Shown here piece after piece: positions 1-64,000 of a DNA stretch of 64,000 bases. The stretch's first letter is position 1. Each line of letters begins with the position of its first letter. The notes under the pieces are model-generated. The model was given only the letters and a program-made list of their open reading frames with translations, had not been told where the DNA came from and searched no databases. A program made the translations under genes and the position numbers. The stretch is from Streptomyces sp. NBS 14/10 (GTDB lineage Bacteria > Actinomycetota > Actinomycetes > Streptomycetales > Streptomycetaceae): contig NZ_NCSM01000070.1 in NCBI RefSeq assembly GCF_002224125.1, positions 1 to 64,000 on the forward strand, written 5' to 3'.

Positions 1-1727
1 CCCCCCTGCCCGGGGAAGACCAACACCGGCCCGGCACCCCCCGCCACCGGCTCGGCCGACACCACACCACCCGACGGCACACCCTCCGCCAACGCCCGCA
101 ACCCCGCCAGCAGTTCATCCCGGTCATCGCCGACGACCACGGCCCGGTGTTCGAGCATCGCCCGGCCGGCCACCAGCGACCACCCCACCTCCGCCACATC
201 GGCGGTGGTCTCCTCGGCGAACTCCGCCAGCCGTCCGGCCTGGGCACGCAGCCCCGCGGCCGACCGCCCGGAGACCACCCATGGCACCACGCCACCCGGG
301 ACCATCGGCGCGGTGGCTTCCCCCTCCGCCGACGGTGCGGGCGCCTCTTCGAGAATCACATGCGCGTTGGTGCCGGAGATGCCGAACGCCGAGACACCCG
401 CCCGCCGCGGACGCTCCGTCTCCTCCGGCCACGTGGTGGCCTCCGTCAGCAGCTCGACCGCCCCGCCGCCCCAGTCCACATGCGGCGTCGGCTCATCCAC
501 ATGCAACGTCTTGGGCAACACCCCGTGCCGCATCGCCATCACCATCTTGATGACACCGGCGACACCGGCGGCGGCCTGGGTGTGGCTGATGTTGGACTTG
601 ATCGACCCCAGCCGCAGCGGCCGTTCCTCGGGCCGCCCCTGGCCGTACGTCGCCAGCAGCGCCTGCGCCTCGATCGGGTCGCCCAGCGTGGTGCCCGTAC
701 CGTGCCCCTCGACCACATCCACGTCCGCGGGCGACAGTCGGGCGTTGGCCAGCGCCTGCCGGATCACCCGCTGCTGGGACGGACCGTTCGGCGCCGTCAA
801 CCCATTCGACGCACCGTCCTGGTTGATCGCCGACCCCCGCACCACCGCCCACACCTTGTGTCCGTTACGCCGCGCATCGGACAGCCGCTCCAGCAGCAGC
901 ATCCCCACGCCCTCGCCCCACCCCGTACCGTCCGCCGCCCCCGCGAACGCCTTGCACCGCCCGTCAAGCGCCAACCCCCGCTGCCGCGAGAACTCCACGA
1001 ACGCGCCCGCCGTGGCCATCACCGTCACCCCGCCCGCCAACGCCAGCGAGCACTCGCCCCCGCGCAGCGCCTGCACCGCCGAGTGCAGCGCGACCAGGGA
1101 CGATGAACACCCCGTGTCCACCGTCACCGCCGGGCCCTCGAGCCCCAGCACATACGACACCCGGCCCGAGAGCACACACGCGAGGTTCCCCGTGGCGGCA
1201 TAGCCCTCCACCTCGCTGCCGGCCATGGCGGTGAGCACCGTGTACTCCTGCGATGTCACCCCGGCGTAGACGCCGGTGCTGCTGCCCACGAGCCCCTGAG
1301 GGTCGATACCGGCGTGTTCGAAGGTCTCCCAGGCGACCTCGAGCAGCTGCCGCTGCTGAGGGTCCATCGCCAGCGCCTCCCGCGGTGAAATCCCGAAGAA
1401 TTCCGCGTCGAATTCCCCCGCGCGCCGCAGAAAGGCGCCCTCGCGCACATAACTCGTACGCGGGCTGTCGGGGTCGGAGTCGAACAGGTTCTCCAGATCC
1501 CAGCCGCGGTCGTCCGGAAACGCGCTCAGCCCTTCGCCGCCGGACGCCACCAGCTCCCACAAGTCCTCCGGGTTCTCCACCCCGCCCGGAAAACGGCACG
1601 CCATACCGACGATCGCGATCGGCTCGGGTTCCGTGGACTCCGCTTCACGCAGACGCTGCCGGGTGTCCCGCAGTTCTGCCGTCACCCACTTCAGGTGGTC
1701 GAGAAGCTTCGCCTCGTCCTTCGCCAT
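1..1727 (-). CDS. Type I modular polyketide synthase, N-terminal part (docking helix, ketosynthase, start of acyltransferase)
   Basis: The leftward frame stays open to the window edge, so the 3' part is missing (about 575 codons seen). It starts with an amphipathic stretch ([20 protein letters not shown]) typical of PKS N-terminal docking domains, so it probably accepts a chain from another PKS subunit. The ketosynthase fills roughly residues 34-455: entry motif [15 protein letters not shown], active-site Cys207 in [13 protein letters not shown], and histidines in EGHGTGT and KSNISH. The KS-AT linker follows, and the acyltransferase entry FPGQG lies at the last codons visible. The ATG at 1727 has GAGGAG nine bases upstream. 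The cytochrome P450 lies 72 bp upstream on the same strand, probably a tailoring partner. Module number and product cannot be told from this fragment. PKS identity is certain. Confidence 0.95.
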
Positions 1728-1799
1728 CGCTGGCGCCTCCTCTCTTGGCGGTTTCCTGTTTGGCTGTCGGCGTCAGAAACATGGTCAGAATGTGCGTGG

Positions 1800-3056
1800 T
1801 CAGAATGCGCAGCGGAACTCTTTGAAGCCCTCGATGAAGCTCGATGCCAGCCGGACGGGCTCACCGTCCACGCGGATGTCGGGCAGTGAGGTGAGGAGTT
1901 CGCGGAGCATGGCGACGATCTCGATCCGGGCGAGATGGGCGCCGAGACAGAAGTGCGGCCCCACCGCGCCGAAGGCCAGCTGGGGGTTGGGGTCCCGGGT
2001 GATGTCGAACCGGTAGGGGTCCGCGAAGACCTTCTCGTCGTGGTTCGCGGACCAGTAGAAGAGGAAGATCTCGTCGCCCTTGCGGAACCGGTGGCCGTTC
2101 ATCTCGCAGTCGCCGGTCGCGGTCCGGCGCATCCAGTTGATGGGCGTGCCCACCCGCAGGATCTCCTCGACGGCGTTCTTCGCATGGGCTTCGAAGTCCG
2201 ACTGAAGGAGTTGCCGCTGGTCGGGGTGGGCGGTCAGCAGCGCCAGGGCTTGGGCGATGGCGTTGCGGGTGGTCTCCATACCGGCGTTGACGAGGAGGAT
2301 GAAGAACGAGACGAGTTCCTGGTGGGTCAGTTGCTCGCCGTCCTCCTGCACCTGGACCAGCTTGGTGATCACATCGCCGGTGGGGTGGGCGAGCCGGTCC
2401 TCGCGGAGCCGTCCGATGTAGTTCCCGAGGTCGCGCAGGGCGCCCAGCACCGCCGCCGCCGTCTCCTCGGGGGTGGCCGCGAGTTCGGGGTCGACCCCGC
2501 CCATGATGGTGTTGGTCCGCTCGAAGAGGAATTCGTAGTCCTCGCCCGGAATCCCCATCATGGTGCTGAGTACGGCGATCGGCATCTCCGCCGCGGGGCG
2601 GATGAAGTCGCCGGGTCCGCGCTCGATGAGTTCGTCCACGATCCGCCGGGCCACCTGCCGTGACATGGCCTCGAACTTGGGAGCCATACCGCGGCCGAAC
2701 GACCGCGCGACGATGCGCCGCAGCCTTGAGTGCTCCGGATTATCCATGTTGATCATGGAGCCGTAGAACTCGTCCATCTCCGGCGGCAGGATCGAGGTGG
2801 CGCCCTCCGAGGAAAAGTCCTGCGGCCGGCGGCTCACCTCCGCGATGTCGGCGTGTTTCACCACCGCGTAATAGCCGTTCGCCATCGGACCCCAGGGCAG
2901 CCGCGGCGGAACGAATTCCGGGTGCGGCAGTGCGCGCAGCCGCTCGAACACCGCCGCCCGCTCATCACGCGGCCGTAACCAGAAGGACGGATCCAGGAAG
3001 TCGGGAGGCTTGGCGGCGGTGGTGGCGGAACGGGACGTGGCTTCCGAAGGAGACAC
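1800..3056 (-). CDS. Cytochrome P450
   Basis: A 418-residue haem monooxygenase by motif. The I-helix oxygen-binding stretch is AGMETTR, the K-helix ExxR is in EEILR, and the haem loop is FGAVGPHFCLGAH with Cys370 as the expected thiolate ligand. A run around INMDNPEHSRLRRIV matches the usual C-helix region. I prefer the GTG at 3056 (GAGG four bases upstream); an earlier in-frame GTG at 3110 would add 18 residues that do not look like a P450 N-terminus. The gene is the promoter-proximal member of a leftward pair with the PKS at 1727, so oxidation of the polyketide is the likely role. The overall sequence also resembles CYP124/125/142-type lipid and steroid hydroxylases, so the substrate is inferred only. 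No ferredoxin gene is adjacent. Confidence 0.93.
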   Translation of the reverse strand: MSPSEATSRSATTAAKPPDFLDPSFWLRPRDERAAVFERLRALPHPEFVPPRLPWGPMANGYYAVVKHADIAEVSRRPQDFSSEGATSILPPEMDEFYGSMINMDNPEHSRLRRIVARSFGRGMAPKFEAMSRQVARRIVDELIERGPGDFIRPAAEMPIAVLSTMMGIPGEDYEFLFERTNTIMGGVDPELAATPEETAAAVLGALRDLGNYIGRLREDRLAHPTGDVITKLVQVQEDGEQLTHQELVSFFILLVNAGMETTRNAIAQALALLTAHPDQRQLLQSDFEAHAKNAVEEILRVGTPINWMRRTATGDCEMNGHRFRKGDEIFLFYWSANHDEKVFADPYRFDITRDPNPQLAFGAVGPHFCLGAHLARIEIVAMLRELLTSLPDIRVDGEPVRLASSFIEGFKEFRCAF

Positions 3057-3145
3057 AATGCCTCGATTCAAGCTTGGACAGGTACGAAAACCGGTCCGCG
3101 CAAGTCTCACAAGGCCGTCTTAAGAGTTCCTAACAACCTGACGGC

Positions 3146-3168
3146 CCACCGGCGATTGACGCCGGTGG
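3146..3168. promoter_or_regulatory. Perfect 9-bp inverted repeat between divergent P450 and LacI genes
   Basis: CCACCGGCG and CGCCGGTGG are separated by ATTGA. It lies 22 bp before the LacI-family start and about 90 bp before the P450 start, in a 134-bp divergent intergenic region. An operator for the adjacent LacI protein is the simplest reading; a 5'UTR hairpin is possible. Confidence 0.5.
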
Positions 3169-3190
3169 AACGGGGTGTCAACCTCGGGGC

Positions 3191-4204
3191 GTGCAGGTGA
3201 CCATTCGGGACGTCGCGAAGGCGTCGGGGGTGTCCCCGTCCACCGTGTCGCGGGCCCTGGCGCCCGGCGGGGCGGTGAGCCCCGTGACGCGCGAGCGGGT
3301 GCGGGCCGCCGCCGACCGGCTCGGCTACCAGCCCAACCAGGCGGCGCGCGGGCTGATCACCGGGCGTACGGGCCATCTGGGCGTGATCGTCCCGGATCTG
3401 CTGAACCCCTTCTTCGCGGACATCTGCAAAGGGGTGCAGGCGCGGGCCCGGGGGCTCGGCCACACGGTGTTCGTGAGCGACACCGAGCGGGACGAGGGCC
3501 TGGAGCTGGACGCCCTCCGCACACTGGCCCCGCAGGTGGACGGGATCGTGTTGTGTTCGCCGCAGCTGAGCGGTGAGGAGCTGGGCTCGCTCGGGGACTT
3601 CACCGACAAGCCGATCGTGCTGCTGCACCGCAAGGAGCCCGGGTTCGGATGCGTCACGGCCGATCTGGTGGAGGGGATGACCGATGCGCTGACCCATCTG
3701 CACGCGCTCGGCCACCGCAGGATCGCGTATGTCGGCGGGCCGCGCAGCTCGTGGGCGGCGCGGGAGCGGGCGGCCGGTGTCGAGGCGGTGGCGGCGTCGG
3801 GTTTGGTGGAGATCGTCCAGGTGGGCAGCGTGGCGCCGCATTTCGACGGCGGGGTGACCGGGGCCGCCGATGTGGTGCTGGCCAGCGGGGCGAGCGCGGT
3901 GCTGGCGTTCGACGACATCGTCGCGTTCGGGCTGATCAGCCGGTTCACGGTGCGTGGGGTGCGGGTGCCGGAGGAGATGAGCGTGGTGGGCTGTGACGAT
4001 ATCGCCCTGTCGGGGATGGCGGCGCCGCCGCTGACCACGGTCTCGGTGCCCAAGGCGCATGGCGCGCGGGCCGCCGTCGATCTGCTGTGCCGCATCCTGG
4101 CCACCCCGGCCGCCGAGGGCGAGCAGCCCCCGCAGCGGGTGCTCCCCACCCATCTGGTGGTACGGGGCTCGACGGCCGCCCTCGACCGGCGGCAGCGGGC
4201 GTGA
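3191..4204 (+). CDS. LacI-family transcriptional regulator
   Basis: A 337-residue DNA-binding repressor. The N-terminal helix-turn-helix is classical (VTIRDVAKASGVSPSTVSRA), followed by the hinge region (RLGYQPNQAARGL) and a periplasmic-binding-protein-like effector domain with GVIVPDLLNPFFADI and, near the C-terminus, the typical DDIALSGMAAPPLTTVSVP. Length is normal for the family. The start is the GTG at 3191. Its stop shares one base with the ATG of the AraC-type gene (TGATG), so the two are probably co-translated. The effector would normally be a sugar or similar small molecule; no sugar-use genes are adjacent, so the target is unknown. The palindrome at 3146-3168 is a candidate autoregulatory operator. 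Confidence 0.93.
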   Translation: MQVTIRDVAKASGVSPSTVSRALAPGGAVSPVTRERVRAAADRLGYQPNQAARGLITGRTGHLGVIVPDLLNPFFADICKGVQARARGLGHTVFVSDTERDEGLELDALRTLAPQVDGIVLCSPQLSGEELGSLGDFTDKPIVLLHRKEPGFGCVTADLVEGMTDALTHLHALGHRRIAYVGGPRSSWAARERAAGVEAVAASGLVEIVQVGSVAPHFDGGVTGAADVVLASGASAVLAFDDIVAFGLISRFTVRGVRVPEEMSVVGCDDIALSGMAAPPLTTVSVPKAHGARAAVDLLCRILATPAAEGEQPPQRVLPTHLVVRGSTAALDRRQRA

Positions 4205-5280
4205 TGGATCCACTCGCCGGTCTCCTGGACGGGCCGCGGGCCCGGGGGGCGTTTCTGCTCCGGATGGTCATGGACCCGCCCTGGTCGGTACGGATCGAGG
4301 ACCGGGCCCCGCTGTGTGTGATGACCGTGGCGCGCGGTGAGGCGTGGGTGGTCCCGGACCGGGGCGAGGCAAGCCCGGTGAGCCGAAGGGGCGCGACCCT
4401 GTCGAAAGGGAGAGCGCGCGGAGGCCCCGAGGAACGAGGGGCCGAGCACGGTCGACCGTCGACAGGGGCTGAGGCGCCCCGGAGGCGAACCGGGCCTGAA
4501 AAAGCGGTGCGGCTCGGTCCGGGGGATGTCGCGGTCGTTCGTGGCCCCGATCCGTACACGGTGGCCGGCGATCCGGCCACCGAGCCCCAGGCGTGGATCC
4601 TGCCGGGCGAGGTGTGCCGCACCGCCGAGGGCGAGGATCTGGCGGAGCGGATGGCGCTGGGCGTGCGCACCTGGGGCAACAGCGAGCACGGTGCGGCGAC
4701 GATGCTGGTCGGCACGTACCGGATGGACGGGGAGATCAGCCGGCGGCTGCTGGACGCGCTGCCGCCGCTGCTGGTGCTGGGGCGTGAGCGTTACGATTCG
4801 CCGCTGCTGCCGTGGCTCGGCGAGGAGATCGTCAGGGAGGAAGCGGGCCAGACGGCCGTTCTGGACCGGCTGCTGGATCTGCTGCTGATCTCGGTGCTGC
4901 GGGCGTGGTTCGCGCGGCCCGAGGCGCGGGCCCCGGCCTGGTACCGGGCGCTGGGCGACCCGGTGGTCGGCCGCGCCCTGCGGCTGCTGCAGAACAACCC
5001 GGGCCATCCATGGACGGTGGCGCTGCTGGCGGCGGAGACCGGGATCTCCCGCGCGGTGCTGGCCCGCCGGTTCACCGAGCTGGTCGGCGAGCCGCCGATG
5101 GCGTATCTGACCGGCTGGCGGCTGGATCTTGCCGCCGATCTGCTGCGGGAGCCGGACGCCACCCTCGGGGCGGTGGCCCGGCGGGTCGGCTACGGCAGCC
5201 CCTTCGCGCTGAGCGCCGCCTTCAAGCGGGTGCGCGGGGTCAGCCCGCGGGAGCACCGCTCCGCGGCCAGCGCAGGGTGA
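4204..5280 (+). CDS. AraC-family transcriptional regulator with an in-frame palindromic insertion
   Basis: A 358-residue protein with a cupin-like N-terminal sensor half (MDPPWSVRIEDRAPLCVMTV) and a C-terminal AraC double helix-turn-helix (LAAETGISRAVLARRF, then VARRVGYGSPFALSAAFKR, ending GVSPREHR). It starts on the base that ends the LacI gene. Between the sensor strands about 43 residues (roughly 57-98, rich in Arg, Gly and Glu) interrupt the cupin; they are encoded by the nested palindrome at 4373-4495. Removing them would join WVVPDRGE to VRLGPGDVAVVRGP, a normal cupin layout. The insertion keeps the frame, so the protein may still work or may be damaged. Its last 41 bp overlap the 3' end of the convergent glycosyltransferase gene. 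Confidence 0.9.
   Translation: MDPLAGLLDGPRARGAFLLRMVMDPPWSVRIEDRAPLCVMTVARGEAWVVPDRGEASPVSRRGATLSKGRARGGPEERGAEHGRPSTGAEAPRRRTGPEKAVRLGPGDVAVVRGPDPYTVAGDPATEPQAWILPGEVCRTAEGEDLAERMALGVRTWGNSEHGAATMLVGTYRMDGEISRRLLDALPPLLVLGRERYDSPLLPWLGEEIVREEAGQTAVLDRLLDLLLISVLRAWFARPEARAPAWYRALGDPVVGRALRLLQNNPGHPWTVALLAAETGISRAVLARRFTELVGEPPMAYLTGWRLDLAADLLREPDATLGAVARRVGYGSPFALSAAFKRVRGVSPREHRSAASAG
4373..4495. repeat. Nested palindromic element inside the AraC gene
   Basis: Four inverted-repeat pairs are nested on one centre: 4373-4379 with 4489-4495 (GCCCGGT/ACCGGGC), 4388-4394 with 4474-4480 (GGGGCGC/GCGCCCC), 4397-4405 with 4459-4467 (CCCTGTCGA/TCGACAGGG) and 4423-4428 with 4438-4443 (GGCCCC/GGGGCC). 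Together they can fold as one long hairpin. The encoded peptide is low-complexity and interrupts a conserved domain. This fits a small non-autonomous element (MITE or REP-like) that landed in frame. No second copy was found in this window. Confidence 0.7.
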
Positions 5281-6424
5281 CGGCGGGGCCGCGGGCGCAG
5301 CCGTCGGGCCCGCAGCTGACGGAGCGTTCGTACAGCAGGGCCAGCCGGCGGGCGGTGCGGACGATGTCGTAGCGCTCGACGGCGGCGGGCACCGGGTGCC
5401 GTACGGGGCCGGCGGCGGCCCGCTCGCGCAGGGCGTCGGCCAGGGCGGCGGCGCCGGGCCCGATCCGGCGGGCGCCGGGGGCCGCGCCGGGCGGCAGTTC
5501 GTCGAGGGCCGGGCAGACGCCGTGGAGCACCGGGAGCCCGGCCGCCAGGGCCTCCAGGGCTGCGAGCCCGAACGCCTCTTCAGCGGACGGCGCGACGAAC
5601 ACGTCCATGGCGGCCAGCAGCCCGGGGATGTCCGCGGGCCGGTCCCCGGTCCCGGCCACCGCCCCGTCGCGCTCGCCGAGCAGCCGGATCCGGTCGGCCA
5701 CCCCGAGCCAGGCGGCCAGGTCGCGCAGCGCGGTGCGCTCGGGTCCGTCCCCGACCAGCAGCAGCCGGGCCTGGGGCAGCTCGGCGACGGCCCGCAGCGC
5801 CACATCGAAGCGCTTGGCCGCCACCAGCCGGCCGACGCCGCCGACGACGAAGGCGTGTGGGGGGATGCCGAGGCGGGCACGGGCGGCGGCGCGGGCGGCC
5901 GGGGTGAAGTCGAAGTGGCGGGCGTCCAGGCCGTTGGGCACCAGGTGGATGCGGTGGTTGGCGACGCCCCAGCCACGCAGCCGGTCGGCGACGGCGGCCG
6001 AGACGGCGACGGTCGCCGAGCCCAGGCGTTCGGTGGCGAGATAGCGGGCGCGGGTGCCGACGGTGAGCGGGCGGCCGTCGATACGGCGCTCGCCCAGGCT
6101 GTGCTCGGTGGCGATCACGGCGCCGACACCCGCCAGCCGGGCGGCGATCCGGCCGTGGACACAGGCCCGGTAGAGATGGGTGTGCACCAGGTCGTAGCCG
6201 CCGCCGCGGATGAACCGCGCCAGCCGGGCCGTCCCCATCGGGTCGCGGACACCTATCGGCAGATGGGTGACGGGCACGCCGTCCGCCCGGATGCCATGGC
6301 CGGCGGCCCCGGGCGCGGTCAGGGTGAGCACATCACAGCGGGCGGGCAAGTGGCGCAGCAGCAGCCGCAGTTGCTGTTCGGCGCCACCCGCGCCGAGGCG
6401 CGAGATGATGTGCAGCACTCTCAT
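5240..6424 (-). CDS. Glycosyltransferase family 4
   Basis: A 394-residue GT-B glycosyltransferase, expected to act in the cytoplasm on a nucleotide-sugar donor. The N-terminal Rossmann half opens with RVLHIISRLGAGGAEQQLR and contains YDLVHTHLY. The C-terminal half has GVGRLVAAKRFDVAL, LLLVGDGPER and the EX7E retaining motif in APSAEEAFGLAALEALAAG. The ATG at 6424 fits the usual MRVLHI start, although its ribosome site is weak; an ATG six codons upstream (MGPGRP) is an alternative. It is divergent from the cellulose-synthase-like gene across 283 bp, so a shared role in surface glycan is possible. Acceptor and sugar cannot be named. A glycine-rich insert before IPGLLAAMDVFVAPS is unusual. Confidence 0.88.
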   Translation of the reverse strand: MRVLHIISRLGAGGAEQQLRLLLRHLPARCDVLTLTAPGAAGHGIRADGVPVTHLPIGVRDPMGTARLARFIRGGGYDLVHTHLYRACVHGRIAARLAGVGAVIATEHSLGERRIDGRPLTVGTRARYLATERLGSATVAVSAAVADRLRGWGVANHRIHLVPNGLDARHFDFTPAARAAARARLGIPPHAFVVGGVGRLVAAKRFDVALRAVAELPQARLLLVGDGPERTALRDLAAWLGVADRIRLLGERDGAVAGTGDRPADIPGLLAAMDVFVAPSAEEAFGLAALEALAAGLPVLHGVCPALDELPPGAAPGARRIGPGAAALADALRERAAAGPVRHPVPAAVERYDIVRTARRLALLYERSVSCGPDGCARGPAVTLRWPRSGAPAG

Positions 6425-6707
6425 CGGGCGACCGGGCCCCATCTTCCGTATATCGCACGCTGAATCACAGCCGACCATGACAGACGGCGGGATGTAAATC
6501 ACGTAAGACGCGCGGCGATAGGCCATCGGAGTGGCGGCCCGATCGGCACATTGGCGAGGCGTGAGAGGGCGCGCCGAAAATCCGATTTGCACAGCCATTC
6601 CCCGGCGGATTGTTACCTTCTCATCTCGCGCGATGACATGACGAATGTAGGCCGTCCGGGTCATCGCCGCGCGATATTGCGTCCCGACGACCCGCGGGAG
6701 TGCCCAG
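6425..6707. promoter_or_regulatory. Divergent intergenic region between GT4 and cellulose-synthase-like gene
   Basis: This 283-bp stretch is less G+C-rich than its surroundings and should hold both promoters. GGGAG lies eight bases before the ATG at 6708. No convincing operator palindrome was seen, and -35/-10 boxes could not be assigned with confidence. Confidence 0.35.
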
Positions 6708-8543
6708 ATGTCCGCACCTACCCCCGTCAGAGACACGGCCGAGAAGGGAGCCGCGCCCAGCACCGCTCCCCCTCCCGCGCGGCCCGCGCACCACGAGATG
6801 GCCCCCTGCCGCCAGGGGCCGAACGGGAGTTATGAGTACAAGCGGTACAGCCAGCTGGCAGGCCCGCTGACCCAGCCGCCGTCCGGCCGCCCGTACCGGG
6901 TGCGCTGCCGGAGCCTGCTGGCGCAGGAGCCGCACCGCGTCCGGGCGGCGCTGCTGCTGTGCGCGGCGCCGGTGTGCTCGGCGCTGCTGCTGCTGTGGCT
7001 GCTGCAGCCCCAGCACTGGGTGCACCGCGACGGTGTGACGGGCTGGGAGACGGCAGCGGACCGGACGATGCTGTTCTCGATCGCGCTGATCGAGGCGTTC
7101 CGCCTGTTCACCGTGGTCTCCAACGCGCACGCCACGCTGGTGGCCCGCGACCCGGTGCCGGTGACCGCCGAGCCCGGGACCCGGGTGGCGTTCCTGACCA
7201 GCTTCGTCCCCGGCAAGGAGCCGATCGACATGGTCCGGGCGACGCTGGAGGGGGCGATGCAGGTCAGACATGCCGGGGGGCTCGACGTATGGCTGCTCGA
7301 CGAGGGAAACGACGAGGAGGCCAAGGAGCTGTGCGCCAGGCTGGGCGTACGGCATTTCTCCCGCAAGGGCATCGAGAAATGGAATCAGTCCAAGGGATCC
7401 TTCCGCGCCAAGACCAAGCACGGGAATTACAACGCCTGGCTGGACGCCCATGGCGACGACTATGAATTCATGGCCTGTGTGGACACCGATCATGTGCCGC
7501 TGCCCAACTTCCTTGAGCGCATGATGGGTTACTTCCGCGATCCCGATGTCGCCTTCGTGGTCGGTCCGCAGGTGTACGGAAATTACGACACGGCCGTCAC
7601 CAAGGCGGCCGAGAGCCAGCAGTTCCTCTTCCACGCGCTGATCCAGCGGGCCGGAAACGCCTATGGCGGCCCGATGTTCGTCGGCACCAACAACGCGGTG
7701 CGCATCGCCGCGCTGCGGAGCATCGGCGGGCTGTACGACTCGATCACCGAGGACATGGCCACCGGCTTCGAGCTGCACCGCCGCCGCAACCCCGTCACCA
7801 GGAAGAAGTGGCGCTCGGTCTACACCCCGGACGTACTGGCCGTCGGGGAGGGCCCGAGCACCTGGACGGACTTCTTCACCCAGCAGCTGCGCTGGAGCCG
7901 CGGCACCTACGAGACGGTGCTCAAGCAGTTCTGGAAGGCGCCGTTCACGCTGTCCCCGGGGAAGCTGCTCAACTACTCGCTGATGATCGCGTACTACCCG
8001 ATGACCGCGCTCAACTGGATGCTGTCGGCCCTGTCCTGCGCGCTGTTCCTGGTGCTCGGCGCGTCCGGGATCCACATCCCGGCGGAGATGTGGATGATGC
8101 TCTACAGCGACGCCGCGGCGCTCCAGATCGGCCTGTACATCTGGAACCGGCGGCACAACGTCTCCCCGCACGAGCCGGAGGGCTCCGGCGGGGTGGCGGG
8201 GATGCTGCTCTCCGCGCTGTCCGCCCCGATCTACGCCAAGTCGCTGTGCGACGCGCTGCTGCGGCGCAAGAGCCGGTTCGTGGTCACGCCCAAGGGCGAC
8301 TCCTCCAGCGCCGACCGGCTGTCCACCTTCCGTATCCATCTGGTGTGGGCCGCGGTCTTCGGCGGTTCGCTGGTCGCCTCGCTGTTCCTGGGCCACACCC
8401 ACGCCGCGATGCGCACCTGGGCGATGCTGGCGCTGGCGCTGTGTCTGGCGCCGATGGCCATCTGGTCCGGCGGGCTGCTGCTCGCGCGGCGCGGCCGGCG
8501 CACCGCCCCGGCGGTGCCGACGGCCCGCGCCGAGGCCCACTGA
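6708..8543 (+). CDS. Cellulose-synthase-like family 2 glycosyltransferase (membrane)
   Basis: A 611-residue processive glycosyltransferase. Two hydrophobic segments precede the catalytic domain (around ALLLCAAPVCSALLLLWLL) and several follow it. The processive GT2 signature is complete: LLDEG, the DTD metal site in ACVDTDHVPLP, the TEDMATG general base region, and QQLRWSRG (QxxRW). The enzyme should polymerise a beta-linked glucan or similar chain from a UDP-sugar and pass it across the membrane. The GH6 lipoprotein gene ends nine bases from its 3' end, the pairing known from bacterial cellulose synthase/endoglucanase loci and from Streptomyces cslA/cslZ. A galactose-oxidase-like glxA gene, which accompanies cslA in Streptomyces coelicolor, is absent here, so I do not name it cslA. 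Confidence 0.9.
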   Translation: MSAPTPVRDTAEKGAAPSTAPPPARPAHHEMAPCRQGPNGSYEYKRYSQLAGPLTQPPSGRPYRVRCRSLLAQEPHRVRAALLLCAAPVCSALLLLWLLQPQHWVHRDGVTGWETAADRTMLFSIALIEAFRLFTVVSNAHATLVARDPVPVTAEPGTRVAFLTSFVPGKEPIDMVRATLEGAMQVRHAGGLDVWLLDEGNDEEAKELCARLGVRHFSRKGIEKWNQSKGSFRAKTKHGNYNAWLDAHGDDYEFMACVDTDHVPLPNFLERMMGYFRDPDVAFVVGPQVYGNYDTAVTKAAESQQFLFHALIQRAGNAYGGPMFVGTNNAVRIAALRSIGGLYDSITEDMATGFELHRRRNPVTRKKWRSVYTPDVLAVGEGPSTWTDFFTQQLRWSRGTYETVLKQFWKAPFTLSPGKLLNYSLMIAYYPMTALNWMLSALSCALFLVLGASGIHIPAEMWMMLYSDAAALQIGLYIWNRRHNVSPHEPEGSGGVAGMLLSALSAPIYAKSLCDALLRRKSRFVVTPKGDSSSADRLSTFRIHLVWAAVFGGSLVASLFLGHTHAAMRTWAMLALALCLAPMAIWSGGLLLARRGRRTAPAVPTARAEAH

Positions 8544-8552
8544 CGCTTGTGG

Positions 8553-9614
8553 TCACCTTTCGCGCAGGTTGGCGTTACGGGCCAGGTCGAGCGCGTACTC
8601 CGTCCACCAACGGCCCGCGGGCGGGCCGCCGTTGCAGGTCCCGTCGGACTCGCCCGGGCGCTTGATCCACAGATACGCGTCGATGGACGGGTCGCCCGTG
8701 CGGGTGCTCGGGGGATCCCCCAGAGCCCGCCCCGGGGGGTTGCACCAGCTCTCCTGGCCGTCGGTGGCGGAGCGCACGGCGCCCATGTCACCGCTCTTGC
8801 CGTCGTCGCCCTCGCCCCTGACGGAGGTGAGCGGGCCGTTTCCGTTGCGGCTGGTGTCGATGATGAAGTGGACCCGGCCGAGCTGGAGGGACAGCCGACG
8901 GCCGTAGGCGCGGGTCACCGACGTCGGCTGGAAGTTCGAGACGTTCAGGGCGAAGCCGTCCGCCTGGTCGATGCCGCTTTTCATCAGCGGCTCCACCAGC
9001 CGCTCGGTGTCCTTGATCCACCCCGGGTTCCCGGCGTCCAGATAGATCCGGGTGGCGGGCATCGCGGAGAGCATGGCGACCGCGTCGCGCAGCAGGGCCA
9101 GCCGCGGCGCACGCAGCGGCTTGGGAATGCAGCCGTCGACCACCTGAGCAATCGCATCGGGCTCCAATACGACAATCGCCTTTCTCTCGCCGATTCCGGA
9201 GACGATCTCACGGATCCAGTCCAGATATTCGGCGTCGCTTTCCGCCCCGCCCCGGGAGTATCTTCCGCAGTCCCGGTACGGAATGTGATAGGCGACCAGC
9301 ACCGGCGTACGGTGCTCCCGCGCGGCGGATTCGGTGAGGAACCGGACCCGTTCGCGCGGATGCGGACCGAGCCATTCGGCGATCGGCTCGTCGGCGATCC
9401 GCCGCATGAGCTCCGCCTCCGCGTAACGGCCCGCGCGCCGCTGCTCACGGGCCTGCCGGGCGGCCGGGTTGTCCGGGTTCACCCAGAGCCCGCTCTGCCG
9501 GTCCGACCCGCCTGACGTGCCGAGACATCCGCTCAGCGCGAGGAGCGCGGCGGCACTTCCCGCAAGCGGTGCCCAGTGTCGCGCGATGGCTCTCCTGAGC
9601 CCTTTCTCGGCCAT
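8553..9614 (-). CDS. Glycoside hydrolase family 6 lipoprotein (endoglucanase-like)
   Basis: A 353-residue secreted enzyme. The N-terminus is a lipoprotein signal with lipobox LALSGC (lipid-bearing Cys30). GH6 signatures follow: VAYHIPYRDCGRYSRGG and VVLEPDAIAQ, then YLDAGNPGWI and NVSNFQPT, with ESWCNPPGRALG and AYLWIKRPGESDG near the end. The expected reaction is hydrolysis of beta-1,4-glucan outside the cell, anchored to the membrane. It is convergent with the cellulose-synthase-like gene, so it probably edits or releases that polymer, as BcsZ/CslZ proteins do. The ATG at 9614 has AAGGTG upstream; an in-frame ATG 20 codons earlier lacks a signal-peptide look. Confidence 0.92.
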   Translation of the reverse strand: MAEKGLRRAIARHWAPLAGSAAALLALSGCLGTSGGSDRQSGLWVNPDNPAARQAREQRRAGRYAEAELMRRIADEPIAEWLGPHPRERVRFLTESAAREHRTPVLVAYHIPYRDCGRYSRGGAESDAEYLDWIREIVSGIGERKAIVVLEPDAIAQVVDGCIPKPLRAPRLALLRDAVAMLSAMPATRIYLDAGNPGWIKDTERLVEPLMKSGIDQADGFALNVSNFQPTSVTRAYGRRLSLQLGRVHFIIDTSRNGNGPLTSVRGEGDDGKSGDMGAVRSATDGQESWCNPPGRALGDPPSTRTGDPSIDAYLWIKRPGESDGTCNGGPPAGRWWTEYALDLARNANLRER

Positions 9615-9761
9615 TCGAGCACACCTTTTCCCGGAGTTTCCCGGCCTTGGAATTGACGGCACGTGTCGCATCATGGCATCGGGAACGGGCGGCGGCTTTC
9701 AATTCACGCTTGTGTTGCCCCGCCGCCATCGGGGCGAATTTCGGAAAGGGCCGTGAGACTT

Positions 9762-9925
9762 ACGACCTGGGGTGCGGTGGGGATCGGGAGAAGGAGCGGC
9801 GTCCGGTGCGGTCGAGCGCAAGGCGCCGGAAGGTCCTCGTAGCGGAGCTACTTGGGCCTTTCGGCAACGCCGCGGGCGGCCGTGCCGGGCGTCGCGACGC
9901 CGATCCCCACCGCACCCCAGGTCGT
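9762..9925 (+). repeat. 164-nt near-complete hairpin with strand-specific wobble pairs
   Basis: The outer stem is 26 perfect base pairs (9762-9787 with 9900-9925). A second stem of 16 pairs (9796-9811 with 9880-9895) contains four G-U or U-G pairs when read as plus-strand RNA. A third stem of about 12 pairs plus three beyond a bulge (9822-9836 with 9854-9871) has two more wobbles. The tip is GTAGC-GGA-GCTAC. On the minus strand each wobble would be an A-C mismatch, so the fold favours a plus-strand transcript. The right end touches the stop codon of the cytochrome b gene. It may be a terminator, a dispersed palindromic repeat, or a structured RNA. The rest of the 310-bp gap (9615-9761) shows nothing clear. 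Confidence 0.8.
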
Positions 9926-10626
9926 CACCCGTCGCGGTCCTCACCGGCCCGCCACAGCGGGTGTTCGCGGTCCGCCCACCTCCGGTCGACCGTTCCGGTG
10001 CGCATACCGCGCCGGGCCTCCGGGTCGCCGAGTGCCATGCCGATGTGCCCGAGCAGCACGATGCCGACGGCCAGCGCCAGCCAGTCGTGGACGAAGGTGG
10101 CGCTGGTGCGCCAGACCAGCGGGGCCAGATCGGTGAACCACATCAGCAGCCCGGTGCCCGCCATCACCAGTACGGCGCCGCTGATATAGGCGGCGTACAG
10201 CTTCTGCCCGGCGTTGAACTTGCCCGCCGGGCGCGCCCCCTCGCGCGCGTCGCGCCGCAGCACCGCGCGCAGCCAGCGGCGGTCGTGCGGGCCGAAGCGG
10301 TTGAGGCGGGAGAGGTCGGCGCGGAAGGCGCGGGAGACCAGGCCCAGCAGCGTCGGGACCGGGGTCAGGATGCCGGTCCACTCGTGCACCGTGACCACCA
10401 GGGCGCGGCGGCCCACGAGTTCGGCGAGCTGCGGCAGATACAGACAGGCCGCGCTCACCACACAGGCGCCCAGGAGGACGGCGGTGGTGCGGTGGATCCA
10501 CCGCTCGGCCGGGGTGAACCGGGCCACGCGGGGCCGGGGCCCGGTGCGGGCGCGTGCGGCGGGGCGTACGGGGGCCGGGCGTACGGGGGCGGGGCCGCCG
10601 GGGTGCGCGTCAGGTGGTGGGGGCAT
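9925..10626 (-). CDS. Cytochrome b561-type membrane subunit
   Basis: A 233-residue integral membrane protein with four hydrophobic segments (TTAVLLGACVVSAACLYLP, the segment after LVVTVHEWTG, KLYAAYISGAVLVMAGTGLL, and HDWLALAVGIVLLGHIGMAL). Histidines in the helices (ERWIHRTT, VHEW, FVHDWLA, LLGHIGM) are placed as haem ligands in the formate-dehydrogenase-gamma/b561 family. It should move electrons between the quinone pool and a periplasm-facing partner. Its ATG overlaps the last 17 bp of the molybdopterin oxidoreductase gene, so the two are translationally coupled and almost certainly partners. The Pro/Arg-rich N-terminus (about 45 residues) is unusual but common in streptomycete versions. 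Confidence 0.85.
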   Translation of the reverse strand: MPPPPDAHPGGPAPVRPAPVRPAARARTGPRPRVARFTPAERWIHRTTAVLLGACVVSAACLYLPQLAELVGRRALVVTVHEWTGILTPVPTLLGLVSRAFRADLSRLNRFGPHDRRWLRAVLRRDAREGARPAGKFNAGQKLYAAYISGAVLVMAGTGLLMWFTDLAPLVWRTSATFVHDWLALAVGIVLLGHIGMALGDPEARRGMRTGTVDRRWADREHPLWRAGEDRDG

Positions 10627-11527
10627 CGTCGCGTCCGTTCGACTTGCCGACCCAGCCGTCCACGTCATAGCCGCGGTCCTCCCAATAGCCGGGCCGTACC
10701 TCGCGGGTGACCTCGATACCGGAGAGCCACTTCGCCGACTTGTAGAAGTACATGGGGGCGACGTACAGCCGCACCGGGCCGCCGTGGGAGTGGCCCAGCG
10801 GCTCGTCCCGCATTCGCAGGGCGACCAGGACATCGTCCCGGCGGGCCTGTTCGAGGGTCAGGCTCTCGCTGTACGCCCCGTCGAAGCAGGTGAAGCGGAC
10901 GGCCCCGGCCCCCGGGCGGACCCCGGCGGCGTCCAGCAGCGTGGCCAGGCGTACGCCCTCGAAGGGGGTCTGCGGTACGCGCCAGCCGGTGACGCACTGG
11001 ACGTCGTGGACGATGCGGTGCTGGGGCAGCGCGCGGAGGTCGGCGAGCCGGTAGTCGGCGGGTTTGTCGACAAGTCCGCCGACGGTGAGCCGGTAGTTCT
11101 CGGCGTTCTTGTGGGGGACGGAGGAGGTCACCGAGTAGTAGCGGAACCCGCCGCCGTTGGGCAGCAGCCCGGTCACCCCGGTGGGGTCGTTCTCCGCCGC
11201 CACGGCCAGGAACTTCTCCAGGCGGCGCTGCAGCCAGGGGGCGGCGGCCATACCGCCCGCGCCCAGGGCGAGCATGCCGAGGATGACGCGCCGGCCGACG
11301 GGGGTGCCGCGGTCGGCGGCGGTGTCCGCCGGGTCGGTCGTGTCCGGGTCGGCGGTGTCCGGGGCGGCGGCGTCCGGGGCCGTCGTGTCCGGGTCGGCGG
11401 TGTCCGGGGCCGTCGTGTCCGGGTCGGTGGTGTCCCGGTCGGCGGCGGGGCCTGGTTCTGGGGCACCCGGGTCGGTGGTGTCCGGGTCGGCGGCGGGGTG
11501 CTCCGCGGCGCCGGGATTGCGGTCCAT
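10610..11527 (-). CDS. Sulfite-oxidase/MsrP-type molybdopterin oxidoreductase with Asp-Thr-Pro repeat N-terminus
   Basis: A 305-residue protein. Residues about 15-70 are low-complexity repeats of the type PDTTAPDTADPDTT. A hydrophobic segment follows (RRVILGMLALGAGGMAAA), either a membrane anchor or a weak twin-arginine signal. The C-terminal domain has the molybdopterin oxidoreductase pattern: YRLTVGGLVDKP, then VHDVQCVTGW with Cys178 as expected Mo ligand, and GHSHGGPVRLYVAPMYFYKSAKWL. The likely site is the outer face of the membrane, with the overlapping cytochrome b gene as electron partner, as in MsrPQ/YedYZ-like systems. The substrate (sulfoxide or other) is not known. Repeat length may vary between strains. 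Confidence 0.85.
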   Translation of the reverse strand: MDRNPGAAEHPAADPDTTDPGAPEPGPAADRDTTDPDTTAPDTADPDTTAPDAAAPDTADPDTTDPADTAADRGTPVGRRVILGMLALGAGGMAAAPWLQRRLEKFLAVAAENDPTGVTGLLPNGGGFRYYSVTSSVPHKNAENYRLTVGGLVDKPADYRLADLRALPQHRIVHDVQCVTGWRVPQTPFEGVRLATLLDAAGVRPGAGAVRFTCFDGAYSESLTLEQARRDDVLVALRMRDEPLGHSHGGPVRLYVAPMYFYKSAKWLSGIEVTREVRPGYWEDRGYDVDGWVGKSNGRDDAPTT

Positions 11528-11630
11528 GTCCTCGATGAGAGCACCCCGGGGGCGCCGGACGCCAGGCTCTTCGGCCTTTCGTCAGACTTCCGTCAGAAGT
11601 CGGCGCTCCCGCCCTGCCCCACCGGCCGCC

Positions 11631-13286
11631 CTACCCCACCGCCTTCGCCGCCGCGCGGCCCGCCGTACGGCCGGAGAAGAGACACCCGCCGAGGAAGGTG
11701 CCCTCCAGGGAGCGGTAGCCGTGGACGCCACCGCCGCCGAACCCGGCCGCCTCGCCCGCCGCGTACACGCCGGGCAGCGGCTCCCCGCCCTCGGTCAGCA
11801 CCCGCGCGGACAGGTCGGTCTCCAGACCGCCCAGCGTCTTACGGGTCAGGATGTTGAGGCGCACGGCGATCAGCGGGCCCGCCTTGGGGTCGAGGATGCG
11901 GTGCGGGGCGGCGGTGCGGATGAGGCGGTCGGCGATGTATTTGCGGGTGCCGCGCAGGGCCGTGATCTGGAGGTCCTTGGTGTAGGGGTTGGCGATCTCC
12001 CGGTCGCGGGCGACGATGTGGCGGCGCAGCTCGGCCTCGTCGATCAGCGGTTCCTTGGTGAGCTCGTTCATCCGCCGTACGAGGCCCGTCAGCGACTTCT
12101 CGACGATGAAGTCCGCGCCGTGGTCCATGAACGCCTGGACCGGGCCCGGGGCCCCACCCCGCCCGCGGTTCAGCACATCGCGGACGCTCTTGCCGGTCAG
12201 GTCCGGGTTCTGCTCGGAGCCGGAGAGCGCGAACTCCTTCTCGATGATCTTCCGGGTGAGGACGAACCAGGTGTGGTCGTAGCCGGTCCGCATGATGTGT
12301 TCGAGCGTGCCGAGGGTGTCGAAGCCGGGGAACAGCGGCACGGGGAGCCGGTTGCCGCGGGCGTCGAACCACAGCGAGGAGGGGCCGGGCAGGATACGGA
12401 TGGCGTGCCGGGGCCAGATGGGGTTCCAGTTCTCGATGCCCTCGGTGTAGTGCCACATCCGGTCGCGGTTGATCAGCCGCCCGCCCGCCGCCTCCGTGAC
12501 GCCCAGCATCTTGCCGTCCACATGCGCGGGGACGCCGGAGAGCATCCGCTCGGGCGGGGTGCCAAGACGCTCGGGCCAGTTCTGGCGGACGAGTTCGTGG
12601 TTGCCGCCGATCCCGCCCGAGGTGATGATCACCGCCTGGGCGCGAAGTTCGAAGGCGCCGGCGACCTCGCGGCTGCTCGGGGCGCCGCGCTCGGCGTCGC
12701 TGGGCTCCAGGATCTCGCCGGTGACGGTGTCGACGGCGCCCGCGCTGCGGGACAGCCCCGTCACCCGGTGCCGGAAGCGCAGCTGCACCAGGCCGCGGGC
12801 GGCCGCGGCCCGCACCCGCCGCTCGAAGGGCGCGACGACGCCGGGGCCGGTGCCCCAGGTGACATGGAAGCGGGGGACGGAGTTGCCGTGCCCGGTCGCG
12901 TCGTAGCCGCCGCGCTCGGCCCAGCCGACGAGCGGGAACAGCCGCAGCCCCTGGGCGTGCAGCCAGGCCCGCTTCTCCCCGGCCGCGAAGTCCACGTACG
13001 CCTCGGCCCAGCGGCGCGGCCAGTGGTCCTCCTCGCGGTCGAAGCCGGCCGTGCCCAGCCAGTCCTGCCAGGCCAGTTCGCGGCTGTCGCGGATGCGCAG
13101 CCGGCGCTGCTCGGGCGAGTCGACGAGGAAGAGGCCGCCGAAGGACCAGTGGGCCTGGCCGCCGAGGGACTGTTCGGGCTCCTGGTCCAGCAGGATCACC
13201 TTGCGGCCCGCGTCGGCGAGTTCGGCGGTGGCCGCCAGGCCCGCGAGCCCCGCCCCGACCACGATCACATCCGCGTCGTACGCCAT
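11631..13286 (-). CDS. FAD-binding dehydrogenase, 3-ketosteroid-delta-1-dehydrogenase-like
   Basis: A 551-residue flavoprotein. The N-terminal dinucleotide site is DVIVVGAGLAGLAATAELA, followed by VILLDQEPEQSLGGQAHWSFGG. An oxygen-side motif IITSGGIGGNHELV sits mid-protein, and the C-terminus is GFGGGGVHGYRSLEGTFLGGC. This layout is that of the FAD_binding_2 family close to KstD and fumarate-reductase-like enzymes, often annotated as FAD-binding dehydrogenase. Reaction is probably an alpha,beta-desaturation, but the substrate is uncertain. It stands alone; a TACCGGCCGGTA palindrome 93 bp upstream of the ATG resembles the sites before the acyl-CoA operons, hinting at shared TetR control. Confidence 0.85.
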   Translation of the reverse strand: MAYDADVIVVGAGLAGLAATAELADAGRKVILLDQEPEQSLGGQAHWSFGGLFLVDSPEQRRLRIRDSRELAWQDWLGTAGFDREEDHWPRRWAEAYVDFAAGEKRAWLHAQGLRLFPLVGWAERGGYDATGHGNSVPRFHVTWGTGPGVVAPFERRVRAAAARGLVQLRFRHRVTGLSRSAGAVDTVTGEILEPSDAERGAPSSREVAGAFELRAQAVIITSGGIGGNHELVRQNWPERLGTPPERMLSGVPAHVDGKMLGVTEAAGGRLINRDRMWHYTEGIENWNPIWPRHAIRILPGPSSLWFDARGNRLPVPLFPGFDTLGTLEHIMRTGYDHTWFVLTRKIIEKEFALSGSEQNPDLTGKSVRDVLNRGRGGAPGPVQAFMDHGADFIVEKSLTGLVRRMNELTKEPLIDEAELRRHIVARDREIANPYTKDLQITALRGTRKYIADRLIRTAAPHRILDPKAGPLIAVRLNILTRKTLGGLETDLSARVLTEGGEPLPGVYAAGEAAGFGGGGVHGYRSLEGTFLGGCLFSGRTAGRAAAKAVG

Positions 13287-13378
13287 GGTTTCTGGTGTCC
13301 CGTTCTGTCAGGAGCGCGCAGGAGAACCGGCGGCCGGGCCGTGGTGCCCGGGCACCGGTGATGTCGGTCGATCCTGCC

Positions 13379-13390
13379 TACCGGCCGGTA
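13379..13390. promoter_or_regulatory. TetR-type operator candidate TACCGGCCGGTA
   Basis: A perfect 12-bp palindrome upstream of the leftward flavoprotein start at 13286. It keeps the TACCG...CGGTA arms of the sites at 17338, 22932 and 35166, but the centre differs. The remaining intergenic DNA up to 13557 shows nothing clear. Confidence 0.45.
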
Positions 13391-13557
13391 TGGCGTCAAC
13401 CCGCCGGTCGGGCGGCGCCCCGCCACGAGCTTCACGGCACCCGGCCGCGGGCCCCAACTCCCGCCCCGCGCCGCTTTGTGCGACGTAACGCCAATAAAGG
13501 GGACAATCGATCGCCGAGATGGACAGCGGGTTCGGCGGGCGGGCATCATCAAGCATC

Positions 13558-14277
13558 ATGGCTGACCACCATCCTTCTCCCTCGCGACCGCACAGCGCGG
13601 ACAAGCGCGTGGTGAGTCCTACGCTGGTGACTCCCGGCCCGCAGCCCGTCGAGCTCTCCGGGTCCCGCGCCGAGGAGGGGCCGCAGGTGCTGCGGGGTGA
13701 GGTGGTCGGCCCCCGGCACGCCCGCCGACGCCCCGTCAGCGACCGGCGCAAGGCCGCGGCCGGGGCGATTCTGCTCTCCGCCACCGGCGCCGCCACCGCG
13801 CTCTTCCTGATGCTGGGCAAGGACGGCCGCCAGGCCGCCGCCGCGCCCGCACACGACGCGCCGTCGTCGGCGCCCGACGCGAGCGCGGACGACGCCGTCC
13901 CGGTGGCCGACTCGGTGGCCGGCGCCAAGCCGCTGCCGGGCGCCTCGCGCACCGCCGAGCCCGCGGCGGCCCCCAGCGTCCCGACCGCACAGCCCAAGGC
14001 CCCGTCCACGGCGCCCACCCAGCCCCCGGCCCGCACCCAGCAGCCGACGCGCCCCTCCTGGCCGTCCCACTGGGGCGGCCGGGGGCGGACCGCCGAGGAC
14101 TGGCAGCGGGACCGGGAGGAGGCGGCTCGCTGGGCGAAGGAGTGGGCGGACCGGTACGGCTCCGGCCAGGACGGCTCGGGCTACGACGGCTCCGGCTACG
14201 ACGGGTCCGGCCGCGGGGAGCGCCACCACGGCGGATCGGGCTACCCGGGGTATCCGGGCGGAGGACAGCGGCGCTGA
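13558..14277 (+). CDS. Membrane-anchored Pro/Ala-rich protein of unknown function
   Basis: A protein of about 239 residues, not recognised. A basic stretch (RRKAAAGAILLSATGAATALFLML) at residues near 57-80 looks like a single membrane anchor or uncleaved signal. The rest is outside-type low complexity: Ala/Pro/Thr rich, then a basic-acidic helix (TAEDWQRDREEAARWAKEWADRY) and a glycine-rich tail with repeated GSGYDGSGYDGSG. The start is uncertain: ATG 13558 (MADHHPSP) or ATG 13519. Third-position G/C is normal, so it is likely a real gene. It is monocistronic, followed by the NUDIX gene after 99 bp. Confidence 0.65.
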   Translation: MADHHPSPSRPHSADKRVVSPTLVTPGPQPVELSGSRAEEGPQVLRGEVVGPRHARRRPVSDRRKAAAGAILLSATGAATALFLMLGKDGRQAAAAPAHDAPSSAPDASADDAVPVADSVAGAKPLPGASRTAEPAAAPSVPTAQPKAPSTAPTQPPARTQQPTRPSWPSHWGGRGRTAEDWQRDREEAARWAKEWADRYGSGQDGSGYDGSGYDGSGRGERHHGGSGYPGYPGGGQRR

Positions 14278-14376
14278 CCGCCGCGCCCCCTTGCCGCATG
14301 AGCCCCGTGCTGCATGAGCCCGCGTGCTACATGAGACCCCGTACTGCTGGGGCCCTCGTTCTGCTTGGATGGCGGC

Positions 14377-14952
14377 ATGGCTGACAAGGAACCGCCGCAG
14401 GAGCCGCGTTCCGCCGATGAGCTGCTGGACATCGTCGACGAGCGGGACCGGGTGGTGGGCCAGGCCCGGCGCGCCGACGCCATGGCCCGCCGACTGCGCC
14501 ACCGGACCGTCTTCGTGCTGACCCGGGACGGCGCGGACCGGATCTTCGTACACCGCCGCACCGACAACAAACTCGTCTTCCCCTCGCTGTACGACATGTT
14601 CGTCGGCGGTGTCGTCGGCGCGGGCGAGTCGTACGACACGGCGGCGCTGCGCGAGGCCGAGGAGGAGCTGGGGGTGTCCGGGCTGCCCGCACCGACGCCG
14701 CTGTTCTCCTTTCTCTACGACACGCCCGAGCACACCTGGTGGTCGCGGATCTACGAGGTCCGCTGCGAGCTGCCGGTCGTCCCACAGGCCGAGGAGATCG
14801 CCTGGCACGCCTTCCTGGACGAGGAGGAGCTGGGGCGGCGGCTGGCGGAGTGGGAGTGGGTGCCGGACGGCGCCGAGGCCTATCGGCGGCTGCAGGAGTG
14901 GCGCCAGCAGGGTCGGACTCCGGCAGGTCCGGAGGGTCCGGACGAGCCCTAG
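14377..14952 (+). CDS. NUDIX hydrolase (isopentenyl-diphosphate-isomerase-like fold class)
   Basis: A 191-residue protein with a complete NUDIX box, GGVVGAGESYDTAALREAEEELGV (shown in two parts: GGVVGAGESYDTAAL, then REAEEELGV). It starts ELLDIVDERDRVVGQARR and has RTVFVLTRDG and FVHRRTDNKLVFP, the pattern of YfcD-type NUDIX proteins. These hydrolyse nucleoside-diphosphate-linked or prenyl-type diphosphates; the substrate here is unknown. Acidic residues of the box should bind Mg2+. ATG 14377 is preferred over the TTG four codons upstream. The DUF202 genes follow after 12 bp and may be co-transcribed, without an obvious functional link. Confidence 0.9.
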   Translation: MADKEPPQEPRSADELLDIVDERDRVVGQARRADAMARRLRHRTVFVLTRDGADRIFVHRRTDNKLVFPSLYDMFVGGVVGAGESYDTAALREAEEELGVSGLPAPTPLFSFLYDTPEHTWWSRIYEVRCELPVVPQAEEIAWHAFLDEEELGRRLAEWEWVPDGAEAYRRLQEWRQQGRTPAGPEGPDEP

Positions 14953-14964
14953 TACGCTTGTCCC

Positions 14965-15393
14965 ATGATCGACGCCAACCGCACGCCGACCCGGGGCAGG
15001 CTCGCCTCCGCCGTCGCGGATGTGCGGCTGTGGTTCGCGCCCGAGCGGCTGCGCGCCGAGGGGGAGACCCCCGACTACCGCTTCTCCCTCGCCAACGAAC
15101 GCACCTTCCTGGCCTGGCTGCGCACCGCGATGGCGCTGGTGGGCGGGGGCTTCGCGGTCGATCAGTTCCTTCCGGACACGAACAGCACGCTGCGGCTCGC
15201 GGCGGCCCTCACGCTGCTGGCCGGGGGCGCGGTGTGCGCGGTGCGGGCGCTCAACCACTGGGTCCGCTGTGAGCGGGCGATGCGGCGCGGCGAGGACCTG
15301 CCGGTCTCCCGCTTCCCGGTCGTGCTGGGGCTGGCCGTCGGGGTGATCGCCCTGGTGATGGTGGGCCTCGTCGCGGTCCGCTGGGGCGGCTGA
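14965..15393 (+). CDS. DUF202 (YidH-type) membrane protein, first of two
   Basis: A 142-residue membrane protein. The DUF202 signature is clear in the first half (YRFSLANERTFLAWLRTAMALVGGG), with three hydrophobic segments: AMALVGGGFAVDQ, LRLAAALTLLAGGAVCAV and FPVVLGLAVGVIALVMVGLVAV. Function of the family is unknown; pairs of DUF202 genes in tandem are common in actinobacteria and other bacteria, suggesting a heteromeric membrane unit. Starts 12 bp after the NUDIX stop, and the second DUF202 gene follows four bases after its stop. Confidence 0.88.
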   Translation: MIDANRTPTRGRLASAVADVRLWFAPERLRAEGETPDYRFSLANERTFLAWLRTAMALVGGGFAVDQFLPDTNSTLRLAAALTLLAGGAVCAVRALNHWVRCERAMRRGEDLPVSRFPVVLGLAVGVIALVMVGLVAVRWGG

Positions 15394-15397
15394 GCCG

Positions 15398-15823
15398 ATG
15401 GCCGGGCCCGACTCGCCCACGGGGCCGCAGGGCCCCGAGCGCCACGATCCCCAGTCACCCGAGCCACCCGAGTCGCCCGAGTCGCCCGAGTCGCCCGATC
15501 AGGGATCCGAGGGTGGTCCCTGGAAGCGGGATCCCGGGCTGCAGCCCGAGCGGACCCGGCTGGCCTGGCGGCGTACGACGCTGGCCTGCGCTGTCGCCGC
15601 GTCGCTGGCCGGACGGCAGGCCCTGCACAACGGGACCGGGCCGGTGTCCGTGCTCTGCGCGGCGCTGGCCGCACTGGCCTGGCTCGGCTTCCTGGGTGTG
15701 GCGGGCCGCCGCATCCGGGCGATGTCCGCGCCGCGTCCGCCCGCACTGTCCCCGCGGGCGGCCGCGGCGGCGGCAGGCTGCACCCTGGCGCTCGTGGCCT
15801 TCGGCGCCGCGCTGACCCGATGA
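15398..15823 (+). CDS. DUF202 membrane protein, second of two
   Basis: A 141-residue protein whose core motif is LQPERTRLAWRRTTLACAVAASL, the short DUF202 variant, with three hydrophobic stretches. The first 45 residues are a hydrophilic tail with the repeated PESPESPESP encoded by a small DNA repeat (CCCGAGTCG units near 15470-15500). It is four bases downstream of its partner and probably forms a complex with it. The stop codon TGA at 15821-15823 overlaps the first unit of the tandem repeat at 15822-15901, which would lie in its 3' untranslated region. Confidence 0.85.
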   Translation: MAGPDSPTGPQGPERHDPQSPEPPESPESPESPDQGSEGGPWKRDPGLQPERTRLAWRRTTLACAVAASLAGRQALHNGTGPVSVLCAALAALAWLGFLGVAGRRIRAMSAPRPPALSPRAAAAAAGCTLALVAFGAALTR

Positions 15824-15901
15824 CGCGCTGATCCGGTGACGCGCTGGTCCGGTGACACGCCGCCCCGGTGACGCGCTGATCCGCCGACGGCCTGATCCGC
15901 C
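15822..15901. repeat. Five tandem 16-bp repeats
   Basis: Units begin at 15822, 15838, 15854, 15870 and 15886 with consensus GACGCGCTGATCCGGT; they fill the gap between the convergent DUF202 and oxidoreductase genes. Units 1, 2 and 4 differ by one to two bases. A copy-number-variable minisatellite is the likely nature. Confidence 0.8.
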
Positions 15902-15912
15902 GAAACTCGTCC

Positions 15913-16839
15913 CTAGCCGACCGTGACGACGATCTTGCCGCGGGTGTGGCCCTCCTCGTTGAGGCGGTGCGCGTCGGCGGTCTTCTCCAGGGGGAAGACG
16001 GACGAGACCTCCACGCCGAGGGCGCCGCGCTCGGCGATATCGGTGAGGTCCTGGAGGTCGTTCGGGTCGGGCCGGCAGAAGACATAGCGGCCGCCGAGGG
16101 CGAGGACCGCCTGGTCGGCGATGGAGGCCAGCCGCCCGCCCGGGGCCAGCAGCGGGACGGATTCGGTGAGCGCTTCGCCGCCGACGGAGTCGAAGACGGC
16201 GTGCACCCCTCCGGGGGCCAGCGTCCGTACCCGGTCGCGGAGCCCGTCCCCGTAGATGATCGGCTCGGCGCCCAGCGAGCGCAGGTATTCGTGGTTGCGC
16301 TCGCTGGCGGTGCCGATGACGCGGGCGCCGAGGTGCCTGGCCAGCTGGACGGCCAGGGAACCGACGCCGCCCGCGGCGGCGTGCACCAAAACGGTGTCGC
16401 CCTCGGCCACCTTCAACGCCTTGACCAGCGTCTGGTACGCCGTGAGGCCCGCCAGCGGAATGCCCGCGGCCTGCGTGAACGTGAGGTTCCGCGGCTTGCG
16501 GGCGAGCGTGCGCAAGGGGGCGGCGACGTATTCGGCGAAGGTGCCCCGGGACAGGAAGTCCTCGCGGACGTATCCGATCACCTCGTCGCCCGCCGCGTAC
16601 TCGGTCACCGCCGGGCCGGTCCGCTCGACGACGCCCGCGACGTCCCAGCCCGGGACGACCGGGAAGACGGCCTCCAGGACGGAGTCCAGATAGCCCGCCC
16701 GGGCCTTCCAGTCGACCGGGTTGACGGCCGCGGCCCTGACCTTGACCAGGACGGTGTCGGGGCCGACCTTGGGCTCGCGGACCTCCCCGTACTCCAGGAC
16801 CTCGGGGCCGCCGTAGCGGCGGTAGGTGATGGCCTTCAT
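15913..16839 (-). CDS. Zinc-independent NADPH:quinone-oxidoreductase-like MDR enzyme
   Basis: A 308-residue medium-chain dehydrogenase/reductase. The N-terminal GroES-like part runs MKAITYRRYGGPEVLEYGEV and AAAVNPVDWKARAG; the Rossmann part has the AXXGXXG-type motif AAAGGVGSLAVQLARHLGARV. The zinc-binding cysteines of alcohol dehydrogenases are absent, so it belongs to the quinone oxidoreductase branch. Likely reaction is NADPH-dependent reduction of quinones or activated alkenes. The ATG at 16839 has AGGAGCG in good position. Its leader carries three 8-bp repeats, each with a Shine-Dalgarno-like AGGA. No operon partner. Confidence 0.9.
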   Translation of the reverse strand: MKAITYRRYGGPEVLEYGEVREPKVGPDTVLVKVRAAAVNPVDWKARAGYLDSVLEAVFPVVPGWDVAGVVERTGPAVTEYAAGDEVIGYVREDFLSRGTFAEYVAAPLRTLARKPRNLTFTQAAGIPLAGLTAYQTLVKALKVAEGDTVLVHAAAGGVGSLAVQLARHLGARVIGTASERNHEYLRSLGAEPIIYGDGLRDRVRTLAPGGVHAVFDSVGGEALTESVPLLAPGGRLASIADQAVLALGGRYVFCRPDPNDLQDLTDIAERGALGVEVSSVFPLEKTADAHRLNEEGHTRGKIVVTVG

Positions 16840-16851
16840 GGGGCGCTCCTT

Positions 16852-16875
16852 GCGTTCCTGCGTTCCTGCGTTCCC
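16852..16875 (-). repeat. Triple 8-bp repeat with Shine-Dalgarno-like cores in the oxidoreductase leader
   Basis: Read on the minus strand the leader contains GGGAACGC, AGGAACGC and AGGAACGC in tandem, 13-36 bases before the start codon and just before the real ribosome site AAGGAG. Slippage here could tune translation; this is inference. Confidence 0.5.
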
Positions 16876-16967
16876 GCGCGGTGTGCGGGCCGGACGGCGA
16901 GCGCGGCCGGAGCCCGCGCTCCCGTCTTCGACGCTCCCGCGCCCGCCGACCCGGCGCAAACCGGGGG

Positions 16968-17219
16968 CTAGCCCACGCTGATGTTGCGGCAGGTGGAGCC
17001 GCCGCTCTTGGCGACGACGCTGCGTCCGACGGGGATGGCGGAATCGCCCCCGCCGCCCCTGCTGTCGCAGTCGCTCTTCTGCACGGCTACCCCATATTCG
17101 TCGCCATAGGGGTCTCCGTGCGTCGTCGACTGCTGCGCCTGGGCCGCGTGGACCCCGCCGATGGCCATGGCGGCGGCAACGGAAGCGCCCAGAACCATGG
17201 CTCGAATCATTCTCGTCAT
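16968..17219 (-). CDS. Small secreted protein of unknown function
   Basis: An 83-residue protein with a clear signal peptide (MTRMIRAMVLGASVAAAMAI, cleavage probably after HAAQA). The mature part of about 55 residues has two cysteines (KSDCDSRGGG and GGSTCRNISVG) that could form one disulfide. GGCAGG lies before the ATG at 17219. I do not recognise the family. It is transcribed away from the acyl-CoA operon, and the operator at 17337-17354 lies in the shared 217-bp divergent region, so it could be co-regulated. Confidence 0.7.
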   Translation of the reverse strand: MTRMIRAMVLGASVAAAMAIGGVHAAQAQQSTTHGDPYGDEYGVAVQKSDCDSRGGGGDSAIPVGRSVVAKSGGSTCRNISVG

Positions 17220-17336
17220 CAGACCTGCCTTTCTGACATGCACGCCGTCGGCGTTCGCCCGCAGCCTGCCGAGCGGCGTCTTGCGACCAGGCCAACGACA
17301 CGGCCGCGTACCGCGAACGGCCCAGCACTGGACTCC

Positions 17337-17354
17337 ATACCGACTGGTCGGCAT
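17337..17354. promoter_or_regulatory. TetR-type operator candidate before the phosphotransferase/acyl-CoA dehydrogenase operon
   Basis: ATACCGACTGGTCGGCAT is palindromic apart from one base pair (core CCGAC-TG-GTCGG). The 13-mer CATACCGACTGGT that begins at 17336 recurs, inverted, before the SDR gene (22932-22944). It lies 83 bp before the ATG at 17437. Confidence 0.7.
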
Positions 17355-17436
17355 CATGATGCGGGACCGTCCGATCACCCGCCCGTTCACCCGCCCCGCG
17401 CCCGCCCGCAGCACCCCCAACGGAGGCAGAGACCCG

Positions 17437-18468
17437 ATGAACTCAGGCAATCCGCCAGGACTCGACCTCGAACGGCTCCGCGCCCATCTGGACGCTGAGC
17501 GGCCGGGGCTGGTGCGCGGGCCACTGCGTGCCGAGCTGATCGAGGGCGGGCGGTCGAATCTCACCTATACGGTTGACGACGGCGCCGCCCGCTGGGTCGT
17601 ACGCCGCCCGCCGCTGGGCCATGTGCTGGCCACCGCCCACGACATGCGGCGCGAGCACCGCGTGATCGGCGCGCTGCACCCGACCAGCGTGCCCGTGCCG
17701 GAGCCGGTGCTGCTGTGCGAGGACGAGTCGGTCCTCGGATCGCCTTTCTACGTCATGGAGTTCGTCGAGGGCACGCCGTACCGCACGGCCGAACAGCTCA
17801 CCCCCCTCGGCCCGGAGCGCACCCGCCGTGTCGTGCTCGGCCTGGTGGACACCCTGGTCGGGCTGCACGCCGTCGACCCGGCCGCCGTCGGCCTGGCCGA
17901 CTTCGGGCGCCCGGACGGGTTCCTGGAGCGGCAGCTGCGCCGCTGGGGCAAGCAGTTGGCCGCCTCCCGCAACCGTGAGCTGCCCGGGATCGACGAGCTG
18001 CACGAAGCGCTCGGCAAGGCCCTGCCCGCCGCCGGTTCTTCTGGCACCCCCACCGTCGTACACGGCGACTACCGGCTGGACAACGTGCTCGTGGGCGACG
18101 ACGACCGGATCAAGGCGATTCTCGACTGGGAGATGTCCACGCTCGGCGATCCGCTGACCGACCTGGGCCTGCTGGTGATGTACAGCGAGCAGGAGGATTC
18201 ATCCGACTCGCCGATCAGCACGATCAGCGGCGCCCCCGGCCACCCCGCGCCGCGCGAGCTGATCGAGCGGTACGCGGCCGGCTCGGGCCGCGATGTCGGC
18301 GGCGTCGCCTGGTACACCGCGTTCGCCTACTTCAAGCTCGCCGTGATCCTCGAAGGCATCCACTACCGGTTCACCCTCGGCCAGACCGTCGGCGCCGGCT
18401 TCGACCGGATCGGCGAAGTCGTCCCGGTGTTCGTCGAGAGCGGCCTCACCACGCTACGGAAGGGCTGA
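17437..18468 (+). CDS. Aminoglycoside-phosphotransferase-fold kinase, ACAD10/11-associated type
   Basis: A 343-residue APH-family kinase. The nucleotide region is LIEGGRSNLTYTV, the lid and hinge FYVMEFVEGTPYR, the catalytic loop VVHGDYRLDNVLV, and the metal motif AILDWEMSTLGDPLTDLG. These proteins are fused to or encoded beside acyl-CoA dehydrogenases of the ACAD10/11 group, which handle 4-hydroxy fatty acids by phosphorylation then elimination. Here the acyl-CoA dehydrogenase starts eight bases downstream, so that role (phosphorylating a hydroxyacyl-CoA) is the best inference. GGAGG precedes the ATG. Regulation by the TetR at 19703 through the palindrome at 17337 is likely. Confidence 0.9.
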   Translation: MNSGNPPGLDLERLRAHLDAERPGLVRGPLRAELIEGGRSNLTYTVDDGAARWVVRRPPLGHVLATAHDMRREHRVIGALHPTSVPVPEPVLLCEDESVLGSPFYVMEFVEGTPYRTAEQLTPLGPERTRRVVLGLVDTLVGLHAVDPAAVGLADFGRPDGFLERQLRRWGKQLAASRNRELPGIDELHEALGKALPAAGSSGTPTVVHGDYRLDNVLVGDDDRIKAILDWEMSTLGDPLTDLGLLVMYSEQEDSSDSPISTISGAPGHPAPRELIERYAAGSGRDVGGVAWYTAFAYFKLAVILEGIHYRFTLGQTVGAGFDRIGEVVPVFVESGLTTLRKG

Positions 18469-18475
18469 GACAGCC

Positions 18476-19690
18476 ATGGACTTCGCATTCGACGCCCGTA
18501 CCGAGGAGCTGCGGGCCAAGCTGCTCGCCTTCATGGCGGAGCATGTCCACCCGGCCGAGGCGGTGGCCGAGGAGCAGCGCGCCCGGCTGGACTCCCCCTG
18601 GCTGACCCCGCCGGTCGTCCAGGAGCTCAAGGCGGAGGCGCGTAAGCAGGGCCTGTGGAACCTGTTTCTGCCCGACGCCGAGCTCGGCGCGGGGCTGACC
18701 AATCTCCAGTACGCCCCGCTCGCCGAGATCACCGGCCACAGCCCCCAGCTGGCCCCCACCGCCCTGAACTGCGCCGCCCCGGACACCGGGAACATGGAGG
18801 TGCTGGCCCAGTTCGGCACCGAGCAGCAGCGCGAGCAGTGGCTGGAGCCGCTGCTCGCGGGCGAGATCCGCTCCGCGTTCGCGATGACCGAGCCCGAGGT
18901 CGCCTCGTCCGACGCGACCAACATCGAGACCCGGATCGAGCGGGACGGCGACGACTACGTCATCACCGGCCGCAAGTGGTACATCTCCGGGGCGATGAAC
19001 CCGGACTGCAGGATATTCATCGTCATGGGCAAGACCGATCCGGACTCCCCCGACGTCCGCCGTCAGCAGTCGATGGTGCTGGTGGAGCGGGAGACCGAGG
19101 GCGTCGAGGTGCGCCGGGCCATGCGGGTCTACGGCTACGAGGACCACTACCACGGCGGCCACGCCGAGGTGGTCTTCCACGGTGTGCGCGTCCCGGCCAC
19201 CAACCTGATCGGGGAGGAGGGCGGCGGCTTCGCCATCGCCCAGGCCCGGCTCGGCCCCGGCCGTATCCACCACTGCATGCGGCTGATCGGGATGGCCGAG
19301 CGCGCGATCGAGCTGATGTGCCGCCGGGCGGTGTCCCGTACGGCCTTCGGCAAGCCGCTCGCCCGGCAGGGCCAGGTCCACGCGTGGATCGCGGATGCGC
19401 GGGTGGCCGTCGAGCAGCTGCGGCTGCTGGTGCTCAAGACGGCCTGGCTGATGGACACCGTCGGCAACCGGGCGGCGCACACCGAGATCCAGGCCATCAA
19501 GATCGCCACCCCGCGTACGGTCGTCGACATCCTGGACCAGGCGGTGCAGCTGCACGGCGCGGGCGGGGTCAGCCAGGACTTCCCGCTGGCCGAGCTGTGG
19601 GCCGCGGCGCGGACGCTGCGGCTCGCGGACGGGCCGGACGAGGTGCACCAGCGGTCGCTGGCGCGGCGGGAGCTGAAGAAGTACCTGTAA
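18476..19690 (+). CDS. Acyl-CoA dehydrogenase, ACAD11-like
   Basis: A 404-residue flavin enzyme. Signatures are FAMTEPEVASSDATNIET (FAD/substrate region), GRKWYISGAMNPDC, LGPGRIHHCMRLIGMAERA, and the C-terminal QLHGAGGVSQDFPLAELW with RTLRLADGPDEVH. It should oxidise a long-chain acyl-CoA to the 2-enoyl-CoA in the cytoplasm, passing electrons to ETF. It begins eight bases after the phosphotransferase stop, making a two-gene operon that corresponds to the two domains of human ACAD10/11. It converges with the TetR gene; only 12 bp separate the stops. Confidence 0.94.
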   Translation: MDFAFDARTEELRAKLLAFMAEHVHPAEAVAEEQRARLDSPWLTPPVVQELKAEARKQGLWNLFLPDAELGAGLTNLQYAPLAEITGHSPQLAPTALNCAAPDTGNMEVLAQFGTEQQREQWLEPLLAGEIRSAFAMTEPEVASSDATNIETRIERDGDDYVITGRKWYISGAMNPDCRIFIVMGKTDPDSPDVRRQQSMVLVERETEGVEVRRAMRVYGYEDHYHGGHAEVVFHGVRVPATNLIGEEGGGFAIAQARLGPGRIHHCMRLIGMAERAIELMCRRAVSRTAFGKPLARQGQVHAWIADARVAVEQLRLLVLKTAWLMDTVGNRAAHTEIQAIKIATPRTVVDILDQAVQLHGAGGVSQDFPLAELWAAARTLRLADGPDEVHQRSLARRELKKYL

Positions 19691-19702
19691 CAACCCGCCG
19701 GG

Positions 19703-20296
19703 TTACGGCCGCAGGGCGCGCAGCAGCAGATCGGCGAGGTGGTCGGCGACCTGCTGCGGGTTAAGCGGTCCGTCGGGGCGGTACCAGGTGCCCAGGTGGT
19801 GGACCGAGCCGAAGTGGTAGTCCACCACCAGGTCGGCCGGGGTGTCCGAGCTGAACACCCCGGCCCGCTGGCCCTCCTCCACCAGGGCGCGGAACCGCTC
19901 GTGGTAACGCCGCCGCTCCGCCCGTACCTGCTTGTGCTTCTCCGGGCTGAGATGGTGCATGGACCGGAAGAAGATCGTCGCGTCGTCGAGGTTGTCGATG
20001 GTGGTGACGACGACGTCGGCCGCCGCGTCGCGCAGCCGCTGCTCGACGGGCGCGTCCGCGTCCGCGAAGGCGTCCAGGCGCTCCTGTTGCAGCCGCAGCA
20101 CCCGCCCGTAGATCTCGTGCAGCAGATCGTCCTTGGAGCCGAAGTAGTGGTAGAGGGCGCCCTTGGTGACCCCGGCCGCCTCGACGATCTCCTGGACGGA
20201 GGTCCGGTCGTAGCCGCGCTCGGCGAAGAGGCGGGTGGCCGCGGCCAGCAAGCGCTGTGGCACCGGTTTCCCGTCGCCGTCCCTCATTCTGGCCAT
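19703..20296 (-). CDS. TetR-family regulator of the acyl-CoA module
   Basis: A 197-residue repressor with N-terminal helix-turn-helix (RLLAAATRLFAERGYDRTSV, then EIVEAAGVTKGALYHYFGSK) and an all-helical ligand domain. AGGTGG lies before the ATG at 20296. It is the last gene of a leftward run SDR - acyl-CoA ligase - TetR and meets the acyl-CoA dehydrogenase operon head on. By its sequence (KGALYHYFGSKDDLL, MHHLSPEKHKQVRAERR) it belongs to the group that senses acyl-CoA. I infer that it binds the TACCGACTGGT sites before both operons (17337, 22931) and perhaps at 35166. Confidence 0.9.
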   Translation of the reverse strand: MARMRDGDGKPVPQRLLAAATRLFAERGYDRTSVQEIVEAAGVTKGALYHYFGSKDDLLHEIYGRVLRLQQERLDAFADADAPVEQRLRDAAADVVVTTIDNLDDATIFFRSMHHLSPEKHKQVRAERRRYHERFRALVEEGQRAGVFSSDTPADLVVDYHFGSVHHLGTWYRPDGPLNPQQVADHLADLLLRALRP

Positions 20297-20332
20297 CTGG
20301 TCGCCACCTGCCTCTCGTCGGTGCCGGGTTCG

Positions 20333-21997
20333 CTACTCCCGGGGGCTCCGCGCCTTCCGCAGCTCCCGTCGGAGGATCTTGCCACTGGCCGTCTTGGGCA
20401 GCTCGGGCAGGATCTCTATCCGGCGCGGATACTTGTACGCCGCGAGCCGCCGCGCGCAGTACGAGGTCAGCTCCTCCGGCGCCACTTCGGCGCCCGGCCG
20501 CAGGCTGATGTACGCCTTGACCGTCTCCCCGCGGTACGGGTCGGGGACGCCGACGACGGCCGCCTCGCGCACGGCGGGGTGGGTGTACAGCACGTCCTCG
20601 ACCTCGCGCGGCCACACCTTGAAGCCCGAGGCGTTGATCATGTCCTTCTTGCGGTCGACGACGTACAGCCAGCCGTCCGGGTCCATGAAACCGATGTCCC
20701 CGGTGCGCAGCTCCCCATCGGGCAGAGACGCCGCGCTCGCCTCCGGCGCCCGCCAGTAGCCCGGCACCACCATGGGACCGCGCACCGCGATCTCGCCCGG
20801 CTCGCCGAACGGCACGTCCCGGCCCTCGTCATCGATGATGCGCACCACCGAGTCCGGTCCGGGCAGACCGACCGCCAGGGTGCCCGAGACCGGGTCGACG
20901 GGGGCCCGGGTGCCGGGCGGAACGCTGGCGCAGGGGGCGGTGCACTCGGTCAGGCCGTAGCCGTTCTTGAGGTAGAGGCCGAAGTCGGCCTCGAACCGCT
21001 CGACCAGCGCGGGCGGCAGCGGGGCCCCGCCCGAGGAGACGAGCTGGAAGGACGCGAAGTGGTCGCGGGTCACCTTCGGGTGGGCCATCAGCGCCATGAA
21101 GGCGGTGGAGGGGCCGACGGTGTAGCCGGGGCGGTACTCGGCGAAGGCGTCGAGGACGACGCCCGGCTCGAAGCGGTAGGCCATGGCGAGGGTCCCGGCG
21201 TCCGCGATGGAGGCGGCCAGCTCACAGACCATGCCGGTGATGTGGAACAGCGGCGCGAGCACGAAGATCGTCGACCCGTCGGGCATCTCGTGGCCGACAT
21301 GCTGCCGGTCGGCGTTGTAGGAGATGTTGCCGTGGGTGTTCAGGGCGCCCTTGGGGGTACCGCTGGTCCCCGAGGTGTAGCTGATCAGCGCGATGTCGTC
21401 GAGGCCGGGCTCCGGCACATCCGGCCGCGCCGCGCCGCTGCGGGCCGCCGCGAGCAGATCGTCGGTGTCCTCGGGCGCGGGGATGCGCCGATGGGTGAGG
21501 ACGCGGACGTCGTCGCGGGTCTGGAAGTCGTACGCGTCGGCGGTGAGCGCGATGCGTACGGAGGAGGAGGCGGCGGCCGTTTCGCGCGCGTACTCCTCCC
21601 AGGCGTGGCCCGAGCACACCAGGGCGCTCACCTCGGCGTCGGCCAGGATGTGGCCGAGCTCGCCCCCCTTGTACATGGGGTTGACCGGCACCACCGTGCC
21701 GCCCGCCTTCCACGCGCCGAGCAGGGCGAGCACGAAGTGCGGGGTGTTCTGCAGCATGATCGCGAGCCGGTCACCGGGCCTGAAGCCCCGCGCGGCGAGA
21801 TGTCCGGCGATGCCGTCGGAGAGCTCATCGGCCTCCCGGTAGGTCACCTGCCCGTCGAAGTAGGCGAGCGCGGCCCGGTCGGGCCTGGTCCGCACGGCGT
21901 CCCGGAAGGCGTGCAGCACGCTGGGCCGGGGATGGATCGGTTGGCGCTGCACCTCGTTGAGCTGAGCGAGCCATGGCTTGTCCTGGTACGAGGTCAT
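20333..21997 (-). CDS. Long-chain acyl-CoA synthetase / fatty-acid-CoA ligase
   Basis: A 554-residue ANL-family adenylating enzyme. Core motifs in order: ISYTSGTSGTPKGA (A3, phosphate loop), APLFHITGM (A4), NGYGLTECTAP (A5), GELRTGDIGFMDPDGWLYVV (A7), DRKKDMINASGFKVWPREVE (A8) and LPKTASGKILRREL (A10 lysine). It activates a fatty acid to acyl-AMP then acyl-CoA. It sits 36 bp upstream of the TetR gene and 73 bp after the SDR gene, the middle of the leftward acyl-CoA operon. Chain length cannot be read from sequence by eye. Confidence 0.94.
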   Translation of the reverse strand: MTSYQDKPWLAQLNEVQRQPIHPRPSVLHAFRDAVRTRPDRAALAYFDGQVTYREADELSDGIAGHLAARGFRPGDRLAIMLQNTPHFVLALLGAWKAGGTVVPVNPMYKGGELGHILADAEVSALVCSGHAWEEYARETAAASSSVRIALTADAYDFQTRDDVRVLTHRRIPAPEDTDDLLAAARSGAARPDVPEPGLDDIALISYTSGTSGTPKGALNTHGNISYNADRQHVGHEMPDGSTIFVLAPLFHITGMVCELAASIADAGTLAMAYRFEPGVVLDAFAEYRPGYTVGPSTAFMALMAHPKVTRDHFASFQLVSSGGAPLPPALVERFEADFGLYLKNGYGLTECTAPCASVPPGTRAPVDPVSGTLAVGLPGPDSVVRIIDDEGRDVPFGEPGEIAVRGPMVVPGYWRAPEASAASLPDGELRTGDIGFMDPDGWLYVVDRKKDMINASGFKVWPREVEDVLYTHPAVREAAVVGVPDPYRGETVKAYISLRPGAEVAPEELTSYCARRLAAYKYPRRIEILPELPKTASGKILRRELRKARSPRE

Positions 21998-22070
21998 GAG
22001 GGCGGCCCTGTCTGCTCGGGGGACTTGTCTGCTCGGGGGATGGGGGTGCGGGGGCGTCCGTACGGTCGGA

Positions 22071-22865
22071 TCAGCCGGCGGCCTCTTCGACCTTGCGCTG
22101 GAGGTGGTTCATGTGGGTGAGCCAGCGGTCGGTGTCGGTGGCGCGGGCCGCGTAGTACTCGGCGACCTCGGGGTGCGGAAGGATCAGGAAGCGCTCCTGC
22201 GCGATCCCGTCGAAGAGGGCGTCGGCGACCTGCTCGGGCTCGATCGCCGTGGGCACGAGGACGATGTCGCCGGTGGCCCCGGTGGCGCGCAGCATATCGG
22301 TGCGGACGCCCTGCGGGCAGATCGCGTGGACGCTGACGCCGCGGTGGCGGTAGGTCGTGGACAGCCATTCGGCGAAGGCGAGCGCGGCGTGCTTGGACAC
22401 GCTGTACGGGGCCGAGCCGACCATGGTCAGCAGACCGGCGGCGGAGACGGTGGAGACAAAGCGGCCGCCTCCGCGCTCCAGCCACTCGGGCAGCAGCTCA
22501 CGGGCCGCCCGGACATGCGCCATGACGTTGACGTCCCAGGCGTCCGCCCACAGCAGCTCGTCGGCCTCGGGCCCGCCGACGGGGGCGACGCCGGCGTTGG
22601 CGCAGTAGATGTCGATGCCCCCACCGAGCGCCGCCCGCGCCTCGGGCACCACACGGGAGGCGTCGCCCGGCACGGCCAGCGCGCCGATCTCGTCGGCGAC
22701 GGCCTTCGCCTTGTCGACGTCGAGGTCGTTGACCACGACGCGCGCGCCCTCGGCGGCGAAGCGCCGGGCCAGCGCGGCACCGATACCGCCTCCCGCCCCG
22801 GTGACCACGGTTCGCGCGCCACGCACGGCGTTCCCACGTACGGCGTCTCCACGCACGGTATCCAC
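22071..22865 (-). CDS. Short-chain dehydrogenase/reductase
   Basis: A 264-residue classical SDR. The cofactor motif is VVTGAGGGIGAALARRF, the NAG motif CANAGVAP, the catalytic Ser in VSTVSAAGLLTMVG and the YxxxK pair in APYSVSKHA. DLDV after the second beta strand favours NAD(H). The start is the GTG at 22865, with AAGGAG five bases upstream; an overlapping ATG is out of frame. The first 16 residues contain three imperfect repeats (VRGDAVRGNAVRGA) encoded by 15-bp DNA units. As first gene of the SDR - ligase - TetR operon it probably oxidises or reduces a hydroxyacyl or ketoacyl intermediate. The operator candidate lies 67 bp upstream. Confidence 0.9.
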   Translation of the reverse strand: MDTVRGDAVRGNAVRGARTVVTGAGGGIGAALARRFAAEGARVVVNDLDVDKAKAVADEIGALAVPGDASRVVPEARAALGGGIDIYCANAGVAPVGGPEADELLWADAWDVNVMAHVRAARELLPEWLERGGGRFVSTVSAAGLLTMVGSAPYSVSKHAALAFAEWLSTTYRHRGVSVHAICPQGVRTDMLRATGATGDIVLVPTAIEPEQVADALFDGIAQERFLILPHPEVAEYYAARATDTDRWLTHMNHLQRKVEEAAG

Positions 22866-22930
22866 GCATGCTCCTTCGGCCGGGGGTCGACTGCGTCACT
22901 CAGCCGCGTCGCTCAGCTGCTCGGCAGACT

Positions 22931-22944
22931 AACCAGTCGGTATG
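22931..22944. promoter_or_regulatory. TetR-type operator candidate before the SDR/acyl-CoA ligase operon
   Basis: On the minus strand the site reads CATACCGACTGGTT. The first 13 bases are identical to the site before the phosphotransferase gene (17336-17348). It lies within the 119-bp gap between the LysR stop and the SDR start, in a locally A+T-richer stretch that should hold the promoter. Confidence 0.7.
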
Positions 22945-22984
22945 TGTAAACGGAAGGGGCACGACACGGTACGGAAGGGACGAT

Positions 22985-24034
22985 CTACCGGCCCTCCCCG
23001 CCCCCGCCCGGCTTCTTCATCACGCTCCGCCAGCGGGCGTTCTCGCCCGCCAGGGCGTCCCACAGGACGTTGAGCGGATGGGCGGCGTCCCACGCGGTGC
23101 GCTCCCCGCCGCGTACGAACACCCCGACCAGCACGGCCAGATCCGGCCCGAGGTCATCCGCCAGCTGGAGCGTCCGCAGCCCCGCGCCGCTCTGCAGCCG
23201 CCCGTCGGCGACCGCTTCGCCGATCCCCTGGGTCACCAGCACACAGCCGCGCAGCACGCCCGAGGAGAGCAGTTCCAGGCCGTACTGCACGGTGTCGATC
23301 TCGGCCGCGATATGCAACTCCTGGCGGTAGCGGGCGCCGAACCAGCCGCGTAGAAAGCCGGGTATCAGGCCGTCGGCGGAGACCGCGAGCGGCAGCCCGG
23401 GGAGTTCGCGGACCGAGAGCCCGGGGCCCGGCAGCTCGTCCTCGGCGAGGTTGGTCACCAGGGAGAGCCCGCTGCGCCGCCACTCCATCACCTCGAAGCC
23501 GTCCAGCCGGCTGTCCCCGTCCCCGGTGGTCAGCACGGAGCCGCAGACCAGGTCGAGTTCCTTGGAGCCGAGCCGGTCCAGCAGATCGCGGGTGCGCACA
23601 TGCTCGACCTTGAGCTCCACGCCACGGCTCTCGAAGTCTTCGGTGACCAGTTCCACGGCGCCCAGCAGAAAGCCGAGGGTGTAGCGGGTGGAGCCCACGT
23701 TCAGCCGGCTGCCGAGCCGGCGGCGGCAGCCGTGCACCGAGTCCAGCCAGTCCTGCAGCGTGCCGCGCGCGAGTTTGGCCAGAGCTTCCCCGGTGGGGGT
23801 GAAGAGCACGTTACGGCTCCGGCCGCGCTTGAGTACGAGCGGTTCACCGCACAGCGCGCCGAAGTTCCGGTTCATGGTGTCGAGTTGTTTCTGAACGCTG
23901 GACTGTTCCCGCCCCAGCAGCCGGGCCGCGCCCAGTGCGGTACCCGCCTCGTGGACCGCGAGCAGCGTGCGGAGCTGGTCCATCGTGGTGTCGAGCAGTG
24001 CCGTGGGGTACTGCCACCGGGGGTTTAAGGGCAT
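22985..24034 (-). CDS. LysR-family transcriptional regulator
   Basis: A 349-residue regulator. The N-terminal winged helix is TTMDQLRTLLAVHEAGTALG followed by AARLLGREQSSVQKQLDTMN, and the effector domain follows, with a typical RLNVGSTRYTLGFLLGAVEL start and ELDLVCGSVLTTGDGDS. It is slightly longer than the usual 300 residues because of the N-terminal MPLNPRWQYPTALLD and a C-terminal basic tail. GGAAGG precedes the ATG at 24034. LysR proteins normally regulate a neighbour; the closest are the SDR operon downstream and the acylase upstream, both on the same strand, so no divergent target is obvious. The 24035-24262 stretch holds its promoter. Confidence 0.88.
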   Translation of the reverse strand: MPLNPRWQYPTALLDTTMDQLRTLLAVHEAGTALGAARLLGREQSSVQKQLDTMNRNFGALCGEPLVLKRGRSRNVLFTPTGEALAKLARGTLQDWLDSVHGCRRRLGSRLNVGSTRYTLGFLLGAVELVTEDFESRGVELKVEHVRTRDLLDRLGSKELDLVCGSVLTTGDGDSRLDGFEVMEWRRSGLSLVTNLAEDELPGPGLSVRELPGLPLAVSADGLIPGFLRGWFGARYRQELHIAAEIDTVQYGLELLSSGVLRGCVLVTQGIGEAVADGRLQSGAGLRTLQLADDLGPDLAVLVGVFVRGGERTAWDAAHPLNVLWDALAGENARWRSVMKKPGGGGEGR

Positions 24035-24262
24035 GCCGGCCTTCCGCTCCGAGCCTACGAATTCCGGCTTCGCAGCATAGTCCAATGGGCTTCGGCAAAC
24101 TGATCGGGAGAACAGCGGCAGCTTTCTTGAGATTTGTATTCGGGAATTCGGCCGACCGTATTCCGCCGGGGGATTCGGCAATTCCCGCAGCAGCCGACAG
24201 CAGCAGCCGACGACGACGGCAGCGGACAAGGACGGCGCGGATCGGGCACGGCCGACGCACCG
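24035..24262. promoter_or_regulatory. Promoter region of the LysR gene
   Basis: A noticeably A+T-rich stretch for this genome (around 24060-24180, including TTTCTTGAGATTTGTATT). No specific box could be fixed; it lies between the LysR start and the acylase terminator. Confidence 0.35.
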
Positions 24263-24300
24263 GCGCCGCGGCGGGCCGTTGTATCGGCCCGCCGCGGCGC
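24263..24300 (-). terminator. Perfect 15-bp stem hairpin downstream of the acylase gene
   Basis: GCGCCGCGGCGGGCC pairs with GGCCCGCCGCGGCGC across an eight-base loop (GTTGTATC). It lies 20 bases beyond the stop of the leftward acylase gene. There is no U-tract, as is usual in streptomycete terminators. Confidence 0.8.
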
Positions 24301-24320
24301 GAGGTTGGGGCGCGAGGCCG

Positions 24321-27152
24321 TCAGCGGTGCGTGGGGAACTCCACGACCTGCTGGTACGTCGGCCGGTTCTGCCAGTGCACCTTGTCGTGGGTGACGCCGC
24401 CCAGCGGGCGCTGGATGATCGAGTCGGCACACCACTGGTCGCCCGCCGAGCAGTTGGCGTCGCCGGGGTAGACCTCCGTGGCGGGCTTGGCCGCGGCCTG
24501 CTTGAGGCTGGTCAGGAGGGCGTCACGGCATGCGGACAGCTCGCCGGCGCCGCAGTACTTCTTGGCGAGCGGGCCCTGGACGTCCTCGCCGAGGACCGCG
24601 CGCAGGTCCTTGTCGACGTAGGACCACCAGCCGTACTGGAAGGAGGATCCGGCGTGCGAGCCGGTGGGGCCGTGGCCGGCCGAGGGCGCCTCGTCGACGG
24701 TCAGATTGGCGCGCAGCGCATCGTACAGATCGGTGCCCAGCTGAGGTTTGAACTCTGCCTCCACCAGAAGCGGCCACCATGCGTCCATGATCCGTACGGC
24801 GTCGGTGTGTCCATAGGTGTGCGAGCCGGCGGATGTCTCGCGGCGCTGGGCGCCCGCCGTCTGCCAGGACTCCAGCTGCTGTACGGCCTTGGCCGCCTGC
24901 GGATCGGTGACCGGCCCGCTGCGCAGGACCTTCAGCAGCTCCGGCAGCACGTCCTCGCCGCGCAGATCGGCGACGGCCGCCTCGGCCATGGCGCGGGTGA
25001 GCGCGGCGCGGGTCACCCCGCCCTTCTTCACCAACGCCCGCACCCGGTCGTCGAGGAGGTTGCCGCGGTGCACCGAGCCGTTGCCGAAGCCGGCCGCGGT
25101 GTAGCCCTTGGCCTGCCGGTTGTTCCAGCTGACGTAGTAGTCCTGGTCGATGGACTGGGGGTGCTGGGCGGGCGGGGCGTAGGCCGCGGTGTTGACCGTC
25201 GGGTCGAAGTCCCGCCACTCGTACGCCGCCTCGCCCTTGATCGGAAGCGAGGGGTCCACATCCGCCGCCCGGACCAGGTTCAGCCCGCTGTTGTAGTAGG
25301 CGGTCTGCCGGGAGTCGGCGTAGAACCAGTTGAAGGTGTAGTTGATGTGCTGCGCCGCGCTCTGGAAGGACTTGGCGTCCTTCACATAACCGGGGTCGTT
25401 GAGCATCTGGAAGCCGACGATCGAATCGGCCTCGTGGCGGTAGCTGGCGCGCAGCAGGGTGTAGGCGACGGGTTTGCCGTCGACCGTCGCGCGATGGGTC
25501 ACCAGCCCGTACTTGGTGCGGTAGACCTGCATCCGGTACGAGCCTTCGGCGGTGGAGTCGGCGAGGGTCGGCTTCCAGGCGTTACGGCGCTCGATCTTCT
25601 CCATCGGCAGGCAGGAGCCGTGGTAGCGGTAGTACGTCGAGTCCTTCGCCGGGGTGGAGCCGTCCGGCGTGCACAGCTCGACGGCGAAGGTGTCGGTGAC
25701 GTCCTGGGCGGAGGTGGTGGCGCTCCAGGCGTAGTCCTGCCCGCGGCCCAGCTGGATGTACATGCCCACGCCCGCGAAGGAGGCGCCGCGGGCGCTGATA
25801 CCCGGGCCCTGGAGCTCCTGGAGCATCAGCAGCTGCGGGGCGAAGTAGCCGGTCTGCGGGCCGAAGACGGCGACGGGATTGCCGCTCGCGGTGTATTTGC
25901 CGGAGACCAGGAGCGCGTTGGACATGCCGTGCTTACGGCTGAACAGATCGCTGGGCAGCACGCCGTCGTCGTAGATACCGCGCAGGGCCTCCAGTTTCTT
26001 CGGGGCCTTGACCTGCTGTGTCGTCCCTCTCTTGGCGCTGCCGGTCCTGGCGCTGCCGGTCTTGTCGTAGACCAGCTGCTCGGGGGTGAGCGAGCCGGGG
26101 TCGGGCAGGGCGGTGCCCTTGGCGTTCGCCGGTTTGCCCGCGTACGGGAAGCTGGTGCCGTCGTGCACGGTCAGCGCGGCCTCGGGGTCGTCGCGCTCCC
26201 GGAAGGACTCCCACACCTTGGTGCCCTCGGCGATGCCGTACTTCTGCTGGGCGGCGAGCAGCGACAGCGCCGACTCCACCTCTCCCCCGCCGCCGTTGCC
26301 GAACAGGGCGCCGACGACGGAGGCGAGGGCGATCAGATCGGTGAGCTTGAACGGCTCGATCTCGCCCACGTTGGTGATCGCGTCGATTTTGCCGGTGAGG
26401 ACGTACTCACCGGGGAAGTAACGGCCGTCCTTGGCCTGTTTGCGGTAGGCGTTGATGCCGTCCACGTACGACTGGGCGTCGGCCAGCGCCTGTTTGCCGC
26501 GCTCGCCCTGGGTGGCGAGGATGTAGTCGATCTGGGCCTGGTAGTCCTCCTCCTTGTACGGCGCCTGGCCGAAGAAACTCTGTTCCAGGCCCTGGTTGGC
26601 CTCGGCGCCGCCGGCGAAGGAGGTCAGCTCGCCGCGGCCGACGTGCCGGAAGAGGTCCATCAGCCACAGCCGGTCCTGGCCGGCGGCGTATCCGGCGCCG
26701 AACTCGGTGCCGTCGCGGGTGGTGCCCTGGATATGGGGCACCCCGGTCTTCTTGTCGCGGGTGATCGTCACATCGTCGCGCGGCTTGGTCACCGAGGCGA
26801 CCTGGTCGGCAGGCACCCCGAACGACGAGTCGTTGAAGAAGTCGGTCAGCTTGTCATCGGTGAGCGTCGGATACCCGGCGACCAGGTTGTTGTAGGGGCC
26901 GAGCTGGTCGGTGCTGTGCTCGGGGTGGGTGCCGAAGGCGCGGTTGGCGAGGATCTCGGCGAGCGTGGCGTTGCCGTTCTGGCCCGGCGGCAGGATGTCC
27001 GAGCACTGGTCCTGGCAGTAGTCGGTGACGGCCGCGGCGGCCGGCGCCGCCTGCGCCCGCTGCGGGAGCGGCCCCGCGAGCGCGGCGCCGAGGGCCAGTA
27101 CGGCCGTAGTGGCGATCGCGGTACAGGTGAGCTTGCCGGTTCGTCGTCGCAT
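24321..27152 (-). CDS. Secreted penicillin-acylase-family Ntn hydrolase (acyl-homoserine-lactone/cyclic-lipopeptide acylase type)
   Basis: A 943-residue precursor. A signal peptide (RRRTGKLTCTAIATTAVLAL, cleavage near AQAAPA) sends it outside. The alpha part has VTITRDKKTGVPHIQGTT and GAGYAAGQDRLWLMDLFRH, both typical of penicillin amidases. The beta chain should begin at Ser411 in RKHGMSNALLV after self-cleavage; downstream are VFGPQTGYFAPQ, GRGQDYAWSATTSAQDVTDT and YVSWNNRQAKGY. Length and order match the branch containing aculeacin A acylase and related lipopeptide or AHL acylases rather than penicillin G acylase. GGGAGGAG precedes the ATG. Four cysteines near each end suggest disulfides. 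Substrate is not predictable by eye. Confidence 0.92.
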   Translation of the reverse strand: MRRRTGKLTCTAIATTAVLALGAALAGPLPQRAQAAPAAAAVTDYCQDQCSDILPPGQNGNATLAEILANRAFGTHPEHSTDQLGPYNNLVAGYPTLTDDKLTDFFNDSSFGVPADQVASVTKPRDDVTITRDKKTGVPHIQGTTRDGTEFGAGYAAGQDRLWLMDLFRHVGRGELTSFAGGAEANQGLEQSFFGQAPYKEEDYQAQIDYILATQGERGKQALADAQSYVDGINAYRKQAKDGRYFPGEYVLTGKIDAITNVGEIEPFKLTDLIALASVVGALFGNGGGGEVESALSLLAAQQKYGIAEGTKVWESFRERDDPEAALTVHDGTSFPYAGKPANAKGTALPDPGSLTPEQLVYDKTGSARTGSAKRGTTQQVKAPKKLEALRGIYDDGVLPSDLFSRKHGMSNALLVSGKYTASGNPVAVFGPQTGYFAPQLLMLQELQGPGISARGASFAGVGMYIQLGRGQDYAWSATTSAQDVTDTFAVELCTPDGSTPAKDSTYYRYHGSCLPMEKIERRNAWKPTLADSTAEGSYRMQVYRTKYGLVTHRATVDGKPVAYTLLRASYRHEADSIVGFQMLNDPGYVKDAKSFQSAAQHINYTFNWFYADSRQTAYYNSGLNLVRAADVDPSLPIKGEAAYEWRDFDPTVNTAAYAPPAQHPQSIDQDYYVSWNNRQAKGYTAAGFGNGSVHRGNLLDDRVRALVKKGGVTRAALTRAMAEAAVADLRGEDVLPELLKVLRSGPVTDPQAAKAVQQLESWQTAGAQRRETSAGSHTYGHTDAVRIMDAWWPLLVEAEFKPQLGTDLYDALRANLTVDEAPSAGHGPTGSHAGSSFQYGWWSYVDKDLRAVLGEDVQGPLAKKYCGAGELSACRDALLTSLKQAAAKPATEVYPGDANCSAGDQWCADSIIQRPLGGVTHDKVHWQNRPTYQQVVEFPTHR

Positions 27153-27187
27153 GTACGCTCCTCCCGGGTGCCGTTGGGACGGGAGGT

Positions 27188-27198
27188 TACCGGCGGTA
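27188..27198. promoter_or_regulatory. Short palindrome TACCGGCGGTA between divergent genes
   Basis: Arms TACCG and CGGTA around one base, 36 bp before the acylase start. It resembles the TACCG...CGGTA operator family of this window, but short palindromes of this kind arise easily by chance in such DNA. Confidence 0.25.
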
Positions 27199-27353
27199 TG
27201 ACCGGCCCGGAAGATGAGCAGCCGTCACCTTTTGCGGAAAGCTCAACTTCCTTCGGCTTCTTTGTGGATTTCCGGAATCGAAGGGATCCGGATCGCGCTC
27301 CGTTACGTCCATTCCACAACGAGTCGGGTCCGCACCCGCGGAGGTGGAAAGAG

Positions 27354-28028
27354 ATGGCCGGTTTCAGAGCACTCGCACGAGACGTCCGCAACCCACGCAG
27401 GCACATCACTGCGCGCCGCACCTCGCTGCGCAAATGCCTCGAACGGTTCGCGCCGTACGGGCATCGAGCGACGTGGCACCATCTGTGCTCCCGGGCGGGG
27501 ATCGCCCTGGAGGACCGTCACCCCGAACCGGCACTACTGATCACCGCGCTGGAGGAGTTGGAGGAGGCGCGGGCCCTGTGGCTCGCGTACGAGTCGGACT
27601 TCGCGGCCCGGCGCCGGCAGGAGAAGCACCACGGCATCCGCCAGCCGAGCCCCGTGGACGACTGGCATCTGCACACCTGGGGCGGAAACCACATCATGCC
27701 CTGCGAGAGCCCATCGGCCCACCCCGACGACCGGCTGGCGGAGGTGCTGCGCCGGCTGATCCTCGCGATGGAGTCGGGGCCGGCCTCGACCTGCCCGGTC
27801 TGCACACAGGACCGGCTGACCTGGCACGACAACCTGGGCCGCTACCCCTGGGAGGGGCCGATGTGCGGCACCTGCGGCATCGTCGTCCCCGCACCGGTAC
27901 TCACCCCCGAGGCCCTGGCCGCCGCCCGCCACACCAGGTCCGGCCGCGCCCCCAAGTCCGGCCACTCCGCCGCGTCCACCTCAGCCACCGCGTCCGCCCG
28001 GCCCCACAGGCGGTACGCCACCGTATGA
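27354..28028 (+). CDS. Unknown protein with a C-terminal zinc-ribbon-like motif
   Basis: A 224-residue soluble protein that I do not recognise. Residues about 1-85 are basic and helical (RALARDVRNPRRHITARRTS, then CLERFAPYGHRATWHHLCSRAGI). A four-cysteine pair, CPVCTQDRL and CGTCGIVV, near residues 145-175 could bind zinc. The C-terminus is a Ser/Ala/Arg-rich tail. GGTGGAAAG lies before the ATG at 27354. It is divergent from the acylase gene and ends in a very strong hairpin, so it is monocistronic. Nucleic-acid binding is a reasonable guess only. Confidence 0.7.
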   Translation: MAGFRALARDVRNPRRHITARRTSLRKCLERFAPYGHRATWHHLCSRAGIALEDRHPEPALLITALEELEEARALWLAYESDFAARRRQEKHHGIRQPSPVDDWHLHTWGGNHIMPCESPSAHPDDRLAEVLRRLILAMESGPASTCPVCTQDRLTWHDNLGRYPWEGPMCGTCGIVVPAPVLTPEALAAARHTRSGRAPKSGHSAASTSATASARPHRRYATV

Positions 28029-28050
28029 GGGAGCCATGACCAAGACCCGG

Positions 28051-28081
28051 GGCGCGCCCGCCGGAAACCGGCGGGCGCGCC
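28051..28081 (+). terminator. Perfect 14-bp stem, AAA loop, terminator
   Basis: GGCGCGCCCGCCGG pairs with CCGGCGGGCGCGCC around AAA, 22 bases after the stop at 28028. One of the strongest simple hairpins in the window. Confidence 0.85.
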
Positions 28082-28110
28082 GCCGCGTCGGGCGCCATGG
28101 CCGCGGCTCG

Positions 28111-28153
28111 TTGACACACGAGGCCCGCCCGACCATGCTGAGCAGTCGCTTAG
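28111..28153 (+). promoter_or_regulatory. Promoter and operator candidate of the MaoC gene
   Basis: TTGACA at 28111-28116 is followed after 17 bases by CATGCT (28134-28139). Directly downstream, over the expected start point, GAGCAGTCGCTTAG (28140-28153) matches 12 of 14 bases of the operator GAGCAAGCGCTTAG before the TetR gene at 29916. Two direct repeats of TAGTGGTCGGA follow (from 28152). Confidence 0.6.
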
Positions 28154-28190
28154 TGGTCGGATAGTGGTCGGATGCCAGGGAGGCCGTGAC

Positions 28191-28655
28191 ATGGCAGAGC
28201 CAAGGATCTTCACCTCACCCGAAGAGCTGCGTTCGGCGGTCGGGGAAGACCTCGGCCCCAGCGACTGGCTGGAGATCGACCAGAAGCGGATCGACCTCTT
28301 CGCCGAGGCGACCGGCGACCATCAGTGGATCCATGTGGACCCGGAGAAGGCGGCCATGGGCCCCTTCGGCACCACGATCGCCCACGGCTATCTGACGCTC
28401 TCCCTGCTGCCCTCGTTCACCCCGCAGCTGCTGTCGGTCGAAGGCGTGCGCATGGGGATCAACTACGGCGTGAACAAGGTCCGTTTCCCCTCCCCCGTCC
28501 CGGTCGACTCGCGGCTGCGCGCCAGGGGGCGGCTGGCGGAGGTGACCGAGGTGGCCGACGGCGGTCTGCAGGTCACGCTGGTGGTGACCGTGGAGCGCGA
28601 GGGCGGGCAGAAGCCGGTGTGCGTGGCGGAGTCCGTGGCCCGCTATTACCTCTGA
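28191..28655 (+). CDS. MaoC-type enoyl-CoA hydratase
   Basis: A 154-residue hot-dog-fold hydratase. The catalytic hydratase-2 motif is present: FAEATGDHQWIHVDPEKAA with Asp/His, then GPFGTTIAHGYLTLSLLP. Length matches single-domain MaoC proteins that act on 2-enoyl-CoA. It probably works in fatty-acid or related acyl-CoA breakdown. GGGAGG precedes the ATG at 28191. The gene is alone, but its promoter carries a near copy of the operator next to the TetR gene 29269-29916, so the two are probably linked by regulation although 600 bp apart. Confidence 0.92.
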   Translation: MAEPRIFTSPEELRSAVGEDLGPSDWLEIDQKRIDLFAEATGDHQWIHVDPEKAAMGPFGTTIAHGYLTLSLLPSFTPQLLSVEGVRMGINYGVNKVRFPSPVPVDSRLRARGRLAEVTEVADGGLQVTLVVTVEREGGQKPVCVAESVARYYL

Positions 28656-28831
28656 TTCCTGTCACGGGGGCATCGGCACGCCCGGCGGTATGCCACCGCG
28701 GGGATATGCGCCTTCCAGTCGGCCCGCGACAGCGTCTCCGGCGCGCTCCCGCGCCGCGCGGGGTCAGCCCCGCGGCCCGGGCGATCCGCGCGGCATCCTG
28801 CGCGGCGTAAGGGCCGGGGCACAGCTGATGT

Positions 28832-28876
28832 CCGGTCCCCGCGCCGCGGCGGGATCGGACGCGCCGCGGGGACCGG
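28832..28876. terminator. Long-loop hairpin with 12-bp stem
   Basis: CCGGTCCCCGCG (28832-28843) pairs with CGCGGGGACCGG (28865-28876). It lies between the MaoC gene and a decayed gene copy, so it may end either transcript. The 28656-28831 stretch shows nothing else. Confidence 0.6.
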
Positions 28877-28894
28877 GCAGGGCGTCAGCCGTGC

Positions 28895-29125
28895 TCAGCC
28901 GTCCTCGCTGACATGGCCGCCCTCCCGGCAACCGGTGCCCGTGGAAGCGCCCGAGCCGTCTGCCGTCGGGGTTGTACCACCACAGCCACGCCTTGACCCC
29001 GTGTCCGTCGGAGCAGTAGTCGTGGATCACCAGGTAGTCGTCGTTGTCACCCCCGCCAGGCGCACCCGGGCCGTAGTCGACGAACTCCGCCGAGCCGCAG
29101 CTGTCACCCGTGTGCAGCCGGCATC
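28895..29125 (-). pseudogene. Remnant of a small secreted protein gene
   Basis: The leftward frame encodes a protein-like segment (GDSCGSAEFVDYGPGAPGG, then DNDDYLVIHDYCSDGHGVKA, WLWWYN), with cysteine and aromatic pattern like small secreted streptomycete proteins. No signal peptide or credible start precedes it: the upstream sequence is out of frame with any ATG plus signal. Downstream the protein-like character stops within about 20 codons. I read it as a truncated, decayed copy. The family is not certain. The remaining DNA to 29268 shows no gene. Confidence 0.5.
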
Positions 29126-29268
29126 AGCAGCGTCGTGCCGTCGTCGGCAGGTCCGCCATAGCGGCCGGGCGACATGCCTATATCTCTGGACGTGTCACCC
29201 CATGAGCTGCGGGGACAGGCGGCGAACGGAAAACGGCGGGACGCGGCCGACGGCGCCAGGGCGGCCGG

Positions 29269-29916
29269 CTAGGTCCTGTCCGGGCGCCCCGGACCCGCCG
29301 CGCCCACCAGGCGCAGCGCGAGCCCGGCGTAGAGCTCGCCGACCTCGTCGGGGGTGCTGCGGCCGCTGGGGTTGAACCAGCGGGCTACGTCGATGCACAG
29401 CGACAGGACGGCGACGGTGGTGCCGCGGGCATCGGCGACGTCGAAGTCGCCCGCCTTCACCCCGTCCTCGACGATCGCGCGCACCGCGCCGTCCGAGGCC
29501 CGCCGCATCGCGGTGATCTCGGCGGCGTGGTCCTCGGCGAGCGCGCCGAGCTCGTACTGGACGACGCGGGCGGTGGTGTGGTGCTCGGCGTGCCAGCGGA
29601 CGAAGGCGCGTACGGCGTGGGCGAGCCGTTCGGCGGGGGTGCCGGCGCCGTCCCTGGCCTCCTCGAGGATGTCGAGCGCGAACCGGTGGCCGACCTTGCT
29701 GATCTGGTAGAGCAGCTCTTCCTTGGTCTTGTAGTGGATATAGAGCGCGGCGGGGCTCATACCGGCGCGGCCCGCGATATCGCGGGTGGTGGTGGCGTGG
29801 TAGCCGCGCTCGGCGAAGGCGTGCACCGCGGCGGTCATCAGCCGCCGGGCCGCGTCCGGGGTGATGTCGCGCCACGCCTCGGGGGCGCCCTCGGTGTTCT
29901 TCGCCTCCGCATTCAT
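29269..29916 (-). CDS. TetR-family transcriptional regulator
   Basis: A 215-residue repressor. The helix-turn-helix is AARRLMTAAVHAFAERGYHA followed by TTTRDIAGRAGMSPAALYIHYKTK (in two parts: TTTRDIAGRAGMS, PAALYIHYKTK). The ligand domain (LGALAEDHAAEITAMRR, LCIDVARWFNPSGR) is like regulators of short-chain acyl-CoA catabolism. ATG 29916 gives MNAEAKNTE; an upstream in-frame GTG at 29958 lies inside the operator and is unlikely. A palindrome 21 bp upstream should be its autoregulatory site, and the MaoC gene promoter carries a near copy. Confidence 0.9.
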   Translation of the reverse strand: MNAEAKNTEGAPEAWRDITPDAARRLMTAAVHAFAERGYHATTTRDIAGRAGMSPAALYIHYKTKEELLYQISKVGHRFALDILEEARDGAGTPAERLAHAVRAFVRWHAEHHTTARVVQYELGALAEDHAAEITAMRRASDGAVRAIVEDGVKAGDFDVADARGTTVAVLSLCIDVARWFNPSGRSTPDEVGELYAGLALRLVGAAGPGRPDRT

Positions 29917-29936
29917 GGCGGACACCCTACATGCCG

Positions 29937-29958
29937 GTGAGCAAGCGCTTAGGCTCAC
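29937..29958. promoter_or_regulatory. Palindromic operator candidate before the TetR gene
   Basis: GTGAGCAAGCGCTTAGGCTCAC: outer arms GTGAGC/GCTCAC and an inner AAGCGCTT. It lies between the MFS gene 3' end and the TetR start. Its part GAGCAAGCGCTTAG is repeated with two changes at the MaoC promoter. Confidence 0.7.
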
Positions 29959-29967
29959 TCGGGCGGC

Positions 29968-31287
29968 TCAGGCGGGCGGGCGTGCGCCGCGTGGCTCGAC
30001 AGCGGACTCGGCCGAGGGCTCCGCAGCGGGCGCGGGCGCCTCCGCTGGGACGGGTGGTGGGGCGCTGCGCCCGGCGGGGCGTATCGCGACGCCCGCAGAG
30101 GCGAGCAGCAGCACGCCGAGCATCACAAAGGGCGCGGCGGTCCCCGCGAGCCCCGCCAGCAGGCCCGCGGCGGCGGGGGCGGCGACCTGGCCGAGGCGGT
30201 TGCCGGTCAGCCGCAGCGCCAGGGCGGTGGAGCGGGCCCCGTCCGGGGCGGCCTGGACGACGGTGGTCATGGACAGCGGCTGGCCGACGCCAAGGCAGAA
30301 GCCGAGCGCGGCCAGCAGGATCCCGAGCCCCCAGGCGGGCACCGGCAGGGCGAGCGCCGCGCACAGCAGCCCGGCCCCCAGACAGCTGACGGCCATCAGG
30401 ACCGTACGGCCCATCAGCCGGATCATCGGGGTCATCACGAGCCGGCAGGCGACGGTGGCGGCGGCGCGCACGCTCAGCAGCAGGCCGATGACCGCGGGCG
30501 CGATGGACCGCTGTTCGCCGACGACGGGGAGGTAGGCGGTGAGGATGTCGGTGGCGGACAGCACGGCGAGGCTGATGAAGATGCCGGAGGCCACGCCCCG
30601 GGTGCGCAGGATGCCGGCCACGGAGACCCGGCCGGAGACCCGGCCCGAGCGCGCCCCGCCGCCCTCGGAACGGTCGGATGTCCCGGCCCGCGTACGGTCC
30701 GCCGCCGGTGTGCGGTGCTCGATGCGCCACAGGGCCGTGACCGCGAAGGCCGCGACGACGGCGGATGCGAAGAGCGCGGCCGCGCTGGTCCTGGCCAGGG
30801 CGTCCGCGTGCTCGGAGACCACCAGCCCGGCGGCGATGGGGCCGATGAGCTGGCCGAGGGAGGCGCCGATGGTGAAGTGGCCGAAGTTGCGGTCCTGGTC
30901 CTCCGGGGCGCTCTGCCGGGCGACCAGGGACTGGGCGCCGATCACAAAGGACAGATGGCCCAGGCCCATCACCCCGCTCCAGATGGCCATCTCCAGCAGC
31001 GACCCGGCCCGGCCGCTGAGCGCACAGCCGGTCGCGATCAGCGCGACCCCGATGGGCAGCAGCGGGGCGCAGCGCCCGTGGTCGGTGCGGCGCCCCAGCG
31101 GTACGGCGGCGAACAGCGGCAGCAGGGCGTAGACGCCGGCGATCACGCCGACCGCCCGGGCGTCGGCGCCCAGCGCGAGAGCCCGGTAGGAGACGGCCGG
31201 CCGGGCCATGCTCACCGCCCCCTGCGCGAAGGCGAAGGCGATGACCAGGCGCAGCAGCCAGCCCCTACCGGGCTCTCGTGTCTTCAC
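29968..31287 (-). CDS. Major facilitator superfamily transporter
   Basis: A 439-residue membrane protein with about 12 hydrophobic segments. The loop after the second helix has PLGRRTDHGRCAPLLPIG, close to the MFS motif A pattern GxxxDRxGRR. A central Ser/Gly/Arg-rich cytoplasmic loop (around TPAADRTRAGTSDRSEGGG) divides two six-helix halves, and the tail is Pro/Ala rich. Substrate unknown; the family includes drug and metabolite exporters. The GTG start at 31287 is three bases after the stop of the citrate transporter gene, so the two are one operon. Confidence 0.88.
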   Translation of the reverse strand: MKTREPGRGWLLRLVIAFAFAQGAVSMARPAVSYRALALGADARAVGVIAGVYALLPLFAAVPLGRRTDHGRCAPLLPIGVALIATGCALSGRAGSLLEMAIWSGVMGLGHLSFVIGAQSLVARQSAPEDQDRNFGHFTIGASLGQLIGPIAAGLVVSEHADALARTSAAALFASAVVAAFAVTALWRIEHRTPAADRTRAGTSDRSEGGGARSGRVSGRVSVAGILRTRGVASGIFISLAVLSATDILTAYLPVVGEQRSIAPAVIGLLLSVRAAATVACRLVMTPMIRLMGRTVLMAVSCLGAGLLCAALALPVPAWGLGILLAALGFCLGVGQPLSMTTVVQAAPDGARSTALALRLTGNRLGQVAAPAAAGLLAGLAGTAAPFVMLGVLLLASAGVAIRPAGRSAPPPVPAEAPAPAAEPSAESAVEPRGARPPA

Positions 31288-31290
31288 GGG

Positions 31291-32721
31291 TCAGATGATG
31301 CCGAACAGCAGACCCGCGCCCAGCACCACCAGTGAGGTGAGCGCCGCCCACTTCACCACGAAGCGGGTGTGGTCGCCGAACTCGACCTTCGCCATGCCGA
31401 CCAGGACGTAGACGGCCGGGACCAGCGGGCTGGACATGTGCAGGGCCTGTCCGACCAGGGAGGCGCGGGCGATCTCGACCGGGTCGACCCCGTGGGCGGC
31501 GCCGGCCTCGGCGAGGATCGGCACGATGCCGAAGTAGAAGCCGTCGTTGGACATGAAGTAGGTCAGCGGGATGGACAGGATGCCGGTGACCAGGCCCATG
31601 TGCGGGCCCATTCCGTCCGGGATCCCGTCGACCAGCCAGCGGGCCATGTGCTCGACCATGCCGGTGCCGGTGAGCACGCCGGTGAAGACGGCGGCGGCGA
31701 AGACCATGCCGGAGACGTTGACGACGTTCTCGGAGTGGGCCGCGATACGGGCCTTCTGGTCGGCGACGTTCGGGAAGTTGACGGTGAGCGCGATGGCGGC
31801 GCCGAGCAGGAACAGGACCGGGATCGGCAGGTCCTCGCGGATCATCATGGTCAGCAGCGCGATGGTGAGGGCCGCGTTGAACCAGTACAGCTTGGGGCGC
31901 AGGGTGGCCCGGTTGGGGTCGAGCCCCTGGTGCTCCTCGTCGCCGTCCTCGGCCGCGCCGGCCGCCCCGTGCGTCCCGGGCGCCTCGGCGTCGGTGCCGC
32001 CGCCCGCACCGCCGGTGACCTTCTTACCGCCCTTACGACCCTTGGCACCGGAACCGGCGCCGACCAGCACCGTCTCGGGGTCGGCGGTGACGTCCTCGAT
32101 GGTCAGCGTCCCCAGGCGCTTGCGCTCGCGCAGGCCGAGGCCGTACGCGAGGGCGAAGACGAAGAGCAGACCGGCGGCGAGGGCCGGGATCATCGGCACG
32201 AAGATGTCGCTGGCGTCCAGCTTGAGCGCGGCGGCGGCGCGGGCGGTGGGGCCGCCCCAGGGGAGCGTGTTCATCACGCCGTTGGCCATGGCGGCGACAC
32301 CGGTCATGACCACCAGGCTCATCTTCAGCCGCCGGTACAGCGGCACCATGGCCGACACGGTGATCATGAAGGTGGTGGAGCCGTCGCCGTCGAGCGAGAC
32401 GATCGCGGCGAGGATGGCGGTGCCGACGACCACCCGCATCGGGTCGGCCTTGCAGAACCGCAGGATGACCTTGACGATCGGGTCGAAGAGGCCGACGTCG
32501 ATCATCACCCCGAAGTAGATGATGGCGAACATCAGCATGGCCGCGGTGGGCGCGAGGTCACCGACGCCCTTCAGGACGTAGTCCCCCAGATGCGCCCCCT
32601 TCCCGACGATGACGCAGAAAAGTGCCGGGATGAGCACCAGCGCGCCCATCGGGGTCATCTTCTTCATCATGATCAACACCAAGAAGGTGGCGATCATGAC
32701 GAATCCGAGGATTGTCAGCAT
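31291..32721 (-). CDS. CitMHS-type metal-citrate/H+ symporter
   Basis: A 476-residue membrane protein. The N-terminal half (LTILGFVMIATFLVLIMMKK, PMGALVLIPALFCVIVG) and the conserved stretches IVSLDGDGSTTFMITVSAM, GVMNTLPWGGPTARAA and LTYFMSNDGFYFGIVPIL are those of the CitM/CitH family. It takes up citrate in complex with a divalent metal, driven by protons. A long hydrophilic loop in the middle (GAGSGAKGRKGGKKVTGGAG...) is expanded by low-complexity residues. First gene of a two-gene leftward operon with the MFS transporter. No two-component regulator, often linked to CitM genes, is adjacent. Confidence 0.92.
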   Translation of the reverse strand: MLTILGFVMIATFLVLIMMKKMTPMGALVLIPALFCVIVGKGAHLGDYVLKGVGDLAPTAAMLMFAIIYFGVMIDVGLFDPIVKVILRFCKADPMRVVVGTAILAAIVSLDGDGSTTFMITVSAMVPLYRRLKMSLVVMTGVAAMANGVMNTLPWGGPTARAAAALKLDASDIFVPMIPALAAGLLFVFALAYGLGLRERKRLGTLTIEDVTADPETVLVGAGSGAKGRKGGKKVTGGAGGGTDAEAPGTHGAAGAAEDGDEEHQGLDPNRATLRPKLYWFNAALTIALLTMMIREDLPIPVLFLLGAAIALTVNFPNVADQKARIAAHSENVVNVSGMVFAAAVFTGVLTGTGMVEHMARWLVDGIPDGMGPHMGLVTGILSIPLTYFMSNDGFYFGIVPILAEAGAAHGVDPVEIARASLVGQALHMSSPLVPAVYVLVGMAKVEFGDHTRFVVKWAALTSLVVLGAGLLFGII

Positions 32722-32842
32722 ATTTGGCTACCTCACGTTCACCTTTGAACTCCCGCAGAACTGGCGGACGAGGTGACGTTAGGTGCCGCAACTTTCCGTT
32801 AACAAGGTCTTGACGCGTGAGCAATAAGCGCAAAACCCCAGG
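32722..32842 (-). promoter_or_regulatory. Promoter region of the citrate transporter operon
   Basis: A 121-bp gap, comparatively A+T-rich (GTTAACAAGGTC and ATATTTGG). It must contain the promoter of the leftward CitM gene and the end of the molybdopterin oxidoreductase gene upstream. No clear hairpin was seen. Confidence 0.4.
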
Positions 32843-35113
32843 TCAGCCGGGTGAGTGTGTGGTAGCGCGCGGAGTGACCACCGTCAGCTGCACCGGGTAG
32901 CCGTTGAGCACCGCGGTGCCGGACAGCGGATCGAGCCGGGAGCCGTCGATGAGCTGATTGACATTCACCCCGGCGTGCGCCGCCGCGACCGACGTCCGGG
33001 TGCCGGGCCGGTCGTGCCCCCAGCCGTGCGGCAGGCTGACCACCCCGGTCCGTACCGCGTCCGTCACCTCCACCGGCGCCTCGAGCTCCCCGCCGTCCCC
33101 CTTGACCCGCACCAGACCGCCGTCGGCCACACCCAGCCGGGCCGCGTCCTCGGGGTGCATCTGGAGGGTGCAGCGGTTGCTGCCGCCGACCAGCGCGGGG
33201 ATGTTGTGCATCCAGCTGTTGTTGGAGCGCAGATGGCGCCGGCCGACCAGCACCAGCCCGTCGGAGCGCCCGCCCAGCGCCCGGCGCAGCCGCTCCACCT
33301 CGGCGGCCATCGGCTCCGGGCACAGCTCGACGGTGCCGCTGCGGGTCCTGAGCAGACCGGGCAGTTGGGGGCGCAGCGGCCCCAGGTCGATGCCGTGCGG
33401 GTGGGCCAGTACCTTGGCCAGGGTCAGCCCGTCGGGGTCGGCGCCGAAGCCGTCGCCGTACGGGCCGAGCCGCAGCATCATGTCCAGCCGCCGCTCGTCG
33501 CCGCCGACCCCGGTGAGATGGGCGGCGAGCTCTCCCCGGTCGCGTCCGTACACCGGCGACCCAGGGTCGGCCACGGCCTTGCCGAGGGCCGCGTCGATCG
33601 CCATGGCGTCCACGGCCGCCGGGTCGGCGCCGCCGTGCCCGCCCGCGCACAGCACCAGCCGCGCCAGGATCTCGGACTCGCTCAGCCGGTCCGCGTCCAG
33701 CGGGACGGCGGGGCGGCTGTAGCGGACCTGGTTGCGGACGGCGAGGGTGTTGAAGGCGAAGTCGAAGTGCGGGCTCTGGCTGGGCGGGGGCGGCGGCAGG
33801 ACGACGTGCGCATGGCGCGCGGTCTCGTTCAGATACGGGTCCACGCTCACCATGAAGTCGAGCCCGGCCAGCGCCCGGTCCAGCCGGTCGCCGTCCGGCG
33901 CGGAGAGCACGGGGTTGCCCGCTATCACGATCAGCGCCCTGACCTGCTCCTCCCCCGGCGTCTCGATCTCCTCGGCCAGCGCGGCCGCGGGCAGCTCGCC
34001 CTTCGCCTCAGGGTGCCCGCTCACCCTGCTGCGCCAGCGGCCGAGCGCGAACCCCTTCCCGGGACGCGGCGGGCGCGGCGCCCTGCCGGTGGCGGAGAGC
34101 GGGAACATGGCCCCGCCGGGCCGGTCGAGGTTGCCGGTGAGGGCGTTCACCACATCGACCAGCCAGCTGGTGAGGGTGCCGAACTCGACGGTGGTGGAGC
34201 CGATCCGCCCGTAGACGGCGGCGCGCGGCGCGGCGGCCAGCTCGCGGGCGAGCGTACGGATCTCCTCGGCGGGCACGTCGCAGGCCGCGGCCACCGCCTC
34301 GGGCGTGAAGTCCGCCGCGAGCCGCCGCACCTCGTCCGCGCCCGTCACACCCGCCGCGCCCGCCACCAACTCGCCGTCCCGCTCCGGCGCCACCAGGTCC
34401 TCGGCGAACAGCACCCGCACCACCGCGAACAGCAGCAGCGCGTCCGTACCGGGCCGGATGGCCAGATGCCGGTCGGCGGCCTCGGCCGTACGGGTGCGGC
34501 GCGGGTCGACCACGGTGAGCCGCCCGCCGCGCCGCCGCAGGGCCCGCAGCCGCCCGGGGAAGTCGGGGGCGGTGCACAGGCTGCCGCCCGAGTCCAGCGG
34601 GTTGGCGCCGATGATCAGCAGGTGGTCGGTGCGGTCCAGGTCGGGCACCGGGATGGCGTTGGCGTCGCCGTAGAGCAGCCCGCTGGAGACATGCTTGGGC
34701 ATCTGGTCGAGGGTGCTGGCGGTGAAGACGTTCCGGGTGCCGAGCGCGCCGAGCAGCAGCGGCGGATACAGCCCGCCGGCCATGGTGTGGACGTTCGGGT
34801 TGCCGAGGAATATGGCCGCCGCCTGCGGCCCGTACCGCTCGATCAGCGGCCGCAGCCCGGCCTCCACCGCGGCGAACGCCTCGTCCCAGCCCGCCGGCTC
34901 CAGCCGGCCCCCTCGCCGCACCAAAGGCTCGCGCAGCCGGTCGGGGTCCGCGTCGAGCTGGCCGAACGACGCGCCCTTGGGACAGATGAAGCCGTGGCTG
35001 AAGACATCGGCACCGTCCCCGCGCGCCCTGGTGACCCGCCCCTCCTCGATGGTCAGGGTCAGCCCGCAGGTGGCCTCGCACAGCGGGCAGATGCGCAGAG
35101 CGGTACGGCTCAT
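32843..35113 (-). CDS. Molybdopterin-dependent oxidoreductase (formate-dehydrogenase/nitrate-reductase family)
   Basis: A 756-residue cytoplasmic-type enzyme. An N-terminal [4Fe-4S] site is formed by CPLCEATCGL and HGFICPKG. The molybdopterin domains follow (GWDEAFAAVEAGLRPLIERY, LLIIGANPLDSGG, VYGRIGSTTVEFGTL), and the C-terminal MopB cap is present (RHLRSNNSWMHNIPALVGG, VSLPHGWGHDRPGT, NQLIDGSRLDPLSGTAVL). No Tat signal. It belongs to the DMSO-reductase superfamily; members with this CPLCEATCGL start in actinobacteria are of unknown substrate. It is monocistronic. A TACCGACTGGTA site 53 bp upstream suggests control by the acyl-CoA TetR. Confidence 0.9.
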   Translation of the reverse strand: MSRTALRICPLCEATCGLTLTIEEGRVTRARGDGADVFSHGFICPKGASFGQLDADPDRLREPLVRRGGRLEPAGWDEAFAAVEAGLRPLIERYGPQAAAIFLGNPNVHTMAGGLYPPLLLGALGTRNVFTASTLDQMPKHVSSGLLYGDANAIPVPDLDRTDHLLIIGANPLDSGGSLCTAPDFPGRLRALRRRGGRLTVVDPRRTRTAEAADRHLAIRPGTDALLLFAVVRVLFAEDLVAPERDGELVAGAAGVTGADEVRRLAADFTPEAVAAACDVPAEEIRTLARELAAAPRAAVYGRIGSTTVEFGTLTSWLVDVVNALTGNLDRPGGAMFPLSATGRAPRPPRPGKGFALGRWRSRVSGHPEAKGELPAAALAEEIETPGEEQVRALIVIAGNPVLSAPDGDRLDRALAGLDFMVSVDPYLNETARHAHVVLPPPPPSQSPHFDFAFNTLAVRNQVRYSRPAVPLDADRLSESEILARLVLCAGGHGGADPAAVDAMAIDAALGKAVADPGSPVYGRDRGELAAHLTGVGGDERRLDMMLRLGPYGDGFGADPDGLTLAKVLAHPHGIDLGPLRPQLPGLLRTRSGTVELCPEPMAAEVERLRRALGGRSDGLVLVGRRHLRSNNSWMHNIPALVGGSNRCTLQMHPEDAARLGVADGGLVRVKGDGGELEAPVEVTDAVRTGVVSLPHGWGHDRPGTRTSVAAAHAGVNVNQLIDGSRLDPLSGTAVLNGYPVQLTVVTPRATTHSPG

Positions 35114-35165
35114 CGGTCCCTCCTGGGGACGGCGGCGGCAACGGTGACGCGACGGCTCCTCACCC

Positions 35166-35177
35166 TACCGACTGGTA
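35166..35177. promoter_or_regulatory. TetR-type operator candidate before the molybdopterin oxidoreductase
   Basis: TACCGACTGGTA shares the 11-mer TACCGACTGGT with the sites at 17338-17348 and 22932-22942. It lies 53 bp upstream of the leftward ATG at 35113, between that gene and the 3' end of the TetR gene 35223-35867. Confidence 0.65.
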
Positions 35178-35222
35178 CGCATGTGGGGGAGGGCCAGGCC
35201 CAGCGACCGCGCGAGCGAGCGT

Positions 35223-35867
35223 TCAGTCGAGCACCCCCGCCAGATACGAACGCAGCAGTTCCTTGGTCTCGGCCACGATCACCGGGTCGCCCTCCGGGTC
35301 GACGCGGAACGCCAGCCGCAGCAGCGCGTCCGCCGTCTCGACGGCGAGCAGGAACGCCACCCGCACCCGCTCCCCCGCCTCGCCGGACTCCTCGAGACCC
35401 AGCCGCTCGCCCAGGAGCCCGCGCAGCCGGTCCGCGACCAGGTGGTTGGGCTGCTCGGGCGGGGCGGTCACGGGCACCGGCATGCCGAACTCGACCAGCG
35501 CGAAGCCCGGCGCCCCGCGCTTCATCGCCAGATACTCGTCGACCACCACATCCATGGCCTCCCGCCAGCCCCCGCCGTCCGTACCCGACTTCGCCAGGCG
35601 CTCGGTGACGCGGGCGGCGTACTGGTCGAGATTGCGATGGGCCAGGGCCTCGGCCATCGCCCGCTTGTTGGAGAAGAAGCGGTAGACGGAGCCGATGGGC
35701 ACGCCGGCGCGCTCGGCGACAGCGCGGGTACTCAGGTCCTCATAGCCGGTCTCGTCGAGGAGTTCGGCGCAGGCGTCGAGGATCCGGCCGAGGCGCTCGG
35801 CACTGCGGCGTTGGACGGGGGCGCGGCGGAGGGGCGGTATGGGCACGCCACCATCCTGCCCGATCAT
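35223..35867 (-). CDS. TetR-family regulator divergent from hmgA
   Basis: A 214-residue repressor. Helix-turn-helix: RILDACAELLDETGYEDLST then RAVAERAGVPIGSVYRFFSN. The rest is the helical ligand domain, ending LLRSYLAGVLD. ATG 35867 is used here, but the GTG at 35846 (giving VPIPPLRRAP) has a better spaced AGGATGG and may be the true start. It is divergent from homogentisate dioxygenase across 85 bp, with a long inverted repeat in between, so control of hmgA and of itself is the natural inference. Confidence 0.9.
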   Translation of the reverse strand: MIGQDGGVPIPPLRRAPVQRRSAERLGRILDACAELLDETGYEDLSTRAVAERAGVPIGSVYRFFSNKRAMAEALAHRNLDQYAARVTERLAKSGTDGGGWREAMDVVVDEYLAMKRGAPGFALVEFGMPVPVTAPPEQPNHLVADRLRGLLGERLGLEESGEAGERVRVAFLLAVETADALLRLAFRVDPEGDPVIVAETKELLRSYLAGVLD

Positions 35868-35877
35868 TGACGCACCC

Positions 35878-35915
35878 GGTTTCGATTCCTATGGTCATAC
35901 AGAGGAATCAAAACC
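35878..35915. promoter_or_regulatory. Long inverted repeat between TetR and hmgA
   Basis: GGTTTCGATTCCT (35878-35890) and AGGAATCAAAACC (35903-35915) are inverted repeats matching at 12 of 13 positions, separated by 12 bases. Position and size fit a TetR-family operator overlapping both divergent promoters. Confidence 0.75.
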
Positions 35916-35952
35916 CCGAGTGACCGAGTGACCAAGTGGCGGGAGCCGGACG

Positions 35953-37287
35953 ATGAGCGGCGGTACGGACATCGAGCGGGCGCGCAAGACGGCCGAAGGG
36001 CTGGTGTACTCCTCCGGATTCGGCAATGAGCACAGCAGCGAGGCCGTCGCCGGCGCGCTGCCCATCGGCCGCAACTCCCCCCAGCGCGCCCCGCTGGGGC
36101 TGTACGCGGAGCAGCTGAGCGGCACCGCCTTCACCGAGCCGCGCGCCCATAACCGCCGCTCCTGGCTGTACCGCATCCGCCCGTCCGCCGCACATCCGCC
36201 CTTCGTCCGGGTGGACAACGGCGCACTGCGCGGCGCGCCGTTCACCGAGTGCGCCCCGGACCCCAACCGGCTGCGCTGGGATCCGCTGCCCGAGCCCGCC
36301 CCTGGCACCGACTTCCTGGCCGGCCTGTGGACCCTCGGCGGCAACGGCGACGCCACGCGCCGCTCCGGTATGGCGATCCACCTCTACGCCGCGAACGCGC
36401 CCATGGTCGACCGGGTGTTCAGCGACGCCGACGGCGAGCTGCTGATCGTGCCCCAGGAGGGCGGGCTGCTGCTGCACACCGAGTTCGGCCGGCTGCGCGC
36501 CGAACCGGGGCATATGGCGCTGGTGCCGCGCGGCGTACGCTTCCGGGTCGAGCCACTGGACCCCGCCGTACGCGGCTACGTCTGCGAGAACCACGGCCGC
36601 CCCTTCGTCCTCCCCGACCTCGGCCCGATCGGCGCCAACGGGCTGGCCGGCGCCCGGGACTTCCTGGCCCCGGCCGCGGCGTACGAGGACGTCGAGCGGC
36701 CGGTGGAGGTGGTCAACAAGTTCTGCGGCAACCTCTGGTCCGCGACATACGGCCACTCCCCGCTGGACGTCGTCGCCTGGCACGGCAACCACGTCCCGTA
36801 CGTCTACGACCTGCGCCGCTTCAATGTGCTCGGCTCCATCAGCTACGACCACCCGGACCCGTCGATCTTCACGGTCCTCACCTCGCCCTCGGACACCCCC
36901 GGCCTGGCGAATGTCGACTTCGTCGTCTTCGCGCCGCGCTGGCTGGTCGGCGAGGACACCTTCCGGCCGCCGTACTTCCACCGCAATGTGATGAGCGAGT
37001 ACATGGGCCTGATCGAGGGCGCGTACGACGCCAAGACCGCCGGCAAGGGGGGCTTCGTCCCCGGGGGCGGCTCGCTGCACAACATGATGTCCGCGCACGG
37101 CCCCGACCGGGAGACCTTCGAACGGGCGAGCAGCGCGGAGCTGACGCCGCGGAAGGTCGACGACGGGCTGGCCTTCATGTTCGAGACCCGCCGGCCCGTG
37201 ACGGCCACCCGGCAGGCGCGCGAGGCGGACCACCTCCAGCGGGGCTACGACGACGTCTGGCAGGGCCTGGAGCGGCACTTCCGGTGA
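35953..37287 (+). CDS. hmgA: Homogentisate 1,2-dioxygenase
   Basis: A 444-residue enzyme that opens the ring of homogentisate to maleylacetoacetate in tyrosine and phenylalanine breakdown. Family-defining stretches are [35 protein letters not shown], the [10 protein letters not shown] region, [28 protein letters not shown] and [17 protein letters not shown] with iron-binding His and Glu, and [20 protein letters not shown]. Length is normal and the gene is intact. GGGAGCC lies before the ATG. Its stop overlaps the GTG of the GntR gene by four bases. No maleylacetoacetate isomerase or fumarylacetoacetase gene is adjacent. Confidence 0.97.
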
Positions 37288-38033
37288 CCACCTTCGCCCC
37301 CGACTCCCTCACCCTGAACCGCAAGCTGCCGCTGTGGTACCAGGTCTCGCAGTCCCTGCGGGCCTCCATACTCGGCCGCGGCCCCCACGAGCCGCTGCGC
37401 CTGCCCACGGAGGACCGGCTGGCCGCCCACTACGGGGTCAGCGTCCTGACGATGCGGCAGGCCCTCAAGGAGCTGGAGTCCGAAGGACTCATCAGCCGCC
37501 ACCGCCGGCGCGGCACCTTCATCGAGCCGAACGCGCGGCGCGGCGCGCCGGTGCGGCTGCTTGGCTCGGTGGACGCGATCGTGGCCCAGCAGTCCGGCGA
37601 GCGCACCACCGTGCTCGGCCACGGTCCCGTCCCCGTACCGGCGGAGCTCGCGGAGTACTTCCCGGGCCTGCGCGAGGCCACGTCCTACCGGCGGCTGCGG
37701 AGCGACGCGGCGGGCGGCGAGCCGACCAACTGGGCCGAGAACTTCGTCCGCCCGGAGCTCGCCGAGCGCATCGACGTGGCCGACCTGGCGCGCTGGCCGA
37801 TGACCAAGGTGCTGCGGGACGCGGTGGGCGTCCGTATCAGCCGCATCACGGACACCGTCGAGGCCCGGCTGGCCGACCCGGAGACCGCCCGGCTGCTACG
37901 GGTCCCGCTGCTCAGCCCGATCCTGCACTACACGGGCGTGACCTATGACGAAACGGGCCGAGCGGTCGACGTTGCCCGCATCCGCTACCGGGGGGACCGC
38001 TTCTCGTTCACGGTCACCGTCGAGGCGCGGTGA
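37284..38033 (+). CDS. GntR-family (HutC/UTRA type) transcriptional regulator
   Basis: A 249-residue regulator. The winged helix occupies the N-terminus ([56 protein letters not shown]) and a UTRA ligand domain follows ([57 protein letters not shown]). The GTG start overlaps the hmgA stop (GTGA), so the two are translationally coupled. It may sense an aromatic-acid intermediate and act on hmgA together with the TetR upstream; two regulators around one catabolic gene is notable. Confidence 0.92.
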
Positions 38034-38082
38034 CCGCCGCCGGCCCAAGAGTCAGTCCCTCCGCGCCGTATTGGCGGTGGGG

Positions 38083-38104
38083 TTGACACAAGCGGCAACC
38101 GCTT
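38083..38104 (+). promoter_or_regulatory. TTGACA box with AAGCGG-CAA-CCGCTT palindrome
   Basis: TTGACA (38083-38088) is followed by the perfect inverted repeat AAGCGG/CCGCTT (38090-38104). It lies just after the GntR gene, at the edge of the mobile-element zone. No rightward gene follows for 1.9 kb, so it may be a relic promoter of a lost gene. The 38105-38422 stretch shows no convincing gene on either strand. Confidence 0.35.
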
Positions 38105-38422
38105 TCACAGCGCGGAACGTCGAGCGGCCGTGAACGGTTACACTCCCGGAACCAAGATCATTGTTGCCCAATTGTGCAAGTCGGCCGTCACCCCGGACGG
38201 CGGGCGCACGGCTATGGACGTGCAACGCTCTCACGAATCGTGTGGTCACTCGTGCGCAAGGCCGATGTGAGTTGGTCGCGCAACTCGTCGGGGAGCTTTC
38301 CAGCTCCGAGCGCGCATGCACCTACGAGGTCGCGGCAGTTCTGCTGCTGTCGGTCGGTGGCGAGAGTAGTGAACAAGGGGTGTGCCAGGTTCTCGCGGGC
38401 GGCGTATCCATCGTTGAGCGTT

Positions 38423-39430
38423 GATGTTGACCGGCGCGTTGGCGTACGCCTGCTCAAGCGGAGCGTCGGGCACGAACAGGTGGCGCTCCACGTTGCGCAG
38501 CGCATGCTCGACGGCGGGCGTGCGGGCGTATCCGGATTCGCGGATCATGTCGACCAGGGCGTTGCGGAGGCGTTCGGCGTTGGCCTCGTGGGGGGTGAGA
38601 GTGTCGGTGTTCACTGGGCTGACGCTATCGGTCTCCGGCGTGGCCTCGGTGGGCGACGCGGTGCTGTCACTCGCTCCCATGACTACCTCTCGTGCGATGT
38701 GGGAGATGGCATGCTGGTCGTCCTGGTGGAGACCGGCGCGGTTGGCGTGAAAGATGGCGTGGTGGGCGATGATGCTTCGCAGACCACGGGTGAGGCCGCC
38801 GTGGGTGGCGAGGTCGGCGAGCGTCGTTCCGGCGCGCTCGAAGGCGGCCACCCACTCGGTGTGCCCGTCGAGCGGGCCGCCTGGGCGGCACAAGCTGTGG
38901 GCGTCGATGGTCATCAGCTTGCGCATGGCCGGGGCATGAGCCGTGGCCTTCTCAGAGTTGAGCGGTTCGGCCGCGGCCGGGCGGAGGTCGGCGACCTTGG
39001 CCCAGACGGCGCCCTGCTCGAACCAGTCCAGGCCCGCGGCGCGCATCATGCTGCTGAGCAGGAGGACGGCCGTCTCCCGGCGCCCCAGTCGTCCGGGGCC
39101 GGGCTCGTAAGTGAGAAGGTGGCGACTGTCCTGGTGGAACAGGTCGTGGGCCGCGTCCATGGCCTTGGTGCCGCCGAACGCGGTGGTCTCTGGTTCGTAG
39201 ATGCCCGGCAACCACGAGAGATCAGAGCCGTCGGCAATGAGGGCGCTGAGCGTCGACTCCACCAGCGGCGACGGTTCTGTGGCGCGGTAACGCAGCGGCC
39301 AAGGCTGTTTGTTCATGAACCACCAGCCAGCGAGCTGCCCCGCGCTTTCCGCTGCGAGCAAAACAGAGCCGAGTCGTTCGGTGATGAAGCGCTTGCCGGT
39401 CTCGCGGTCGGCGAAGGTGATGTTGTGCCC
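38423..39430 (-). pseudogene. Decayed RiPP methyltransferase of the FxLD lanthipeptide type
   Basis: The leftward frame from 39430 encodes a lantibiotic-dehydratase C-terminal-like (thiopeptide-type biosynthesis) domain: NITFADRETGKRFITERLG, AGWWFMNKQPWPLRYRAT, IYEPETTAFGGTKAMDAAHD and LFHQDSRHLL. After a linker it enters a protein-isoaspartate-methyltransferase-like domain (LVDMIRESGYARTPAVEHAL, RNVERHLFVPDAPLEQAYAN), the order of methyltransferases of the FxLD system. The methyltransferase core (SAM site) is missing; similarity stops near 38423. The normal N-terminus is replaced by antisense IS630 sequence, so the reading frame lacks its start. No FxLD precursor or LanB-like gene is present. 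A continuing frame to 38212 is of unknown origin. Confidence 0.7.
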
Positions 39431-39784
39431 CGCTCCAAGTTCCTGGAGTTCTGCCGCTACCTGCGCTCCTTGCACCCTGCCACGGTCCGGATCGCCATCG
39501 TCTGCGACAACTACTCGCCGCACCTCACCACGAAACGCTGCCGACGGGTTGCGACGTGGGCAGAGGCAAACAACGCGGAGATCGCCTACACCCCGACGAA
39601 CTCTTCCTGGCTCAACCGCATCGAAGCCCAGTTCACCGCCCTGCGCTACTTCACTCTCGACGGCACCGACCACGCCAGCCACAAGGAGCAGGGCAGCATG
39701 ATCCGCCGCTACATCATCTGGCGGAACCAGCACGCCCAGTACAAGCGCCTACGCGAAATCGTTGCCAAAGCAAATGTCGCCTGA
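39430..39784 (+). mobile_element. 3' fragment of an IS630-family transposase
   Basis: The rightward frame ends in a clear IS630 C-terminus: RSKFLEFCRYLRSLHPATVR, then IAIVCDNYSPHLTTKRC with the second catalytic Asp, TPTNSSWLNRIEAQFTALR with the catalytic Glu, and REIVAKANVA at the stop. The N-terminal half with the first Asp is absent; the similarity begins near 39430, exactly where the FxLD methyltransferase similarity begins on the other strand. TGACGTGG at the stop (39782-39789) is inverted at 39811-39818. An inactive remnant. Confidence 0.85.
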
Positions 39785-39985
39785 CGTGGCATCAGCACGC
39801 CTACGTCATCCCACGTCAGGAACCGAAGTGCTCGGGGTAAGGGCAGATCTCCAACTCCTCGTCCGGACGATTGCTCCAGCCCCACCAAAGGCGCCGATCC
39901 CCGCACTGTCAAGTTACCTTCGTGATTTGCGGCGCATCACACTGGAAAGCGCCCGCAGCAGGCATCCCGAAAGGCCCGAAACACT

Positions 39986-40717
39986 ATGCGCTTTACCTCT
40001 GAGACGTCGTCCGACGGCATCTTTGAACAGCTCTTTCTCCTCGGCGACATCCCTGGCGTGCTATGGACTCCAAGAGGTGCCGACGGGACCCGCCCCCTGA
40101 TTGCAATGGGGCACGGCGGCGGTCAGAACAAGAAGGCCCCTGACATCGTGGACCGTGCGCGCCGTCTCGTGGCCGAATGCGGTTTCGCCGTGGTGGCGGT
40201 CGATGCGCCTAGCCACGGTGACCGCCCGGAACATGAGGAGTTCACCCGGATCGCGACCGAGTACGAGGCCCGGCTTGACGCCGGTGAGGGACTGGCCCCG
40301 CTGATCGCCAGCTTCCAGGCGCTCGTTGTCCGCCAAATTGTGCCGGAATGGCAGAGAGTCCTCAACGCGGTCCAGAAGCTCAGTCATGTTGGCATTGGCC
40401 CAGTTGGCTACTGGGGTGTGTCGCTGGGCTGCGTGATCGGTGTCCCGCTTATTGCCGCCGAGTCCCGGGTCCGGGCGGCGGTGCTGGGCCTGGGCGGTGC
40501 TGAGGTGCCAGCCGAGACCGCCGCGCAGATTACCGTTCCGGTGGAGTTCCTCGTGCAGTGGGACGATGAGCGAATACCGCGGACCCAGAGCCTGGCACTG
40601 TTCGACGCCTTCGCCTCAACCGAGAAGACGCTGCACGCCAACCCCGGCAAGCACGGTGAGGTCCCGGCATTCGAGACAGACAGCACTCTGCGGTTCTTCG
40701 ACAGGCACCTCGGCTGA
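39986..40717 (+). CDS. Alpha/beta hydrolase (dienelactone-hydrolase-like)
   Basis: A 243-residue soluble hydrolase. The oxyanion region is LIAMGHGGGQNKKAPDIVDR, the nucleophile elbow GYWGVSLGCVIG (GxSxG), the acid is probably in VQWDDERIPR, and the histidine in GKHGEVPAFE. The family cleaves esters, lactones or amides; substrate unknown. ATG 39986 follows AAAGG. Base composition is a little less G+C-rich than the surrounding genes. It is flanked on both sides by 3'-end relics of IS630-type elements in the same orientation, so it may be transferred cargo or an island between two insertions. A hairpin terminator follows at 40756. Confidence 0.85.
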   Translation: MRFTSETSSDGIFEQLFLLGDIPGVLWTPRGADGTRPLIAMGHGGGQNKKAPDIVDRARRLVAECGFAVVAVDAPSHGDRPEHEEFTRIATEYEARLDAGEGLAPLIASFQALVVRQIVPEWQRVLNAVQKLSHVGIGPVGYWGVSLGCVIGVPLIAAESRVRAAVLGLGGAEVPAETAAQITVPVEFLVQWDDERIPRTQSLALFDAFASTEKTLHANPGKHGEVPAFETDSTLRFFDRHLG

Positions 40718-40755
40718 TACCGCCGCCTGTACTCCATGACGCGCCGACCGGGATC

Positions 40756-40772
40756 CGTTCCCGATGGGAACG
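40756..40772 (+). terminator. Hairpin after the alpha/beta hydrolase gene
   Basis: CGTTCCC-GAT-GGGAACG, a perfect 7-bp stem with a three-base loop, 39 bases after the stop. Confidence 0.6.
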
Positions 40773-40831
40773 TTCGCGCACTGGCCAGAGTGGCCGACAA
40801 AGTTCAGGTTCGGACACGTAATCCTTCCCGT

Positions 40832-40880
40832 GCCTCAAGGGCATCGCCAAGGCGAACGTTGCCTGACGCGGCACTAGGAA
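40832..40880 (+). mobile_element. Second IS630-type 3'-end scar
   Basis: The frame TGC CTC AAG GGC ATC GCC AAG encodes CLKGIAKANVA and a TGA stop at 40865-40867, the same last residues as the transposase fragment ending at 39784. The following bases (GACGCGGCACTAGG) correspond to GACGTGGCATCAGC after the first copy. The upstream part is not transposase-like. It is only about 50 bp, so the assignment rests on this shared end. The rest of the gap to 41289 holds no gene I can support. Confidence 0.65.
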
Positions 40881-41289
40881 CGGTCTGATGGGTCGTGTCT
40901 GTTGCGAGCCGTTCAGGCCGACCACTCCGCCACTCAACAATGTGCCCCTGCCCCGTCCTCAGCAGGTAGGACTGGGCAGGGACTGTCCCTCGCCATATGA
41001 GCAAGGGAGCCAAGCCTGCATCTCCGCACCGTGTGGGCGTGCTTCATCGACGGGGCCCAAAGAGGCGAGTTCACCCCGAGCAACTGACGACATCGTCCGG
41101 CGACTGGACACTCTGCTTGGTCAGCTCGCCGCGCAGCTACTGCCCCCCGCTCCGCCGCACGAGGCGGCCGGCTACGCGGGGTGCGCACTCGCTGCGCGGC
41201 GCCCGGCGGGAGGGGCATGGAAACGACGTGGGGAAGCTATCTACTGGCTGAACTCTCATCACCTATCAACTCCTATATATGATGGTTGC

Positions 41290-41865
41290 GTGAGGTTGTC
41301 AGAATGGGCTGCGCGCAACGGCGTGCACTACCAGACCGCTTGGCGGTGGGCGAGAGACGGGAAACTCCCCGTTCCCGCGACCCGGACCGCGACCGGCGTG
41401 TGGCTGGTGCACGAACCCGAGCAGCCGCCCGAGGGGCGCACGGTGGCGTACTGCCGGGTCTCGTCGGCCGACCAGAAAACGGACCTTGACCGGCAGGTGG
41501 CCCGTGTCGTCACCGGCGCCACCGAGCTGGGTCTGCCGGTCGCCGGGGTGGTGACCGAGGTCAGCTCGGATCTGAACGGGCGGCGGCGCAAGCTGCACCG
41601 GCTGCTGGCAGACCCGGACGCGACCGTGATCGTGGTGGAGCACCGTGATCGGCTGGCCCGGTTCGGTGTCGAACACCTCGAAGCCGCCCTGTCGGCATCC
41701 GGGCGGCGCCTGGTGGCCCTCGATCCGCAGGAGGCCACGGACGACCTGGCGCGGGACATCACCGAGGTGCTGACCTCGATGTGCGCCCGCCTGTACGGGT
41801 TCAGGGCCGCGGAGAACCGTGCCGCGCGCGCCGCTGCCGTGATGACCGGCGAGGCCGCCGGGTGA
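41290..41865 (+). CDS. tnpA: IS607-type serine recombinase TnpA
   Basis: A 191-residue transposase. An N-terminal MerR-like helix-turn-helix (VRLSEWAARNGVHYQTAWRW, ARDGKLPVPATRT) is followed by a small serine-recombinase domain: TVAYCRVSSADQKTDLDRQV with the catalytic Ser, GVVTEVSSDLNGRRRKL and VIVVEHRDRLARFGVEHLEA. This order is particular to IS607. The GTG at 41290 is just downstream of an A+T-rich stretch (CCTATATATGAT at 41271-41282) that can supply the promoter. Its stop overlaps the tnpB start (GTGA). Catalytic motifs look intact. Confidence 0.92.
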   Translation: MRLSEWAARNGVHYQTAWRWARDGKLPVPATRTATGVWLVHEPEQPPEGRTVAYCRVSSADQKTDLDRQVARVVTGATELGLPVAGVVTEVSSDLNGRRRKLHRLLADPDATVIVVEHRDRLARFGVEHLEAALSASGRRLVALDPQEATDDLARDITEVLTSMCARLYGFRAAENRAARAAAVMTGEAAG

Positions 41866-43310
41866 AGAGCTTCCGGCCCCAGCCCGGGTTCGTGGTGCAG
41901 GCGTACCGCTTCGCGCTCGACCCGAACGCCGAGCAGGAGCGGGCGCTCAGGTCGCACTGCGGTGCGGCACGTGCCGCCTACAACTGGGCGGTGTCGTGGG
42001 TGACGGCTTCCTGGTGGCAGCGCAACGCCGAAGCCTCCTACGGCATCCCCGAGGATCAGCTCACCGAGTGGCGGCCGTGGTCGCTGCCCACGCTGCGGAA
42101 GGCGTTCAACGAGGCCAAGCACACCGACCCCAGGTTCGCCGGCTGGTGGGGTGAGAATTCCAAGGAGGCGTACAGCACCGGCCTGGCAAACGCCGCCACT
42201 GCGTTCGACAACTACGCCACGTCGAAGAACGGCAAGCGCAAGGGCCGAAAGATGGGCGCGCCCCGGCGGAAGTCGAAGCGGAAGGCACGCCTGTCTTGCC
42301 GGTTCACCACCGGCACCATCCGCGTCGGGACCGACGGCAGGCATGTGACCCTGCCCCGGCTGGGCACAATCCGCGTGCACGAACGGGCCCATAGTCTGCG
42401 GGAGGGCGTCGCCGCCGGAACCGCGCGCATCCTGTCGGCGACCGTGCGGCACGAGCGAGGCCGGTGGTTCGTCTCCTTCCAGGCCGAGGTGAAACGGGAC
42501 CTGGTCCGCGTCGCCCGCCCGGATGTGGCGGTCGGGATCGACCTGGGCGTGAAACACCTCGCGGTCATGGCCGACAGCGCCGGGGAGATCCGCTACGAGC
42601 CGAACCCGAAGCACCTGGACGGCTCGTTGAAGCTGCTGCGTCTGCACTCGCGCCGGGTCTCCCGACGGCAAGGGCCCGACCGGCGCACCGGCTGTAAGCC
42701 GTCGAAGCGGTGGGAGAAAGCTAACGCTGAGCGCAACAAGGTGCACCACCGGGTGGCGAACCTGCGCGCCGACGCCCTCCACAAGCTCACTACCCGCATC
42801 CGGGCCGAGTACGGCACCGTCGTGATCGAAGATCTCAACGTCGCCTGCATGCTGAAAAACCGGCGTCTCGCCCGGAAGGTCGCTGACGCCGGGTTCGGGG
42901 AGATCCGCCGCCAGCCCACCTACAAGGGTCAGCGCAACGCCGCCCGCACCGTGGTCGCCTCGCGCTGGTACCCCTCCTCCAAGACCTGCTCGAACTGCGG
43001 CGCGGTGAAAGCCAAGCTGCCGCTGCACGTCCGAGTCTTCGACTGCGACGAGTGCCCGCTCGTGATGGACCGGGACGAGAACTCAGCACACAACCTCGCC
43101 GCTCTCGCAGCGGCTGGCACCATAGGTACCGGAGTGGCCGGAGACCTGAACGCCGTCAAGGCGTCGAAGCCTCGTGGAGCCGACTGCAAGACCCGCGCCA
43201 CCCGACCCAGCCGCAAGGCCGGGCCGGGGCGGGCAGGTGGCGCAATCCCCACCCCACGTGGGAAGGAAGCGAGAGACCGTACTCAAACCGAAGCCCTTAC
43301 GCTTTGGTGA
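41862..43310 (+). CDS. tnpB: TnpB RNA-guided nuclease (IS607 type)
   Basis: A 482-residue protein, longer than the common 370-420. The N-terminal helix-turn-helix/bridge part starts VQAYRFALDPNAEQERALRS. RuvC motifs are all present: VGIDLGVKHLAV (Asp227), VIEDLNV (Glu323) and DRDENSAHNLAAL near residue 405. The zinc ribbon is CSNCG and CDEC. The catalytic set appears intact, so it may be active. Known TnpB proteins use an omegaRNA from the 3' end of the element to cut DNA next to a short target motif. The extra C-terminal 60 residues (from NAVKASKPRGADC) are basic and low-complexity. It starts at a GTG overlapping the tnpA stop. Confidence 0.93.
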   Translation: MKSFRPQPGFVVQAYRFALDPNAEQERALRSHCGAARAAYNWAVSWVTASWWQRNAEASYGIPEDQLTEWRPWSLPTLRKAFNEAKHTDPRFAGWWGENSKEAYSTGLANAATAFDNYATSKNGKRKGRKMGAPRRKSKRKARLSCRFTTGTIRVGTDGRHVTLPRLGTIRVHERAHSLREGVAAGTARILSATVRHERGRWFVSFQAEVKRDLVRVARPDVAVGIDLGVKHLAVMADSAGEIRYEPNPKHLDGSLKLLRLHSRRVSRRQGPDRRTGCKPSKRWEKANAERNKVHHRVANLRADALHKLTTRIRAEYGTVVIEDLNVACMLKNRRLARKVADAGFGEIRRQPTYKGQRNAARTVVASRWYPSSKTCSNCGAVKAKLPLHVRVFDCDECPLVMDRDENSAHNLAALAAAGTIGTGVAGDLNAVKASKPRGADCKTRATRPSRKAGPGRAGGAIPTPRGKEARDRTQTEALTLW

Positions 43311-43381
43311 TGCGACGGACCATCCGGGCCGTAATGCCCGGATGCCTGAGAGCCGCTGAGGCTCTCGGTAACGGAAGGGCT
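43292..43381 (+). ncRNA. Candidate omegaRNA / structured RNA at the tnpB 3' end
   Basis: Three stems form a three-way junction: an outer stem AGCCCTT/AAGGGCT (43292-43298 with 43375-43381), hairpin CATCCGGGC/GCCCGGATG (43321-43329 with 43336-43344), and hairpin GAGAGCC/GGCTCTC (43348-43354 with 43360-43366, extendable by two pairs). It overlaps the last 19 bases of tnpB and runs to the right end, as omegaRNAs do. The outer stem includes the GGAAGGG ribosome site of the next gene, so an alternative role is a translational switch of that gene. Confidence 0.6.
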
Positions 43382-43386
43382 GCGGT

Positions 43387-44625
43387 GTGACGGCGACACA
43401 GGCCACCGAGGCCGACCGGGCCGTATGGGCCGACGCACCGCTGCTGGCGGATCTGATGCCCTGGTCCGTGGGGCCACTGCGGCTCGGGCGGGCGTGGGTG
43501 ATGGATCCGGATCCGGCGGTGCTCAAGGCGCGCTGGGAGCGGCTGGTCGGGGCCGGTGACGAGGCGGGGCGGGCGGCGCTGTTCCGGCCGACCCGCTCCC
43601 GTACGCTGCACAGCGCCGTGCCCCAGCTGCCCGGGCAGCGGACCTCCACCGCCCCGCTGGCGGGCGAGCGCGGGCCCTGCCCGGAGCCGGTGCGGGTCGC
43701 CCATGGGCCGTACGACCAGCAGTGGCTGATCCCCGACCACCGGCTGATCGACGCCGCCCGGCCCGAGCTGTGGCGGGTGGCCGACGAGCGGCAGCTACAC
43801 GCCGTCGAGGGGGCCGGTCCCGACCCGGGTCCGACGCTGACGTTCTCGGCGCTGCTGCCGGACGGCTACTCCCCCGCGGGCCGCCCCGGGCGGATCCGCC
43901 CCCTCTACCGCCGTCCCGGCGGCCGCGAGCCCAACCTGGCGCCGGGGCTGCTCGACCACCTCGCGGCCGAGCTGGCCCGGCCGGTGGCGGCCGAGGACTT
44001 CCTGGCCTGGGTCGCCGCGGTGGCCGGTCACCGCCCGGAGGGGTGCGCGGTACCGCTGACCGCCGACCCCGAGACCTGGGAGGCGGGGGTGGAGCTGGGC
44101 CGCCGGGCCCTGTGGCTGCATACCCGCGGGGCGCACAGCAGCGAAGGCCCGCGCATGCCGGGCGGCCAGCGCCCTTACGTACGCGCCGCGCTCCCCGCGC
44201 GCGGGCTGCCCGAGACCCTGGCGTACGACCCGGACGAGGCAGCTCTGCACCTCGGCGCGGGGCGGATCTCACCGGTGCCACGCGGCGCGTGGGAGTTCCA
44301 TGCGGGCGGGGTGCGGGTCCTGGAGACCTGGTTCGAGCGCCGTACGGCCCGTGGTGAGCCCGGCACACTGGAGGCCGTCCTCCCGGCGGCTTGGCCTCGC
44401 GACTGGACGTCCGAGCTGCTGGAGCTGATCACCGTGCTGGCGCTGCTCGCCGAGGAGCGCCCGGCGCGGCGGACGCTGGCCGAACGGCTGGCGGCGGTGG
44501 AGCGTATGGGCGCGGCGGAGCTGGGCGAGGCGGGCGTGCTCCCGGTGCCTGCCGCGGCTCGGCGCCCGGCGTCCGTGCTGGACCATCACGAGGAGGGTCC
44601 GGGCGGGCAGTTCGCGCTGGTCTGA
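43387..44625 (+). CDS. Type ISP restriction-modification specificity-like protein (stand-alone)
   Basis: A 412-residue protein resembling the C-terminal target-recognition part of type ISP restriction-modification enzymes of streptomycetes: LMPWSVGPLRLGRAWVMDPD, ALFRPTRSRTLHSAVPQLPG, PYDQQWLIPDHRLIDAARPE, AWEFHAGGVRVLETWFERR and RRPASVLDHHEEGPGGQFAL. No helicase, nuclease or methyltransferase motif is present, and no such gene is adjacent, so the role of the solitary domain is unknown. The GTG start follows GGAAGGG, which is part of the RNA stem at the end of the IS607 element. Only 76 bp separate it from tnpB. Confidence 0.75.
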   Translation: MTATQATEADRAVWADAPLLADLMPWSVGPLRLGRAWVMDPDPAVLKARWERLVGAGDEAGRAALFRPTRSRTLHSAVPQLPGQRTSTAPLAGERGPCPEPVRVAHGPYDQQWLIPDHRLIDAARPELWRVADERQLHAVEGAGPDPGPTLTFSALLPDGYSPAGRPGRIRPLYRRPGGREPNLAPGLLDHLAAELARPVAAEDFLAWVAAVAGHRPEGCAVPLTADPETWEAGVELGRRALWLHTRGAHSSEGPRMPGGQRPYVRAALPARGLPETLAYDPDEAALHLGAGRISPVPRGAWEFHAGGVRVLETWFERRTARGEPGTLEAVLPAAWPRDWTSELLELITVLALLAEERPARRTLAERLAAVERMGAAELGEAGVLPVPAAARRPASVLDHHEEGPGGQFALV

Positions 44626-44966
44626 AGCCGGAGAAGTCCGGAGGCGCGGGTCGTGTCTGAAGCCGGAGGCGCGGGTCGTACGGACGGGGCGCTCAAGGGC
44701 GACGCACACGCCTCCGGGGCGAGGACGTGTGCGTGTGGGGTGCCGAGCGCGTCGCGGTCCGCATCCCGGGAGAACGACCTTGGCACGGGCTCACCGGCTG
44801 GAGCGGGGCCGGAATCTCCGTGTCCGGGATGCGGACGACGACACAGCTGTCGCGGACGGCAGGCGACCGCGGCGGGCCTTGGGGGTGGACCAACCGGGCC
44901 AACCGGGCTTTTCGGGCTCACCAGGCCGACCGGAATCAACCGGACGGGCCAAGTACGCCCAAAGGC
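44626..44966. other. Intergenic region without a supported gene
   Basis: It starts with a direct repeat (CTGAAGCCGGA...GGCGCGGGTCGT, twice in 44623-44680) that extends the end of the preceding gene. The rest shows no frame with convincing codon bias, and no strong hairpin. It is the 3' side of both flanking, convergent genes. Confidence 0.5.
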
Positions 44967-45230
44967 TCAGCGGCGACTGCCGAACAGCGAGCGGCGCAGC
45001 CGCCGCAGCGGTGCGAACAGCGAGACCCTGGCGCCCCTGTTCCGCTCGGTGCGCGCGTGGTCCCGTGCGGTCAGCTCCTGCATCAGCACCGTGGCGCCCT
45101 CGGCCTCCCGCTGCGGCACGGCAGGGCCGCCCAACACCGCGAGATGGCGGTCGAGCCGGGCGCTGGTGGACCCGCTCCCGCAGTTGATGGCAGGCACTCG
45201 TGGCCTGCTGCGTACTGTTATCTGCTCCAT
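44967..45230 (-). CDS. Small conserved-looking basic protein of unknown function
   Basis: An 87-residue protein. It has a central HLAVLGGPAVPQREAEGATV stretch, a helical LMQELTARDHARTERNRG and a basic tail SLFAPLRRLRRSLFG. GGGGAG lies before the ATG at 45230. The pattern resembles short hypothetical proteins widespread in Streptomyces, but I cannot name a family. The basic amphipathic C-terminus might contact membrane or nucleic acid. It lies downstream of the anti-sigma gene on the same strand, separated by a hairpin. Confidence 0.65.
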   Translation of the reverse strand: MEQITVRSRPRVPAINCGSGSTSARLDRHLAVLGGPAVPQREAEGATVLMQELTARDHARTERNRGARVSLFAPLRRLRRSLFGSRR

Positions 45231-45324
45231 GTCACTCCCCACCCGTCGAGGGCACCCGCCCCGGGCAGAGTAACCCTACCTCGGCGAGCCGTCACCCACG
45301 CACCCCAGGTCGCTGATTCACCTC

Positions 45325-45345
45325 CGCGTCAAGGGCGTTGACGCG
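45325..45345 (-). terminator. Hairpin downstream of the anti-sigma factor gene
   Basis: CGCGTCAA-GGGCG-TTGACGCG, a perfect 8-bp stem, 12 bases beyond the anti-sigma stop and about 95 bp before the start of the small gene. Confidence 0.65.
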
Positions 45346-45356
45346 TCCATCGCGAA

Positions 45357-46304
45357 TCATGGATCAACAAGGGCCAGTTGCACGACTGGATTCGTGGTGG
45401 GCCGGGTTGATCCGCCGTCTGGTTCCAGGGTCACCGCCAGGCGCTCCGTATGGGCGCCGAAGCCGCCCGTGACCAGAGGCGTCCCTTCCCCGCTGCCCTT
45501 CAGGAGTCCGGCCGAGCGGGGCGCGGCGGCCCCTCCCGGCGACCCACCCGAAGACCCTCCCGACGACTCTCCCTGCGACCCTTCCGGCGGGGCGTCGATC
45601 ATCCAGAGCTGGTACGTCCGCCCGCCGGGCGGCGCCGGCAGCCCGGAGACGGTGACGACGGCGGCACCGAGCCGGCGCGAGGTCACGGCGTTGATGCCGC
45701 GCCCCTGGGCGTCGCGCGCGCTGACTCCGTGGGCGTCCGGCGCCGACAGCACCTGTTCGACGGCGCGTGTCGCACCGCGCTCCTGGTCGAGCCGGTCACG
45801 GGTGCGGACCAGTTCGACGGCGAGCACGGCGGCCGCGATCACGGACAGGGCGGCGACGGCCCCGGCGAGCCGCAGGCCGAACACGGGGCGCCGGAGGTAG
45901 CCCCCGCCGCGCGCCCGCCGCCCGCCGGGCCCTGAACGGCCCGCGTGGGCGGCGCGCACGGGCGGCGCCGCATATCCGCCGTCCGCCGCCGAGTGCGCCT
46001 CCTGTGGGGTGGCCTGAGCGGCCGCCAGCACCCGCTGCCGCATCTGGGGCGGCGCCGGGGCGGCCACCGCGCGCGCCAGCCGTACCGCGCCCTGCGCCAG
46101 ATCGCGCACTTCCTGGGCGCACCCCGGACAGCGGGCCAGATGCTTCTCGTACCGCCGGCGTTCCTTGAGGTCCAGCGCATTGAGGGCGTACGCGCCCGCC
46201 AGGGCGTGCGCCTTGCGCCCCCTGCCGCCCCGATACGCCGGGGCTCCGCCTGACCGGTCAGATGGTCGGTCGGCTGACCGGTCATTGGACCGGTTGGAGG
46301 TCAT
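45357..46304 (-). CDS. Anti-sigma factor, RskA type with zinc-binding N-terminal domain
   Basis: A 315-residue membrane protein. The cytoplasmic anti-sigma domain has the His-x3-Cys-x2-Cys zinc pattern in YEKHLARCPGCAQEVRDL preceded by HALAGAYALNALD. One membrane helix follows (FGLRLAGAVAALSVIAAAVL) and the outer RskA domain carries VTVSGLPAPPGGRTYQLWMI and VAVTLEPDGG-like strands near the end (RLAVTLEPDGGSTRPTTNPV). It should hold the ECF sigma factor encoded just upstream; the ATG overlaps that gene's stop (ATGA), giving 1:1 translation. A Ser/Gly-rich insert (EGSQGESSGGSSGGSPGG) sits in the outer domain. Confidence 0.92.
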   Translation of the reverse strand: MTSNRSNDRSADRPSDRSGGAPAYRGGRGRKAHALAGAYALNALDLKERRRYEKHLARCPGCAQEVRDLAQGAVRLARAVAAPAPPQMRQRVLAAAQATPQEAHSAADGGYAAPPVRAAHAGRSGPGGRRARGGGYLRRPVFGLRLAGAVAALSVIAAAVLAVELVRTRDRLDQERGATRAVEQVLSAPDAHGVSARDAQGRGINAVTSRRLGAAVVTVSGLPAPPGGRTYQLWMIDAPPEGSQGESSGGSSGGSPGGAAAPRSAGLLKGSGEGTPLVTGGFGAHTERLAVTLEPDGGSTRPTTNPVVQLALVDP

Positions 46305-46960
46305 ACAGCTGCTCCCAAGCACTCGCGCAGCCGCGTCAGCCCGTCCCGCATCCGCGTCTTGACCGTCCCCAACGGTACGGCCAGCCGATGCGCCACCTCC
46401 CGGTAGGAGTACCCCTCGTAGTACGCGAGGGTGACCGACTGCCGCTGCAGCTCGGTGAGTCGGGCCAGACAGCCGCGCACCCACTCGCGCTCAAGACGCC
46501 CCTCGACCGCCTCCGCCACCTGGTCGAAGGCCGGGCCCTCCGACTGCCCGCCGACCCGCGCCTCGCGGTCGGCCGCAGAGCGGGCCGACCGCACCCGGTC
46601 CACGGCGCGGCGGTGGGCCAGGGTGAGGATCCACGCGAGCGCGGAGCCGCGGCGCGGGTCGAACCGCCCGGCGGTCCGCCAGACCTCCAACAGCGTCTCC
46701 TGCGCGACCTCCTCGGACTGCGCCGGGTCCCGCAGCACGCGCCGCACCAGCCCGTACACGGGCCCCGAGACCATGCCGTACAGGTCCTCGAACGCACGGT
46801 GGTCTCCGACGGCGACCAGCGGCAGCAGGTCGTCCGGGCCACGACGCTCACCCGCAAGCTCCTGTCCGCCCGCTCGCTCCTGTCCGCCCACCCACCCGCG
46901 TACCGGACCCCGCTCTCCCGTCTGCTCCACACTCACGCGGCAAACCCCGCTTCCTGCCAT
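46301..46960 (-). CDS. ECF RNA polymerase sigma factor, SigK-like
   Basis: A 219-residue sigma factor with region 2 (FEDLYGMVSGPVYGLVRRVL, EVAQETLLEVWRTAGRFDPR, ALAWILTLAHRRAVDRVRSA) and region 4 (LTELQRQSVTLAYYEGYSYR, EVAHRLAVPLGTVKTRMRDG). It resembles the SigK group, which is paired with RskA anti-sigma factors, as here. The start is uncertain: ATG 46960 is used, but a GTG a few codons in is possible. It is divergent from the DUF4331 gene (136 bp), which with the TPR and transporter genes downstream is the obvious target regulon. Confidence 0.9.
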   Translation of the reverse strand: MAGSGVCRVSVEQTGERGPVRGWVGGQERAGGQELAGERRGPDDLLPLVAVGDHRAFEDLYGMVSGPVYGLVRRVLRDPAQSEEVAQETLLEVWRTAGRFDPRRGSALAWILTLAHRRAVDRVRSARSAADREARVGGQSEGPAFDQVAEAVEGRLEREWVRGCLARLTELQRQSVTLAYYEGYSYREVAHRLAVPLGTVKTRMRDGLTRLRECLGAAV

Positions 46961-47095
46961 CCGTCTCAGCTGCCCCGTCTTCGGTTGCTTCGCGACGCCG
47001 CCAAAAAAAATCCACCGACCCACCAATCCGGTCGGCCGACCGCTCCGAATAGCCGGCATCAGCCTGTCCACCACACGTACGAAGGACCGACCCAG

Positions 47096-48637
47096 ATGAC
47101 CTCAATCACCAAGAGGAGTGTGGCCGCGCTCGTGGGCGGAGCGCTGGTCGCGGGAGGGCTCGCGGCGGCCGGTGTGGCCGCGCTCGGGCCCGGGGAGGCG
47201 GAGGCCTCCAGCCACCGGGAGGCGCCGCTGATCTCGGGCCAGCCGGAGTACGACACCACCGACGTCTACGCGTTCGTGAGCCCCGACAAGGCGGACACGA
47301 CGACACTGATCGCGAACTTCCTGCCGTTCCAGGACCCGGCGGGCGGCCCGAACTTCTTCAAGTTCGCCGAGGACGCCCAGTACGACCTGCGGATCGACAA
47401 CGACGGCGACGCCCGGGAAGACCTGATCTACCGCTGGACCTTCAAGGACCACGTCCGCAACGAGGACACGTTCCTCTACAACACAGGACCGGTCACCTCG
47501 CTCGACGACCACGACCTGAACTTCTTCCAGACGTACGACATCGAGCAGATCAAGATGCGCCACGGCAAGGCCGGCGAACGCACCAAGGTGGCGGACGATC
47601 TGGTCGTGGCCCCCTCGAACGTGGGCAAGGCGTCCATGCCGGACTACGCGGCCCTGCGCGACCAGGCGGTGCGCAAGGTGTACGGCGGCGCCACGGCCTT
47701 CGCCGGCCAGGCCGACGACCCGTTCTTCGCCGATCTGCGGGTCTTCGACCTGCTGTACGGCGGCGACCTGTCCGAGGTCGGCAACGACACGCTCAAGGGC
47801 TACAACGTCCAGTCGCTGGCCCTCCAGGTGCCGACCGACCAGGTGCGCGAGTCCCATGAGCAGCCGGTGATCGGTATGTGGTCCACCACCCAGCGCGCGG
47901 ACGCCTACGGGGACTACACCCAGGTCTCGCGGCTCGGGATGCCGTTGGTCAACGAGGTTGTCAATCCCCGTAAGGACAAGGACAAGTTCAACGCCTCGGA
48001 GCCCAAGGACGACGCGCAGTTCCTGGACAACGTGGACGACCCGGAGCTGCCCAAGCTGATCGAGCAGATCTTCAAGATCAAGGCGCAGGACGCCCCGCGC
48101 AAGGACCTCGAGCAGGTCTTCCTCACCGGGGTCCCCGACCTCAACCAGGTCAAGGGCGTCAAGGCCTCCGAGATGCTGCGCCTGAACACCTCGATCAAGC
48201 CGACCGACAAGCCCAAGCGCCTCGGTGTCCTGGACGGCGACCAGGCCGGCTTCCCCAACGGCCGCCGGCTGACCGATGACGTCCTGGACATCGCGCTTCA
48301 GGTCGTCGAGGGCGAACTGCTCGGCGAGAAGAACGACCTGGGCGACGCGGTGGACTCGAACGCCGATCAGAAGTTCGGCGGCTACTTCCCGTACATCGGA
48401 CTGCCCAACTCCGGCTCGGACGCCAAGAGCTCCACCAAGAGCGCCACGACCACGGCCGACGGCCGCACCCTGCTGAACGGCGGCTCCGGCATCGTCTCCA
48501 CCTCCACCGAGGACAACAACACCCTGCTCGCCACGTCCGCCGCCGCGGGCGGCGCGGCGGTGCTGCTGCTGGCCGTCGGCCTGACCTGGCGCCGGCGCCG
48601 GCAGCGGCTGGTGCGGGTGCACACGCGCAGGCACTGA
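47096..48637 (+). CDS. Secreted DUF4331 protein
   Basis: A 513-residue protein with a signal peptide (VAALVGGALVAGGLAAAGVA) and the DUF4331 start SSHREAPLISGQPEYDTTDV followed by YAFVSPDKADTTTLIANFLP. Later stretches FADLRVFDLLYGGDLSEVGN and RRLTDDVLDIALQVVEGELL are also typical. The C-terminus is a sortase-free membrane anchor (SAAAGGAAVLLLAVGLTWRR) with a basic tail, so it is probably held on the outer face. Acidic clusters (DNDGDARED) could bind Ca2+. Function unknown. It is the first of three rightward genes divergent from the ECF sigma gene. AAGGA lies before ATG 47096. Confidence 0.9.
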   Translation: MTSITKRSVAALVGGALVAGGLAAAGVAALGPGEAEASSHREAPLISGQPEYDTTDVYAFVSPDKADTTTLIANFLPFQDPAGGPNFFKFAEDAQYDLRIDNDGDAREDLIYRWTFKDHVRNEDTFLYNTGPVTSLDDHDLNFFQTYDIEQIKMRHGKAGERTKVADDLVVAPSNVGKASMPDYAALRDQAVRKVYGGATAFAGQADDPFFADLRVFDLLYGGDLSEVGNDTLKGYNVQSLALQVPTDQVRESHEQPVIGMWSTTQRADAYGDYTQVSRLGMPLVNEVVNPRKDKDKFNASEPKDDAQFLDNVDDPELPKLIEQIFKIKAQDAPRKDLEQVFLTGVPDLNQVKGVKASEMLRLNTSIKPTDKPKRLGVLDGDQAGFPNGRRLTDDVLDIALQVVEGELLGEKNDLGDAVDSNADQKFGGYFPYIGLPNSGSDAKSSTKSATTTADGRTLLNGGSGIVSTSTEDNNTLLATSAAAGGAAVLLLAVGLTWRRRRQRLVRVHTRRH

Positions 48638-48670
48638 TCGGGCGTGCGACGGGGGTCGGTCCCGCGCACC

Positions 48671-48732
48671 GGCCGGTGGGCGCGTTCGAGCAGAAACGCG
48701 AGAAGAAACGCGAAGAAACGCGCCCACCGGCC
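48671..48732 (+). terminator. Hairpin with 16-bp stem between DUF4331 and TPR genes
   Basis: GGCCGGTGGGCGCGTT (48671-48686) pairs perfectly with AACGCGCCCACCGGCC (48717-48732). The 30-base loop contains three repeats of AGAAACGCG. It begins 34 bases after the DUF4331 stop and could partly terminate, lowering expression of the downstream genes. Confidence 0.75.
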
Positions 48733-48834
48733 CGGACCGGCGAGCACGGGCCCGCTTCCGTACGTACATCCCGGTAGCACCGGCGCCCGCCGGCGCCCGA
48801 GCACTGAACGCCCATCATCCGAAAGGCAGCCGCA

Positions 48835-50181
48835 ATGCCCGTCCCCGTCCGGCATCTCGTCCGCACCGCCGCCGTCGTCGTCACGCTCGCGACGGGGCTC
48901 ACGGTCGCCGCGTTCGCCGTCGGCGGGTCCGACGACCACTCGTCCGGCGCACGGACCACCGCCGTACTGCCCGCCGGCCGGGCGGCGCTCGACCGGGTCA
49001 GCTCCGAGGACCTGGGGAAGAGCATCAGCGCGCTCCAGGCCCGTCTGCGCGCCAAGCCCAAGGACGCGGCCGGCTGGGCCACACTCGGCGCCGCCTACGT
49101 CGAACAGGCCCGCACCACCGGGGACCCCACCCGCTACCCCCAGGCGCAGAAGGCCCTCGCCCGCTCCCTGTCCGCCCAGCCGCGCGACAACGACCCGGCC
49201 CTCGCCGGACGCGCCGCGCTCGCCGCGGCGCGCCATGACTTCCCCGGCGCGCTGCGGGACGCCGACCGGGCGCTGAAGGTCAACGCGTACAGCGAGCGGG
49301 CGCTCGCCGTCCGGGTGGACGCGCTCGTCGAACTCGGCCGGTACGACGACGCGTACGCCGCCGCCAGGCGCGCCGACTCGCTGCGCCCCGGCATCCCCGT
49401 CTTCACCCGTCTCGCCTACGTCCTGGAGCTGCGCGGCGACCCGGCCGGCGCCCGCCGCGTACTGCTGCGCGCGCGGAAGTCGGCGACCGCGCCCGGCGAC
49501 GTGGCGTACGTGGCGACGGCGCTCGGCCAGTTGGCCTGGAGCCAGGGCCAGTTCCCCCGGGCGCGCGGCCACTACGCCGACGCGCTGCGCGCCGAGCCCG
49601 GCTACCTCCCCGCCCTGGAGGGCCGCGGCCGCACCCACGCCGCGGTCGGCGACCTCGACGCGGCGGCCCGCGACCTGGAAGAGGTCGTACGGCGCTACCC
49701 GCTGCCCGCCGAGCTCGCCGCCCTCGGCGAGGTGTACGAGGCGCGCGGCGACCGTACCCGGGCCCGGGAGCAGTACGCCGTGGCCGCCACCTGGATCGAC
49801 CTGGCGCGGGCCAACGGCGTGGCGACCGACCTCGACAGCGCGCTGATCGCCGCCGACCACGGCGACCGTACGGAGGCGCTGCGGGCGGCCCGCGCCGAAT
49901 GGGGCCGCCGGCACAGCGTGCACACCGCCGACGCGCTGGCCTGGGCGCTGCACCGGGCCGGCCGCGACCGCGAGGCCCTGACCTACGCCAAGTCCGCCGC
50001 GGCGCCGGGGTACCGCAACGCGTCGTTCCTCTACCACCGGGGGGTCATCGAGAAGTCCCTCGGCGACACCGCCGCTGCCCGCCGCCACCTCACCGCGGCC
50101 CTCGACCTCAACCCGGCCTTCTCCCCCACGGGCGCCCGCGCGGCGAAGGCGGCGCTGAAGGGGCTGGGCGACGCGCGATGA
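48835..50181 (+). CDS. Secreted or membrane-anchored tetratricopeptide-repeat protein
   Basis: A 448-residue protein with an N-terminal signal or anchor (TAAVVVTLATGLTVAAFAVG) and then a run of TPR units (examples: AGWATLGAAYVEQARTTGD, ALAVRVDALVELGRYDDAYA, ALGQLAWSQGQFPRARGHYA, ALAWALHRAGRDREALTYAK, FLYHRGVIEKSLGDTAAARR). It likely serves as a protein-binding scaffold outside the membrane. Position between DUF4331 and Ni/Co-type transporter genes, all rightward and divergent from the ECF sigma gene, suggests one functional unit. AAAGGCAG precedes ATG 48835. Confidence 0.88.
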   Translation: MPVPVRHLVRTAAVVVTLATGLTVAAFAVGGSDDHSSGARTTAVLPAGRAALDRVSSEDLGKSISALQARLRAKPKDAAGWATLGAAYVEQARTTGDPTRYPQAQKALARSLSAQPRDNDPALAGRAALAAARHDFPGALRDADRALKVNAYSERALAVRVDALVELGRYDDAYAAARRADSLRPGIPVFTRLAYVLELRGDPAGARRVLLRARKSATAPGDVAYVATALGQLAWSQGQFPRARGHYADALRAEPGYLPALEGRGRTHAAVGDLDAAARDLEEVVRRYPLPAELAALGEVYEARGDRTRAREQYAVAATWIDLARANGVATDLDSALIAADHGDRTEALRAARAEWGRRHSVHTADALAWALHRAGRDREALTYAKSAAAPGYRNASFLYHRGVIEKSLGDTAAARRHLTAALDLNPAFSPTGARAAKAALKGLGDAR

Positions 50182-50444
50182 CGACCGACCGCTCGGCGCC
50201 CCCTCCCCGCCACCACGCCCGAGTCGGGCGGGCTGCCCGCCGCGCGGCGAGGGCGCCCGCCGGTCGCCGGAGCGCGGGCCGCGAGGCCTCGCCGACCAGG
50301 CTTCCGTTCGTCAGGCATCGGGCGAACCCGGCGCGGCTCGGCCCACCGGGCGGGCGCCGGCATCCGATGCCCGGCCGCTCGCACGCCTGCGCATCCCGAG
50401 GGGACCGCCCGCCGGCGCACCCGGGCCGACAGGCCGCCGCGCGT

Positions 50445-50517
50445 CCGGGCCCGGGGGCTCTGCCCCGCGCGGCGGAGCCCGCAGACCGCCCCGGGCCGGG
50501 GAGGGGCCGGAGGCCCC
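50445..50517. other. Two hairpins in the 382-bp gap before the transporter gene
   Basis: GCCCGGGG/CCCCGGGC (50449-50456, 50489-50496) encloses GCTCTGCC/GGCGGAGC (50457-50464, 50471-50478, one G-U). Next to it GGGGCC-GGA-GGCCCC (50503-50517) is perfect. The gap 50182-50563 is otherwise extremely G+C-rich without a supported gene. Termination of the TPR transcript or leader structure of the transporter mRNA are both possible. Confidence 0.5.
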
Positions 50518-50563
50518 GCCCGCACCCGCACCGCCCCATCCGCACCGCAGGAGGTACCCGTCC

Positions 50564-52240
50564 ATGAACCGGCTGATCCGGCGCGCCCGCCGCATCGGCG
50601 CCGCCGCGTCCGTGCTCTTCGGGGCGGCCGCCATCGTGGTGTTGCCCGCCGGGGCCGCCGAGGCGCATCCGCTCGGGAACTTCACCGTCAACCGCTACGA
50701 CGGGCTGGTCGTCGCGCCGAGCGAGCTACGGGTCGACCATGTGGAAGACCTCGCCGAGATCCCGGCCGCGCAGGCGAAGCCGCGGATCGACAAGGACGGC
50801 GACGACAAGCTCTCCCGCCCCGAACTGGCCGCCTGGGCCGACCGGCGCTGTGCGAGCGCGGCGCGGGACGCGCGGCTGACGGTGCGGGGGCGGTCGGTGT
50901 CCGTACGGAGCGAGGGCGCGCAGGCGCGCTCGCGGGCCGGGCAGGCCGGTCTGCCGACGCTGCGCGTCGAGTGCCGGCTGACCGCCGCGCTGCCGCGCGA
51001 CGGGCGCGCCTCGCTCGCGTACCGTCCGGCGGACATCGGCACGGGGCCCGGCTGGCGCGAGATGACCGCGCAGGGAGACCGTATGACGCTCGCGGCCTCC
51101 GACGTGCCCACGTCCTCCGCCTCCCGGCGGCTGACCCGCTATCCGCAGGACCAGCTGTCCTCCCCGCCCGACGAGCGGACCGCCGCGCTGCGCACCGCGC
51201 CGGGCGGGCCCGCGCTCGCCAAGTCGGCGGACGAACAGTCCGAGCCGCCCGGCAGCTCCGTGCTGCCGCGTGGCGTGGACCGCTGGACGCAGGCGCTCAC
51301 CAACCTGGTGGCGCGGCACGACATCACGCCCTTCTTCGCCGTGACCGCGTTCGCCACCGCCATGCTGCTCGGCGCGATGCACGCGCTCGCGCCCGGCCAC
51401 GGCAAGACGCTGATGGCGGCGGCAGCGGCGGCGGGCGGGCGCAGTGCGATGCGCGATGTGCTGGCGCTTGGCGCGTCGGTGACGATCACCCACACCCTCG
51501 GGGTGTTCGCGCTGGGCCTGTTGGTCACGGCGGGCTCGGCGGCCGCGCCGTCGGTGATCGCGTGGCTGGGCATCGCGAGCGGGGTGCTCGTGGCGCTGGC
51601 GGGGGCGGGGCTGCTGCGCAAGGCGCTGCGGCGGCGCGCTCCCGCACACCATCACCATCACGACGAGCACGGGCACGAGCACGGTCACGAACACAGCCAC
51701 GGGGACGAACACGCCCGCGCGAGCGACCACAGCCACGAGCACAAGCACGAACACGCACATGAGCACGCACACGAGCATGCGTCTGAGCACAGCCACACGC
51801 ACGAACACGAAAAGGAACAAGAGCACGAGCACGCTCACGTCCACTCCCACGGCGGCTTCACCCACTCCCACCCCCTCCCCTCCGGCCGCCTCACCCTGCG
51901 CGGCACCCTCCTTCTCGGCTTCGCCGGCGGGCTGGTGCCCAGCCCGTCCGCCGTGGTCGTCCTCGTGGGGGCGGCCGCGCTCGGGCAGGCGTGGTTCGGG
52001 TTTCTGCTGGTGCTGGCGTACGGGGCGGGGCTCGCGCTCACGCTCACGCTGGCCGGGATCGCGGTGGTACGCCTGGGGCGGCGGGCCACGGAGCGGCTGG
52101 CGGCCCGGGCGAGCGACGGTGGCCGCGGTCAGCGGGTGCTGCGTCTACTGCATCGCGCCTCGCCCGTGGGCACGGCGGCGGTGGTGCTGGCGCTGGGCTG
52201 CGGGCTGGTGCTCAGGGGGGCGGCGACCACGCTGGGCTGA
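50564..52240 (+). CDS. His-rich nickel/cobalt-transporter-like membrane protein with extracytoplasmic N-terminal domain
   Basis: A 558-residue protein. A signal (ASVLFGAAAIVVLPAGAAEA) leads into an outer domain starting HPLGNFTVNRYDGLVV, with an EF-hand-like DKDGDDKLSRPEL. From about residue 260 it is polytopic: AVTAFATAMLLGAMHALAPG followed by HGKTLMAAAA, the HALxPGHGKT motif of RcnA/HoxN-type exporters, then SVTITHTLGVFALGLLV. A cytoplasmic or outer loop (residues about 362-435) is made largely of His with Glu/Asp/Ser (HGHEHGHEHSHGDEH). Two more helices follow. It probably transports or exports a divalent metal such as Ni or Co. Last gene of the DUF4331-TPR-transporter run; ribosome site AGGAGG. 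Confidence 0.88.
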   Translation: MNRLIRRARRIGAAASVLFGAAAIVVLPAGAAEAHPLGNFTVNRYDGLVVAPSELRVDHVEDLAEIPAAQAKPRIDKDGDDKLSRPELAAWADRRCASAARDARLTVRGRSVSVRSEGAQARSRAGQAGLPTLRVECRLTAALPRDGRASLAYRPADIGTGPGWREMTAQGDRMTLAASDVPTSSASRRLTRYPQDQLSSPPDERTAALRTAPGGPALAKSADEQSEPPGSSVLPRGVDRWTQALTNLVARHDITPFFAVTAFATAMLLGAMHALAPGHGKTLMAAAAAAGGRSAMRDVLALGASVTITHTLGVFALGLLVTAGSAAAPSVIAWLGIASGVLVALAGAGLLRKALRRRAPAHHHHHDEHGHEHGHEHSHGDEHARASDHSHEHKHEHAHEHAHEHASEHSHTHEHEKEQEHEHAHVHSHGGFTHSHPLPSGRLTLRGTLLLGFAGGLVPSPSAVVVLVGAAALGQAWFGFLLVLAYGAGLALTLTLAGIAVVRLGRRATERLAARASDGGRGQRVLRLLHRASPVGTAAVVLALGCGLVLRGAATTLG

Positions 52241-52283
52241 CGCCGTATCGACACATACACAAGCCGCCGAGGCGGTATACGAG

Positions 52284-52312
52284 GAGGCCCCGGACAGTCC
52301 GTCCGGGGCCTC
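52284..52312. terminator. Bidirectional terminator, perfect 12-bp stem
   Basis: GAGGCCCCGGAC and GTCCGGGGCCTC flank AGTCC. It lies between the convergent transporter (ends 52240) and lipase (ends 52356) genes and can serve both. Confidence 0.85.
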
Positions 52313-52355
52313 CCGCTCGTACATGGTGGCGAAGCAAAAAGCTTGAAAGAGTCGA

Positions 52356-53168
52356 TCAGATCCCGTCAGCCGTGTTCAGGACGGGCAGGTAGCCGCCGGA
52401 CTGGCCCGCGGCGGTCGGGTGGTAGGACTCGTCGATGGGCCAGGTGACGCTGTGCAGCCACTCGCTGCCGGAGCAGATCTCGTGCCCGGTGAACGGGGTG
52501 GCCACGTCACCGAAGACAAAGCCGTGGGCGGAGGCGCGGCCCTTGGTGACGGAGTTCAGGTAGTCCGAGGCGTTGTTGATCGCGGTGCGCTCGGCCTCGG
52601 TGAGCCCCGCGATGCAGTCGCCGTTGAGCTTGTAGAAGCGCGGGTAGCCGAGGACGACGACACGGGCGGACGGCGCCTTGGCCCGGATCGCGTCGTAGAC
52701 CTGGTCCAGCTTGCCGGGCAGGGTGTTCTGGGCGTAGCTGCGGGCGTTGGCGACCGCGCTGAGGCAGTTGTCCTCGCCGGGCAGCACACAGGTGGTCATG
52801 ACGTCGGCGAAGCCGGCGTCATTGCCGCCGATGCTGATGCTGACCAGGCCGGTGCTGGAGTTCAGCGGGCCGAGCTGGTTGTTGAGGACGTCGCCGGTCT
52901 TGGCGCCGGAGCAGGCCGTGAAGTTGAAGCTCGACGGGGCGTGCGCGGCGGCCCAGAGCTTGGGGTATGCCTTGGTGCTGCGCTTGCAGCTGCCACTCGC
53001 GGAGTCGTAGCTGCCGGAGCCGACGCCGGATGAGTAGGAGTCACCGAGCGCCACATAGGCGGGCCCGGCGGCGCTCTCCGCGGCCTGAGCCGCGCCGGCC
53101 CCGGCGAGGGCGAGCACGACACCGACGACGAATGCGCTTGCGGTGGCCGTGAGTCTGGACAGTTTCAT
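52356..53168 (-). CDS. Secreted SGNH/GDSL-family lipase or esterase
   Basis: A 270-residue enzyme with a signal peptide (ATASAFVVGVVLALAGAGAA, cleavage near AQAAES). SGNH blocks are all present: block I ALGDSYSSGVG with nucleophile Ser, ACSGAKTGDV, block III GGNDAGFADV with Asn, and the C-terminal DESYHPTAAGQ with Asp and His. Six cysteines can form three disulfides, as in Streptomyces rimosus/coelicolor lipases of this family. It hydrolyses acyl esters outside the cell. Monocistronic, with a TGACAT/ATGTCA palindrome 118 bp upstream of the ATG. Confidence 0.94.
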   Translation of the reverse strand: MKLSRLTATASAFVVGVVLALAGAGAAQAAESAAGPAYVALGDSYSSGVGSGSYDSASGSCKRSTKAYPKLWAAAHAPSSFNFTACSGAKTGDVLNNQLGPLNSSTGLVSISIGGNDAGFADVMTTCVLPGEDNCLSAVANARSYAQNTLPGKLDQVYDAIRAKAPSARVVVLGYPRFYKLNGDCIAGLTEAERTAINNASDYLNSVTKGRASAHGFVFGDVATPFTGHEICSGSEWLHSVTWPIDESYHPTAAGQSGGYLPVLNTADGI

Positions 53169-53285
53169 TCAGTCTCCCTTAGCAGGATTGCTGCCGATGC
53201 TGTTGCGGCACGACCGCCCCGAAAGGGGCAATCATGTTCGAAACCGTCTGTCACGCCGCCGCGTTGTCGCCTCGGCACCTCGGCG

Positions 53286-53301
53286 TGACATGGCTATGTC
53301 A
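53286..53301. promoter_or_regulatory. Palindrome TGACATGGCTATGTCA upstream of the lipase gene
   Basis: Perfect 6-bp arms around four bases, in the gap 53169-53548. The surrounding DNA to about 53350 is A+T-richer (GTTAGGAAAATATTCC), fitting a promoter region for the leftward lipase. The rest of the gap shows nothing. Confidence 0.5.
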
Positions 53302-53548
53302 TCCCGCCGAAACCAAGGGTCTATGCGTGTAGTTAGGAAAATATTCCGGTCGGGCCGATGAACTTCCCGCGCGGCAGCCCCCCCGCGCTGGTCACGCGCC
53401 ACCGCGCACGCCGTCGCGCAAGCGGAGCGGAACGGTCAACTCACGCCTCTGACCCGCCCGTTCGCACATCTGCCGCATCTTGACGGGCTTCCTCCGCCTG
53501 CGCGACATTGAAGCCCGGCATCCGGCGCTTCAGGGGGCAAAGTCGCCA

Positions 53549-54031
53549 ATGCAGACCAACAGTGACAAGAGCCCAACAGGTGTGCGATTCCCGTCGGCGC
53601 TCGCGGGGGTCGCCGTCGGTATCGGAGGGGTCGGTGCCGCGCTCACGCTCGCGGGCATCGACTCACCGCTGCGCGCACCCTTCACTCTCCTCTTCCTGAT
53701 CACGGCGCCCGCATCGGCCCTGGGGGGCGCGCTGCGCGGGCTGGACGGGGCCGCCCGCGCGGTGCTCGCGGGCGTCGGTGCGCTCGCACTGGATCTGCTG
53801 GTCGCGCAGGCGATGCTCGCTTCGCATATGTGGTCGGTGCGCGGGGGCGTGGTCGCGGTCGGCGCGGTGAGCCTGGTGCTCTTTCTGTCCGCGGGGCTCC
53901 TGTCGGTACGGCAGGCCCGCGCGCGGCGCCGTCGCCACGCAAGGAGCAGCCCCCGTACGACGAGCAGTCCACGTACGACGAGCAGTCTCCGCGCGACGAG
54001 CAGTCTCCGCGCGACGAGCAGTCAGGGATGA
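53549..54031 (+). CDS. Small integral membrane protein heading the exopolysaccharide operon
   Basis: A 160-residue protein with four hydrophobic stretches (ALAGVAVGIGGVGAALTLAG, FTLLFLITAPASALGGAL, AVLAGVGALALDLLVAQAML, VVAVGAVSLVLFLSAGLLSV). The C-terminal tail (SSPRTTSSPRTTSSLRATSS) is encoded by four 18-bp tandem repeats. ATG 53549 (MQTNSDKSP) is preferred over the earlier 53480 start. Its stop lies three bases before the GTG of the acyltransferase gene, so it belongs to that operon. The family is not recognised. Confidence 0.7.
   Translation: MQTNSDKSPTGVRFPSALAGVAVGIGGVGAALTLAGIDSPLRAPFTLLFLITAPASALGGALRGLDGAARAVLAGVGALALDLLVAQAMLASHMWSVRGGVVAVGAVSLVLFLSAGLLSVRQARARRRRHARSSPRTTSSPRTTSSLRATSSLRATSSQG
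53954..54025. repeat. Four 18-bp tandem repeats at the end of the membrane-protein gene
   Basis: Units start at 53954, 53972, 53990 and 54008 (consensus CGYRCGACGAGCAGTCTC). They are in frame (6 codons each), so copy change alters tail length without frameshift. Confidence 0.8.
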
Positions 54032-54034
54032 AAC

Positions 54035-55129
54035 GTGGACATCGGCGTGTATCGCCCTGGCGATCTGACGGCCGCCGACCGGGCGGCCTGGACGGCCATG
54101 CAGGCGCAGGCGCACCTCCTGGGCGCGCCCGAGCTCGCCAACCCCTTTCTCGCCCCGGAGTTCACACTGGCCATCGGCCGCTGCAGACGTGGGGTACGGA
54201 TCGCGGTGGTGCGCGAAGAAGGCGAGCCGGTGGCCTTCTTCCCGTTCCAGCGGACCCGGCTCGGCGTGGGGCGGGCGATCGGCCTGGGCCTTTCGGATTC
54301 GCAGGGCCTGATGCACCGGCCCGGGTTCCAGTGGGACGCGCGCGAGCTGCTGCAGGCCTGTGGGCTCGCGGTCTGGGAGTTCGATCACCTGGTGGAGGGG
54401 CAGAAGCCCTTCGAGGTGGGGGCCCGGGGCTCCTTTCCCTCCCCGGTGATCGATGTCGAGCAGGGCTTCGAGGCGTACCTGGCCCAGCTCCGCACCCGCT
54501 CACCCAAGTTCATCCGCACCACGCTCGCCAAGGAGCGCAAGCTGGCCCGGGACGTCGGAGAAGTGCGATACGTCCACGACGAGCGCGATCCGGCCGTACT
54601 GCGGACACTGATCGCCTGGAAGTCCGCGCAGTACCGCAGGACGGGGCGGAGCGACCGCTTCGCCCATGCCTGGATCAGCCACCTGGTGGAGCAGCTTTCC
54701 CATACGCGCGGCGCCTCGTGCGCCGGGTTGCTCTCGGTGCTCTACTGCGGCGGGCGGCCGGTGGCCGCGCATTTCGGACTGTGTTCGGAGCGCGTACTGG
54801 CCTGCTGGTTCCCGGCGTACGACACGGCGTTCGCGAAATACTCGCCCGGACTGGTGCTGCATCTGCGGATGGCCGAGGGGGCGGCCGCCCAGGGAGTGGC
54901 TTATCTCGATCTCGGGCGCGGTGAGAAGGAATACAAGAACTCCCTGAAAACACGCGATCTCAGCGTGTCGGAGGGGTGGGTGACGCGCCGCCATCCGGTG
55001 GCGCTCGGGCACCGGGCGCGGCGTGCGCCGATTCGGGCACTGCGTAATGCGGTGCTTTCCCGTCCGGAGCTTTTCGAACCGGCGGACCGGCTGCTCAAGC
55101 GATTGGGCAGTATCCGGGCCAAGAATTGA
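54035..55129 (+). CDS. CelD/BcsL-type GNAT acyltransferase
   Basis: A 364-residue protein of the Acetyltransf_6 family linked to cellulose and other exopolysaccharide synthesis. Typical stretches: NPFLAPEFTLAIGRCRRGVR, GEPVAFFPFQRTRLGVGRAI, RTRSPKFIRTTLAKERKLAR, LSVLYCGGRPVAAHFGLCSE and YLDLGRGEKEYKNSLKTRDL. It should transfer an acyl (or amino-acyl) group to a glycan or precursor in the cytoplasm. GTG 54035 follows AGGGA. Second gene of the exopolysaccharide run; the next glycosyltransferase begins about 400 bp later. Confidence 0.88.
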   Translation: MDIGVYRPGDLTAADRAAWTAMQAQAHLLGAPELANPFLAPEFTLAIGRCRRGVRIAVVREEGEPVAFFPFQRTRLGVGRAIGLGLSDSQGLMHRPGFQWDARELLQACGLAVWEFDHLVEGQKPFEVGARGSFPSPVIDVEQGFEAYLAQLRTRSPKFIRTTLAKERKLARDVGEVRYVHDERDPAVLRTLIAWKSAQYRRTGRSDRFAHAWISHLVEQLSHTRGASCAGLLSVLYCGGRPVAAHFGLCSERVLACWFPAYDTAFAKYSPGLVLHLRMAEGAAAQGVAYLDLGRGEKEYKNSLKTRDLSVSEGWVTRRHPVALGHRARRAPIRALRNAVLSRPELFEPADRLLKRLGSIRAKN

Positions 55130-55525
55130 CGAACGCATTTACCAAAGGGGGTGTTCGGGTGATTACCCTTGCCATAGATCAATCAGGGTAAATACCGTCA
55201 TAGCCACAGTCACACCCGCGTCGGAACCATCACCATGGCGGCTCCAGGGGAGGGCTCGAACGTCGCGACGGTTTCCGGGGCGGGACCGCGGCAGGGGGGT
55301 GCCGCGCCCGGCTGTCCTGTGCGTTTGTGCTGCTCAGGCATGCCGTGACGCGGGCCGCGAGGCAAGTAACACCAGCCAGCTCGCTCGTTCTTGTTCGGCT
55401 GTCGATGTCGTCATATCGGCGTGCCGTCATGCCGTCATGGGCGGGTGAGAACCCCCCTTTCGAACCGGATAACCCAACGGACCGCCCGGGGGCGGACGGT
55501 CCACCGGACGAGAGGGAAAACATCC
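55130..55525. promoter_or_regulatory. Intergenic region with TTACCCT/AGGGTAA inverted repeat
   Basis: TTACCCT (55163-55169) and AGGGTAA (55185-55191) flank 15 bases in an A+T-richer stretch. With no G+C-rich stem it looks more like an operator or promoter site than a terminator. A long leader follows before the glycosyltransferase ATG at 55526, and no gene is supported in it. Confidence 0.45.
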
Positions 55526-56383
55526 ATGAGCTCCTCCGTGCACCCGGAAGCACCGAAAGGCGAATCCGCGTCGGAAGGCGAATCCACAGCGGAACGCGGA
55601 CCAATCTCATCGATCTCCGGATCGCATCGGTATCGCCCGGTGTCCTCTCATCTCGCGATCGCGCCGCCGGTGAGCGTCGTGATTCCGGCCATGAACGAAG
55701 CCGAGAACCTTCCGTACGTCTTCAAGACACTGCCCGACTGGATCCATGAAGTCGTACTCGTGGACGGGAATTCCACGGACGACACGGTCCGGGTGGCCCG
55801 CGAGCTGTGGCCGGGGGTGAAGGTCGTACCGCAGCGCGGCAAGGGCAAGGGCGACGCGCTCATCACCGGATTCGCCGCCTGCACCGGCGACATCGTGGTG
55901 ATGGTCGACGCGGACGGCTCCGCCGACGGCGGCGAGATCGTCAGCTATGTGTCCGCGCTGGTCTCCGGCGCCGACTTCGCGAAGGGGTCGCGATTCGCCA
56001 ACGGCGGCGGCACGGACGATATGACGCCCATCCGCAAGCTCGGCAACCGCGCGCTGACCGCGCTGGTCAACCGCAAGTTCGGCGCCCGCTACACCGATCT
56101 GTGCTACGGCTACAACGCCTTCTGGCGCCACTGCCTGGACGAGATCGCGCTGGACTGCGCCGGGTTCGAGGTCGAGACCCTGATGAACATCCGCGTGGTC
56201 AAGGCGGGCCTGCGGGTCCAGGAGATCCCCAGCCATGAGTACGAGCGCATCCACGGCGTCAGCAATCTACGGGCCGTGCGCGACGGGCTGCGCGTGCTGA
56301 GGGTGATCCTGCGCGAGCGGGGCGCGAAGCGGCGCCGCCACCCCGCGCCGGCGCCGGCGGCGATCCGGGGAGAGCTGTCGTGA
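55526..56383 (+). CDS. Family 2 glycosyltransferase (dolichyl-phosphate-mannose-synthase-like)
   Basis: A 285-residue GT-A enzyme: VSVVIPAMNEAENLPYVFKT, HEVVLVDGNSTDDTVRVARE, GKGKGDALITGFAACTGDIV, and the DxD metal site in VMVDADGSADGGE. RKFGARYTDLCYGYNAFWRH and FEVETLMNIRVVKAGLRVQE are typical of the DPM1/ArnC-like branch. No membrane helices. It probably transfers a sugar from a nucleotide donor to a lipid carrier, the first step of chain assembly. AGAGGGA precedes ATG 55526. It overlaps the next glycosyltransferase gene by four bases (GTGA). Confidence 0.92.
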   Translation: MSSSVHPEAPKGESASEGESTAERGPISSISGSHRYRPVSSHLAIAPPVSVVIPAMNEAENLPYVFKTLPDWIHEVVLVDGNSTDDTVRVARELWPGVKVVPQRGKGKGDALITGFAACTGDIVVMVDADGSADGGEIVSYVSALVSGADFAKGSRFANGGGTDDMTPIRKLGNRALTALVNRKFGARYTDLCYGYNAFWRHCLDEIALDCAGFEVETLMNIRVVKAGLRVQEIPSHEYERIHGVSNLRAVRDGLRVLRVILRERGAKRRRHPAPAPAAIRGELS

Positions 56384-57477
56384 CCGCGCTCCCCTCCGTA
56401 CCGTCACGGCTCCGGATGTCCGTGGTGATCTGCGTCTACACCGAGGAGCGCTGGGACGACATCCGCGCGGCGGTCGACTCGGTGCGCGGCCAGTCGCTGC
56501 CCGCCCACGAGACGCTGCTCGTGGTCGACCACAACCCCGTGCTGCTGCGCCGCCTCGCCGCGTATTACGGCGACGGAGGGCCGGGGGCGGAGGACCGGGA
56601 GGACGTACGGGAGAAGGTACGCGTGCGGGTCCGGGTACGGGTACGGGTGCTCGCCAACGCGGGCCCCCGCGGCCTGTCCGCGGGCCGCAACACCGGTATC
56701 GCGGCCTCCACCGGCGAGGTGATCGCCTTCCTCGACGACGACGCCGTCGCCGAACGCGACTGGCTGCACCACTTCGCCGCGGCCTACGCCGACCCGGCGG
56801 TGCTCGCGGTCGGCGGGCGCACCGTCCCGGTGTGGGCCTCCCGCCGCCGCCCGCCCTGGTTCCCCGAGGAGTTCGACTGGGTCGTCGGCTGTACGTACCG
56901 GGGGCTGCCGCCCGGCCGGGTCCAGGTGCGCAACGTCCTCGGCGGCAACGCGTCCTTCCGCCGCGAGGCCTTCGAGCTCACGGGCGGCTTCGCGACCGGC
57001 ATCGGACGGGACGGCGACAAGCGGCCGCTGGGCTGTGAGGAGACCGAACTGTGCATCCGGCTCACCCGCGCCCGGCCGGACGCGGTGCTGCTCATCGACG
57101 ACCGCGCCGTGATCCACCACAGGGTCCCGCCCGTCCGCGAACGCTTCGCCTACTTCCGCTCCCGCGCCTACGCCGAGGGCCTTTCCAAGGCCCTCGTCGC
57201 CCGCAGCGTCGGAGCCCAGGCGGGCCTGTCCACCGAACGCCGCTACACCACCCGCGTACTCCCCGCAGGCATCGCCCGCGGCCTGCGCGACGCACTCCTG
57301 GGCCGACCGGGCGGCGCGGGCCGCGCGGCCGCGATCGTGGCCGGCGTCGCGGCCGCGGCAAGCGGCTACGTGGTGGGCGCCGCCCGCGCCCGGAGGTCAA
57401 CCGGCGCGGGCTTCGCGGTGCCCCCGCTCCCCGGGGCGGAAGCGGGGGCGGAAGCGGGGGCGGGGAGCCGCGTATGA
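56380..57477 (+). CDS. Family 2 glycosyltransferase (rhamnosyltransferase-like)
   Basis: A 365-residue GT-A enzyme: SVVICVYTEERWDDIRAAVD, ETLLVVDHNP, AGPRGLSAGRNTGIAASTGE, the metal site AFLDDDAVAERDW and GGNASFRREAFELTGGF with GCEETELCIR. A run of alternating Val-Arg (VRVRVRVRV) before LANAGPRG is encoded by CGGGTACGGGTA-type repeats and may vary. The C-terminus has one hydrophobic stretch (AAAIVAGVAAAASGYVVGAA) and a Gly/Ala-rich tail, suggesting membrane attachment. Overlaps its neighbours on both sides (GTGA, ATGA). Confidence 0.9.
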   Translation: MTALPSVPSRLRMSVVICVYTEERWDDIRAAVDSVRGQSLPAHETLLVVDHNPVLLRRLAAYYGDGGPGAEDREDVREKVRVRVRVRVRVLANAGPRGLSAGRNTGIAASTGEVIAFLDDDAVAERDWLHHFAAAYADPAVLAVGGRTVPVWASRRRPPWFPEEFDWVVGCTYRGLPPGRVQVRNVLGGNASFRREAFELTGGFATGIGRDGDKRPLGCEETELCIRLTRARPDAVLLIDDRAVIHHRVPPVRERFAYFRSRAYAEGLSKALVARSVGAQAGLSTERRYTTRVLPAGIARGLRDALLGRPGGAGRAAAIVAGVAAAASGYVVGAARARRSTGAGFAVPPLPGAEAGAEAGAGSRV

Positions 57478-58271
57478 AGGGGCGGGTGCCGATACTGATG
57501 TACCACGCCGTGGCACACGCTCCCGCGCGCGCGGCGCGGGGGCTGTCCGTCTCGCCGGGTGCGTTTCACGAGCAGATGGATCTGCTCGGCGCGGGCGGGT
57601 TCACGCCGGTCACCTGCGGGCAGTTGGCCGCCGCCTGGCGGGGCGGGGAGGCGCTGCCGGACAAGCCCGTGGTGATCACGTTCGACGACGGTTACGAGGG
57701 CGTGCACCGGTATGCCCTCCACGCGCTGGCCACGCACGGCTTCGCGGCCACGCTGTTCGCCGCGACCGGCTGGCTGCGCGGCCCGTACGACACGGGCGGC
57801 GCGCCCGATCTCATGCTCGACTGGGATCAGCTGCGCGCCCTCGCGGCCGCCGGGATCGAGATCGGCGGGCACAGCCACACCCACCCGCAGCTCGATCAGC
57901 TCGACGACGAGCGGTTGTGGTTCGAGATGCTGCGCTGCCGGGAGATCCTCACGGACGAGCTCGGCCGCCCGCCGACGTCCTTCGCCTACCCCTACGGCTA
58001 CTCCAGCCCCCGCGTGCGCCGCACGGTGCGCGCCGCCGGGTTCGAGGTGGGGCTCGCGGTGGGCAACGGCCTCGCGGCGCGCCGTCAGGGGCCGTACGCC
58101 CTGCGGCGGGTGACGGTGGGCCGTACCACCCGTATCGAGGAGTTCGAGCAGCTGGTCAACGGCCGGTCGCTCGGCCGGTATTTCGCCCGGGACCGGGCGC
58201 TCACCAAGGGGTACGCCCTGGTCCGCAGATCACGTCAGGTATCACGTCAGGTGTGGGGGAAGGTGCGCTGA
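57474..58271 (+). CDS. Polysaccharide deacetylase (NodB/CE4 family)
   Basis: A 265-residue protein with the CE4 motifs: first VVITFDDGYEGVHRYALHA (catalytic Asp and metal Asp), second IGGHSHTHPQLDQLDD (metal His pair), third SFAYPYGYSSPRVRR. No clear signal peptide, only a short VPILMYHAVAHAP start, so it may act in the cytoplasm or be exported otherwise. It would remove acetyl groups from N-acetylhexosamine residues, so the polymer or its precursor probably contains amino sugars. The ATG overlaps the preceding stop (ATGA). Confidence 0.92.
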   Translation: MKGRVPILMYHAVAHAPARAARGLSVSPGAFHEQMDLLGAGGFTPVTCGQLAAAWRGGEALPDKPVVITFDDGYEGVHRYALHALATHGFAATLFAATGWLRGPYDTGGAPDLMLDWDQLRALAAAGIEIGGHSHTHPQLDQLDDERLWFEMLRCREILTDELGRPPTSFAYPYGYSSPRVRRTVRAAGFEVGLAVGNGLAARRQGPYALRRVTVGRTTRIEEFEQLVNGRSLGRYFARDRALTKGYALVRRSRQVSRQVWGKVR

Positions 58272-58275
58272 GCCC

Positions 58276-61200
58276 GTGTCCGATACGACCACCCGGGCCG
58301 AGAAGTCCGCCGATCAGACCGTCGATCAGTCCGCCGAGAAGCCCACCGCGCGGGCAGCGGCCCCCGCGGGGCACACCAGCCGCCGCGGCGACCGCGATCG
58401 CGACCAGCTGTTCCGCAACGCCTACGCGCTGATGCTGAACACGGGCATCTCGGCCGTCCTCGGCCTCGGCTTCTGGCTGGCCGCGGCCCGCTACTACGCG
58501 GAGGACGCGGTCGGCCAGGGCTCGGCGGCCATCGCCGCGATGAAGCTTCTCGCGGGGGTCACGGCGGTGACCCTCACCGGGGCGCTGGCCCGCTTCATCC
58601 CGGTCGCCGGGCGTACGACCGGGCGGCTGGTCCTGCGTACGTACGCGGGCAGCTCGGTGATCGTCGCGGTGGCGGCCGGAGTCTTCCTGCTGACGCTCGA
58701 TACGTGGGGGCCCTCGTACCGCTTTCTGCACGGGACCCTCCACGGCCTCGGCTTCATCGCGGCGGTGGTCGGGTGGGCGCTGCTGACCTTGCAGGACGGG
58801 GTGCTCACCGGGCTGCGCAGGGCGTTCTGGGTGCCGGTGGGCAACACCGTCTTCTCGGCGGCGAAGCTGCTGCTGCTCGTCGCGCTGGCCGTGGCGATCC
58901 CGACGGCCGGGGTGTTCGTGTCCTGGGTCGCCTCGATCGCGGTGTCCGTGGTGCCGCTGGGCTGGCTGGTGTTCCGGCGGCTGGTGCCCCAACATGTTGA
59001 CGCGACGCGGGAGACGGCGCGGCCCGCGGCCTACCGGGAGATGGGGCGTTTCCTGGCCGGGGACTGCACGGGGTCGCTCTTCTCGCTGGCCGTGGTCTAC
59101 GCGGTGCCGGTGATCGTCGCCTCGCAGGTCAGCGCGGCCGACAACGCGTACTTCTACATCACCACCACCATCGCCGGTACGACGAACCTGCTCGCCATCA
59201 ACATGGGCGCGTCGCTGACCGTCGAGGGCTCGCACGACCCGGCCCGGCTCGCGGAGAACTGCCGCGCGGCGCTGCGCCGGATGGCGCGCATCATGGTCCC
59301 GGTCTGCCTCGTTCTCTTCGTCTTCGCGCCGCAGATCCTCGGCGTGTTCGGGGACGGGTACGCGCAGGCGGCCGCGCCGCTGCTGCGGTGGTTCGCGGTG
59401 GGGGCGGCGCTGCGGGTCGTCATCGAGGTGTACTTCGCGGTGCTGCGCGCGCAGAGCCGCACGTCGGGGCTGGCCTATCTGCAGGGTCTGCTGTGTGTGT
59501 CGGTGCTGGGCCTGACGCTGGTGCTGCTGCCGCGGATGGGGCTGACGGGGGCGGGGGTCGCCGAGATCTCCAGCCTGTCGGTGATCGCGGTCATCTCGGC
59601 GGTCAAGCTGCGCGGGGTGCTCAGGGCGCGGCCTGTGGGGTCCACGGCGTACGCGGAGCCTGCCGGGCCCGGCGTGTACGGCGCTTACGCCCAGCCCGGC
59701 GTGTACGGCTCGTACGCCGCTCCGCCTCCGCCGCCCGAGCTCGACACCGCGCCCGACGGCGACCTCGCGGATCTCGCCGTCCACGGCGACCGCGGGCCCG
59801 ACCCGGGCTACGGCACCCGCTGGGCGCGGCGCGTCGCGCTCGACCACGACACGCTGGCGCTCGGCATCCGCATGGGCCTGGGACATGCGGCTCCGCCGCA
59901 CAGCGACCGCCCGCAAGCCACAGCTCCCGCTCCAGTCGCCCCGGCTGGGGGCTCGGCCTGGCACCCCGACGCGCGGCCCCGCCCTGCAAACCGCCCTGCC
60001 AACCGCCCAGACACGCCAACCCGACCAAGGGCCACCAAGGCCGACGCACCCCGGCGCGGGCGCGTCGTGACGTTGGGGCTGTGGCTCATGCTGGGCGTCG
60101 CGCTCGCGTGTTATTGGGTGCCGGTGAGCCGGATGGGCGAGGGCGAGCTGGACGGCATGGGCGGTCTCGGGCTCATCTCCGTACTGCCGTGCGCGACGTT
60201 GCTCGGAGCGGCGCTGCTGGTGGTCGCGTTTGTCGGCGCGCTGTGGCCGGCGCGGCCGCGGCATGGGCTGCTGGCCGCGGCGCTGGTGGCGACGGTGGTG
60301 TCGTTGCACGCCGTGCCCGCCGTGTTGGAGGGCGAGCCGCGGTTCGCGACCGCGTGGCAGCATGTCGGGTTTCTGGACTACATCGGCCGGACCGGCGAGG
60401 CGGCGCCGGATCTGGACGCGCGGTGGAGCTGGCCGGGGTTCTTCGCGGGGGCGGAGTTCCTGGCGCGGGCCGGGGGTGTTACGGACTTCACCGAGGTGCT
60501 GCGCTGGTGGCCGACGGCTCTTCAGCTTCTCTACCTCGCGCCCATGATGGTGCTGCTGCGGTCCCTGCGTGCGAGCTGGCGCGCGAAGTGGACGGCGGCC
60601 TGGCTGTTCGCGCTGTGCGGCTGGGTGGGGCAGGACTACTTCTCGCCGCAGGGCTTCACGTATCTCTTCTATCTCCTCTTCGTCGCCGTGCTGCTGGTGT
60701 GGTTCCGGGAGCCGCGTGTGCTGCGCGGGAGACGGTGGCCGGGCGAGGCCGAGGTGGCCGATGCCACGCGCGGGCAGCGCGGCGCGCTGCTGGGGCTGCT
60801 GCTCGTGCTGTTCATGGCGTCCGTGGCGGCGCACCAGCTGACGCCGTTCATGATGCTGGGGGTGGTGACGGCGCTGGTGCTGGTGCGGCGGTCGGAGCTG
60901 TTCGGGCTGCCGCTGCTGTGCGGGGTGCTGGTGGCGGTGTGGGTCGGGTTCCTGGCCGAGCCGTACTGGTCGGGCCACTTCGACGAGTTGTTCGGCGGGG
61001 TCGGCGGGGTCGGCGGCAATGTGTCCTCGTCCGTCTCGGGGCGTATCGAGGGCGGCAGCAGCGTGCACAAGCTGGTGCTCTACACCCGTGTGGCGCTGGC
61101 GGGCGGGGTGCTGGCCTTCGCCTGCTGGGGGGTGTTGCGGCGGCGCGCGGCGGGGTTCGCTGAGCGGTCGCTGGTGGTGCTGACGTTCGTACCGTTCCTC

Positions 61201-62046
61201 GGCTTCGGCATGCAGTCGTACGGCGGGGAAATGGCGCTGCGCGTGTTCATGTTCGCGCTGCCGGGCGCGTGTGCGCTGGGGGCACTGTCGCTGTTCCCGC
61301 GCGTCGTGTCGGCCCGCCGGGGCCTGGGCCCGGTGGCCGCGCTGATGGCGGGGCTCGTGCTCATGTTCGGCTTTCTGGTCGCCCGCTGGGGCAATGAGAC
61401 GTTCGAGCGGGTGCGGCCGGGCGAGGTCGCGGCGATGGAGTACGTGTACGCACGCGACAAGCCGACCGTGCGTGTGCTGTGGCTGAGCGATGACACCGTC
61501 AACAACGTCACCCCGGCCATGCCGTGGGGGGACCGGGACATGGAGCGGGTGAGCTATCTGCCGACGCTCGCGCCGCGCGACCCGGTCCTCGTCGACGGCC
61601 TGGTCGAGGCGTTGCGCGGGGCGGGGCCGAACTCGTATCTGATGGTGGGCCGGGGCCAGTCCGTCTATCTGCGTCTTGACTCGGGCTACTCGGCGGCCTG
61701 GGAGCGGCGGCTGCTGCGCTCCCTGGACCGGCGGCCCGAGCTGCGCCGGGTGCTGTCGAACGACGACGCGGCGCTGTACGAGCTGACGCGGCGGCCACCC
61801 GGACCGGCGCCGCGCCCCGCACCGGGGCCGGCCGGGCCGCGGATCACCTGGACGCCGTGGTCGGTGCTCGGCGCGCTCGCGGCGGTCGCGCTGATCGCGC
61901 TGCTGACCGCGCGTGAGGTGGTGCGGGTGACGGTCCGGCCGAGTGTGCGGCGGCTGCGGTGGCTGCAGGGCTCGTTCTGGTTCTCGCTGCCGCTGCTGGC
62001 CGTGCTGCTGGCGTCGCTCGGGCAGCGCTTCTGGACGATGTCCTAG
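58276..62046 (+). CDS. Fusion of a Wzx-type oligosaccharide flippase and a polytopic glycosyltransferase/polymerase-like domain
   Basis: A 1256-residue membrane protein. Residues about 44-455 form a MATE/Wzx-like flippase (NAYALMLNTGISAVLGLGFW, GQGSAAIAAMKLLAGVTAVT, INMGASLTVEGSHDPARLAE, QILGVFGDGYAQAAAPLLRW). A hydrophilic linker of about 140 residues follows (455-595, Pro/Ala/Arg rich). Residues about 597-1256 are a second polytopic unit (TLGLWLMLGVALACYWVPVS, GWVGQDYFSPQGFTYLFYLL, with many helices and an outer C-terminal soluble part ending in one helix and WLQGSFWFSLPLLAVLL). This half resembles GT-C or polymerase-like proteins but I cannot name its family. No stop or frameshift separates the halves. 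Confidence 0.85.
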   Translation: MSDTTTRAEKSADQTVDQSAEKPTARAAAPAGHTSRRGDRDRDQLFRNAYALMLNTGISAVLGLGFWLAAARYYAEDAVGQGSAAIAAMKLLAGVTAVTLTGALARFIPVAGRTTGRLVLRTYAGSSVIVAVAAGVFLLTLDTWGPSYRFLHGTLHGLGFIAAVVGWALLTLQDGVLTGLRRAFWVPVGNTVFSAAKLLLLVALAVAIPTAGVFVSWVASIAVSVVPLGWLVFRRLVPQHVDATRETARPAAYREMGRFLAGDCTGSLFSLAVVYAVPVIVASQVSAADNAYFYITTTIAGTTNLLAINMGASLTVEGSHDPARLAENCRAALRRMARIMVPVCLVLFVFAPQILGVFGDGYAQAAAPLLRWFAVGAALRVVIEVYFAVLRAQSRTSGLAYLQGLLCVSVLGLTLVLLPRMGLTGAGVAEISSLSVIAVISAVKLRGVLRARPVGSTAYAEPAGPGVYGAYAQPGVYGSYAAPPPPPELDTAPDGDLADLAVHGDRGPDPGYGTRWARRVALDHDTLALGIRMGLGHAAPPHSDRPQATAPAPVAPAGGSAWHPDARPRPANRPANRPDTPTRPRATKADAPRRGRVVTLGLWLMLGVALACYWVPVSRMGEGELDGMGGLGLISVLPCATLLGAALLVVAFVGALWPARPRHGLLAAALVATVVSLHAVPAVLEGEPRFATAWQHVGFLDYIGRTGEAAPDLDARWSWPGFFAGAEFLARAGGVTDFTEVLRWWPTALQLLYLAPMMVLLRSLRASWRAKWTAAWLFALCGWVGQDYFSPQGFTYLFYLLFVAVLLVWFREPRVLRGRRWPGEAEVADATRGQRGALLGLLLVLFMASVAAHQLTPFMMLGVVTALVLVRRSELFGLPLLCGVLVAVWVGFLAEPYWSGHFDELFGGVGGVGGNVSSSVSGRIEGGSSVHKLVLYTRVALAGGVLAFACWGVLRRRAAGFAERSLVVLTFVPFLGFGMQSYGGEMALRVFMFALPGACALGALSLFPRVVSARRGLGPVAALMAGLVLMFGFLVARWGNETFERVRPGEVAAMEYVYARDKPTVRVLWLSDDTVNNVTPAMPWGDRDMERVSYLPTLAPRDPVLVDGLVEALRGAGPNSYLMVGRGQSVYLRLDSGYSAAWERRLLRSLDRRPELRRVLSNDDAALYELTRRPPGPAPRPAPGPAGPRITWTPWSVLGALAAVALIALLTAREVVRVTVRPSVRRLRWLQGSFWFSLPLLAVLLASLGQRFWTMS

Positions 62047-62312
62047 GCACCGTAGGAAGGGTCAGCGGCAAGGGTGAGCACCATCGCAGCCGACATGACG
62101 AAGCCGGCGACCCCCCAATACTGTGTCGGGATGAAGAAGAAGGTGTTCTCCCACCAGTCCTGGTGCTCACTCTCGCGTTCACCGATGCGGTAGAGCACCA
62201 CCCCGATCAGGCAACCGCCCAGGAAGGCAACGATCGGCTCTCCCATGGCCGCACCGGGAAGAACGCCGACCACGAAGAGGATGGGGACCAGTCCCCCAGA
62301 ACCCGTCCACAT
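62043..62312 (-). CDS. Small membrane protein, possibly frameshifted at its N-terminus
   Basis: An 89-residue protein with two or three membrane helices (GGLVPILFVVGVLPGAAMGE, PIVAFLGGCLIGVVLYRIGE, YWGVAGFVMSAAMVLTLAAD). GGTGGA precedes ATG 62312. On the same strand an overlapping frame from GTG 62364 encodes VAEVPRSIHDQLGMVDNYVD followed by GFWG, which looks like a natural N-terminus; a one-base change at the G run near 62294-62298 would join the two. Family not recognised. It converges with the flippase fusion, the stops overlapping by four bases. Confidence 0.65.
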   Translation of the reverse strand: MWTGSGGLVPILFVVGVLPGAAMGEPIVAFLGGCLIGVVLYRIGERESEHQDWWENTFFFIPTQYWGVAGFVMSAAMVLTLAADPSYGA

Positions 62313-62440
62313 AATTGTCCACCATGCCAAGCTGGTCGTGGATGCTCCTTGGCACCTCGGCCACAACCTAGCCCGGCCCATCCGGGACCGGTCCCGGATG
62401 GGCAGCGAGATCCGGCGCCGCCGCGTGGCCGCGACGGCGC

Positions 62441-63847
62441 TCAGCGCTTGAACCAGCGCACCTCGTACCCGTCCATGTCGAACGACCGGCCGTCGATCTT
62501 CGCCTGGATCGGCCGCTTCAGGGTGTTCACCACCAGCAGCGCGTCGTCGTCCGCGAGGACCACCACATTCGGCCGGTCGTCGGCGGCGATGTCCACGGCC
62601 CGGAAGCGGGTGCCGGGCGGGAACTCCCGGGCGAAGCGGCCGAGCAGGTCCATCATCGGCAGCGGGCGGCCGCCGCCCGCCAGCTCGGTGCTGCGCCACA
62701 GGCAGCCGGGGCACTTGGCGCCGGTGTCCTGCGGGTTCCAGTAGAGCGCGGCGGCCGTACCGCCCTGGGCCAGCCGGGTCATCCCCGCGGCCTGTACGGC
62801 GAGGCGGTGCGGCTCGCTCCAGCCGTCGCGGTCGTCGTCGGCGTCGGGCGGCTCCACGTACCACTCGGCCCACCACACCGGCAGCCGCGTGGTCTCGCGC
62901 AGCCAGCGCGTCACATCCGTGAACTTGGCGGTCGCGCCGAACTCGTCCGGCAGCAGCTGATCGCCCTCGCGGGTGTAGCTGGAGCCGTCGACGACGACGA
63001 AGTCCGCGCCCGCCTTGTGCCGGTTCCAGTACGTGATCACATCGGCGGAGCGCTGGTCGAGCGAGCCCCAGGGCCCGCTGACCGCCGGGGAGCCGCCGGA
63101 ACCACCCGAGCCATTGAAGTCGCCCGCCGCGCCCGGCGGCTCGCTGTCCGCGACCACGTACGGCCCGCCGACCAGGTTGTGCGCGTTCTGCCGCTTCAGC
63201 TCCGCGTAGACCAGGTTGTAGAGCTTGGTGTAGCCCTCGTAGTCCCAGCGATTCCTGTCGTCGTCGTAGAAGCCCTTGAGCTCGTTCCAGACGATGAAGT
63301 GGCGCACATCCGGATAGCGCCGGGCGACCTTGCCCGCGAGCTCGGCGAAGTCCGCGTAGTGCTCGGGGGTGGGCGCCGTCTCCAGGGCCTGCTGCGACCA
63401 GTCCGTGTCCCCCGGTTTACCGCCCTTCATCCAGTCGGGGGCGCAGCACAGGGTGAGTACGGGCGTGGCGCCGGTCCTGCGCATGAGGTCGACGCGGCGG
63501 TCGAGGTCGGCGAAGTCGTAGCGGCCGGGCGAGGGCTCGGGGTTGCTCGCGCCCCAGCCCATGATGTGCTGGTTCTGCGTCAGCGGCTGTGCGGAGAGCG
63601 TCCTCTCCGCCGCGCGCCTGCCCTGCTCGGTGCCGCGGTCGGCGCTGTACTGGGTGTGGGTGAGGCCCCAGCCGGGCGCCGCCGTGACGGGCCGCTCACG
63701 CGTCCGGTCCGCGCCCCGCCGCCCGGCGTCGTCCCCCGGCCGGCCGGCGCAGGTGGTGAGCAGCAGCGCCAGGGCCGCCACGCCGATGCCGAGCAGCGCC
63801 GCGATCCGCCACCGCCCGGCGAACCCGAGCCCGCGCGATAACACCAT
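62441..63847 (-). CDS. Secreted glycoside-hydrolase-like lipoprotein (clan A barrel, GH39-like)
   Basis: A 468-residue protein. The N-terminus (WRIAALLGIGVAALALLLTTC) is a lipoprotein-like signal, although Thr before the Cys is atypical, so an anchor helix is also possible. The body is a TIM-barrel hydrolase: GWGASNPEPSPGRYDFADLD, TPVLTLCCAPDWMKGG, HFIVWNELKGFYDDDRNRWD with the acid/base Glu, and LPVWWAEWYVEPP with the nucleophile Glu. The end is a small beta domain (PNVVVLADDDALLVVNTLKR). It probably trims or releases the polymer made by the adjacent exopolysaccharide operon. ATG 63847. Confidence 0.82.
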   Translation of the reverse strand: MVLSRGLGFAGRWRIAALLGIGVAALALLLTTCAGRPGDDAGRRGADRTRERPVTAAPGWGLTHTQYSADRGTEQGRRAAERTLSAQPLTQNQHIMGWGASNPEPSPGRYDFADLDRRVDLMRRTGATPVLTLCCAPDWMKGGKPGDTDWSQQALETAPTPEHYADFAELAGKVARRYPDVRHFIVWNELKGFYDDDRNRWDYEGYTKLYNLVYAELKRQNAHNLVGGPYVVADSEPPGAAGDFNGSGGSGGSPAVSGPWGSLDQRSADVITYWNRHKAGADFVVVDGSSYTREGDQLLPDEFGATAKFTDVTRWLRETTRLPVWWAEWYVEPPDADDDRDGWSEPHRLAVQAAGMTRLAQGGTAAALYWNPQDTGAKCPGCLWRSTELAGGGRPLPMMDLLGRFAREFPPGTRFRAVDIAADDRPNVVVLADDDALLVVNTLKRPIQAKIDGRSFDMDGYEVRWFKR

Positions 63848-64000
63848 CCGTCCCCCTGTATGACGTCCCGTCTCATGACGCCCCATATCGGGTAAGAGTA
63901 TCCATGAACGCCCCCATTCGGCGGGCTTCTTCGAGAACAGCTCGGTAAACGCCCCCAAACCCAGGTGCGCGACGGACCCCCGTGCTGAATCATGGCTCGG
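63848..64000. other. Upstream region of the glycoside hydrolase gene, window edge
   Basis: It should contain the promoter of the leftward hydrolase. CCATATCGGGTAAGAGTATCC around 63881-63902 is the A+T-richest part. No gene or repeat is supported in these 153 bases. Confidence 0.4.

Follow-up and report, generated by a model that had tools for sequence, protein, structure and literature searches.

MITEs are normally defined by their ends, their middles being disposable, and ordinary IS-derived MITEs share their ends with one IS. REPINs and REP elements are much shorter units, without DDE-type ends, and go with a RAYT transposase. Here we describe an actinobacterial family with the opposite pattern: the middle is conserved, its base pairs compensated and polarised by strand, and the ends vary. 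As described in a review of bacterial MITEs (PMC2229807), the ERIC/IRU, Correia/NEMIS, and YPAL elements resemble this family in being 100–200 bp long, mostly with inverted ends and a target duplication; in contrast to them, the hosts here are GC-rich actinobacteria, the inner core is conserved, the ends vary by arm type, and pairing is compensated on one strand. The same review describes MITEs of other bacterial genera that form a long stem-loop in the transcript, and the word Streptomyces is absent from it. With REPINs and REP elements (PMC3116915) the family has in common that its members are mobile hairpins. With IS5-family insertion sequences, represented by the one in L402 described below, and with their deletion MITEs it shares the end TAGGGCGTGTCTGACAA, YTAR flanks, and a candidate DDE_Tnp_1 partner; unlike IS-derived MITEs, it combines one core with many end types. 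Searches of Rfam and of full-text literature, in which coverage of subscription papers is small, gave no earlier Streptomyces MITE or repeat of this kind among the matches listed. Within the reach of these searches, this MITE-like family, widespread in actinobacteria and combining a conserved, strand-polarised core with differing ends, is new.

The hairpin and its neighbouring genes

The window, the 64,000-nt stretch of Streptomyces sp. NBS 14/10 analysed here, contains the hairpin at exactly 9762–9925 (164 nt). It lies between a cytochrome b561-family gene and the next gene downstream, which encodes a glycosyl hydrolase of family 6 (GH6), both on the minus strand; the TGA stop codon of the former (9925–9927) overlaps the right edge of the element. 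The parts are as follows.

8553–9674, minus strand: GH6 gene (PF01341, E 2.3e-65)
9760–9762, no strand: left TNA-type flank, TTA, read from the sequence
9762–9787, plus strand: left terminal inverted repeat (outer arm), ACGACCTGGGGTGCGGTGGGGATCGG, 26/26 complementary to 9900–9925
9788–9795, plus strand: left-only, mostly unpaired stretch GAGAAGGA leading from arm to core, with one isolated pair in the folds
9792–9899, plus strand: conserved core hairpin of 108 model positions (alignment A2, covariance model R1)
9807–9808, plus strand: UG that pairs with 9883–9884 as a tandem U-G/G-U wobble, invariant in alignments A1 and A2
9820–9821, plus strand: unpaired AA of the internal loop (A2 columns 29–30), of which the first A never changes and the second is kept in 90% of copies or more
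9839–9851, plus strand: tip stem-loop GTAGC-GGA-GCTAC, from the fold
9866–9867, plus strand: unpaired AA from the 3' strand of the internal loop, invariant in A2 (columns 75–76, 29/29)
9900–9925, plus strand: right terminal inverted repeat (outer arm), 26/26 complementary to the left arm
9925–9927: right flank TCA, read from the sequence; TTA/TCA fits a TNA target, the two triplets being non-identical
9925–10833, minus strand: cytochrome b561-family gene (open reading frame; PF01292, E 5.9e-16)

An earlier sequence-only reading had proposed that nearly the whole segment folds on itself, better as plus-strand RNA, and folding bears this out: over 9740–9950 the plus strand reaches –163.9 kcal/mol against –104.3 ± 4.8 for shuffled sequences (z –12.4), and the minus strand –130.4 kcal/mol (z –6.8), its middle stems split into short runs. 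That reading was right about the 26 perfect outer pairs and the tip; it was right that wobbles and a middle stem exist, while their sizes need correction, since 9762–9925 folded alone has 69 pairs (62 Watson–Crick and 7 G-U, where six had been counted) and the middle stem comprises 19 pairs plus one isolated pair in the minimum-energy fold instead of 16 pairs. Its statement that the segment contains no frame stands for recognised genes, as neither of two crossing frames scanned, 9699–9944 (–) and 9647–10189 (+), matches any Pfam family; it fails for mechanical open reading frames, which do span the segment (e.g. 9772–10710 on the plus strand and 9699–9944 on the minus strand). A coding role was rejected on the Pfam result for these two frames and on core length differences that are not multiples of three.

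No Rfam 15 family reaches its gathering cut-off at 9762–9925, the best score being 16.3 bits for sbcD against a cut-off of 40. Elsewhere in the window, 597–671 (+) scores 84.8 bits for ASpks (cut-off 52), whose name suggests an RNA antisense to a polyketide gene of mycobacteria; we suspect that this match marks a conserved polyketide synthase coding motif.

A strong hairpin directly after a stop codon could be a Rho-independent terminator or a bidirectional insulator of the cytochrome b gene. We regard this as very improbable: neither strand has a T-rich tail, zero terminator-like sites were found, and the cytochrome b transcript is the minus strand, the one that folds worse. In agreement with the sequence-only reading, which had argued against a simple terminator, there is nothing terminator-like beyond the stem. 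Moreover, 12 related cytochrome b loci, 9 of them from the genus, lack a convincing copy (best 17.7 bits, E 0.061), and convergent genes flank only 6 of the 61 family copies for which a gene could be called on each side.

A covarying core kept foldable on one strand

The core at 9792–9899 is common to copies with different arms. Its covariance model R1 (108 positions, 42 pairs) was built from 29 of 34 fetched copies (alignment A2), leaving out L002, L003, L006, and L030 for their large inserts and L005 for a gap; the window core scores 110.7 bits on the plus strand and 44.3 bits on the minus strand. In A2, 97.5% of 1218 pair cells hold standard pairs, and 19 of the 42 core pairs show changes on both sides, so that the pairs covary, as the sequence-only reading had suggested might be found; in a shuffle control of the core, 0 of 500 shuffles reach any of five measures. 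The pattern that would have pointed to a plain terminator, an outer stem kept alone and without covariation, is the opposite of what is seen, for it is the inner core that is conserved and covaries and the outer stem that varies between arm types. Two features hardly change at all: the tandem U-G/G-U pair is invariant (33/33 in A1, 29/29 in A2), and in the central internal loop three of four A positions are invariant in A2, the remaining one being an A in 90% of copies or more.

The sequence-only reading had also held that compensations favour the plus strand, and this extends to the family. Core pair cells include 216 G-U against 5 A-C, with 25 other. By parsimony over 88 non-redundant cores (149 matches, reduced to 95 when opposite-strand duplicates were removed and to 88 at 97% identity), 90 Watson–Crick to G-U events are inferred against 28 Watson–Crick to A-C events (p 9e-9), on one tree and an alignment fitted to the covariance model, which leans towards structure; the same count gives 143 Watson–Crick to Watson–Crick double changes and 74 other pairing losses. 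Pairing in the core is therefore not strict, given the 28 changes to A-C and 74 to other non-pairs. A G-U pair on one strand corresponds to an A-C mismatch on its complement, so the G-U excess means that one strand of the core has been kept foldable. Strand-specific selection on the core fold is well supported, and the fold selected is very probably that of the plus strand.

Copy number and spread

The sequence-only reading had proposed a test for dispersed copies in the host genome, and 12 places there match the core covariance model. A DNA search of the same genome gave two more full-length relatives, each with a 39-nt insertion at the tip, plus partial matches. Across the genus, DNA search finds a match at E ≤ 1e-3 in 220 of 295 genomes; among the matches listed, most cover the inner ~100 nt (typically query 57–157), mostly at 76–91% identity. 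The covariance-model search of streptomycete genomes proposed in the sequence-only reading retrieves the core from 331 of 392 sampled genus genomes, yet the window copy falls below every Rfam threshold. In wider samples, the model matches 63 of 394 genomes and 15 of 137 genera in the class, and 11 of 296 genomes and 5 of 198 genera in the phylum. Blast places the element on 22 plasmid records; a search bearing on phage origin gave zero matches in 50,697 phage records.

In some family members, short GC-rich mini-hairpins have inserted secondarily into the tip or an arm: at the tip stem-loop in L002, L003, and L006, where the insertion is 39 nt, and also in L158, L161, and L178 of genome G539 and in L341, L343, L347, and L359 of genome G218. 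Some G218 copies have tandem arrays of a roughly 33-nt unit inside the left stem.

Arms

Matched arms flank the core in 102 of 108 entries (six places are entered twice) and are missing from the other 6. These terminal inverted repeats, mostly 17–30 bp, form 31 clusters at 75% identity among the 102 entries, and each arm type is near-perfectly self-complementary. The arm type of the window copy recurs in L002 and L003; at arm/core junctions, other copies have GGATCA or a small hairpin in the position of GAGAAGGA.

Core and ends are separable, since similar ~108-nt cores occur with arms that are alike only at chance level. Among 164 pairs of copies whose cores are at least 90% alike, 34 have arms that resemble each other no more than shuffled arms do (95% limit), and in the remaining 130 the arms are more alike than that limit; the cores of L016 and L020, for example, are 97% alike and their arms match at chance level. 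Inside each of the genomes G218, G539, and G173, near-identical cores carry their arms along, so the arms belong to the mobile unit as its ends and are no part of the target. Mismatches in the arms, counted once each, are again polarised (53 G-U against 6 A-C, with 34 other), and by position the G-U:A-C ratio is 20:6 in the outer 14 nt and 27:0 in the inner arm, which is thus, like the core, kept pairable on one strand. The weak polarity of the outermost 14 nt falls in the region where a transposase would bind double-stranded DNA.

Target sites and an empty site

Among 96 distinct copies, YTAR occurs within 6 nt of the arm end on the left in 57, on the right in 64, and on both sides in 47 (59–67% per end), compared with 21 of 5100 random stretches from the same loci (0.4%). 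Other copies have TNA flanks, which are identical in L026, L031, and L032 (TAA/TAA, TGA/TGA, and TCA/TCA) and in L002, of the same arm type as the window copy (TAA/TAA), and non-identical in L003, L029, L036, and L038. The window copy, flanked by TTA/TCA, has no exact duplication.

A filled and an empty site can be compared in related plasmids. The element in a Streptomyces atratus plasmid (L394) reads AAACGGAAGGCCCTAGGGCGTG...ACACGCCCTAGCGGACC, and the empty site with both flanks (L396) reads AAACGAAAGGCCCTAGCGGACC. The target duplication is 2–4 bp, TA at minimum and CTAG at maximum, the ambiguity being due to G/C ends. Three further loci (L397, L398, and L399) lack the element and have a single CTAG before the common right-hand flank, their left flanks being too diverged to read. 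Immediately to the left of the filled CTAG site, L394 has another insertion with inverted repeats, unlike the first, and this one is missing from plasmid L396. For the window copy, none of 9 genus loci examined gave a syntenic empty site.

The family thus has the marks of a MITE: it is short and without a protein of its own, and it has terminal inverted repeats, a target duplication (L394/L396), and dispersed copies. Its mobile nature is well supported, and the window segment itself is almost certainly a mobile element. The sequence-only reading had suggested a plus-strand structured RNA or a repeat derived from one; for the stand-alone RNA gene, what is found instead is a mobile family with terminal inverted repeats and target duplications. 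A non-mobile structured regulatory RNA gene of the chromosome, spread by descent, would account for a covarying, conserved core of nearly constant length (103–111, or 141–147 with an insert, in 102 entries). It is contradicted for the family by multiple copies, a patchy presence across the class, YTAR at the ends, the empty site in a related plasmid, and an arm identical to an IS end, and we give it hardly any credence.

Candidate transposase partners

A Rhodococcus plasmid (L402) contains an apparently complete IS5-family element of ~935 bp with a DDE_Tnp_1 domain. Its left end, TAGGGCGTGTCTGACAA, is identical over 17 bases to TAGGGCGTGTCTGACAAT in G539 copies of the hairpin; the other end of this IS has two differences among those 17 positions. 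This 17-base match at one end concerns the GGGCGTGTCTGACAA arm type, and the IS resides in another genus. Since one arm type equals one end of an IS5-family element, a DDE transposase acting in trans probably moves the element. An IS630-family gene (DDE_3, L400) has a stretch overlapping its 3' end that is similar to the arm type CTAGTGCCGC...GGCAACGTT; as L400 yielded no second end, this link is tentative, hinting that a second transposase family, of IS630 type, may serve one arm type.

For the arm type of the window copy, searching the host genome turned up copies of the hairpin, single ends standing alone, and weak matches, few of the last being examined, and no autonomous partner; among plasmids, no match was full-length. 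The 30 matches listed for G539 (13 loci examined) include no two arm-type ends in inverted orientation at a distance of 600–1600 bp. Of 16 PF13340 matches considered as host-genome partners, solely L065 and L070 have strong end repeats, both unlike the hairpin arms, and these candidates were rejected. A match beside an annotated IS701 transposase (L188) was traced to the end of an IS5-type reading frame next to it. In a search from the IS5 C-terminus, the ends of L316 (G218) were convincing and those of L319 in the host genome plausible, most others being chance pairs. The IS5-type frame of L319 (G000:C85:4380-4787) is bounded at CTAG/TTAG by ends that match at 14/20 positions and are similar to the host-genome arm type GGGTCTGTCGTCAAAGG; L319 may be regarded as a candidate resident helper on sequence grounds.

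Orientation to genes and to replication

With genes called by a simple GC-frame gene caller, 42 of 67 copies have co-directional neighbours (23 antisense-type and 19 sense-type), 13 lie between divergent and 6 between convergent genes, and for 6 the neighbours could not all be called. The near equality of sense and antisense among the 42 co-directional copies argues against a terminator and against a role in host-gene read-through; an RNA acting in read-through transcripts would be expected to lie sense to its neighbours.

Copies also lean with respect to replication: of 104, those with the plus strand on the presumed leading-strand template outnumber the others 66:38 (p 0.008), a post hoc count, as the trend had been seen by eye before this first test. 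In a follow-up fixed in advance and confined to new genomes the count is 9 of 12 (9:3, p 0.15 two-sided), not significant alone; further copies in genomes used before give 13 of 15. All these counts take copies hand-picked among the matches listed in few-contig assemblies, leaving out fragmented assemblies and other genera, and assume a mid-chromosome origin, with many lengths rounded and with insertions that related genomes may share.

Such a lean would suit a DNA-level explanation as well as or better than one based on RNA. The element could be mobile with a single strand of DNA as the object of selection, the plus-strand fold, or avoidance of the minus-strand fold, acting in replication or transposition: a G-T/A-C hairpin would form on one template strand and escape hairpin nucleases or slippage on the other. 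In its favour are the replication-strand counts, the lack of a sense-strand bias to genes, and a polarity that reaches into the arms; against it, the lean depends on the assumed origin, rounded lengths, best matches listed, and possibly shared insertions, and DDE transposition of the IS5 type is not known to have a single-stranded intermediate. We consider this reading rather unlikely. The gene-orientation and replication-strand counts are nevertheless why both RNA and single-stranded DNA are kept as candidates for the molecule whose fold is selected; the invariant wobble pair and the unpaired adenines tip a slight preference towards RNA.

Proposed mode of life

Our preferred reading, which we hold to be probable, is that the segment is a non-autonomous, MITE-like mobile element whose plus strand is selected to fold. 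The window copy would have landed at the cytochrome b stop codon because TNA triplets are, we infer, its target, moved by a DDE transposase supplied in trans. The plus-strand fold under selection would most likely be that of an RNA made by transcription of the element, and its U-G pairs and unpaired AA motifs might be read by a protein, or might shield the transcript. Between RNA and single-stranded DNA as the selected molecule, we judge RNA only a little the likelier. New arms may be gained by hairpin-primed template switching beside an IS end, which would create matched arms in one step.

More speculatively, the family may be a portable selfish module: a core folding on one strand, as RNA or single-stranded DNA, would be the heritable unit, with ends repeatedly changed by hairpin template switching, parasitising IS5 subgroups and perhaps IS630 across Actinomycetes, its orientation filtered by the replication fork. 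If the pattern of a kept middle with differing ends holds, it becomes testable what keeps a non-coding mobile element alive, a function of its RNA or of its single-stranded DNA, and also how such elements get new transposases.

Copies can sit on the stop codon of a gene, as in the window, and may affect transcript ends and annotation. Lone ends of the window arm type occur after TGA or TAA triplets at L008 (G000:C52:99521-99548) and L045 (G000:C62:299128-299146) and may be remnants of lost elements; that at L045 lies directly at the stop codon of a long frame, which we take to encode 6-phosphogluconate dehydrogenase.
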